Shown piece by piece: positions 1-30,417 of a stretch of DNA of 30,417 nucleotides. A program made the translations under genes and the position numbers. Every line of letters begins with the position of its first letter. The first letter of the stretch is position 1. Under the pieces are notes generated by a model that saw only the letters and a list, made by a program, of their open reading frames with translations, was not told where the DNA came from and did not search any database. The stretch is from a virus: positions 1-30,417 of the IMG/VR virus record IMGVR_UViG_3300021478_000093. One strand, given 5' to 3'.

Positions 1-1191
1 ACATATCTGGGATACATTGCGCCGGCATCAGAATCACCGTTAGACTATCACCTCTGGTCTGGTCTGACGGTTATTGCCGCGACGATGAAGCGTAAGGTAT
101 TTATAGGACGGGGACACTTTCATCTCTATCCTAACTTGTTCACAGTTCTAGTCGGGCGCCCCGGACTTGGAAAGGGCTCCGCTATAAATCCGGCGCTTCG
201 TATATTACAGGAGGCAGATGTCACAAACATATTATCAGATAGAATTACCATTGAGTACATACTTGAAAAGCTCTCCAACGGCTGGTCCGGTATCGGCCCT
301 GGGGCCAAGCCAGGAACCGTCAACGTCAACATGGACCATACTTGTTTCATTATATCCAGGGAACTTTCAGTTTTTGTTACGGCGTCTCAATTTACCATCC
401 CCATTCTAACCGACCTATGGGACTCTAACGAAGGGAGCTTCATATATGGAACCAGACACAAAGGAGAATATAAAATCGATTCTCCTTGCGTATCACTTCT
501 CGGAGGCTCAACTCAAGAATGGCTTATTTCAGCAATCCCTCCAACCGCGATTGGAGGCGGCTTTACGCGACGTGTTAACTTCGTTGTGGCTCAGGATAGA
601 GAACAGTTCATCCCCTGGCCAGTTATACCAAATCACTCTCCAATTAAATCTAACCTCATCGAAGACCTAAGAGATATGTCCCTTCAAGTAGGAGAATTCA
701 AATTCGACAAAGGAGCCGTCCCTCTCTTCGAGTATGTATATAAACAATCTGAACCTGACCTTTACGATGACGAGGCAACTACTTCGTATAAGACTTCTAA
801 ATGGGCTCAAGTTTCTAAACTGGCTATGTGTTTTAGTTTATCTAGAGGGAATGACCTTATCATCTCAAAGGAGGATTTCCAGAAAGGATACGACGCGGTC
901 GAATCGGTTGCGAGTAATATCCCGAGGGTCTTTCGAGGGGTAGGGGAATCGGAATTAGTCGCAGCTAGTAATAAAGTTCTAGCTTTTATAGAAACCAAAG
1001 GTTTCGCTTCGCGTGAGGAAATCTTAAAAGCTCATTGGAGGGACGTAACCTCAGATGACTTAGATAGGATTCTTGCTACCTTCAAAGAAGCAAAGATTAT
1101 ATTCGATTACCAACAAGGTCGTAAGACGATGTACGCCAGTACGAAATCCGTTAAACAAGGAGCCGTTCCGCCAGGAGGAACAATACCATGA
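1..1191 (+). CDS. DUF3987-like primase/helicase-type ATPase, 5' end missing
   Basis: The reading frame is open to the window edge, so the gene is truncated on the left; the ATG at 85 is internal. The segment before it reads like the lead-in of the DUF3987 family (a YHLWSGLTVIAA stretch followed by PNLFTVLVG). A Walker A motif, GRPGLGKGS, lies about 50-60 residues from the edge, followed by a beta-strand segment CFIISRELSVF that fits the Walker B position. The last ~80 residues look like a winged helix (FASREEILKAHW, then a basic YQQGRKTMYA end). Families of this type are phage and plasmid replicative helicases, often joined to a primase domain that would lie off the left edge. It overlaps the next gene by 4 bases. 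The ATPase assignment is fairly sure; the exact replication role is inferred. Confidence 0.75.
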   Translation, partial: TYLGYIAPASESPLDYHLWSGLTVIAATMKRKVFIGRGHFHLYPNLFTVLVGRPGLGKGSAINPALRILQEADVTNILSDRITIEYILEKLSNGWSGIGPGAKPGTVNVNMDHTCFIISRELSVFVTASQFTIPILTDLWDSNEGSFIYGTRHKGEYKIDSPCVSLLGGSTQEWLISAIPPTAIGGGFTRRVNFVVAQDREQFIPWPVIPNHSPIKSNLIEDLRDMSLQVGEFKFDKGAVPLFEYVYKQSEPDLYDDEATTSYKTSKWAQVSKLAMCFSLSRGNDLIISKEDFQKGYDAVESVASNIPRVFRGVGESELVAASNKVLAFIETKGFASREEILKAHWRDVTSDDLDRILATFKEAKIIFDYQQGRKTMYASTKSVKQGAVPPGGTIP

Positions 1192-1508
1192 CAAAAGAAA
1201 CAGTTTTGAAACAGTTCTTTCTCTATCCGACGTTGGGTAGAATAGTTGTACAGGAAGATGGATTTAAGTACGGGGGCCAGATATTAATACCGGAGACCGC
1301 GAAGCGCCGCCCAACAACCGGAACGATAATGGCGGTTGGAGAGGATATAGAGCCTTCTAGATTTAAGGTCGGAGATAAAGTGGTCTACGGACTATATTCT
1401 GGAACAGTTCTCAGTTTCAAAGGACAGCCCGCATTCCGTGTATTGAATCAGGATGAAATACTAGCCATAGTAGAGGGAGAACCTGAATTGGAAGGGAGTG
1501 GAACCTAA
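1188..1508 (+). CDS. groES: GroES-like co-chaperonin
   Basis: This 106-residue protein has the length and order of a Cpn10/GroES subunit: PTLGRIVVQED at the start, a mobile-loop region followed by GGQILIPE, TGTIMAVGEDI, FKVGDKVVYGLYSGT, and a C-terminal DEILAIVE strand. GroES caps the GroEL chamber; phage versions such as T4 gp31 replace the host cap so that the capsid protein can fold. No GroEL gene is present, so it would work with host GroEL. It is translationally coupled to the upstream helicase (ATGA-type overlap) and to the acidic gene downstream. Family assignment is strong; a role in folding this phage's capsid protein is inferred from T4-like precedents. Confidence 0.88.
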   Translation: MTKETVLKQFFLYPTLGRIVVQEDGFKYGGQILIPETAKRRPTTGTIMAVGEDIEPSRFKVGDKVVYGLYSGTVLSFKGQPAFRVLNQDEILAIVEGEPELEGSGT

Positions 1509-1648
1509 TGATGCCCGAATCAGAAAACGAACAAAATATCGAAGATGGCCCGGATACAATAGATGATGACGATGATGGAGATATTCAAGAAGAAGTCGGA
1601 GATGTTCCTAACTATGACAACGAACTAGGAGAAGACGAAGATGACTAA
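1508..1648 (+). CDS. Small, highly acidic protein
   Basis: A 46-residue frame starts at the ATG overlapping the stop of the GroES-like gene (TAATG) and ends inside the start of the next gene (8-base overlap). More than half of its residues are D, E or N, including an uninterrupted DDDDD run after a PDTI segment. Nothing in it suggests a fold; it is probably disordered. Tight coupling on both sides supports it being translated. Acidic phage proteins of this size often mimic DNA or bind basic partners, but no specific function can be given. Confidence 0.6.
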   Translation: MMPESENEQNIEDGPDTIDDDDDGDIQEEVGDVPNYDNELGEDEDD

Positions 1649-1940
1649 AGAAGGAGAAGTAATTCCAATAAAAGACCTACTTGGTAACACACTACATCTA
1701 GGAAGTCTTGTTCATTTCCGGCCCCCTCAAGGTCATACTTGGGTCGGAAAGATATTAGAATACAATCAAGGTGGGATACTGGTAGCTAAAGATAGAGGAA
1801 TCCCGGCACGATTGAGAATTGTATTCGATATAACTCTCTCGCTCGTGCCGGGTTCGACTCAAATCGCTGACCTGATTCGTGTAGTTAATCCAGAATCCGA
1901 AAATATAGTTGGTCGGGTTCTAGATGAACCAGTTCAGTAG
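1641..1940 (+). CDS. Hypothetical protein, small beta-rich
   Basis: The 99-residue product starts at ATG 1641, preceded by a purine-rich GGAGAAGACGAAG stretch that lies inside the acidic gene. The segment LGSLVHFRPPQGHTWVGKILEYNQGGILVAKDRG resembles an SH3-like small beta-barrel with a bound-strand pattern (hydrophobic-basic alternation), but I cannot place it in a family. It is the last gene of the plus-strand group and meets a minus-strand gene tail to tail 8 bases further on. Function unknown. Confidence 0.65.
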   Translation: MTKEGEVIPIKDLLGNTLHLGSLVHFRPPQGHTWVGKILEYNQGGILVAKDRGIPARLRIVFDITLSLVPGSTQIADLIRVVNPESENIVGRVLDEPVQ

Positions 1941-1947
1941 TCGGAGG

Positions 1948-2169
1948 CTAAGAGCCCCTCGGGACGTTCTTCGCGGCTCTATTCCGTGCCGTCCCAAAGT
2001 CCTTCTCTGCTCCCTTATCTGCGGACGCCTTACGGCCTGCTTTCTTAGAGGCCGTGGGCTCCGCTCCGCGAGAATAGATAGGACTTGTCGGTTGATGCTG
2101 GCTCGGAGAGATTTCCAATCCATCACAAATACTCTTGGCTTCGCCATGACTTACGTTTGTGTTGGCCAT
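1948..2169 (-). CDS. Hypothetical small Ser/Ala/Lys-rich protein
   Basis: A 73-residue product beginning MANTNVSHGEAKS. The start is preceded by AGGAG about 11 bases upstream, and by a palindromic promoter-like element at 2204-2226, which is why I prefer it over the frame starting at 2147. The C-terminal half is basic and low-complexity (ASKKAGRKASADKGAEKDF, then RNRAAK). Its style recalls the small protein at 27498-27809 (SRSGAEP versus SRGAEP), though this may be composition only. It has its own upstream regulatory sequence, so it may be expressed apart from the late block. Function unknown. Confidence 0.55.
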   Translation of the reverse strand: MANTNVSHGEAKSICDGLEISPSQHQPTSPIYSRGAEPTASKKAGRKASADKGAEKDFGTARNRAAKNVPRGS

Positions 2170-2203
2170 TTTATTTTTATCTCCTATAGGTTACTTCGTA
2201 TAT

Positions 2204-2226
2204 TAATGTCAAGCTAGTTGACATTA
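2204..2226 (-). promoter_or_regulatory. TGTCAA-N5-TTGACA palindrome, copy 1
   Basis: A perfect 9-base inverted repeat (TAATGTCAA / TTGACATTA) with a 5-base spacer. On the minus strand it is followed by an ATATACG stretch and, further down, AGGAG and the ATG at 2169. The TTGACA could also serve as a -35 box with TATAGG 18 bases later. The same palindrome occurs near 15185, 23317 and 29893. It is best read as an operator or promoter-operator. Confidence 0.6.
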
Positions 2227-2258
2227 CTAGGCTGTCTCTAGAAACAACCTAATCTCAT

Positions 2259-2627
2259 TTAATCAAATACAATCTTCAAACCTTTCGCCTTTGCCTTCCT
2301 TACGAATTCTGCAAAACCTGGCTTATCTTTGAGTGTTGAGGATATAATCACCCCGGTAAAATTATCAGGTGATATTGGCCCAGTATGTTGATACTCTCCC
2401 TTAAGACCATCACCATAATCTATCGACTTGTCAAATAAAGGGTTTGTAGTTTTACCTACAAAGACTACTCCTTGTGATGTTTTTATTCCTTTTGCAACTT
2501 TAATATCTTTAGCTACAGGTACAGTCCATTCATCTCTCTCATTTAGTTCAGTAGTCTTTAAACCCTCATCAATAATTTTTTGAGCTGTCTCAAATGGTGT
2601 ATTATGATAAAATATTTCTCCTTTAGG
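2259..2627 (-). CDS. ADP-ribosyltransferase-like C-terminal domain in the +1 frame of the upstream gene
   Basis: A frame of 121 further codons, open from the frameshift site to a TAA at 2259, with no ATG, GTG or TTG near its beginning. The product starts KGEIFYHNTPFETAQKII, continues through SQGVVFVGKT and GPISPDNFTGVIISS, and ends KGLKIVFD. An N-terminal strand with a His (FYHNT), a helix ending in DEGL, a central GVVFV strand and a late PxxFxGVII strand is the order seen in the ADP-ribosyltransferase fold (PARP, DarT, RNA 2'-phosphotransferase and phage polyvalent ART domains). The coding sequence is visibly richer in A+T than the gene before it, which suggests a swapped module. It most likely forms the C-terminus of the 2623-4935 product, giving about 891 residues. 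Alternatives are a separate gene with a non-standard start, or a sequencing frameshift. The open frame is clear; the ART assignment is tentative. Confidence 0.6.
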   Translation of the reverse strand, partial: PKGEIFYHNTPFETAQKIIDEGLKTTELNERDEWTVPVAKDIKVAKGIKTSQGVVFVGKTTNPLFDKSIDYGDGLKGEYQHTGPISPDNFTGVIISSTLKDKPGFAEFVRKAKAKGLKIVFD

Positions 2628-2637
2628 GTACCTCCTT
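2623..2637 (-). promoter_or_regulatory. Putative prfB-like +1 programmed frameshift site
   Basis: Read on the minus strand this is AAG-GAG-GTA-CCC-TAA followed by A. A full Shine-Dalgarno match (AAGGAGGT) ends one base before the slippery proline codon CCC and the stop codon TAA. Slipping +1 turns CCC into CCT and continues with AAA. The bacterial RF2 gene uses the same layout (AGGGGG, 3-base spacer, CUU, UGA), and CCC-stop +1 shifts are known in phage structural genes such as those of Listeria phage PSA. Confidence 0.65.
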
Positions 2638-4935
2638 CGGGATATTAGTCCCTAAAGTCTTTCTCTCCGAAGGACCCATTTTCTGAACGGCTTCTTTCAG
2701 AAACTCTTTATAAATATCACTATCTAATCCGATACCTTCTTGCTTCGCATACTTACGTAAAGCACTCAACATAAGTTTACCATTTGAACGCTCTCCGATA
2801 TGTTCTTCTAATTCTTTAACGGTAGTCAACTCCGTTGAAGACTCACTAACCATTGGCTTGCCACCTTGTTTCGGGGCACGAGGTTGCTCGGAGAGTGACT
2901 TGGCTCGCTCTTTAGCCTTCCGTTCAGCACCTTTTATTTTCTCGGCTTCTGGTCCGGTCCCGTGCTGACCTTCAGGAACCTTAGTTACTTTAGCCTGCTC
3001 CGCACGTTTAATTTCTTGAATTTCTCTGACGCCTTCTTGGATTATGTGCTCACTTAATGGAACTGTTTTAACCTGCGGAACCGAAGGTTGAACTACCGGA
3101 GGTGCGCTAGGTGGCGATGCGGGCGCAGGGGACACACCTCCGGTAGCCGGACCTCCGGTCGGAGCAGAGGGAGGACCGGAGCTTGAAGTCGGTGTTGGAC
3201 TAGGAGACATTCCTAACGGAGTTCCTCCCTGCGGAGCAGAAGGCGGATTCAAAGGCGACGGCCCTACCGGTTTGACTTGTAAAGCATTACCAAGTAATCC
3301 CTTCGGGGGCCCTGTATAAGGAAGCTTCTTCATTTCCTCTATGGCGCCAGCACGATTCGCCAAATCCGCAGCATACATAGTAGCCATTAAGCTTGCTACT
3401 AGTTTCTGACCGAATCCTGGAACAGTCCCGTATGCGACAGCACCCGCAGTCCCCGCAACAAATGGATGTTGTTTCAAAGATGAAATCTTTCCTCCAGAAT
3501 ATCCAGCGGAAGCGTTGCTTACCACTCTATGTATATTAGTATGAGAATCATATAAGTTCTTTAGGTAATTATCAGGAAGACCTAACTGCGCTAGGTCACT
3601 ATCTAAGTTCTTTAATTCAACTGATTTATTAGCCTTCTTCAAAGTGTCAAAGAAGTCTTGGTCATTTTCTGCGTGAATTAAATCTCCAAGCAATCCGTTC
3701 TTATGCTCGGACATAGCTTTTGTTATAGTATTATAAGCCTTATCCTGAGCCTCCCGACCAATGTCTTTTGCTCTCTTGGAGAGTTCCGATTCTATTGACT
3801 CATCCAGTTTGGCAAAAATTGCCGTCTCTCTCGGAGACTTATCAATCTCAAATAACGAAGTTCTTAATTGTTTCAAATCATTCCATGACATAGCTTTGCC
3901 ACGGGCGTTAATCATTTTCGTGGCTTTTTCTACGGCGGGGGTTTCAACCTTCGAAGCCTTACCGCCTAGAACTTCGTTCTTAAATTTATTAAGTCTCTGA
4001 CTTAGCGAAGCAGGGTCAAAGGAACCTGGCAGCCCTTTATTCGCGGACTGAACCATGTCCTCATCAGAAATAGACTTAACAAGACTCCCGACTTTAGTTC
4101 TATTAATGTCCGCCGTTATCTTTATAAGCGCAGCTTTACTCGTATCGAACGAATCACTCCGAACTTTAGCAGCCTTATCAACCGTATCATTCCATTTAAC
4201 TGCGGCTTCTCCATAGGATTTGACCTTCGGTATTGCTTTACCAGCTAGATGAGGTATTCCTAGAGTTCCAGCCACTTCTATGGCCGCAGCGATTGGCTGT
4301 CCATTCTTGGCTTGGTCAAACTTGTCGGTCAACCATGGTGACACGAAAGCCATTGAAGCAGCCACGGCTAGAGGGTCTCCTCCACTTCCTATAGCCGATA
4401 GAACTGGAACAGCCATTAAGGCTGTCTTTGCCGTAGCCTCTACGACTCGACCTGACTTCCAAGCTTCGGTTACGTTCTTATTCATCGCGTCCATAGATGC
4501 ATAAACGTCATGGGCGGTCATACTATTACCACGAGCAGGTATATTAACTTCTGGACTTGTTTTACTAATAGCTCCAGCCGGTAGGCTGATGGCCGGATGA
4601 CCAAAGAACGTAGAAGCCATAGCACCAAGATTATGCCCAATTCCCTTAATCCCCGTCTTAATCTGTTCACCCGCGGGAACTGGAGGTTGAGTCGGCAAGA
4701 ACGAAGGCGGAGCCTTAGGAGTCGTAGGCTGTCCTACCGGAGGTACTTGCGTGGTAGCCGTCGGAGTCTGAGTCGGATTCTTAGCTTTATAAGTCTTCAA
4801 TCCCCCAAGTAATGCCGTCTTCGCTTCCGGACTCATCTTTCCAAGAGCTTCGCGCTTCTTGTCATCCGGAACTGACAAGAATGCTTTCACAGTATCATCA
4901 GAGATACTCTGTTGACCTGTTTGTGGAGCAGCCAT
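2623..4935 (-). CDS. Large internal/ejection-type virion protein (770 residues, zero frame)
   Basis: The start ATG overlaps the stop of the upstream gene (TAATG), indicating coupling. The protein has a helical N-terminal segment (SVPDDKKREALGKMSPEAK), a Pro/Thr-rich linker, two hydrophobic Ala/Gly-rich stretches (around residues 175-210 and 490-525, e.g. VAGTAGAVAYGTVPGFGQ), and a long Pro/Ser/Gly-rich linker near residues 555-625, then a charged Lys/Glu-rich region and a compact helical end. Position at the end of the structural block, size and hydrophobic segments fit proteins stored in the capsid and ejected into the host by short-tailed phages (T7 gp15/16 and P22 gp16 roles). No lytic transglycosylase motif is visible. 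The zero frame stops exactly at a +1 frameshift-like site, beyond which an ART-like domain is encoded. Role is inferred from context. Confidence 0.7.
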   Translation of the reverse strand: MAAPQTGQQSISDDTVKAFLSVPDDKKREALGKMSPEAKTALLGGLKTYKAKNPTQTPTATTQVPPVGQPTTPKAPPSFLPTQPPVPAGEQIKTGIKGIGHNLGAMASTFFGHPAISLPAGAISKTSPEVNIPARGNSMTAHDVYASMDAMNKNVTEAWKSGRVVEATAKTALMAVPVLSAIGSGGDPLAVAASMAFVSPWLTDKFDQAKNGQPIAAAIEVAGTLGIPHLAGKAIPKVKSYGEAAVKWNDTVDKAAKVRSDSFDTSKAALIKITADINRTKVGSLVKSISDEDMVQSANKGLPGSFDPASLSQRLNKFKNEVLGGKASKVETPAVEKATKMINARGKAMSWNDLKQLRTSLFEIDKSPRETAIFAKLDESIESELSKRAKDIGREAQDKAYNTITKAMSEHKNGLLGDLIHAENDQDFFDTLKKANKSVELKNLDSDLAQLGLPDNYLKNLYDSHTNIHRVVSNASAGYSGGKISSLKQHPFVAGTAGAVAYGTVPGFGQKLVASLMATMYAADLANRAGAIEEMKKLPYTGPPKGLLGNALQVKPVGPSPLNPPSAPQGGTPLGMSPSPTPTSSSGPPSAPTGGPATGGVSPAPASPPSAPPVVQPSVPQVKTVPLSEHIIQEGVREIQEIKRAEQAKVTKVPEGQHGTGPEAEKIKGAERKAKERAKSLSEQPRAPKQGGKPMVSESSTELTTVKELEEHIGERSNGKLMLSALRKYAKQEGIGLDSDIYKEFLKEAVQKMGPSERKTLGTNIPKEVP

Positions 4936-6305
4936 TATTTCACCAGATTCATAATTTCATCATCAAGTGCAGTAGCGTCAGGGGGAGCATCCGCGGTAAT
5001 TCCATTAACTACATCACTTGGAATAGAAACTCCAGCAGCCTTATAAGCGTCTACAATAGCCTTAGATAAAGGCATACTTCCATTAACAACCTGTGTTTGT
5101 ACTTGAGCTAGATTTTGTCTTCCTTGGACGGCTTTTTGATAAGCAGCCTTTTGAGCATTAAGAATTAAATCTGCTTGTTGAAGTTTAGAGGTAAAATCTC
5201 CCATGTTAGTAAATCCGAGTTTGGATAAAATGTCATCGGAGATTACTCCCTGCTTCGCATATTGATTCTGCCAGTTCTGATATTTATCCCTCTCGGACTG
5301 AGCCTGTTTCATTAAAGTAGAAGCATCACTAGCAGATTTGTCTAATCCTGCTAGAGCGGTTCTATAACTTGATAGGATAAATTGAGGTGTTATCTTTCCA
5401 CTCCGATAGTAAGATGCCTCAGCAGAATATAACTCTGCTCGTTTATTGAATTCGGATAACTGAGCATCCTTAGTTTTTAGGTCTTTCTCAAGATTCTCCT
5501 TTTCTAAAGGAGAAAGATTCTTGTCATTCTCCAGCTTCCACTTCGTGGCTTCGGTAGAAGCATTCAAGTTCTTTATATTCGCTTCGGTTGTCTTACTACC
5601 TAGGTCGATTTGCTGGTTTATTTGACTGGTTCTAGATATAGTCTCGGTCGTACTAGCTACGTTACCTTGCGCCTCAGTCAACGGCTTCAACATACTCAAT
5701 AAAGCCTGCATATTCCCCATCGGGCCGCCTTGAGGTAATGACGGTCTTTGAGGCTGAGCCTGAGCCGTAGGCTTCTGCTTACCTTTATTCATGGCTTGAT
5801 GAACGCCTACGGCTTCCGGAGGAGGTTTCTCAGGTTCCATTAACTGGAAGTATCCAAGTCCCTTTTCCAAAGTCTTTCTAATCTTGTCATCTCCGAGGAA
5901 CATCTCCGCCTTCTGTTTATTCTGGGCATCTACGTTTGGGTCGCCGGTCGGAGTCAAGAATTGTTGTAATTGATTATAATAACTCTCCGCTTTCTGGGTT
6001 TCCAAAGCCTCTTTCTTAGCCTTATGACCTTCTATAAGACCCATTATCCCACCGGCTATACCACCATATTCTACGTTGGTTTGGGACTTCTGTTGAGGGG
6101 CCTTCGGTAACGGTACGTTAGTTTGTCCACCGGCCTGAGATTGAGACATTTGTTGTGCAAGCATAGCTAGAAGCTTCTTAACCGCGTCCTGGTCAGGCTG
6201 AACCTGTCCCCCAGATTGAGCCGAAGGCTGACCTTGTGGAATCAACGGATTCTGTCCAGGAGAATATCCTGGCGCATTTGATAACGGACCTTGTCCATTA
6301 GCCAT
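4935..6305 (-). CDS. Gln/Ala-rich coiled-coil internal virion protein
   Basis: A 456-residue protein with a Gln/Pro/Gly-rich N-terminus (LAQQMSQSQAGGQ), a short glycine-zipper-like segment (YGGIAGGIMGLIEGHKAKKEA, in pieces near residue 80), and long heptad-like helices (LEKENLEKDLKTKDAQLSEF; KSASDASTLMKQAQSERDKYQ). This pattern is typical of DNA-injection proteins of short-tailed phages, which form helical channels after ejection, but no specific family is recognised. It is preceded 11 bases away by the next Gln-rich gene and overlaps the 770-residue gene downstream, so three adjacent proteins probably act together. Function inferred. Confidence 0.6.
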   Translation of the reverse strand: MANGQGPLSNAPGYSPGQNPLIPQGQPSAQSGGQVQPDQDAVKKLLAMLAQQMSQSQAGGQTNVPLPKAPQQKSQTNVEYGGIAGGIMGLIEGHKAKKEALETQKAESYYNQLQQFLTPTGDPNVDAQNKQKAEMFLGDDKIRKTLEKGLGYFQLMEPEKPPPEAVGVHQAMNKGKQKPTAQAQPQRPSLPQGGPMGNMQALLSMLKPLTEAQGNVASTTETISRTSQINQQIDLGSKTTEANIKNLNASTEATKWKLENDKNLSPLEKENLEKDLKTKDAQLSEFNKRAELYSAEASYYRSGKITPQFILSSYRTALAGLDKSASDASTLMKQAQSERDKYQNWQNQYAKQGVISDDILSKLGFTNMGDFTSKLQQADLILNAQKAAYQKAVQGRQNLAQVQTQVVNGSMPLSKAIVDAYKAAGVSIPSDVVNGITADAPPDATALDDEIMNLVK

Positions 6306-6316
6306 TTATATTCACC

Positions 6317-7216
6317 TTATGGAGAAGTCTTAGATACACTGCCCTTAAATACGTCACCCAGACCGGCCATTATATTACCAAAGGTCTGTGAGGCAGTTTG
6401 TCCCTGCATGACATTTGGTGTCGCATAAGCTCCCTGCTGGAGCATTTGCATTAGCATATTAATAGCATTCTGCATCTGAGTTTGTTGAAACTCTCCGGAT
6501 TGCTGGGCCTGCCCAGTAAATCCAAGCGCCGAACTGTCTAATGTCTGACCTGCGGCTAGTTCATTTCCGCTTAAAGTCTCCGCCGCAGTTAGTTTCCTAC
6601 CCATCGCAGATTCCATAGATTGTTGCATCATTTGGGCCAGTAAACTATTCTGGTCAAGAGTAGTTTGGGACTGAAAGTTCTGCATCGCATCCCCAAAGGG
6701 ACTACTCTTAAGGTCGCCTCCAAAGGCGAATTGTTCTTTTAGATTGGCTTGATTCCTTCCGATATTCTGTTGCTGTGCATCTATCATAGATTGCCATGCA
6801 GGCATAGCGGAGATAGGATCCCCTCCGGATGCGACTATCGCAGATAGATTAGGGTCGCCTCCGGCCTGAGTAGTCAACGCTTGCGTTCCAGGCAACGCCG
6901 AAGGTCCTTGAGAGAAGTATTGCTGTAGTAATTGAAGTAATGGATTCTGCGGAGCAGATAATTTATCCGGAGTAAGCCCTTGTAACAAGCCATAAAATTG
7001 CTGTGTAAAATTAGGGTCTATAGTCGGAGTTACGACACGACCACCACCGATACCTTGACCAAACGCATATTGTGCGTTATTCGCAGTCGGCTGGAACACA
7101 CCCTGTGTAGGATTGATGTTCGGATAACTCATGTATTGATTCGAGCCTCCGCCAGTTCCAGAGGAACCACCCTGCGGAGTAAGCCATGCATTCGCAAATT
7201 GTGGGTCAACTGGCAT
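6317..7216 (-). CDS. Gln/Met-rich virion protein, putative internal protein
   Basis: I place the start at the ATG at 7216 (MPVDPQFANAW) because GGGGGA lies 6 bases upstream and this ATG follows directly on the stop of the adaptor gene; an ATG at 7234 adds six residues but has no Shine-Dalgarno. The 299-residue product is rich in Gln, Gly, Asn and Met. It has a Gly/Ser-rich N-terminus, a middle part FAFGGDLKSSPFGDAMQNF, and Met/Gln-rich helices (LLAQMMQQSMESAMG; MLMQMLQQGAY). It sits between the head-tail adaptor and two putative ejection proteins, so it probably belongs to the same internal complex. No family recognised. Confidence 0.6.
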   Translation of the reverse strand: MPVDPQFANAWLTPQGGSSGTGGGSNQYMSYPNINPTQGVFQPTANNAQYAFGQGIGGGRVVTPTIDPNFTQQFYGLLQGLTPDKLSAPQNPLLQLLQQYFSQGPSALPGTQALTTQAGGDPNLSAIVASGGDPISAMPAWQSMIDAQQQNIGRNQANLKEQFAFGGDLKSSPFGDAMQNFQSQTTLDQNSLLAQMMQQSMESAMGRKLTAAETLSGNELAAGQTLDSSALGFTGQAQQSGEFQQTQMQNAINMLMQMLQQGAYATPNVMQGQTASQTFGNIMAGLGDVFKGSVSKTSP

Positions 7217-7217
7217 T

Positions 7218-7934
7218 TTATGTCCCCCATCCATACGGACGACGTACCATAGTTAGTCGAGATTCCATCCGCCACGACTCTTTCCTTCGTTTACGCTTCG
7301 CATGGTATATGAGCCCTGGTTGTCCTTTGTTGTCAGGGTCCCCATATAATTGCTGATGAATCATAGTTGCTTTCTCATATTCCATCAACTCAATAAATCC
7401 TCTTTGAACCGCGGCCATTACAAGTATTTCGTTCCAATCTCTAGGAAGTAATATAGTTGTCTGATTAAGAGTTGCATCATTTATAGGATGCTGTTTACAA
7501 AGCCTAGCTTGTACTTTATATGCAAGATTAGGGACTGGATTAAATCCAATCAGACCTCCGAAACGATACCATTCTGTCGGTATCGAGTATGTCGGTTGGA
7601 ATCTATCCGTCTTCTGATAATGACTGATATCTAATTTACGACGATTTAGATTCGCCGGGTAATCTACCCATATTAAAATGTCAAGTAGGGCGTTACTTAT
7701 ATCTCCGACAGGAAGAATCAAACTTTCAGTATATTCTGCTATGTTAGCAGTTAGGTTATACGCTGGACCCCACTCTTCGAGTTCTTGGAAATCATCTCGA
7801 TAATCAGGATTCGAGGCAATCTCCAAAAGAGCATCCCTAATCCATATCGCTGCCCTCGCGGTGTCAGTCGTCCGGTTCTCACACCGTAAAATAACTTCAT
7901 TAACAAGGTCATTTATTATGAATGGTGGAGGCAT
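7218..7934 (-). CDS. Head-tail adaptor-like protein
   Basis: The 238-residue product begins with helices of the type NDLVNEVILRCENRTTD-ARAAIWIRDALLEIASNPDYRDDFQELE, followed by a beta-rich middle (SLILPVGDISNALLDILIWVDYP) and a strand FGGLIGFNPVPNLAYKVQARLCKQHP. This order matches adaptor/tail tubular A-type proteins that sit between portal and nozzle in short-tailed phages, such as the phiSU10-type adaptor. A basic C-terminus (HAKRKRRKESWRMESR) is notable. The start has GAGGGG 9 bases upstream. It is one base from the repeat-protein gene. Adaptor role is a moderately confident family inference. Confidence 0.62.
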   Translation of the reverse strand: MPPPFIINDLVNEVILRCENRTTDTARAAIWIRDALLEIASNPDYRDDFQELEEWGPAYNLTANIAEYTESLILPVGDISNALLDILIWVDYPANLNRRKLDISHYQKTDRFQPTYSIPTEWYRFGGLIGFNPVPNLAYKVQARLCKQHPINDATLNQTTILLPRDWNEILVMAAVQRGFIELMEYEKATMIHQQLYGDPDNKGQPGLIYHAKRKRRKESWRMESRLTMVRRPYGWGT

Positions 7935-8750
7935 TTATTGGTCCCCTCTACTATGACCAGTCCTCGGACTGACCCACTCTCTACGAGTACCTCCGCCTGC
8001 GGCAGGCGTAAAATGCCATACCACTACGTGGGCTATCTTACGATATTGATAGGCTGACTTACTACGTATTGACCTTCGAGTACGCATCCGAAGGAATAAA
8101 CTAACCGGCTGTAAGCCCGTCTCGTAGAGAGGAAAGAATCTAGCATTCTTTCCTTTGCGTCTCTTATCTCTAAGACTGCGCCGAGCAGCAAGTTTCAATA
8201 CATTATGGTTTATGTCCGGCTGTACGAATGTAACATGCCACTTCGTAAATAATGCAATCTTACGAAACTGAAAGTTAGCTTTCTTAAGAGTCTTACGGAC
8301 TCTAGTCTGAAACTTAATGACCTGAACCGAAGGCTGTAAGCCTGTATGCCAATACGTGAAGCGAGCAAGCTTTCGTAGCGGAAAACTTGCTTTTTTAAGT
8401 GTCTTACGAATACGTGTCTGAAACTTTATCTGACTTTCTACAACACGTTGTAAGCCAGAATGCCAATTAAAGAATCTAGCAATCTTGCGTAGTTGAAAGG
8501 AAGATTTCTTTCTATAAACTCTCCGAGTTACTAGCCGTACAACTTGAACCGAAGGTTGAAGTCCGGTATGAAATACTGTGAAATGGGCATATTTCTTAAT
8601 TTTCTGCTTAAGCTTCTTTATAACTCTTGTAACAAGATTCGGTCGAGGACCATTTGAGGACGAAGGAATAGTCCCTTGTTGAATAGGGATATTAAACTTA
8701 CTCGACCCTATAAGAGACGGATTATTTCCTGGCTGTCCAGTGAAGGGCAT
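7935..8750 (-). CDS. Basic protein with six ~37-residue WH repeats
   Basis: A 271-residue, strongly basic protein. After a Pro/Ser/Gly-rich N-terminus (residues 1-40) it holds six degenerate repeats with landmark aromatic-His or equivalent pairs at about residues 60/61, 96/97, 134/135, 171/172, 209/210 and 245/246, i.e. every 36-38 residues. The core reads roughly RKIARFxxWHTGLQPSVQVI preceded by a basic helix such as KFQTRVRKTLKKAxF. Copies 3 and 4 are the most alike. The last residues are Gly/Arg-rich. No family is recognised. Its position beside the adaptor suggests a virion component; the charge and repeats suggest nucleic acid, lipopolysaccharide or membrane binding. The gene follows its neighbour by one base and lacks a clear Shine-Dalgarno, so coupling is likely. 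Confidence 0.65.
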   Translation of the reverse strand: MPFTGQPGNNPSLIGSSKFNIPIQQGTIPSSSNGPRPNLVTRVIKKLKQKIKKYAHFTVFHTGLQPSVQVVRLVTRRVYRKKSSFQLRKIARFFNWHSGLQRVVESQIKFQTRIRKTLKKASFPLRKLARFTYWHTGLQPSVQVIKFQTRVRKTLKKANFQFRKIALFTKWHVTFVQPDINHNVLKLAARRSLRDKRRKGKNARFFPLYETGLQPVSLFLRMRTRRSIRSKSAYQYRKIAHVVVWHFTPAAGGGTRREWVSPRTGHSRGDQ

Positions 8751-8751
8751 A

Positions 8752-9111
8752 TTATATTTGAGGATTGACTACGGCTACGGCTACGTTCTGTAAATTAACT
8801 TGTCCCATGGCTACGCCATAAAAACTAGTTCCATCGAAGATAGCGGATTGTACACAAACGGAGTTTGGAGCAGCTAAAGCTGGGATATTAACAACTCCAT
8901 TAAATCCGGTAGGCCAATTAATCGTATGAAGACCGAGAGAATCCTGTGTAAATATAAACGTATATAAATGACCGGGCATCGCGTTTATAATAGACATAGA
9001 CTGGATATTACCAGTTAGTGTCATTGTAAATACATTACCCTGAAAACAGTCAAATACTGGTGTAGCACTATAAGAAACTTGAATAAGTCCGTATGGGTAG
9101 CTCCCTATCAT
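8752..9111 (-). CDS. Tail-fibre/adhesin-type beta domain protein
   Basis: The 119-residue product reads as alternating strands: GNVFTMTLTGNIQSMSIINAMPGHLYTFIFTQDSLGLHTINWP, then SVCVQSAIFDGTSFYGVAM. The pattern 'MTLTGNI...PGHLYTFIFTQD..G.HTINWP' recurs in phage tail spikes and fibres. A GAGGT sequence lies just upstream of ATG. It belongs to a run of small beta-rich proteins (8752-15176) that probably decorate the tail tip or serve as host-contact parts. Receptor-related role is inferred. Confidence 0.55.
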   Translation of the reverse strand: MIGSYPYGLIQVSYSATPVFDCFQGNVFTMTLTGNIQSMSIINAMPGHLYTFIFTQDSLGLHTINWPTGFNGVVNIPALAAPNSVCVQSAIFDGTSFYGVAMGQVNLQNVAVAVVNPQI

Positions 9112-9118
9112 ATATACC

Positions 9119-9706
9119 TCAGTTTAAGGATTGCATTGAGGTCCACTGAGCACTAATAGTTGCGCCAGTCACGGAGAAGGTAACATAGAAATTTAATGCC
9201 CCAAATAATCCAGCGGCTGCGGTTCCGGTCGTGTCCACTGAAACCGCTGCCGTACTTCCAAACGGAATTGTCCAGCCACCACCAGCGGTAGCTAAAGTTC
9301 CTTGACTATGAAATACTCCAGTAAGCCACGCTGTCGAAGTGGTTAATACGGTCGATATAGTACGATATACTAAGTATCCGTCCATGATCCACGGCTGACT
9401 AGCTAAACTAGCCGTAACTGTCTGTGCGGCGGAAGCACCCATATCTGTTCCGCCAGTCGTGGATGTAGCCCCATTACCATGAACTGGGTCTATAACAAGA
9501 GTTCCTGTAGCAGGTGTAGTTATCAAACCACCACACGCAAACCTATAAACCTGTCCTGCAAATGGGGCTGCAAGACCGTATCCAATAGGAAAAAACTGAC
9601 TAGCTTGAGCATTAGTAAATATAAATGTCTTAGTAGTTGTTGGCGTAATAGATGCTGCAACAATACTAGAATCCGCTAACTGACTATTAAAATACTGACG
9701 AGCCAT
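9119..9706 (-). CDS. Beta-rich virion surface protein
   Basis: A 195-residue Thr/Ala/Gly-rich product starting MARQYFNSQLADSSIV, with GGAG 6 bases upstream of ATG. It is made of strand-like segments (KTFIFTNAQASQFFPIGYGL; GQVYRFACGGLITT) and ends in FYVTFSVTGATISAQW. The N-terminus resembles that of the protein at 11209-11673 (MARQFWMHLAQSKIAL), suggesting two distant paralogues with a common attachment segment. A tail or capsid surface role fits the context; no family is recognised. Confidence 0.6.
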   Translation of the reverse strand: MARQYFNSQLADSSIVAASITPTTTKTFIFTNAQASQFFPIGYGLAAPFAGQVYRFACGGLITTPATGTLVIDPVHGNGATSTTGGTDMGASAAQTVTASLASQPWIMDGYLVYRTISTVLTTSTAWLTGVFHSQGTLATAGGGWTIPFGSTAAVSVDTTGTAAAGLFGALNFYVTFSVTGATISAQWTSMQSLN

Positions 9707-9720
9707 TTAATTCTCCTTAA

Positions 9721-10401
9721 CTAAATAGCGTAAGACGGACCTACCGTTGGTAGTTTATACCAGGGAGGTGTTATAATCCCGCCAGCCGCTACTCCCTCTT
9801 TGAACGATGTCGTATAGATGCTCCAGTTGGCTACACCAGGACTAGAGTTGAAAACCACCGTATAGTTCCCGGCAGCGGTGTTCAACTGTTCCTCTTGCGC
9901 ATCAATGTGGGTGCCATCGGCCTGAATCAGCGTATAACCTGTACCGGCTGTAATAGTACTAGTGCTAAGTTCGTTAGCATAATAGCCCCAGACTAATCCA
10001 GTCCCGGTCGTGGTAATCTGAGCACCACTTGGAGTGGCGCTGGAAGCTCCAGCCTTTACCTGATTGTCTACATCATGTGTGAATGCAAGGCCGGTCGTGC
10101 TTCGATACTGGACTAATGTCCCGCCAGGGTCGCTCGTCATTCCTGTTACAGTAGCCGTCATATTTCCGGCCTTGGCATCTGCCCACCATATTTGGCAGGA
10201 CGTACCAGTGGGTGAATCGAATAGAATGGTCAGAGGATTCCATGTATTCGAGTTAGTATCTGATATACCCGGAGTGGGCTGTGTACTGTCATTGCCGGAG
10301 ATTCCAATCAGAAGCAAATCGTGGGCATTGATGCCAGTAAGCGCAAAAGTGCCCATAGGATTATATGAATGAACAAATGTACCTATACGACTAATACTCA
10401 T
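9721..10401 (-). CDS. Beta-sandwich-like tail/adhesin protein
   Basis: The 226-residue product begins MSISRIGTFVHSYN and has an alternating-strand pattern (TFALTGINAHDLLLIGISGND; SCQIWWADAKAGNMTATVTG; NYTVVFNSSPGVANWSIYTTSF) typical of jelly-roll or Ig-like carbohydrate-binding modules found in tail proteins. The C-terminus ends in an exposed Gly/Pro-rich tail. Its ATG overlaps the stop of the small ribbon-helix-helix gene by 4 bases (ATGA), so the two are co-translated. Role in host contact is inferred. Confidence 0.55.
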   Translation of the reverse strand: MSISRIGTFVHSYNPMGTFALTGINAHDLLLIGISGNDSTQPTPGISDTNSNTWNPLTILFDSPTGTSCQIWWADAKAGNMTATVTGMTSDPGGTLVQYRSTTGLAFTHDVDNQVKAGASSATPSGAQITTTGTGLVWGYYANELSTSTITAGTGYTLIQADGTHIDAQEEQLNTAAGNYTVVFNSSPGVANWSIYTTSFKEGVAAGGIITPPWYKLPTVGPSYAI

Positions 10402-10565
10402 TTCTTGTCCTGATGTAACTTCGGATTCAGTCCATCCAGATAATGCTGTGCCGCTTCCATTAGTACCATCTCGATAAGACCCACAAGAGTCCTACCTGTG
10501 TTCTCCGACCATGCACGATAAATTTCTATCGTATCTGAGCGGATTCGGATGGACTCTGCCCTCAT
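10398..10565 (-). CDS. Ribbon-helix-helix-like small protein
   Basis: A 55-residue frame not obvious by length alone: it starts MRAESIRIRSDTIEIYRAW and ends in YLDGLNPKLHQDKK. A short basic strand with alternating hydrophobics (SIRIRSD), a helix (TIEIYRAWSENTG), a turn and a second helix (TLVGLIEMVLMEAAQHYL) match the Arc/CopG/MetJ ribbon-helix-helix fold. Such proteins are dimeric DNA-binding repressors. It lies 5 bases after the preceding gene's stop and overlaps the next by 4, so it is a coupled gene of the tail block. A regulatory DNA-binding role is inferred from fold alone. Confidence 0.65.
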   Translation of the reverse strand: MRAESIRIRSDTIEIYRAWSENTGRTLVGLIEMVLMEAAQHYLDGLNPKLHQDKK

Positions 10566-10570
10566 AGCCG

Positions 10571-10960
10571 CTAGTTCACCGTCGTACTAACGGCACCCGG
10601 AGGGTTTGGGGCTGTAACCTGCTGACGATAGATATTATAGCCAGTTGGAGCTGTATGCGTCGGGTCAACAAGTGAAGCAGTCCATGACGTGATTGTAGAG
10701 TGGGTCCCAGTGACTGGAATTGTTACTACTCCATCACTTGTAGGCTTCGTTTCTAGCACGGCATTAAAGGCGGTTATTTGATATTGATAGAACAACCCAT
10801 CAACTACAGTCGTATCGGTGAACGACGTGATTGGGCTATTAACTGTTCCGACCTTCGTGTACCCCGCGTCGGCCTGAGCGAACACGCGCCACGGTCTTAC
10901 ACCTACGACACACGCGACCAGCAACAAAATAAGACTTCCTTTCAAGATATTCTTGTTCAC
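10571..10960 (-). CDS. Exported fibronectin type III-like protein, GTG start
   Basis: I choose GTG at 10960 because GGAG stands 7 bases upstream; an ATG at 10993 would add 11 residues. The 129-residue product begins MNKNILKGSLILLLVACVVG, a basic start and hydrophobic core. The LVAC tetrad could be a lipobox, or cleavage could follow VFAQ near residue 30. The rest resembles an Fn3 domain (SFTDTTVVDGLFYQYQITAFNA, ending PTGYNIYRQQV). An exported Ig-like protein in a phage could alter the host surface (exclusion of other phages) or be a virion lipoprotein. Its first ~120 bases overlap the preceding gene in another frame, an Rz/Rz1-like layout, but no spanin features are evident. Confidence 0.6.
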   Translation of the reverse strand: MNKNILKGSLILLLVACVVGVRPWRVFAQADAGYTKVGTVNSPITSFTDTTVVDGLFYQYQITAFNAVLETKPTSDGVVTIPVTGTHSTITSWTASLVDPTHTAPTGYNIYRQQVTAPNPPGAVSTTVN

Positions 10961-11048
10961 GTTGTATCTCCGGTCTACAGAGTATTTGTGCAAGTTCTAC
11001 CGCTTTTGCTAAAGGCTCATCTGAATTAACATAACGACTAGATTTCAT
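10839..11048 (-). CDS. Small hypothetical protein overlapping the exported protein
   Basis: A 69-residue frame with a well-placed GGAG 4 bases before ATG at 11048, overlapping the upstream gene's stop by 3 bases. The N-terminal half (MKSSRYVNSDEPLAKAVELAQ, in parts, to EIQREQEYLERKSYF) looks like a normal helical protein. The C-terminal half (GRVCRRCKTVARVRSGRRGV) lies over the signal-peptide coding part of the next gene and may be constrained by it. It may serve mainly to couple translation. Function unknown. Confidence 0.5.
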   Translation of the reverse strand: MKSSRYVNSDEPLAKAVELAQILCRPEIQREQEYLERKSYFVAGRVCRRCKTVARVRSGRRGVHEGRNS

Positions 11049-11206
11049 TTATTCTCCACTATCCTAGTTGCTCCGCAAGAACATATCTTCAAGAGAGGGT
11101 CCTTGAAAGGCCATATCGGCCCTGTGAGATGGATAAATTTACAATACGATTTACTGAAATCATGACCGTGGAACCGTTGCTTAATCCAAGCAAGTATCCT
11201 TTTCAC
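11045..11206 (-). CDS. Small hypothetical protein with a CSCG motif, GTG start
   Basis: A 53-residue frame starting at GTG 11206 (GGAG 6 bases upstream) and ending in a TGA shared with the next ATG. It reads MKRILAWIKQRFHGHDFSKS, then LTGPIWPFKDPLLK and CSCGATRIV. The CSCG element recalls CSCGFQARVF in the 138-residue protein at 27812-28228, so both may hold a half zinc knuckle. With starts and stops fitted on both sides the gene is likely real. Function unknown. Confidence 0.55.
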   Translation of the reverse strand: MKRILAWIKQRFHGHDFSKSYCKFIHLTGPIWPFKDPLLKICSCGATRIVENK

Positions 11207-11208
11207 TT

Positions 11209-11673
11209 TTACTCCTCACCTTCCATCATGAAAAGGCAATTTACTGATGCCGGCGCATTAACCCAAAGTCCGACTATAGCATTAGCTGGTATAATTATCT
11301 CGCCTGGCAACGGGAACGGATATTGAACGCCTGCCTGCGGATGTATCAACAGCGAAGCTAAAATAGCATTAGCCGTATACGTAGTAGGTTCTATAGTATA
11401 ATTGACTTTAGCAGTAGTCAAGATACCGGAGGCAATATCAGAATCTTTCTTTACCGGATTCTGAGTAGTCCCAGTCCCATCAGTAGTAATTCTCTGTAAA
11501 TGGCATTCTACCGGCTGGGCGGTATTTGATGTGCCATCAAAAGACATAGTAATAGCTTGAATGGCTATTCTACACCCTGTAGATGGAGTCGTTAGCGAAG
11601 CTATGGTCTTTGTCGTAGCCGTTACTAGTGCGATTTTCGATTGTGCTAAATGCATCCAAAATTGACGGGCCAT
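11209..11673 (-). CDS. Beta-rich virion protein
   Basis: A 154-residue product beginning MARQFWMHLAQSKIALVTA, with GGAG upstream of ATG. It consists of strand-like segments (CRIAIQAITMSFDGTSNTAQPVECHLQRIT; ASLLIHPQAGVQYPFPLPGEIIIPANAIVGLWVNAPASVNCLFMMEGEE). The end with a 'PLPGEIIIPA...LWVNAP' pattern occurs in small structural proteins of many uncultured phages. Its N-terminus resembles that of the 195-residue protein at 9119-9706. A virion surface role is inferred. Confidence 0.58.
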   Translation of the reverse strand: MARQFWMHLAQSKIALVTATTKTIASLTTPSTGCRIAIQAITMSFDGTSNTAQPVECHLQRITTDGTGTTQNPVKKDSDIASGILTTAKVNYTIEPTTYTANAILASLLIHPQAGVQYPFPLPGEIIIPANAIVGLWVNAPASVNCLFMMEGEE

Positions 11674-11683
11674 TTATATCTCC

Positions 11684-12163
11684 TTAAGCTGATTCATAAA
11701 CTCCAGTTAAAGCCAAAATAGCACCATTTGCAATATAAGCCGCCCCACCAATATAATCACGAATCAAAAACTTCGTAAAATCGCCACCGAAACCAATGTC
11801 ACCTGTAAGAGCGTCCCCTGTAACACCAATATCTACTCCAGGAAGCATTTGACGATTAGAGCCTTGAGCCTGTACTGGTAAGGTCACGGAAGCGTTTGTT
11901 GCTGTTCCTTTATTTGTTATAGTCACTACAACTTGAACAAAGATTAACCTTCCAAATTGTATATATCTTCCAACCGCTGATACGGTAGTAAAAGTCCCTG
12001 CTCCAGCAGTTACTACAGGAACATAAACTTGAGAGGCAGTAAATACAGGGGCCAAAGTTAAAGAAAGCTTCTGCCATAATTTATTCAACATCGTTCCGAA
12101 AGTCTTCAAAGAACTATTATCCTCAGGAACGAAGTCAAGACTTGGTGGGATAGTATTAATCAC
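11684..12163 (-). CDS. Tail-fibre/receptor-binding-type beta domain
   Basis: A 159-residue protein. After a helical N-terminus (LKTFGTMLNKLWQKLSLTLAP) it has the strand pattern VYVPVVTAGAGTFTTVSAVGRYIQFGRLIFVQVVVTITNKGTATNASVTLPV, typical of jelly-roll domains in phage fibres and collars ('Y.p.vt..ag..t..sa.GrY...G...fvqv...it..Gt...v.lPv'). It overlaps the 538-residue nozzle-like gene by 4 bases. The helix may attach to the tail and the beta domain may contact the host. Inference from pattern and context. Confidence 0.6.
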   Translation of the reverse strand: MINTIPPSLDFVPEDNSSLKTFGTMLNKLWQKLSLTLAPVFTASQVYVPVVTAGAGTFTTVSAVGRYIQFGRLIFVQVVVTITNKGTATNASVTLPVQAQGSNRQMLPGVDIGVTGDALTGDIGFGGDFTKFLIRDYIGGAAYIANGAILALTGVYESA

Positions 12164-13776
12164 GAAATCACCACCGACGCTTCGTCCGACGAACCGCCAC
12201 GTTGTTCTCCAGAGATACTATAAATAGGACAGAATTCTACAATTGAGCCAGGCGAGCCGGCTGAACCTGAAATCTTCCAATTTATTCTCATTCCAGAAAC
12301 TTTCAGTTCCACAACTGCGGAAAGAACGTCACCTGAGCCATTCCCGATAGTTAAAGTTCGTGTATCGGTCTGTCCAGTATTGCTAGTAGCTGTTAAGGTA
12401 TATGTGACCTGACCGAGGTCGACAACACGAAGTCGAAACTTTTTCAAGGTTTTACCATGTCTAACATCTTGAAAAACATGCGTTGGTCCAGTAATTGACC
12501 AGGCTGTCTCCGAATAATTTGTAAAGTCGATATATCCAAATGTTCCATCCGAGAAAGAGATTGCCAGTCCTGGAAAAGGACTTGTATTTACAAGATTCTG
12601 TGGGGTCCAACCCTGAGCGAGGATTTGTCCAACCAAGTCCATAATCCGTGGAACGGCGGCTTTGAGAAAGTTTCCAAGAACGACTCCAGTTTTATCAAAA
12701 ACGAAGTTTGTCCAATTCGATTCGTCGAAGTTATAAACCCAACATGAAGTTCCAGGGATTACCAACCAATAGGCATTAAAAGGCTGTCCAGCAATAGTAT
12801 TCGTAACAAAACCAAAAACATCGGTTAATGTTCCGTGTGAAAATACATCCGCTAAAATTCTTGACCTTGCCCCAACACGCCTACGTCCATCTAGAGGAGC
12901 ATCCCCAATAGGAGTCAAAGACGATTGGTTAAATACATACACATTATCCGATGACAAGTAAACAGCTTGCTCAATTCCATCTCGACTGAAATGGTCCATC
13001 GAAGACCTTGCAAGCAGTCCAAGAGAGGCATTAACTATTGGATAGAATGCAAAAGGATTAGTCCCGATACCAGTTGGTTGGAGTTGAATAATACCGTTAA
13101 AATGCCACCCATAACCATACTGACCAAGTTTCTTAAGGCTCTGACCAGGACCGAGATTATTCAAATTGTCATTAACGCCAGCGTTTATAGAGGTCCAATC
13201 GGTAGGGTCAGCCAGTCCAGACCATCGGTACCTTTGAGGGAACTGTGTTCCACCTTCAAGAGTATTCAAGGCTACAAGATGAAGTCCTATCTCAGCTATG
13301 CTTGCAGAAGCCGGTGCGTTAGCACTAGTCTGTACATAACCTGCGGCTACCCCGTCCCATGACCAAATCTTGTCCGCGCCTTGAGAAAAAACAAGCTTTT
13401 GAGCTATAACATCCCAAGACCAAATCTGTGAGGCTGAGCCAGTAAAACCTGCTCCAGTAATAACAGTCCATCCGGAACCGGTCCATTTATATAAGTTTGA
13501 TTTTGTTATAGCCGCTTGAACATGAGCACCTGATGACGTAAAGAAATCAGCTATTCCAAGAGCGGGAAACCCATCCGGCAAAGCTGTTAAAGCATTATAT
13601 CCGGGACGGACTGTTGCTGTGCCACGACGTAAAATTACATTACGACAATCTACGAATCCAAGCCCTTCTATTTCGGTAGAAGGAAGCTCGCTTTGAGTCC
13701 CCCCAAAGGGACCGGTCATAGGGAACTCAAGGAGTTCTTCCGAGCGAGTTTGTTTTCTATCTTGAAGTTGAGGCAT
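12160..13776 (-). CDS. Tail nozzle/stabilisation-type beta-propeller protein
   Basis: The 538-residue product has an N-terminal part EGLGFVDCRNVILRRGTATVRPGYNAL followed by repeated strand-turn blades with Trp (SNLYKWTGSGWTVITG; IWSWDVIAQKLVFSQGADKIWSWDGV). The 'nv.lr.g....RPGYn' start and propeller-like middle are common to tail tubular protein B/P22 gp10-type nozzle and head-closure proteins of short-tailed phages. Later segments (SSDNVYVFNQSSLTPIGD) also fit. It overlaps the following fibre-like gene by 4 bases. The role as nozzle is a family-level inference from pattern, not a proven match. Confidence 0.6.
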   Translation of the reverse strand: MPQLQDRKQTRSEELLEFPMTGPFGGTQSELPSTEIEGLGFVDCRNVILRRGTATVRPGYNALTALPDGFPALGIADFFTSSGAHVQAAITKSNLYKWTGSGWTVITGAGFTGSASQIWSWDVIAQKLVFSQGADKIWSWDGVAAGYVQTSANAPASASIAEIGLHLVALNTLEGGTQFPQRYRWSGLADPTDWTSINAGVNDNLNNLGPGQSLKKLGQYGYGWHFNGIIQLQPTGIGTNPFAFYPIVNASLGLLARSSMDHFSRDGIEQAVYLSSDNVYVFNQSSLTPIGDAPLDGRRRVGARSRILADVFSHGTLTDVFGFVTNTIAGQPFNAYWLVIPGTSCWVYNFDESNWTNFVFDKTGVVLGNFLKAAVPRIMDLVGQILAQGWTPQNLVNTSPFPGLAISFSDGTFGYIDFTNYSETAWSITGPTHVFQDVRHGKTLKKFRLRVVDLGQVTYTLTATSNTGQTDTRTLTIGNGSGDVLSAVVELKVSGMRINWKISGSAGSPGSIVEFCPIYSISGEQRGGSSDEASVVIS

Positions 13777-13777
13777 T

Positions 13778-14332
13778 TTAAGAGTCCGTTACTATAACAC
13801 CACTAAAACTTGTACCTGGTAAAGTATAATAAACTGTTATTCTATATGCATCTACACGACCAGTTTGTCCAGCTGAGTTATCACAGATTCCTTGCAAATC
13901 AGCTCCAAAATTTGCATTGTTAATATCTGCTGGAGTCCAACTTGTTCCCCAAAGGTTACTAGAACCACCATACGAAATATAGGTTAAAGTCGTCACTGGC
14001 CACGGAGTGGCATTAGCTTCATTATTCCCAACCTCAACACCCGCTTTTAGCAGGAGGACGAGATTATCCGTAATCTGAGGAGGAAAACTAAACTGACTCG
14101 CTCTTTTAATTTCAAGCAAAATTCCATTTATAGTAGAAAAAGTAGGAATTGAAAAGCCAAACCCAGTCCCCCGAAGTATATTAGTTGTTAGACTGCTTCC
14201 AGCGGTAATTGAATAAGCAGAAAAACTTCCATCATCTACCTCGATAGCCGACGGAGTACTCCAAGTATCTCCTCCAGTTCCTCCTCCAGCGTCTACACCT
14301 ACAGTCGGAAAATTTGGTCCTTGTTGACTCAT
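13778..14332 (-). CDS. Beta-rich tail-associated protein
   Basis: A 184-residue Gly/Thr/Ser-rich protein with a glycine-rich N-terminus (VDAGGGTGGDTW), an alternating-strand core (INGILLEIKRASQF; DNLVLLLKAGVEVGNNEANATPWP), the segment WGTSWTPADINNANFGADLQ and a strand end DAYRITVYYTLPG. The 'WG.sWtpadinn.nFG' to 'vDayriTVYYt' ending occurs in small phage and exported adhesin-like proteins. Start and stop of the preceding gene overlap (TAATG-type). Carbohydrate or surface binding is plausible; unproven. Confidence 0.58.
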   Translation of the reverse strand: MSQQGPNFPTVGVDAGGGTGGDTWSTPSAIEVDDGSFSAYSITAGSSLTTNILRGTGFGFSIPTFSTINGILLEIKRASQFSFPPQITDNLVLLLKAGVEVGNNEANATPWPVTTLTYISYGGSSNLWGTSWTPADINNANFGADLQGICDNSAGQTGRVDAYRITVYYTLPGTSFSGVIVTDS

Positions 14333-14946
14333 TATGGTCGAGTAAAATCTACCTGAATAGTTACTTGACTGGGAGCACCACTAAAACCTGACAATTTAAT
14401 ATAAACCTTCTCCCCAATAGCAAAAGAGGAGTTCTGAGTAACGGTAGCATCGTGAAAATCACCATCAGATGGCACAGATAGATTAGCCGCTAAAAAATCA
14501 CCAATAAAAAGCTTCCCAGCATTAACTGTTATTCCAGAACCATCACTAGCACCAGAACAACCATGAACAAAAGTCGCTGTACAAGCATACGGAGCTTTCC
14601 AAACAGGAATAGTAATAGCCCCAGTAGGAAGTAAAACAATCCCACCTACTGTAGGAATTCTAGAAAGTCCTATCTTTCCACTTACATCAATCCAAGCCGC
14701 TCCATTCCATTGATAAACTTTATTCTCATCAGTCGAGAAATAGAGAAGTCCATAACCTGAACCTCCCCAAGTAGCATTAACCGTCTCGGGGGCTGGTCTA
14801 TTAGCAATAGTCCCGGCTAATGACGTGAACCTTTGCATAACGTCATCTTTTAGGTTACGAATATCCTGACCCAAAAGATTCGCCAACTGCGTATCCGCAG
14901 GAGCGGTAATATCCCACGGATGGTCGAATGTCGGAGGATATGCCAT
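14332..14946 (-). CDS. Tail-fibre-like protein
   Basis: The 204-residue product starts MAYPPTFDHPWDITAPADTQ, with a helical section (LANLLGQDIRNLKDDVMQRFTSLAG) and then a short repeat found in many fibres, YGLLYFSTDENKVYQWNGAAWIDVSG (a 'yfstDt...y.w.g.~W.~~~' module). The second half is beta-rich (ATVTQNSSFAIGEKVYIKLSGFSG) and ends VTIQVDFTRP. Helix plus YFSTD module suggests a trimeric fibre attaching to the tail. It shares a base with both neighbours' stop/start codons. Moderately confident. Confidence 0.65.
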   Translation of the reverse strand: MAYPPTFDHPWDITAPADTQLANLLGQDIRNLKDDVMQRFTSLAGTIANRPAPETVNATWGGSGYGLLYFSTDENKVYQWNGAAWIDVSGKIGLSRIPTVGGIVLLPTGAITIPVWKAPYACTATFVHGCSGASDGSGITVNAGKLFIGDFLAANLSVPSDGDFHDATVTQNSSFAIGEKVYIKLSGFSGAPSQVTIQVDFTRP

Positions 14947-15176
14947 TACGGAGTCACCAAGGTCTTAGTTCCTATAGCCGTTGATAACGTAGTTAAAGAG
15001 GTCATTTGACTATTTACATAAGAGGTCTTATCTCCGCCAACCAGACCAAGTAATTCAACGAAGTTAGCTTCGCTAAGAGTAAGCGAAGCTATCTCGCCGT
15101 TGGCGTTCAGCGTAAAGTCAACTAAGACTCCATTGGAAGAACTCTTACGAGTTGTAACTTCGAGTAGGATACTCAT
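14946..15176 (-). CDS. Small hypothetical protein
   Basis: The 76-residue product is MSILLEVTTRKSSSNGVLVD and on, with FTLNANGEIASLTLSEANFVELLGLVGG in the middle. It looks like a small beta-helix-type structural accessory. The ATG overlaps the stop of the ATP-grasp gene (GTATGA). A TGTCAA-N5-TTGACA palindrome lies just 9 bases upstream of the ATG, so this gene and those after it may have their own regulation. Function unknown. Confidence 0.55.
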   Translation of the reverse strand: MSILLEVTTRKSSSNGVLVDFTLNANGEIASLTLSEANFVELLGLVGGDKTSYVNSQMTSLTTLSTAIGTKTLVTP

Positions 15177-16459
15177 ACATTTAATGTCAAGTATCTTGAC
15201 ACTCGCCGTAAATCAGACTTGAATTGTTCCGCAAGGTCTGTTCTATACTGCATATCAGGTAATCGAATCTTCTTACAGAGTTTATATGCCTCTTCGAAGG
15301 CTTCATCAATCGAATTCTCCGAATAGCCAACGGCTACTCCTATTATTCCAACGCCACCGGAGGTAATGAAGTTATCCTCTTGTAGAGATACTTCATAGGG
15401 GTAGAATCTTTCAAGGTCCTTAAATCGAAGATTTCCGATTGGAAGACCTTTCTTAGACTCAAAGTCCTCGCTAGGCCAAGGCGGGGTAGAAATCCGAACT
15501 CCCGCAGCGTAGCCCTTACGGAGTGGCATGGTATCTCCGGCAGCACCGCGAGCACAATCCCAGACGAACTCTCCAAATGAACCGTCGAACAGCCCATATA
15601 GAAATGTAGGAAAGGCGTCATAGCCAAATCGTGGTGTAAATTCAAGGGCATAGGCTTCGCCTACCTTAGAGACAACGGAGTTTATGTCGATTGGTCCGTT
15701 GTATGATACTTCTGTTAGGAAGTCTTCGAGCCGGAGTAGATTCTCGCAAAGTGGGCACTCATCTTCAAGGCAAGCCCAGACAACGTTTCCGGTGCATCCT
15801 CCGGACGGGCCAAGGTCATCGTTAAGGAATTGCTTTCTCTCGAAGGTATGATTGAAGGGCTTAATAAAATGGTCTTTGGAGAACCATCCTTCGGATGAGA
15901 TACAAGTACCACTGATGAATTCTTGGAGGATGAACTCGGCTTCGGCTTCGCCAATGATAGTTTTATAATGCTCCAGCATATGGAGCATATCAGTACGGTC
16001 GTAAGAGACATAAGAAGGTAGATTACCGCTATGATGGCCTTCGGGCTTAAATACGAGTCTAGTAGAATCATCCTGACTCTCCACGAAGTGTGAGGCATCT
16101 TCCCAAGAGTTAAAGCTCTTAGCCTGCGGCTGTTTAATACCGCACTCTTTCATTATAGAGGAAGCGTATTTACGGTCACTTTCAAGCTTATCGGCTATTT
16201 GACTACCACCGAAGGTTAGGGCGTCAGCGTCACGGTAGGTATCTAGCAACGCTCCGGAGCCAGTACAATCTGCTATTACAACAGGAGTGAAGTCTGGGGC
16301 GTTTCCTTTCTCTACGAGACCTTCTCCACGCCCTTCAAGCATGGGGTCACGAATCCACATAGAGGTCTTATGGCCTTCGGCCTTTAGCCGCAAGGCTAGA
16401 CCTAGTCCGTCCCCGCCTTCACTAATCAATAGAAAGCCCATATTCTCCGAATCGCTCAT
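15173..16459 (-). CDS. PurD-like ATP-grasp ligase
   Basis: At 428 residues the length equals that of bacterial phosphoribosylamine-glycine ligase (PurD, GAR synthetase). The N-terminus has a glycine-rich nucleotide-binding-like loop (LLISEGGDGLGLALRL). The ATP-grasp core includes LVFKPEGHHSGN (lysine strand), ILQEFISGTCISSEGWF, and DLGPSGGCTGNVVW, which parallels the DxGPNTGGMG segment of PurD. ALEFTPRFGYDAFPT follows, then a C-terminal part ITSGGVGIIGVAVGYSENSIDEAFEEAYKLCKKI and MQYRTDL that parallels the PurD C-terminal domain (GGRVLGV...eA...Y.RtDi). PurD joins glycine to phosphoribosylamine in purine synthesis. Several motif residues differ, and the gene sits between the endopeptidase and tail genes, so another substrate is possible. 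It overlaps the endopeptidase gene by 4 bases. Confidence 0.72.
   Translation of the reverse strand: MSDSENMGFLLISEGGDGLGLALRLKAEGHKTSMWIRDPMLEGRGEGLVEKGNAPDFTPVVIADCTGSGALLDTYRDADALTFGGSQIADKLESDRKYASSIMKECGIKQPQAKSFNSWEDASHFVESQDDSTRLVFKPEGHHSGNLPSYVSYDRTDMLHMLEHYKTIIGEAEAEFILQEFISGTCISSEGWFSKDHFIKPFNHTFERKQFLNDDLGPSGGCTGNVVWACLEDECPLCENLLRLEDFLTEVSYNGPIDINSVVSKVGEAYALEFTPRFGYDAFPTFLYGLFDGSFGEFVWDCARGAAGDTMPLRKGYAAGVRISTPPWPSEDFESKKGLPIGNLRFKDLERFYPYEVSLQEDNFITSGGVGIIGVAVGYSENSIDEAFEEAYKLCKKIRLPDMQYRTDLAEQFKSDLRRVSRYLTLNV
15185..15201 (-). promoter_or_regulatory. TGTCAA-N5-TTGACA palindrome, copy 2
   Basis: A perfect 6-base inverted repeat with the same 5-base spacing as the copies near 2204 and 29893, lying inside the last codons of the PurD-like gene. 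On the minus strand it is followed by TTAAATG and then by the start codon of the 76-residue gene. The flanking TTAA is shared with the other copies. Confidence 0.5.
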
Positions 16460-16845
16460 ACGGTAGTAGAAACTGGATGTATATATTCGAAATGACTAGG
16501 GTCCGGATGATGTTGAAAACGGCCGCCCCATCTCAATCCAAGAGCTTCGCCAATACCACCAATCTTTCCCCACAACGGACTTGAAGGGTCCCAATCACGT
16601 TTATTCTCTTCGAGAATAGCTATCGGACATATATCTATAGCTTCGCTCTTCCCTTCGGGAGGTTGGGATAAGTGCTTTGAGTTGTTGGTCCAAGAAACAC
16701 CTTGATTCAATTTCTCGGTTTGTTCAGTTAAGGTACGTCCTGTATCAATGACGCGGCAAGGGATTCCCATCCCCTCACAATTAGTCAATAGTTCCTGAGC
16801 TAACGGCAAGAAATAGCTTGCTAGTTCATCGAGAGATTTTCCCAA
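16456..16845 (-). CDS. M15-type peptidoglycan endopeptidase (endolysin)
   Basis: The 129-residue protein matches the D-Ala-D-Ala carboxypeptidase / L-alanyl-D-glutamate endopeptidase (peptidase M15) family. The segment CRVIDTGRTLTEQTEKLNQG precedes NNSKHLS (His about 58), GKSEAIDIC (Asp about 71), and the end WGGRFQHHPDPSHFEY (His about 118, near Glu 120), which are the expected zinc ligands and catalytic region. It would cut peptide cross-bridges in the cell wall at the end of infection. No signal peptide is visible, so release would depend on a holin (see 25334-25738). It overlaps the ATP-grasp gene by 4 bases. Confidence 0.85.
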   Translation of the reverse strand: MGKSLDELASYFLPLAQELLTNCEGMGIPCRVIDTGRTLTEQTEKLNQGVSWTNNSKHLSQPPEGKSEAIDICPIAILEENKRDWDPSSPLWGKIGGIGEALGLRWGGRFQHHPDPSHFEYIHPVSTTV

Positions 16846-16854
16846 GGGCTCCGC

Positions 16855-17139
16855 CTATTTAATATGAATTCTTAAATCACCAGCACTTAGAGTAGGTACT
16901 TTAAGACCCTCAAACCAATTTTCGAGATTGAATGTTTGTATATCATGTGCGGCTTGGTTGGTGGATTTGATTATAGATTTTCCATTCCTATCCTGAATCT
17001 CGATATTATCAGTACCGGCAGCGGAAGCAGAGGCTCCATCATTCCATTCAATAAACTTGATAAATACCTGCGGCTGCCATATAACAGTACCAGATGCGGT
17101 ATCTACAAACCATGGTCTTGCTGTTAAGTCATTAGCGAT
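16855..17139 (-). CDS. Structural-type protein with no standard start codon (ATC start or TAG readthrough)
   Basis: A 94-residue frame not recognisable from an ATG. It reads I-ANDLTARPWFVDTASGTVIW in part, then QVFIKFIEWNDG, TDNIEIQDRNGKSII and ends LSAGDLRIHIK. Such 'LTARPWFVDT...I.I.D.NGK...GL.V..LSAGDLRIHI' proteins look like ordinary small phage structural proteins that would begin MAND. Here the expected ATG is ATC (rc at 17137-17139). AGAGGT lies 5 bases upstream, and GGAG 9 bases upstream. The frame is continuous with the gene before it across that gene's TAG at 17152, so readthrough could instead fuse the two. A sequence error or mutation of ATG is also possible. The coding frame itself is likely real. 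Confidence 0.5.
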   Translation of the reverse strand: MANDLTARPWFVDTASGTVIWQPQVFIKFIEWNDGASASAAGTDNIEIQDRNGKSIIKSTNQAAHDIQTFNLENWFEGLKVPTLSAGDLRIHIK

Positions 17140-17151
17140 AAGGCACCTCTC

Positions 17152-17373
17152 CTACTCCTCAACAGATTCAGTTAGTGGTATATTAGAACCTACCAGACTA
17201 GGTTCTGGAACTACTGAACCAGTATTTGCTGCTAAAGCGGCGATTTGAATTTCTGGAAGACTATGAAAATCACAAGCTACATACGTATTTCCACTAACAG
17301 TTATAGTATTGTTCCAAGATGAACGAGTCGAATATCTACCACAAACCACACATATTGTATTATAGCTAGCCAT
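17152..17373 (-). CDS. Zinc-finger-like small protein, paralogue A
   Basis: The 73-residue product has CVVCGRYSTRSSW near its start and a second cluster YVACDFHS about 20 residues on. The C-x2-C plus C-x2-H spacing suggests one bound metal ion. The C-terminal half is an Ala/Ser/Val-rich tail. The adjacent upstream gene encodes a clear relative with the same two clusters, so this is a tandem duplication. Its frame runs in phase into the 16855-17139 frame after a TAG. Function unknown; protein or nucleic-acid contact is possible. Confidence 0.65.
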   Translation of the reverse strand: MASYNTICVVCGRYSTRSSWNNTITVSGNTYVACDFHSLPEIQIAALAANTGSVVPEPSLVGSNIPLTESVEE

Positions 17374-17384
17374 TTAATCACCTG

Positions 17385-17606
17385 CTAACCATTAGCCTCT
17401 GGTACTGTTTTTCTGACTTTACCGTGCTGTGATTGATATACTTGAGTTGTAGAGGGAATACCTCCGGTATCAAGCACAGACATTAATATAGCGGCTCTGG
17501 AGTGGAAATCACATGATACATACGCAACTCCGTTGACGGTTCCGGAACGGGGCCAAGATGCTCTTTGAGAAACTCTTCCACAAACAACACAAAATTGGAC
17601 GGCCAT
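17385..17606 (-). CDS. Zinc-finger-like small protein, paralogue B
   Basis: A 73-residue protein MAVQFCVVCGRVSQRASWPR with YVSCDFHSRAAI later on. It shares the CVVCGRxSxRxSW and YVxCDFHS blocks and exact length with the neighbour at 17152-17373, while the tails differ (here basic: SQHGKVRKTV). Start has GGAG 8 bases upstream. The gap to the copy is 11 bases. Paralogue pairs of this type may form a heterodimer in the virion or during assembly; this is inference. Confidence 0.68.
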   Translation of the reverse strand: MAVQFCVVCGRVSQRASWPRSGTVNGVAYVSCDFHSRAAILMSVLDTGGIPSTTQVYQSQHGKVRKTVPEANG

Positions 17607-17622
17607 TTAGTCACTCCATTTA

Positions 17623-18297
17623 CTAATTATAATTAAATTCGACATCAACCACTATAGCATACAATCTATACAACGAAGAGGCCGGAGTAGTAACGGTAAT
17701 CTCAGCCCATATATTTGCTAAGTCAGTTATTTGATATATCTGTTGACCTGCTGGAAAGGGAACAAGTGTCACATATTTCGATGTTGCAGCAGTACCGAAG
17801 GTCTTGGAGAGGCCGTTCGCGCCGTCGGCAATCATAGAGGTTATAGTGTCGGTAGCTTGGTTGCCGTGATTAATCTTGTCAACTCGAACGTTATGGGTGG
17901 TTAGGTTTGCTACAGTGATTTGATAAATAACCTCTATGGAGATTGGCTTGAAGCCTTTAACTTTTAGAGCCGTTCTAGGAGTTATCTGCTGGATAGCAGA
18001 CATAGCCGGAATAACATCAGGTCGGTATACTTGAGGTTGTGCCGAACCTGGAATCCCAGTACCCCCGAATTGTTCTTGAATATCTTCTCCGAATCCAGTT
18101 CTTACAAGTGTTCCTTCGGAAAGGGGGGCGCTTAGGGTTATTGGACCGAGGGACGAACCTAGATTATATGAGAAGTCTGACGCTGCATTTCTAGTTAGAA
18201 CTGCGGATGCCGAAGCAATAAACGTAGCAGCAGAGATATAGAAATAGCCGTCTGTGAATCCGAGGTCTTGTTGGTATCTTGAGGCTGTATGTGGCAT
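17623..18297 (-). CDS. Virion structural protein, unknown
   Basis: The 224-residue product begins MPHTASRYQQDLGFTDGYFYISAATFIASASAVLTRNAAS. A middle portion holds 'PLSEGTLVRTGFGEDIQEQFGG' and 'PRTALKVKGFKPISIEVIYQITVANLTTHNVRV'; it ends in a beta-rich SSLYRLYAIVVDVEFNYN. The gene is preceded by two stacked hairpins, one around the ribosome binding site, hinting at tuned translation. Placement between the zinc-finger genes and the capsid genes suggests a capsid or tail component made in quantity. No family recognised. Confidence 0.6.
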   Translation of the reverse strand: MPHTASRYQQDLGFTDGYFYISAATFIASASAVLTRNAASDFSYNLGSSLGPITLSAPLSEGTLVRTGFGEDIQEQFGGTGIPGSAQPQVYRPDVIPAMSAIQQITPRTALKVKGFKPISIEVIYQITVANLTTHNVRVDKINHGNQATDTITSMIADGANGLSKTFGTAATSKYVTLVPFPAGQQIYQITDLANIWAEITVTTPASSLYRLYAIVVDVEFNYN

Positions 18298-18304
18298 TTG
18301 GTAT

Positions 18305-18340
18305 AACCCTCCTTTAGGGTTGTGTGCTTTCGCACAACTA
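18305..18340 (-). promoter_or_regulatory. Hairpins enclosing the ribosome binding site of the 224-residue gene
   Basis: On the minus strand a GTGC-GAAA-GCAC stem with a GNRA loop (about 18325-18337) is followed by AACCCT-AAAGG-AGGGTT (18305-18321), whose loop and 3' arm contain the AGGAGG Shine-Dalgarno 10 bases before the ATG at 18297. Neither is followed by a T run, so it is not an intrinsic terminator. It may set translation level or mRNA stability. Confidence 0.45.
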
Positions 18341-18348
18341 ACTACCTA

Positions 18349-18603
18349 TCATGACAATGAATCTACATCATCACTTCCAGTTTCTTTCAGAATATCCGCT
18401 ACGCGTAGTTCCTGTTCTACGGAAGCATTAAGCTTATCCTGTATTAAGTTTGGACGGAGCCATGCAATCGTATTATCTGTACATGCTGTACAGACGATTA
18501 AGCCTAACTGACGACGGAGTTCAGTGACGCGGAAATCGAACCCACACCTATCACAACGATGCCAAGGTGCGATTCCGCGCCCCGAATGAGATTGCCTAGG
18601 CAT
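18349..18603 (-). CDS. Zinc-ribbon-type small protein
   Basis: The 84-residue product has a basic N-terminus (MPRQSHSGRGIAPWHR), then CDRCGFDFRVTELRRQLGLIVC (in parts) with CTAC after ~20 residues, giving two CxxC knuckles expected to bind zinc, and an acidic C-terminus. Homologous-looking proteins are common beside phage capsid genes. It ends 50 bases before a hairpin region and starts 17 bases after the major capsid protein stop. Fold is fairly sure; function unknown. Confidence 0.72.
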   Translation of the reverse strand: MPRQSHSGRGIAPWHRCDRCGFDFRVTELRRQLGLIVCTACTDNTIAWLRPNLIQDKLNASVEQELRVADILKETGSDDVDSLS

Positions 18604-18619
18604 GACAAATCTCCTTTAT

Positions 18620-19573
18620 CTATGGGCCATTTGAACCCCAACTTCCCATCCACGTGGTTGCACCCACGGAGAATCTCATTCGAGAAAGTTGCTTAATGGA
18701 AAAAGTGTCAAAATCATCCGAGAAGTCCTCATCAAGTTCCCTACGAACAAGGAACTTGAACCAGTGCCCTTCCTTCTCGGTGATAGCAAACCATGCTGAT
18801 GCAGATGTTAGGTAATGACTAATGAAGTATTGCAAGTCTTCTTTAATCAAGGAGTTAATTTCGTTATCTGCGGTGTATGGCTTGTGGGGGCTGCCAAGGA
18901 TTTCACGCGCAATCCATTTGAGTTCTGGAGGAATAACCAAGTATCGAGGCTTAATCGAGATAGGCAAGCCTTGAGAGTCAACTAGACGCTCGAATTGATT
19001 AATCATTAGTTGAATTGCTGTGAATGACAAATCCACGTCAGTGGCAGGCCGATTCGGATACGTGCCAGCGGCGCTGATGATATTTGTCAAGCCCGGCCCA
19101 TATGTAGTAGCGGCGCTACCGCCAAGGAGAGGGTGTTGATTGTGGAAGATGGACAAGCCATCAGTTGTAGTCTGAGTGGTGAAACCAAGGTTAAACAAGT
19201 TCCAAGCGTTCTGCTCTTTAGTGAAATGGGCGGAACGAGCTATCGCTTTAGGAACCTGCATGATAATTCCGTATTGGTCATCATCATACAGTTCAAAAGA
19301 TGACCGTACTCCAAGAGCGTATGTGAAGTTGATATAACGCTTTGTGCCGCCTTGAATGGCGTCTTGGTAGATTGTGGATTCGGCTTCTGGTTTCAAAGGC
19401 ATTGGGGGAAGACCGGAGAACTCTACTTCGTCTTCGAACGCCTTGTCAGAGGGTTCAACGTGGAGAATGTGGGAGAATTCCTCCTCTCTCTGTAAGGTAT
19501 CGACCCAATGTACAAACTCAGCATGAAGGCCCGGAGCCTGTAGCTGAGAGAATTGACCTCTTACCATCGTCAT
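18620..19573 (-). CDS. Major capsid protein
   Basis: A 317-residue protein whose pattern fits HK97-fold major capsid proteins of podovirus-like and Mu gpT-like type: an early KRYINFTYALGVRSSFELYDDDQYGIIMQ, ARSAHFTKEQNAWNLF, DGLSIFHNQHPLLGG, a long 'LSFTAIQLMINQFERLVDSQGLPISIKPRYLVIPPELKWIAREIL', and ASAWFAITEKEGHWFKFLVRRELDEDF near the end. AAGGAG lies 9 bases before ATG. Neighbours are scaffold-like and decoration-like genes upstream and zinc-ribbon gene downstream, the normal order. It would form the icosahedral shell. Confidence 0.88.
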   Translation of the reverse strand: MTMVRGQFSQLQAPGLHAEFVHWVDTLQREEEFSHILHVEPSDKAFEDEVEFSGLPPMPLKPEAESTIYQDAIQGGTKRYINFTYALGVRSSFELYDDDQYGIIMQVPKAIARSAHFTKEQNAWNLFNLGFTTQTTTDGLSIFHNQHPLLGGSAATTYGPGLTNIISAAGTYPNRPATDVDLSFTAIQLMINQFERLVDSQGLPISIKPRYLVIPPELKWIAREILGSPHKPYTADNEINSLIKEDLQYFISHYLTSASAWFAITEKEGHWFKFLVRRELDEDFSDDFDTFSIKQLSRMRFSVGATTWMGSWGSNGP

Positions 19574-19587
19574 GTTTTAAGGCTCCT

Positions 19588-19938
19588 TTACTCAAGCTGA
19601 AGAATAACTACGAATACATCATATAGAACAGGGGGAGAACCGCCTAGAGCAGCACTAATTTGAATAGGCTGCCCTGAACCGACCCTAAGAACTTCTTGTA
19701 TTTGAAGAGTAAAACTATTACCTGCTGCTGTTGCAGACTTAGATATAGCATTACCATATTCATCTGTAGTTGTAAGAGTTGCTATACCTAATGTGGCAGG
19801 ACCATTAGCCTGTGTACTATTAGCAACAAGTATAAGAAACGTACCGTCACTAGTTGGTGTATATATGGTTGTAGCAGCTAAAGCTCCAGTCTGACCAGTA
19901 AAGTCTTGTGACGCTACTATTTGTGGACAACATTTCAT
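19588..19938 (-). CDS. Small capsid-associated protein
   Basis: The 116-residue product starts MKCCPQIVASQDFTGQTGALAATT and continues with alternating beta strands (SDGTFLILVANSTQ; SFTLQIQEVLRVGSGQPIQISAALGG) to DVFVVILQLE. A short jelly-roll-like, Thr/Ala-rich protein directly before the major capsid gene fits a capsid decoration or vertex protein. The gap to the capsid gene is 14 bases. No family recognised with certainty. Confidence 0.6.
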   Translation of the reverse strand: MKCCPQIVASQDFTGQTGALAATTIYTPTSDGTFLILVANSTQANGPATLGIATLTTTDEYGNAISKSATAAGNSFTLQIQEVLRVGSGQPIQISAALGGSPPVLYDVFVVILQLE

Positions 19939-19950
19939 AATTACTATCTC

Positions 19951-20532
19951 CTATGCTACAGTCTGAACCTGACCAGCAACAAATCGAATGTAAACCCCAC
20001 GAGGCGATGCTGACTGGTCATTCGGGTCAATTTTAACAATTATACAAACAGTGTTAGTTCCGAAGGTACTCTTCGCTAAATCAACATACCAGTGGTTGTC
20101 TGTATCTTTGGTCATACCATAAGCAAGACCAACATTAGCTTGAGTTACCGTGGTACCAACCTGTGCTAGAAAAATAGTATCCTGGTCGGCCACTTCAACA
20201 CCGGTTAGGCCGTCATTAAAATATGGGCGAGAGATATTAACGGCTGACGCTTCGTTAGGAACGGAACCGAAGGTCTGTTGTAGAGGAACGCCAGCGGTAG
20301 CCAAGCTTGCGCTGGCCTCTTTAGCAAGGCCGATAATAGCACCTTGAGTGTTAGTAAATGTAGCTATCGGAGATGCTACTGGAATAACAAATCCAGAAGC
20401 ATTAAGAGCTAAAGGTGTTCCAGGAAGCCAGGTCTGAGTTGCGGCCTCTGGAAGTCTTCGGATGCGAGGTTGATTACCACTTATGGATTGGATGCTATGA
20501 ATCTCTGCTGATACTCCAGTTGAAGAAGCCAA
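19951..20532 (-). CDS. Capsid-associated protein (decoration-like)
   Basis: A 193-residue protein beginning MASSTGVSAEIHSIQSISGN. The segment LPGTPLALNASGFVIPVASPIATFTNTQGAIIGLAKEASA is the small beta-rich 'g.G.v......iiGla' pattern of capsid decoration and DUF2190-like head proteins. It ends GVYIRFVAGQVQTVA. The position between scaffold and capsid genes supports a head role. Family assignment is by pattern only. Confidence 0.6.
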   Translation of the reverse strand: MASSTGVSAEIHSIQSISGNQPRIRRLPEAATQTWLPGTPLALNASGFVIPVASPIATFTNTQGAIIGLAKEASASLATAGVPLQQTFGSVPNEASAVNISRPYFNDGLTGVEVADQDTIFLAQVGTTVTQANVGLAYGMTKDTDNHWYVDLAKSTFGTNTVCIIVKIDPNDQSASPRGVYIRFVAGQVQTVA

Positions 20533-20547
20533 TTTCTATTCCTCCCT

Positions 20548-21096
20548 TCACTCTTTGGACTTGACACCTAAATCTAACGGAGTTCCATCTTCCTGACTTT
20601 CTAGCTTCGCTAGTTCTGCTTCGTTAGGGCGAAAAACACCAAGCTTTCTATTCAAGTCAGGAACTCGTTGAGGGACTTCACTTACCGATTGACGAAGTGC
20701 GGCTTGTCCATTTTGAAGCTGCGCTTTAGGATGAAGGCGATTAACGGCGCGCTGCCAATTATATTTCTCCGCGCTTAGAAGAATCTTCTTATCAATCTTC
20801 ATAAGCATCAAATCGCCATGAACAATCTTCCCATTCTTTACAAGTGCAGGGAGGAGATTGGCACAATCCTCTGGAAGAGCCGGCACGAATCCAGCATAGC
20901 TCATCTGGTCGAGTCGGAGAGTAGACTCCTGCGGACCAACCGACCTATTAACCCATCGAAACGATAGAGAAGGGTTCTTCGGTCGTATATTAACGAAGTC
21001 TGGTTGGTTCAAGGGACGTGCAGTTATCCCTGGATAAGGGTCATTCTTGTCAACGGTTACAGTTGCCTTGTTAACATTATCACTTGTGATAGCCAT
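20548..21096 (-). CDS. Hypothetical head-region protein
   Basis: The 182-residue product starts MAITSDNVNKATVTVDKNDP and contains IRPKNPSLSFRWVNRSVG, then AGFVPALPEDCANLL, a strand GKIVHGDLMLMKIDKKILLSAEKYNWQRAVNRL and a charged C-terminus. The 'RWVNR' and 'GDLMLM.I.K' elements resemble short proteins encoded next to portals in uncultured phages, but I cannot name a family. It overlaps the scaffold-like gene by one base (TAATG). A head-assembly role is inferred. Confidence 0.55.
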   Translation of the reverse strand: MAITSDNVNKATVTVDKNDPYPGITARPLNQPDFVNIRPKNPSLSFRWVNRSVGPQESTLRLDQMSYAGFVPALPEDCANLLPALVKNGKIVHGDLMLMKIDKKILLSAEKYNWQRAVNRLHPKAQLQNGQAALRQSVSEVPQRVPDLNRKLGVFRPNEAELAKLESQEDGTPLDLGVKSKE

Positions 21097-21845
21097 TATA
21101 CGTTATCTCCTACAAAGTTCATCTTCTTTCTCTGAGCCAAAACACTCTCAACGGTTACGCCTTTACCATAACGGGCCATTTTATTCATGATAGAAGTTTG
21201 TTCGTCATTTAGCTTATCTGGAGCAGGAGCGTCACCGACACGTACATTAACGCCGGTACCGACTGGTTCAATGAAAGTTTCTGGTTTTGTCATAAGTTCC
21301 TCTAGATGGTTGGCTTTAACGAGGTTAAAGATACGAAGCCAAGTATTTTCATCTCCAAGATAAGGGAGCTGAACGCCTTTGGCTTCTTTATCTATATCAG
21401 CGGACCACTTGTCCCAGAGCTTCGCAAGCGAGATAACTCCGTTAGAAGTAGTAATTGTCTGGCCTTGGAGAGTGGACTTGGCTAGGAGCTTCGCGGCCTT
21501 AGCATTCGCTTGCGCAGCAGCCATTGCCAATGGGCCGGCACTCTTGATAAACCTTTCATCAAAAGCTTTATCTTCGTCGGTCAAGAACGAAGTTTTAGTC
21601 GGTTCATTATTATTGTTATTATCTACTCTAGTAGGATTAGCCTCGATATTATCGAGCTTCTCTTTAAGAGAACGGAACTCTCCGGTATTCGTTTCTAGAG
21701 TTTGTCTTAAGGTTCCGACTTCTCCCTCAAGGGCCTTAACCTTATCTGTAGCAGCCTTACCATTATTAACAGCTTCAAGAATTTGGGCTGGGGATAGATT
21801 TAATGCCTTCAACTCATCGGGTAGTTCTGTTTTTTGACCGAACAT
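21096..21845 (-). CDS. Scaffold-like coiled-coil protein
   Basis: The 249-residue protein begins MFGQKTELPDELKALNLSPAQ, then has a heptad coiled coil (VKALEGEVGTLRQTLETNTG, then EFRSLKEKLDNIE) followed by a disordered Asn-rich stretch (NNNNNEPTK) and helical C-terminal parts with DKAFDERFIKSAGPLAMA. A coiled-coil, charged protein between portal and capsid genes is the usual scaffold arrangement. It has no protease motif that I can see. Scaffold role inferred. Confidence 0.6.
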   Translation of the reverse strand: MFGQKTELPDELKALNLSPAQILEAVNNGKAATDKVKALEGEVGTLRQTLETNTGEFRSLKEKLDNIEANPTRVDNNNNNEPTKTSFLTDEDKAFDERFIKSAGPLAMAAAQANAKAAKLLAKSTLQGQTITTSNGVISLAKLWDKWSADIDKEAKGVQLPYLGDENTWLRIFNLVKANHLEELMTKPETFIEPVGTGVNVRVGDAPAPDKLNDEQTSIMNKMARYGKGVTVESVLAQRKKMNFVGDNV

Positions 21846-21855
21846 TTAATTCTCC

Positions 21856-22161
21856 TTAGTGTCTGATATTCTTTAACTCATCTGGAATAGCGGAGCTTGG
21901 AATCTTCTTCATAGTTCCGCTTGCAAGTCCACTAACATAATTCTTAGCTATACCGACAAGTTCTTGTAGTTCATTTAAAACTTCTAGTCTACCTTGTAGT
22001 CTATACAAGTCTACCTGGTCCCTAGCGGAGCTAAGCTTGTCTACTACCTCCTGGCGGTAATCCTGCAAGTAAACTCTGTACATCTCCCCCGCGGTTGATT
22101 GGTACCACTGGAGGAACTGCACCGGGTGCTCCAGGAACTTGTCCAGTTTGTTGTTGGGCAT
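21856..22161 (-). CDS. Small helical protein overlapping the portal gene
   Basis: The 101-residue frame starts at ATG 22161, preceded by GAGG 6 bases upstream, and ends 10 bases before the scaffold-like gene. It is helical and charged: MPNNKLDKFLEHPVQFLQWYQ, then VYLQDYRQEVVDKLSS and VDLYRLQGRLEVLNELQELVG. Its first 131 bases overlap the portal's C-terminal disordered tail in a different frame. A shorter version could start at the ATG of MYRVYLQ, but there GGGGGA touches the ATG. A head or scaffold accessory role is possible; function unknown. Confidence 0.6.
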   Translation of the reverse strand: MPNNKLDKFLEHPVQFLQWYQSTAGEMYRVYLQDYRQEVVDKLSSARDQVDLYRLQGRLEVLNELQELVGIAKNYVSGLASGTMKKIPSSAIPDELKNIRH

Positions 22162-23944
22162 TAGAGTCCTCAGGTTCAGGAATCAGAATATCAACATCTT
22201 CCTTGTCGAAGCTTCGTAGAATAGACTTCATAACTACGTTGGAGGCTTTTATGACCTCTTTCAAATACGAAACTACTGGAGGCGGGGTCATTGGAGAGTT
22301 TACTTGAGCGATTAGCTGAGCGATTCCAAGGTAGTGCTGACGCATTACATTGACGAGGATTAAATCATTTTGTTTTTCAACTTCTCTATTAACAGAAGAA
22401 GTAGACGAATAAACAGGAAGACCAATCTTTCCGTCCTTCACGGCTCTAATAGACTCCATGACTACATCACGTTTATCTCCGAATACGTTTAGAATATCAT
22501 CGGAGATTCCATACTTGGCGTAGTCAGCGAGGATAACGCGACCGAGTCTGGTATGAGCGTATCTCATGTCGGAGATATTCAAATCGGTACGACGATTACC
22601 ATCTTGCATTACGGCTAGAGTACCCATAGCGGAATAGATTCCGCGCTTTCCTTGACTTCCAGTACCAGCGCCCTGCATCGGAGGAGAGATACCCGCTCGC
22701 CTTTCGGCCAACTCTAATGTGAAACGCTCGTCATCTATAGATTGAGGAGATATGTCTCCGGCCGCAAGAGCTTCAATTTCGTCTTTGGCTGCGGGAACGG
22801 TAGCTGTAGGATAGATACGATAACCGGCATGAAGTTTCGAATCAGGGTCAACTCTCCATACTCGCGTATTCGCAATAAGCCTATTATCCAATCTGGAGTT
22901 GTGTGATTCACTAGCTTCCTCCTGGAAGCCCCACATAGTCTCGGCATAGCCATAACCATAAATCATGTCGTCTCGATAGAATAGACGACCTAGAATCCAT
23001 GGGTCAAGAGTATGAGTATCGTAGATACCACGCATCAAGGTGTCGGAGTTCTTGTGGTATGTAGCGATGATTCTAGGACGGGCCTTCCCATCCGGAGTGG
23101 TCCATTCTAGCCAACACTCATAGAGGTCCCACTCGGCGTAGCCATAAGAACTGGAAGTCTTAGCTCCGCTAGATTCCTGTTTAACAGTTGTAGTATAGTC
23201 TGGACCAGTCCTATCAGGCTTCGTAAGAATACTGTCTACACGGCTAGGTTCGTATATCTGGAAGAACTTTCGTTCCTCTAATTCGCTCCGCGTCATGGGG
23301 CGTTTGTGTATTTTAATGTCAGCACTCTTGACAGTCTTGGCATTGGGAGGGATTAGGAAATGCTCAAACGCTAGTTTCTCTGGACGCGGCCCTTTATACT
23401 CTACGTTCTTAGTGAAAGTAGGTTTATAGTTCTTAGACCCCATACTACCATCGCCGGCGGATTCTTCCATATCGAAGCGGTAGCGGACTTCGTGAGGACA
23501 GAGAATCATAGAAGTGCCGTACTTGATAGTCTCGCCAAAGAATTCGTGATATACACGGTATAAGTCTAGGAACTCTGGCTCTATACCTGTAAATTCCATC
23601 AAATCTTCGATAGCCGTTCGATGCTCGTCAGTTATATCTTGGTGAGAACCGAATATCTTAGCTATCCAAGGAGGTCTAGTTTTCAGAACCGCTGACATAA
23701 CTCTTGCCAGGAGTGTGTCACTAAAGATTCCTATGATTGGAACGACTAAATTCGAGGCGTTAGCAAAAGGAAAATCTCTAGTAGCCTCTCTAGGAGTCGC
23801 CTCATAGGCTTTGCGCCATTTGTTAATCTTATCTTCATGGAGTTGTTTCAATCCCTCTTCGAGAGCAAGAATACGATTCTTCAAATGCCGTTTTAGTTTT
23901 TCTTCGGCATCAGGAGAGAGATTGACTTTGATGAAATCAGGCAT
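22031..23944 (-). CDS. Portal protein
   Basis: The 637-residue protein carries an N-terminal helix (LKRHLKNRILALEEGLKQLHEDK), a KWRKAYEATPREATRDFPFANASNLVVPIIG segment common in phage portals, GTSMILCPHEVRY, AYHFLIPPNAKTVKSAD-type sequence, GYGYAETMWGFQEEASESHNSRLDN, and a wing-end with a long 'LGRVILADYAKYGISDDIL'. Its length and place (after terminase, before scaffold) fit a portal ring through which DNA is packaged. The last 40 residues are Gln/Pro/Gly-rich and overlap the next gene. The 'SSGAKTSSSYG' portion is disordered. Family call is fairly strong. Confidence 0.78.
   Translation of the reverse strand: MPDFIKVNLSPDAEEKLKRHLKNRILALEEGLKQLHEDKINKWRKAYEATPREATRDFPFANASNLVVPIIGIFSDTLLARVMSAVLKTRPPWIAKIFGSHQDITDEHRTAIEDLMEFTGIEPEFLDLYRVYHEFFGETIKYGTSMILCPHEVRYRFDMEESAGDGSMGSKNYKPTFTKNVEYKGPRPEKLAFEHFLIPPNAKTVKSADIKIHKRPMTRSELEERKFFQIYEPSRVDSILTKPDRTGPDYTTTVKQESSGAKTSSSYGYAEWDLYECWLEWTTPDGKARPRIIATYHKNSDTLMRGIYDTHTLDPWILGRLFYRDDMIYGYGYAETMWGFQEEASESHNSRLDNRLIANTRVWRVDPDSKLHAGYRIYPTATVPAAKDEIEALAAGDISPQSIDDERFTLELAERRAGISPPMQGAGTGSQGKRGIYSAMGTLAVMQDGNRRTDLNISDMRYAHTRLGRVILADYAKYGISDDILNVFGDKRDVVMESIRAVKDGKIGLPVYSSTSSVNREVEKQNDLILVNVMRQHYLGIAQLIAQVNSPMTPPPVVSYLKEVIKASNVVMKSILRSFDKEDVDILIPEPEDSNAQQQTGQVPGAPGAVPPVVPINRGGDVQSLLAGLPPGGSRQA
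23317..23333 (-). promoter_or_regulatory. TGTCAA-N5-(C/T)TGACA palindrome, copy 3 (one mismatch)
   Basis: Inside the portal gene. On the minus strand it reads TGTCAA, spacer GAGTG, CTGACA, then TTAAAATA, so one base of symmetry is lost. The plus-strand spacer CACTC is identical to that of the copy at 29893. It keeps the same spacing and the flanking TTAA as the other copies. Confidence 0.4.
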
Positions 23945-23959
23945 TAGCTTCGCTATTAA

Positions 23960-24364
23960 TTAGGCTCCGAAGTCATTCATTATATTTACGAAGTCGGAAG
24001 TAAACTGACTGCAATGAGCGGCGAAGGTAGCTGGGTCAACTTTAATACTATTATGACCAGGAAGACTTGACTGGGCCCATTGTAGAACGACCTGTTGAAC
24101 CAATGGCGAAGCCGCAGCAAGTTTCTGTGCGCCACTACCGGAGGTAGGGAACGCAACCTCCATCATCGAGATAATACTTGCAACGGAGTTTAAGTCACCG
24201 TATACGGTCTGAATTGTTGTAGCAGCAGAGGAGCCTCCAAGTTTATTAGCAAGTCCAGTAAAGATAGACGAGACGAAAGGAAATTGCATAACCTCAGTGG
24301 CGATGCCGCTACCTGTCAGGATGACTTGACCAATCTTTTTAAGAACGCTTGTGAAACTAGCCAT
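23960..24364 (-). CDS. Hypothetical protein
   Basis: A 134-residue Ala/Ser-rich protein, MASFTSVLKKIGQVILTGSG, then VMQFPFVSSIFTGLANKLGGSSAATTIQTVYGDLNSVASIISMMEVAF. It has the look of an amphipathic helical protein of a phage structural block and ends in ...FNDFGA-type residues. It shares a base with the following gene's stop (TAATG). Function unknown. Confidence 0.55.
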   Translation of the reverse strand: MASFTSVLKKIGQVILTGSGIATEVMQFPFVSSIFTGLANKLGGSSAATTIQTVYGDLNSVASIISMMEVAFPTSGSGAQKLAAASPLVQQVVLQWAQSSLPGHNSIKVDPATFAAHCSQFTSDFVNIMNDFGA

Positions 24365-24552
24365 TAGGGTCTCCTTTTATGTTGTTGACAATCATGTTCT
24401 AGGAATTCTTTTTTACATCGTTCTGCGAACTTTGTTTTAATTTCATCTAATGTGTTACCGACTGGTAACGTCCCTTTGAATATCCAATCACACTCGGAAC
24501 ATCCCTTACAAGGATTCTGTTGGTGGTCGAATCTTTTGGTCATGTAGCGCAT
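24364..24552 (-). CDS. Small Cys-rich protein
   Basis: The 62-residue product contains CKGCSECDW after MRYMTKRFDHQQNP and a further Cys and CQQH later (KEFLEHDCQQHKRRP), so it can bind one or two metal ions (CxxC...C...CxxH). The start could be the second ATG (MTKRFDHQ). No Shine-Dalgarno is clear for either. It lies among small membrane-protein genes. Function unknown. Confidence 0.55.
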   Translation of the reverse strand: MRYMTKRFDHQQNPCKGCSECDWIFKGTLPVGNTLDEIKTKFAERCKKEFLEHDCQQHKRRP

Positions 24553-24563
24553 TTAAAGTCATT

Positions 24564-24728
24564 CTATTTTCGATACGGAAGTATATTAACAACTCCTCCA
24601 ACATTCCATAGGACGCAGAGAAGTCCGATACCGAACATTATCCTTCCAACCTCGCTAGCTTTGCCATCGGAGGCTAGATAGATTATAAGACCAATTAAAC
24701 ATATCAAAGCACTTATAGTTAGAACCAT
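24564..24728 (-). CDS. Small membrane protein, two hydrophobic segments
   Basis: A 54-residue frame: MVLTISALICLIGLIIYLAS, DGKASEVGRI, then MFGIGLLCVLWNVGGVVNIL ending in PYRK. Two transmembrane segments with a short charged loop between them. It is followed immediately by another small membrane protein and lies one base from it, inside the putative lysis region. A holin accessory or antiholin role is possible; not proven. Confidence 0.6.
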   Translation of the reverse strand: MVLTISALICLIGLIIYLASDGKASEVGRIMFGIGLLCVLWNVGGVVNILPYRK

Positions 24729-24872
24729 TTAGACAACTCCTAAAAGTCTAAGAAGAACAAAGATTAATATAATCGTTAATACAAGACCTAGACTGCCTGG
24801 AGCGCCCCAACTATGATATCCATATCCGCCACCAAAAATAAGTAAGATTAGAAGTATAATGATAAGAAGCAT
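24729..24872 (-). CDS. DUF3309-like very small membrane protein
   Basis: The 47-residue product has two hydrophobic stretches (MLLIIILLILLIFGGG and GLVLTIILIFVLLRLLG) around YGYHSWGAPGS. The 'MLLIIILLILL...GGG...W...G..GLVL.IILIFVLL' layout resembles DUF3309, a tiny protein found in proteobacteria and phages. Small membrane proteins near the lysis genes may join in membrane disruption. Function unknown. Confidence 0.6.
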   Translation of the reverse strand: MLLIIILLILLIFGGGYGYHSWGAPGSLGLVLTIILIFVLLRLLGVV

Positions 24873-24879
24873 ATTTTCC

Positions 24880-25329
24880 TCAAGGTTTATGAATCACTAA
24901 AGTGATAATGATACTCATCACGCCTACTGCGACGGTTATCATTAACGCGACGGCCCAATTCTTCTGGCCTCGACTATCCCGTTTAATGTCATCGATTTTG
25001 TCATCGTAGGCTTTCCATTTTGACTCTACTTCAACTCTAGAAATTAGCGTAGCTGCTTGGTCTTTCAAACTACCACGGAATTCGTTAACGGAATCGAATC
25101 GTTTCTCTGTAGCCGTTTCGGCTTTGACAACTGCCTTCTCACTGGAAGTGAGAGCAAGACCGGTCTTTTCATCCATTGCGGTGAAACGGTCTTCATACCG
25201 CCTATCACGTTCATCTATAATCGCTCTAAAAGACTCGAACTTAGACGCTACCAATTCTCGTAGACCATCTAGGTCGGCAGTTAATTCTTTAATATCTGGA
25301 ATATGAGTTCTGCCATTCGAGTCGGCCAT
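24880..25329 (-). CDS. Coiled-coil protein with C-terminal membrane anchor
   Basis: The 149-residue product is charged and helical (DLDGLRELVASKFESFRAII; RDRRYEDRFTAMDEKTGLALTSSEKAVVKAE) and ends with a single transmembrane segment WAVALMITVAVGVMSIIITLVIHKP. Such an arrangement matches membrane-anchored coiled-coil proteins encoded beside phage holins (XhlA-like). It lies 5 bases before the putative holin. A lysis or anchoring role is inferred. Confidence 0.6.
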   Translation of the reverse strand: MADSNGRTHIPDIKELTADLDGLRELVASKFESFRAIIDERDRRYEDRFTAMDEKTGLALTSSEKAVVKAETATEKRFDSVNEFRGSLKDQAATLISRVEVESKWKAYDDKIDDIKRDSRGQKNWAVALMITVAVGVMSIIITLVIHKP

Positions 25330-25333
25330 CCCT

Positions 25334-25738
25334 TTATGCCTTCGAAGAAGCTGAAACTACTACATCACCTGAAGGAGATACTCTTGCAGGAGTTGCTCCA
25401 GTAGCGTCAGTAGTAATACCTGACTTGTTAATAGTTCCTTGATACATCAACTCTTGTAGAGTGTATTGACCAAACCAATGCCATATATATGTGATGAATA
25501 CAAGAAATGTCGGAATAGCAAGAACTAGATGACGATTCCCATTAACATCTAGTTGTGGGTCCCAGGTATAACTAACGCCACCATGAATAAAGAATGCGGC
25601 AATAACACTTGCAGTACGTGAGGCGTATTTCTGACCGGATTGGAGTAGTGGAAATGCTTTCCAATTCTTAAGAACTTGTAGAATCCATACAGCACTAGCA
25701 CCTGCGGTTACTTGAGTTAAGACTATATTCGCGTCCAT
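25334..25738 (-). CDS. Putative holin
   Basis: The 134-residue protein carries at least two and probably three transmembrane segments (VTAGASAVWILQVLKNW; RTASVIAAFFIHGGVS; LVLAIPTFLVFITYIWHWF) and a polar C-terminal tail rich in Ser/Thr/Ala. Small multi-span protein next to terminase with a coiled-coil anchor protein beside it suggests a holin that would release the M15 endopeptidase. Start directly after the TerL region with one-base spacing. Inferred. Confidence 0.6.
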   Translation of the reverse strand: MDANIVLTQVTAGASAVWILQVLKNWKAFPLLQSGQKYASRTASVIAAFFIHGGVSYTWDPQLDVNGNRHLVLAIPTFLVFITYIWHWFGQYTLQELMYQGTINKSGITTDATGATPARVSPSGDVVVSASSKA

Positions 25739-27475
25739 TTAACGAACCCCCACGCTGTATGGGAGATTTACTCGCCTAGCGCCTGCGGCGTTCGCGGCAC
25801 GCCAAGCAAGTTCCTTCATGTAAGACATTGGAAGACGGAGCATTTGCGGAGCATATGCCAAGGCATCAAGTATATCTTTGTAGCGGCCCTTCGGGAAGGT
25901 ACTGAACTCTCCAAGGAAGTCCATCTGCTTCCGCTGAGTGTAGAATCGGTGAGACTCAAATATCGGAGCGAGAACATTCCGGATACGAAATTCTTTCTTA
26001 GTGGTTAGGCTACCGTCAGGAGATTCAACTTCGCCTTTTAGTTCGACTATCTTGAGAGTACGGCCCTCAAGGCGATTGACGAACCCAATATGATGAACTA
26101 TATATCTCTGAGCGGCAATGGACTCAACGCCAATCTTTCGGACGTTCCATTTGTCGGATAGCTCGTATATCTTGGCATAGTATGCATCGTAGTTAACACC
26201 TTGTGCCCAAGAGTCGATAAGGTAGAAGTCTCCTTGGGCCGACAGGCCCACTACGTTGATAGCATGACGGCAACGACCATAACCAGCATTTCCAGAATGA
26301 TTAGGGTCAGTAACAAGGCAGAGACTAAGCTGAGATACTGGAATATCTTTCTTAACGATTCCATTAATGACTTCATGTTTTATAATCCAGGAGTTATCTT
26401 GGTCTTTCTCAAGACTGAAATACCGAAGGTCTTCCTCGTGGAAGTCGGCGTTCTCCGGGGCGGAGGGGTTATTTAGAAACTGACAAGAGAACAGATAGGA
26501 GCCGAAACGCTCTCGGAGCCTTTCTAACTTCTCTAGACTAAAAACCTCTGGCATTATCGGAGTATCCGGAGGGTGAATATTACAACAGCCGCCAAGGGCG
26601 GAGTGAGTATGAAATTGGAACCAAGGTTCATGTTCACGGATATGACTATTCAAGTCGGTATAGGACCAGCGATTGCCGATGACTAATTCGTCGCATTCGT
26701 GTTTGTCGTCTTCGGATTCGAACGCGCCGGCAACGAGTTTGTGATACTCGATGGTCTTCTCCATAATGGAGGGAGACTCTATAGCTTTACGACCGACAAG
26801 GTCGTCCTGTACTAACAAGCCGTCATAATGACGAGACTGAAGGGCACCTCCGACTCCGAGGAAATCGAAAGTGCCCTCGCCATGCCCGCCCGAAGCCGCC
26901 TTAGCAACGGAGGGGATTTTGTGGTGCATAGAAAAGGAAGACCATATCTCAGCGGAGCTGGGGAGGATTTCTGGGAATAGGTAACGGAAGATTGTATTCG
27001 ACTCGTAATGAATGGAGATTCGATGACCGAGCTTTGCAGAGTTGGTTATGTTCTCGCTGACTAACATATTACGCGCAGCAGGGCGGTGCATTCGGTCTTG
27101 CCATTCTACGAATTCTTTAGAATAGCCGAGTTTAGTAAACTCATTCCGGTCATCATCATTTAGAGGAAGAACTCGCCACATAGGCAAGCCTTCACTTCCC
27201 ATCGTAGACTTATAATGGTCGCGGGGAATTTCGAATACATCTTTTATGTGGTCGGATTCGAGACCGAGACAGATAGGTTTATGGAGTCGGTCAGTTAGTT
27301 TCTTACGTTTCAGACCAACTTTAATAAAGTAATATAATGAACCTAAACAGTTTAATCTCCAACGCTTGCGTGACTCGACCTGGCTACATCCCGAAACTGG
27401 AAGGGGAATAAAAGTTTCACGTTCCGAAGGCGGCGGAGAATTTAGAGATTGAACAGGTAGGCTGGAGACGGACAT
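25739..27475 (-). CDS. terL: Terminase large subunit
   Basis: The 578-residue protein shows the DNA-packaging motor layout. A Walker A-like PRDHYKST at about 84-91, a Walker B GLLVQDD at about 219-225, a coupling segment GNRWSYTDLN near 267-276, and a C-terminal RNase H-like nuclease with Asp (LVTDPNHSG, about 390), Glu (IGVESIAAQRYI, about 451) and Asp (DILDALAY, about 534/537). It translocates DNA into the prohead through the portal and cuts concatemers. Gene order TerS, two small genes, TerL is intact. No Shine-Dalgarno is clear at the chosen ATG, so the exact start is uncertain. Confidence 0.9.
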   Translation of the reverse strand: MSVSSLPVQSLNSPPPSERETFIPLPVSGCSQVESRKRWRLNCLGSLYYFIKVGLKRKKLTDRLHKPICLGLESDHIKDVFEIPRDHYKSTMGSEGLPMWRVLPLNDDDRNEFTKLGYSKEFVEWQDRMHRPAARNMLVSENITNSAKLGHRISIHYESNTIFRYLFPEILPSSAEIWSSFSMHHKIPSVAKAASGGHGEGTFDFLGVGGALQSRHYDGLLVQDDLVGRKAIESPSIMEKTIEYHKLVAGAFESEDDKHECDELVIGNRWSYTDLNSHIREHEPWFQFHTHSALGGCCNIHPPDTPIMPEVFSLEKLERLRERFGSYLFSCQFLNNPSAPENADFHEEDLRYFSLEKDQDNSWIIKHEVINGIVKKDIPVSQLSLCLVTDPNHSGNAGYGRCRHAINVVGLSAQGDFYLIDSWAQGVNYDAYYAKIYELSDKWNVRKIGVESIAAQRYIVHHIGFVNRLEGRTLKIVELKGEVESPDGSLTTKKEFRIRNVLAPIFESHRFYTQRKQMDFLGEFSTFPKGRYKDILDALAYAPQMLRLPMSYMKELAWRAANAAGARRVNLPYSVGVR

Positions 27476-27497
27476 TAAATCAAAGTTTATCTATCCT

Positions 27498-27809
27498 TTA
27501 CGGACTCGTATGCGGGCTTCGCCTGTCACTTTTAGCAGGAGACCTAAACTCTCCATTAGTCTTACTGAATCCTTCTGGGTCAGTTGACCATGGGCCTTTG
27601 CCTCGTCGGACTCCACCTGGGCGTCGGGATTTCATTCCTTGTTCCACAAGATTATTAGTCTGTTCTGGCTGCGAAGCAAAGTCGATAGTGGGCGGATAAC
27701 AAACCGGAGGCTCCGCTCCACTCCTCGAAGGGGAAGGGTCCTTCGGAACTGACTTGGCGGAGCCGTGATATTTGGAACTGGCCGTTGGCTTAGCGGAACC
27801 TGATGCCAT
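27498..27809 (-). CDS. Small basic disordered protein
   Basis: A 103-residue Ser/Lys/Pro-rich protein: MASGSAKPTASSKYHGSAKS, then CYPPTIDFASQPEQTNNL and a basic tail (SRRPGGVRRGKGPW). It is probably disordered. It lies two bases from the preceding 138-residue gene and just before TerL. The N-terminus resembles that of the small protein at 1948-2169 in composition. Function unknown; may bind DNA or terminase. Confidence 0.5.
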   Translation of the reverse strand: MASGSAKPTASSKYHGSAKSVPKDPSPSRSGAEPPVCYPPTIDFASQPEQTNNLVEQGMKSRRPGGVRRGKGPWSTDPEGFSKTNGEFRSPAKSDRRSPHTSP

Positions 27810-27811
27810 AT

Positions 27812-28228
27812 TTAGACCTCATTCATTCTACGACCAAGATGACGTTCTCCGACGGCGAAGCCTTCGTTCTTCGTAAAGACCCTAGCCTGAAATCCACAGG
27901 AACAATCTACTAAATATGAATACATTTGGCCTGGGAACATGGACCTGTCTACAAGTTTGATAACTGTATTAGACCGACATCCCGGATACTCATCGTAAGG
28001 ATGACCTTCGGGAGTCTTACGGATTAGAACCGATTGCTCCGAAGGAGCTACTTGTTCTTCATTGAGAATCGAGGGTTCTCCCACGAATGGGATTTCATCT
28101 TCCCTTTTGGGGATTTCTTCTTCTTGAACTTGTCCTTCGGATTCGTTTTCGACTTCTTGAACATTTGGTTCTCCTTCGGAGCCGGTCATAGAAGTAACCT
28201 TCTTTTTGAATATACTAAATAAGCTCAT
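27812..28228 (-). CDS. Hypothetical protein with C-terminal Cys knuckle
   Basis: The 138-residue product begins MSLFSIFKKKVTSMTGSEGE, followed by a very acidic Glu-rich section (ENESEGQVQEEEIPKREDE) and a compact C-terminus that includes YLVDCSCGFQARVFTKNEGFAVGERHLGRR. CSCG plus an earlier Cys (GCRSN) can bind a metal. It lies between TerS and TerL, separated by a few bases from both neighbours. Function unknown. Confidence 0.55.
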   Translation of the reverse strand: MSLFSIFKKKVTSMTGSEGEPNVQEVENESEGQVQEEEIPKREDEIPFVGEPSILNEEQVAPSEQSVLIRKTPEGHPYDEYPGCRSNTVIKLVDRSMFPGQMYSYLVDCSCGFQARVFTKNEGFAVGERHLGRRMNEV

Positions 28229-28233
28229 AGGAG

Positions 28234-28773
28234 CTACTTCGTAACTTCGTTAGTGTTGACGTGACTCGAACCTAGTTGCTGCGCGACTACGTCGGATTGC
28301 TTCGCAGTCTCTTCAAATACACTCGCTGGCAAGACGTTGATGGCGTCCTCTCCAGGAAGGCCAGTCTTCTTGGAAAGAGACTTGTCCGGGTCTCTGTCGA
28401 GGATTTCTCCTGCGGCTCGGAGAGCAGTAGGTAAGTCACGTCTTTGATTAACAGCATCCACAAGACACCTTAGCGCAGCCGGCACAGCACATCTAATTCC
28501 TTGGCGAAGCTCATCAACCTTACCGGCTATCGCCTCATCCATCTGAGTTAAGTGACCTAGAAGCAACGCTTCTTCTGTTTCTTTATATTCGGGCTTCTGA
28601 CATATAAACTTGAGGACGGGCGGATTAATTCCAAGTAAGTCACATATTTTCTGGTCTCTAATGCCCGAAATCCTCATTCTGGCTATTTGTTCTATCCTAA
28701 TTTTAGTTTGGGCATGAAGCGTCCCCGTTAAGGGACCGGGCCCGACATTAATCGTATTTGATTGTGAGGCCAT
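28234..28773 (-). CDS. terS: Terminase small subunit-like HTH protein
   Basis: The 179-residue product has an N-terminal helix-turn-helix-like segment (IEQIARMRISGIRDQKICDLLGINPPVLKFIC) that fits the small terminase DNA-recognition module, a helical middle (EEALLLGHLTQMDEAIAGKVDELRQGIRCAVPAALRCLVDAVNQRRDLPTALRAAGEIL) and an acidic tail. It is the first gene of the late block, downstream of a good promoter (28797-28825). TerS selects the pac/cos site and hands DNA to TerL. Assignment rests on pattern and position. Confidence 0.7.
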   Translation of the reverse strand: MASQSNTINVGPGPLTGTLHAQTKIRIEQIARMRISGIRDQKICDLLGINPPVLKFICQKPEYKETEEALLLGHLTQMDEAIAGKVDELRQGIRCAVPAALRCLVDAVNQRRDLPTALRAAGEILDRDPDKSLSKKTGLPGEDAINVLPASVFEETAKQSDVVAQQLGSSHVNTNEVTK

Positions 28774-28796
28774 TAGTTATAGTTGTACGTTCACGA

Positions 28797-28825
28797 AGTG
28801 TATCATACTTTAGCGAAGCTGTCAA
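28797..28825 (-). promoter_or_regulatory. Sigma-70-like promoter of the late block
   Basis: On the minus strand TTGACA (28820-28825) and TACACT (28797-28802) are 17 bases apart, close to a consensus vegetative promoter, and lie 24 bases before the TerS start. All minus-strand late genes read away from it. No strong Shine-Dalgarno follows for TerS. Confidence 0.7.
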
Positions 28826-28840
28826 CTCGAAGAGTCTGCA

Positions 28841-28861
28841 AGTCATTGACTTTCAATGACT
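28841..28861. promoter_or_regulatory. 9-base inverted repeat upstream of the late promoter
   Basis: Perfect repeat AGTCATTGA-CTT-TCAATGACT, ending about 16 bases upstream of the -35 box of the late promoter. The spacing suits an activator or repressor dimer site. No T run follows on either strand, so a terminator is unlikely. Confidence 0.5.
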
Positions 28862-29163
28862 TAAATAACTAAAAATTCTACTCCAGAAAAATTATTTCCG
28901 TGGAACATGGAACCGAAGAAAATTGGAAATGGAAAAAATTATTTGAGCAGCTAATATACATCTACTCCTATTTCTAAATTTTGAGCCTACGTGCTTCGCA
29001 CGATTCTCATATTCGGACACTATATATGTAAGCTACGCTAAGTAAACTGTAGCTGAGAGTGAGTGAGAGACAGAAAGTAGCGCACTCATAAAGGGCAGGA
29101 ATGTCCTTAGAACTAATGAGAGTCAATAGACTCGTAGACTGTGACTAGCGGAGGTACTACGCT
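28862..29163. other. Intergenic region between divergent late and early genes
   Basis: About 300 bases with no convincing gene. It is A+T-rich near 28862-28980, with a CGTGC-TTC-GCACG hairpin at about 28989-29001 and GAG repeats near 29050. A 15-codon frame at 29101-29148 (MSLELMRVNRLVDCD) follows AGGGCAGG but is too short to support. It should contain the plus-strand promoter, but I see only weak -10-like TATATAT near 29021. Confidence 0.4.
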
Positions 29164-29313
29164 ATGGCACAGGACATAATCGAAGTACAAGTAAATCAGG
29201 GTATTGTCAAGGAACTCATCCGATTGGTCATGGGTTATCTTGACGGAGCCTTTACTTCAGAAGAGGTAGTCAATCAACTGGTTGTCTTCCTTCAGAAGTC
29301 AGGACGCCTTTGA
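29164..29313 (+). CDS. Small early-type protein
   Basis: A 49-residue frame starting at ATG 29164, with GGAGG 9 bases upstream. The product is MAQDIIEVQVNQGIVKELIR and on, ending LVVFLQKSGRL; it is helical with a repeated VxxLV-type pattern. No family recognised. It is the first plus-strand gene after the divergent region and is followed by a perfect 19-base palindrome. Confidence 0.6.
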   Translation: MAQDIIEVQVNQGIVKELIRLVMGYLDGAFTSEEVVNQLVVFLQKSGRL

Positions 29314-29314
29314 T

Positions 29315-29333
29315 GCGCAGGTAGTACCTGCGC
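29315..29333. repeat. 19-base perfect palindrome GCGCAGGTAGTACCTGCGC
   Basis: Two 9-base arms around one G, directly after the stop codon of the 49-residue gene and 97 bases before the next start. As RNA it would fold into a short hairpin (stem GCGCAGGT/ACCTGCGC); there is no T run, so it is not a classical intrinsic terminator. Confidence 0.6.
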
Positions 29334-29364
29334 CAGTCACAGTCTATCAAATCACCCATCTAGC

Positions 29365-29416
29365 GAGGCCCTTTGGTCTCAATCTACGATGCGAAAGCAT
29401 CATGGGCGGAAGCCCA
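29365..29416 (+). ncRNA. Three tandem hairpins in the leader of the 137-residue gene
   Basis: Hairpins read 5' to 3': GAGGCC-CTTT-GGTCTC (29365-29380, one G-U pair), GATGC-GAAA-GCATC (29388-29401) and TGGGC-GGAA-GCCCA (29403-29416). The latter two have GNRA loops and directly precede AGGAG and the ATG at 29430. Together with the palindrome at 29315 they form a four-hairpin tract of about 100 bases with little else in it. A structured leader or small RNA is suggested; no known riboswitch or ribozyme core is seen. Confidence 0.45.
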
Positions 29417-29429
29417 GAGGAGAATCGCT

Positions 29430-29843
29430 ATGGCAACTAAGACAGAGGAACTAGTAGCAAGCCTTCCCAACGGTGCGATGAACTTTGTCACCCGTGAGGG
29501 TAAGACAATCATCATGGAAGCGGTGGACTTTCCATACGTTCTCTTGACCACGTTGTATCGGATGCAAGAGGACTACACCGCACACGGTGAGCCGTTCACT
29601 TTGGACGGGACGCTGCGCGACCTTTTCGGTCGTGGAGTAGATTCGAAGCGGCAGGATTGGAAGAATAAAGAGATTTACCGCGAAACCAAGACTGCCGGCA
29701 TTACCCTCAATAACACAATCGTGGAAGTCCTTCAGGCAGGCGAGGGCCTGTCCAAGGAGGAACGTAACGCCATGATTGCCCAAGCCGCAATTGACCACAC
29801 GTACAAGCTTGCGGAGATCCGCAAGTCTCGTAAGACTCGGTAA
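29430..29843 (+). CDS. Hypothetical early protein
   Basis: I use the ATG at 29430 (MATKTEELVASLPNG): AGGAG stands 7 bases upstream, and hairpins lie immediately before it. An ATG at 29373 would include the hairpin tract. The 137-residue product has a strand REGKTIIMEAVDFPYVLLTTLYRMQEDY and a basic helical C-terminus (KSRKTR). 'NWKNKEIYRETKTAG'-type sequence in the middle suggests a compact alpha/beta fold. Family unknown. A strong hairpin follows the stop. Confidence 0.65.
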   Translation: MATKTEELVASLPNGAMNFVTREGKTIIMEAVDFPYVLLTTLYRMQEDYTAHGEPFTLDGTLRDLFGRGVDSKRQDWKNKEIYRETKTAGITLNNTIVEVLQAGEGLSKEERNAMIAQAAIDHTYKLAEIRKSRKTR

Positions 29844-29850
29844 TAGAGAT

Positions 29851-29872
29851 GCGCGACGCTAAAGGGTCGCGC
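29851..29872 (+). terminator. Hairpin after the 137-residue gene
   Basis: GCGCGAC-(8 bases)-GTCGCGC, a 7-pair GC-rich stem 7 bases after the TAA at 29843. No T run follows, so rho-independent termination is only possible, not clear; it may act as an mRNA 3' end stabiliser. Confidence 0.45.
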
Positions 29873-29892
29873 TAGGTGGGTGATTAGGTTAA

Positions 29893-29916
29893 TGTCAACA
29901 CTCTTGACACTAATAT
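29893..29916 (+). promoter_or_regulatory. TGTCAA-N5-TTGACA palindrome, copy 4
   Basis: TGTCAACACTCTTGACA (29893-29909) followed by CTAATATAA, 24 bases before the ATG at 29933 with GGAGG between. Same spacing and flank as the copies near 2204, 15185 and 23317. Here the palindrome is placed to control a plus-strand gene. Confidence 0.6.
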
Positions 29917-29932
29917 AAAACCGGAGGATACA

Positions 29933-30196
29933 ATGGCATCTATTAGCCGTATTATCCGGAGACATTATGAGAGGAAAGCCGCTAGTGATAGCGCGCCCCT
30001 TCCTACGCCCAGCACTCGGAGAGTTCAATCCTCTATCGAACGCGAAGCTATCTATGTCTCCGCGGAACACCGCTCGGTATATTGTTTCCATAATATACCG
30101 TTGTTCAGTCCTTGTATTAAATGCAATCGTTCCAAGGAATCTGGTGTCATGGCGCTCCAGCGCCTAATGAGGCATTTTGGAATTACCGAACAGTGA
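29933..30196 (+). CDS. Small basic protein with a CxxC motif
   Basis: The 87-residue product starts MASISRIIRRHYERKAASDS, with GGAGG 5 bases upstream of ATG. It is rich in Arg/Ser, holds CFHN and CIKCNRSK (possible metal site) and ends MALQRLMRHFGITEQ. Preceded by the palindromic element copy 4. A DNA- or RNA-binding early protein is possible; function unknown. Confidence 0.6.
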   Translation: MASISRIIRRHYERKAASDSAPLPTPSTRRVQSSIEREAIYVSAEHRSVYCFHNIPLFSPCIKCNRSKESGVMALQRLMRHFGITEQ

Positions 30197-30417
30197 AATT
30201 GGTTTGGTTTTGGTTCTCTCTCAATCTTCTCTCACAATTCGAGTGAGAGTGTTAACTTCCTACGTAGTAGTAGTGTATATACAGAGAGAGAGAGTGTACA
30301 GATAAGTCACAGTCGCTAACTCGTTGACTCGACACGACTTAGCACGACAAGTCAGACACAACACACAACACGTTGCGCGAACGTCGCTATGCGCTTGATT
30401 CTGAACGACTTAGAAAG
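30197..30417. other. Gene-free right end with repeats
   Basis: No convincing gene. It holds CTCTCAC-(7)-GTGAGAG (hairpin near 30231-30251), an AG-dinucleotide run (about 30281-30293), GTATATAC, a CGACTTAG repeat (twice), and GACTT-(8)-AAGTC. Promoters may lie here, but none is clear. Confidence 0.35.

What the first reader, a model, noticed from the sequence alone, without database searches (positions are those of the whole stretch)
2259..2640. prfB-like +1 frameshift likely adds an ART-fold effector domain to an injected virion protein
Seen: the zero frame of the 770-codon gene ends AAG-GAG-GTA-CCC-TAA, so a complete Shine-Dalgarno sits two bases from a Pro codon at a stop. The +1 frame (CCT-AAA-GGA) is open for 121 more codons, with no ATG, GTG or TTG start near its head. 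Known: the same elements drive +1 shifting in prfB, and CCC-stop +1 shifts occur in phage structural genes. Inference: most ribosomes make the 770-residue form and a fraction make about 891 residues whose tail looks ADP-ribosyltransferase-like (FYHNT helix, GVVFV, PxxFxGVII). The tail is more A+T-rich than the gene, consistent with a swappable toxin module. An injected ART delivered at entry would resemble phage polyvalent or MuF-type effectors, but regulated by frameshift stoichiometry.
Basis: partly seen in the sequence, partly recalled or inferred. Interest (0 to 1): 0.9.

Follow-up and report, generated by a model that had tools for sequence, protein, structure and literature searches.

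The report
Phage frameshift site before ART-like tail
In an unusual tailed phage, the last gene of the late cluster ends at a strong ribosome-slippage signal that would let some ribosomes add an extra domain, predicted to fold like enzymes that use NAD to modify other molecules; the parts are known separately, but the combination looks new and is untested.

Summary
The 770-codon gene ends AAG-GAG-GTA-CCC-TAA, with an 8-base Shine-Dalgarno (SD) two bases before the CCC. The +1 frame then runs 121 codons, with no ATG/GTG/TTG in its first 91, and has coding base composition. The site is identical in a second assembly (48.6 kb contig). Of 29 stretches in the viral collection with the same 15-base motif, only this one ends a long frame and opens another.

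A +1 shift at CCC_UAA is the best explanation. SPP1 uses the same CCCUAA, and the SD adds a prfB-like stimulator, one base closer than in prfB. Product: 770 + 121 = 891 residues.

The ADP-ribosyltransferase (ART) guess gained support. Two low-confidence AlphaFold models both hit the ART lobe of yeast Tpt1 first (second run: probability 0.99, Z 6.8); weaker matches were to DarT and archaeal Tpt1. Catalysis is unproven.

"Injected virion protein" rests on gene position and one partial neighbour match only.

Main rival: a relic gene that lost its start codon, because TAAAGGAG at the stop looks like this phage's usual ribosome-binding site. No homologue exists to test conservation. Verdict: new variant of a known kind, supported but unproven.

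The parts
2623..4935 (-). 770-codon zero-frame gene, last large gene of the late cluster; candidate internal/ejection protein; Pro-rich linker around residues 555-625
   Evidence: no family above threshold
2623..2844 (-). residues 698-770: small helical domain directly before the shift site
   Evidence: AlphaFold model of P0002; weak helical matches only, Z 4.2 or less
2630..2637 (-). AAGGAGGT, full-length Shine-Dalgarno inside the gene, 2 nt (from GGAGG) before the CCC; predicted stimulator
   Evidence: duplex with the anti-SD -13.1 kcal/mol, prfB site -10.7
2625..2628 (-). CCC-T slip site; tRNA-Pro can re-pair from CCC to CCU
   Evidence: same CCCUAA as SPP1 gene 17.1
2623..2625 (-). TAA zero-frame stop, followed by A
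2652..2654 (-). TAG that closes the +1 frame 8 codons upstream of the shift; no usual start codon between it and the tail
2259..2624 (-). +1-frame tail, 121 codons plus stop, no usual start in the first 91 codons; predicted ART-fold domain
   Evidence: folds
2618..2624 (-). AAAGGAG overlapping the stop: codes Lys-Gly-Glu, but also resembles a ribosome-binding site (possible relic)
2598..2609 (-). Tyr-His-Asn-Thr, the ART first-strand motif (YHGT in Tpt1/KptA, from general knowledge)
4935..6305 (-). 456-aa neighbour; matches a 475-aa protein at the same place in another phage's late cluster

Best explanation
The gene makes two products. Most ribosomes stop at the UAA and make the 770-residue protein. 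A fraction stall with peptidyl-tRNA-Pro on CCC in the P site, the UAA in the A site, and the AAGGAGGU just behind paired to the 16S anti-SD. The tRNA slips one base to CCU and translation continues for 121 codons, giving an 891-residue form with an ADP-ribosyltransferase-fold domain at its C-terminus. Shown: the sequence elements, the open coding frame, the lack of a usual start. Inferred from precedent: that slippage happens, at a few to some tens of per cent. Predicted only: the ART fold. Inferred from gene order: that the protein is an internal/ejection protein, so that a minority of copies would carry the ART into the host at entry, as phage T4 Alt does.
For: Site and open frame. Same CCCUAA slip in SPP1 gene 17.1, with +1 and a 3:1 product ratio in tails (PMC6316719). 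CCC_UGA +1 in Listeria phage tail genes, and E. coli pheL CCC_UGA shifts at 15% (PMC5009743). CCC is among the next most slippery codons after CUU before a stop (PMC10885494). SD stimulation of +1 shifting (PMC5009743). SD duplex stronger than in prfB. Only this motif hit of 29 lies between two long frames. Identical in a second assembly. No usual start, and no minus-strand promoter-like site near the tail. ART fold: both AlphaFold runs put Tpt1 7yw4 first (E 0.21, probability 0.47; E 0.024, probability 0.99, next hit E 1.8). VIA Z 6.8 over 106 residues, with DarT 7omu Z 3.3 and archaeal Tpt1/KptA Z 2.4-2.8 also covering the tail. Pfam PTS_2-RNA E 0.073.
Against: No homologue of tail or gene, so no conservation test. 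SD is one base closer than the 3-nt optimum. UAA can be read by both bacterial release factors, unlike prfB's UGA (general knowledge). TAAAGGAG at the stop is this phage's common ribosome-binding arrangement. No downstream RNA structure (z -0.71). AlphaFold models are low-confidence (mean pLDDT 42 and 51), and Z below 8 can be a common arrangement (note). Host unknown; portal and terminase relatives include viruses assigned to archaea, in which case the bacterial precedents would apply less directly.
Confidence: 0.52

Rival explanations
1. Relic of a separate downstream gene. The tail was an independent small ART gene with its own ribosome-binding site (TAAAGGAG at the stop) whose start codon has been lost. 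It is now silent, or made only by chance slippage.
For: In this phage TAAAGGAG or TAAGGAG at a stop is a usual site for the next gene (e.g. GAGTAAAGGAGCC...ATG). The codon 5 nt after it is TTT, one base from TTG. Small ART-like proteins that begin right before YHNT exist in other contigs. The tail differs in base composition.
Against: The second, perfect SD (AAGGAGGT) and the CCC-TAA are not needed for this and are rare. The frame is fully open with coding composition, so any loss would have to be recent. Even so, CCC_UAA would be expected to leak.
Confidence: 0.2
2. A single-base insertion, real or from assembly, in a gene that is continuous in nature (CC to CCC).
For: A one-base change at the C run would be enough to put the two frames out of register. 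The two records are otherwise 100% identical over about 30 kb outside a short stretch at one contig end, so they may come from the same population.
Against: Two assemblies agree, and a run of three C is not error-prone. A random break would not be expected just behind an 8-base SD and at a Pro codon before a stop (about 1e-4).
Confidence: 0.1
3. The tail is translated on its own from an unusual start codon (ATA, 2 nt after AAAGGAG) by reinitiation after the UAA.
For: An SD-like site overlaps the stop, and an ATA lies in frame just before FYHNT.
Against: A spacing of 2 nt is too short and AUA is a very weak start (general knowledge). The other near-cognates in the first 25 codons lie past the YHNT motif.
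Confidence: 0.08
4. The +1 form is made, but the tail is not an ART; it is another small alpha/beta domain, for example a structural extension like the Ig-like ones in other phages.
For: Low-confidence models. No Pfam family above its cut-off.
Against: In the second model the tail-covering rows of highest Z are Tpt1 and DarT, 7yw4 far above the rest; YHNT motif; Pfam's only weak match is also Tpt1.
Confidence: 0.1

Closest known systems
SPP1 gene 17.1/17.1* +1 frameshift (PMC6316719)
   Same: CCCUAA at the end of a phage late gene; +1 shift; an added C-terminal domain of similar size (87 residues there, 121 here).
   Different: SPP1 adds a tail-tube extension; here the tail looks like an ART and an SD precedes the site. 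The SPP1 record was not held, so its upstream sequence was not checked.
Listeria phage PSA tsh (CCC_UGA) and cps
   Same: +1 slip at a Pro codon next to the stop in a structural gene.
   Different: PSA tsh has no SD before ACA-CCC-TGA and gains a structural extension.
Bacterial prfB (RF2) +1 frameshift
   Same: Internal SD, slip codon, stop, +1 re-pairing.
   Different: CUU_UGA_C and a 3-nt spacer there; CCC_UAA_A and a 2-nt spacer here; no autoregulation by RF2 expected.
Virion-packaged ARTs: T4 Alt, MuF-ART fusions, N4 virion RNA polymerase-ART, polyvalent proteins (PMC9503650, PMC5512222)
   Same: ART-like domain joined to a product of the late cluster, as expected for delivery at entry.
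   Different: In those papers the ART is a separate gene or an in-frame fusion and 'frameshift' does not occur in the texts; here it would be joined by frameshift. No MuF, portal or other polyvalent domain was found.
Tpt1/KptA RNA 2'-phosphotransferase (PF01885)
   Same: Best structural match of the tail is its ART lobe.
   Different: No N-terminal lobe recognised; score below the family cut-off; repair activity not implied.

Membership tests
SD-stimulated +1 frameshift site (prfB type) | SD placed 3 nt before the slip codon | tested here: inconclusive
   Perfect AAGGAGGT, spacer 2 nt instead of 3; duplex stronger than prfB's
SD-stimulated +1 frameshift site (prfB type) | Slip codon able to re-pair in +1, directly before a stop | tested here: met
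   CCC_UAA, re-pairing to CCU
SD-stimulated +1 frameshift site (prfB type) | Long coding +1 frame without its own start | tested here: met
   121 codons, first start at codon 91, coding composition
SD-stimulated +1 frameshift site (prfB type) | Conservation of the site in relatives | tested here: inconclusive
   No relatives found except a near-identical record
SD-stimulated +1 frameshift site (prfB type) | Frameshift product detected | not testable with these tools
   Needs a reporter or proteomics
Phage CCC_UAA late-gene frameshift (SPP1 17.1* type) | Gene encodes a virion protein | tested here: inconclusive
   End of the late cluster; the neighbour matches one in a syntenic podovirus; the 770-aa protein itself has no match
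ART superfamily | ART fold | tested here: inconclusive
   7yw4 first in both models, best probability 0.99 and Z 6.8, but mean pLDDT 42 and 51
ART superfamily | First-strand His motif (YHxT) | tested here: met
   YHNT at 2609-2598
ART superfamily | Remaining catalytic residues and NAD-dependent transfer | not testable with these tools
   No reliable residue alignment; needs an assay
Tpt1/KptA (PF01885) | Family score above cut-off | tested here: not met
   13.6 bits against 26, positions 97-126 of 177 only
Polyvalent / MuF-type effector | MuF, portal or other polyvalent domain in the same protein | tested here: not met
   No such family in the 770-aa protein by Pfam or PHROGs

The most novel reading that the evidence does not exclude
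A phage uses an SD-boosted +1 ribosomal frameshift at the end of an ejection protein to attach an ADP-ribosyltransferase effector to a set minority of the copies packed in each virion, so that effector dose per infection is set by the slip rate.
Probability: 0.33. Interest if true: 0.75.

Novelty: new variant of a known kind. Interest (0 to 1): 0.55.

Why it matters
Phage late-gene frameshifts known from the papers read here add structural extensions, and known injected ARTs are separate or in-frame products. A frameshift that fuses an enzyme to a delivered protein would tie effector stoichiometry to ribosome slippage and give a compact, testable case of an SD and CCC_UAA acting together. It would also mean that gene callers miss such effector tails, since this one has no start codon.

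Tried and rejected
Close homologues of tail or gene in viral contigs, phages, plasmids and genome contigs: none beyond the near-identical record. Degenerate DNA patterns for YHNT...A..I...G and GPIxP...GV: several unrelated ART-like proteins shared only the first motif, which is partly circular because the pattern selected for it. A combined three-motif pattern hit only this locus. MAFFT alignments of the tail with those proteins were too poor beyond the first motif to use for folding. Foldseek against viral models: nothing meaningful. L30e-like matches in the first VIA list fell to Z 2.7 or less in the second. The idea that residues 698-770 are the N lobe of a KptA split by the frameshift: a short resemblance (LSALRK...GIGLD) seen by eye, but the model is a helical bundle and Pfam does not match there. 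RNA pseudoknot or hairpin stimulator: none. P0001 against the 759-aa protein at the same place in L011: no similarity. SPP1 record not held.

Full report
What is there. The window is a fragment of a dsDNA phage record; the genome search gives it as a 30,417-base virus record. IMGVR_UViG_3300050821_000928 (48,647 bases) holds the same phage: 100% identical where it overlaps the window except for about 160 bases at its own 5' end. Its two ends overlap at window 18431-18652, so a circular or terminally redundant genome of about 48.4 kb is likely. Late genes run on the minus strand: terminase large subunit (PHROG 38, E 9e-50), SU10-like portal, Mu gpT-like capsid, a 538-aa structural protein (PHROG 3287), then 305-, 456- and 770-aa proteins at the end.

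The site. The 770-codon gene ends ATC-CCG-AAG-GAG-GTA-CCC-TAA. The +1 frame, CCT-AAA-GGA-GAA, runs 121 codons and then stops. The frame upstream is closed by a TAG 8 codons before the CCT, and the first usual start codon lies 91 codons in, so no ordinary start can give the tail. The tail is coding: GC by codon position 0.48/0.36/0.21, 10 and 18 stops in the other frames, 5 of 200,000 shuffles as open. It is more A+T-rich than the gene (0.35 against 0.47 GC).

How unusual. AAGGAGGT occurs 3 times in the 48.6-kb genome on both strands, and this is the only ORF of 100 aa or more that ends CCC-TAA. In viral contigs the motif AAGGAGGTNCCCTAA was found in 29 stretches. In the others the zero frame upstream is at most 60 codons, and the one other with more than 100 open +1 codons has an ATG right there. 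Only the site studied has a long frame before (777 codons open) and a long start-less +1 frame after.

Mechanism and precedent. SPP1 gene 17.1 shifts +1 at the same CCCUAA, and tails hold the two forms at 3:1 (PMC6316719). Listeria phages shift at CCC_UGA in tsh, and E. coli pheL CCC_UGA shifts at 15% (PMC5009743). In randomised prfB sites CCC is among the next most slippery codons after CUU (PMC10885494). An SD 3 nt before the slip site stimulates +1 shifting (PMC5009743). Here the SD pairs more strongly than prfB's (-13.1 against -10.7 kcal/mol) but lies one base closer. PSA tsh has no SD before its ACA-CCC-TGA. No RNA structure was found downstream. So slippage is expected on known rules in a bacterium with the usual anti-SD; the rate is unknown.

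The tail domain. Sequence libraries gave nothing above threshold. AlphaFold on the tail alone had mean pLDDT 42, yet Foldseek put the ART lobe of yeast Tpt1 (7yw4) first, with E 0.21. A second run on residues 698-770 joined to the tail had mean pLDDT 51. Foldseek again put 7yw4 first with probability 0.99, E 0.024, and the next hit at E 1.8. VIA-align gave Z 6.8 over 106 residues, with DarT at Z 3.3 and archaeal Tpt1/KptA at Z 2.4-2.8 also on the tail. Pfam's only match to the joined sequence is PTS_2-RNA, E 0.073, below its cut-off and at the YHNT region. I read this as a probable ART-superfamily domain, about 0.8, with catalysis unproven. The two models share the same residues, so they are not independent evidence.

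Is it an injected virion protein? Only indirectly. The 456-aa neighbour matches a 475-aa protein in L011 (32% over 97 residues, E 4e-9), and in L011 a 759-aa protein ends the same run of late genes. The 770- and 759-aa proteins have no detectable similarity. The last late genes of a distant relative, vir526, are also large and unnamed. Ejection proteins sit at this place in podoviruses such as Klebsiella phage Klyazma, where they are annotated IVP-C and IVP-D.

Main rival. TAAAGGAG straddles the stop. In this phage the next gene's ribosome-binding site often sits there, and small ART-like proteins that start just before YHNT exist elsewhere. The tail could be a downstream gene whose start was lost. 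The perfect upstream SD and the CCC favour frameshifting, but without relatives the two cannot be separated; the relic could also be the ancestor of the frameshift fusion. [quoted passage not shown]

What is known. ARTs packaged in phage heads are established (T4 Alt, MuF-ART, N4 virion polymerase-ART) as separate genes or in-frame fusions (PMC9503650, PMC5512222). A search for papers holding ribosomal frameshift, ejection protein and phage together found none in the held library, which is not a full literature search. Verdict: new variant of a known kind, plausible and testable, unproven.

Noticed in passing
window 2205-2225 (minus strand); second copy at L007 about 4796-4820: Palindrome AATGTCAACTAGCTTGACATT, a near-copy of which (24 of 25 bases over the shared stretch) lies elsewhere in the genome; it holds TTGACA and precedes a 73-aa minus-strand ORF (2169..1948), so it may be an operator/promoter.
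   Followed up: partly
window 15173-16459: 428-aa gene among the late genes matches GARS ATP-grasp (PurD-like) domains (E 3.5e-9; C domain 6.8e-6), odd company for structural genes.
   Followed up: no
window 22031-23944 and 25739-27475: The portal's only phage match is a virus assigned to Methanomicrobiales (vir526, which also carries groS), and the terminase matches include ANMV-1 of an archaeon; the host of this lineage is unclear.
   Followed up: partly
window 18493-18652: About 18 differences in 160 bases between the window and the 5' end of G001, while G001's 3' end matches the window exactly: strain mixture or a mosaic end.
   Followed up: no
window 18309-18319 (minus strand): CCCTAAAGGAG, the 11-mer at the shift site, recurs once in the genome as the ribosome-binding region of the 224-aa gene 18297..17623.
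   Followed up: partly
L017, L018, L019, L021: A family of small phage proteins beginning (M)ITLYHNTSNENA.KI..EGI..G.R that look ART-like but matched no ART family in Pfam.
   Followed up: partly
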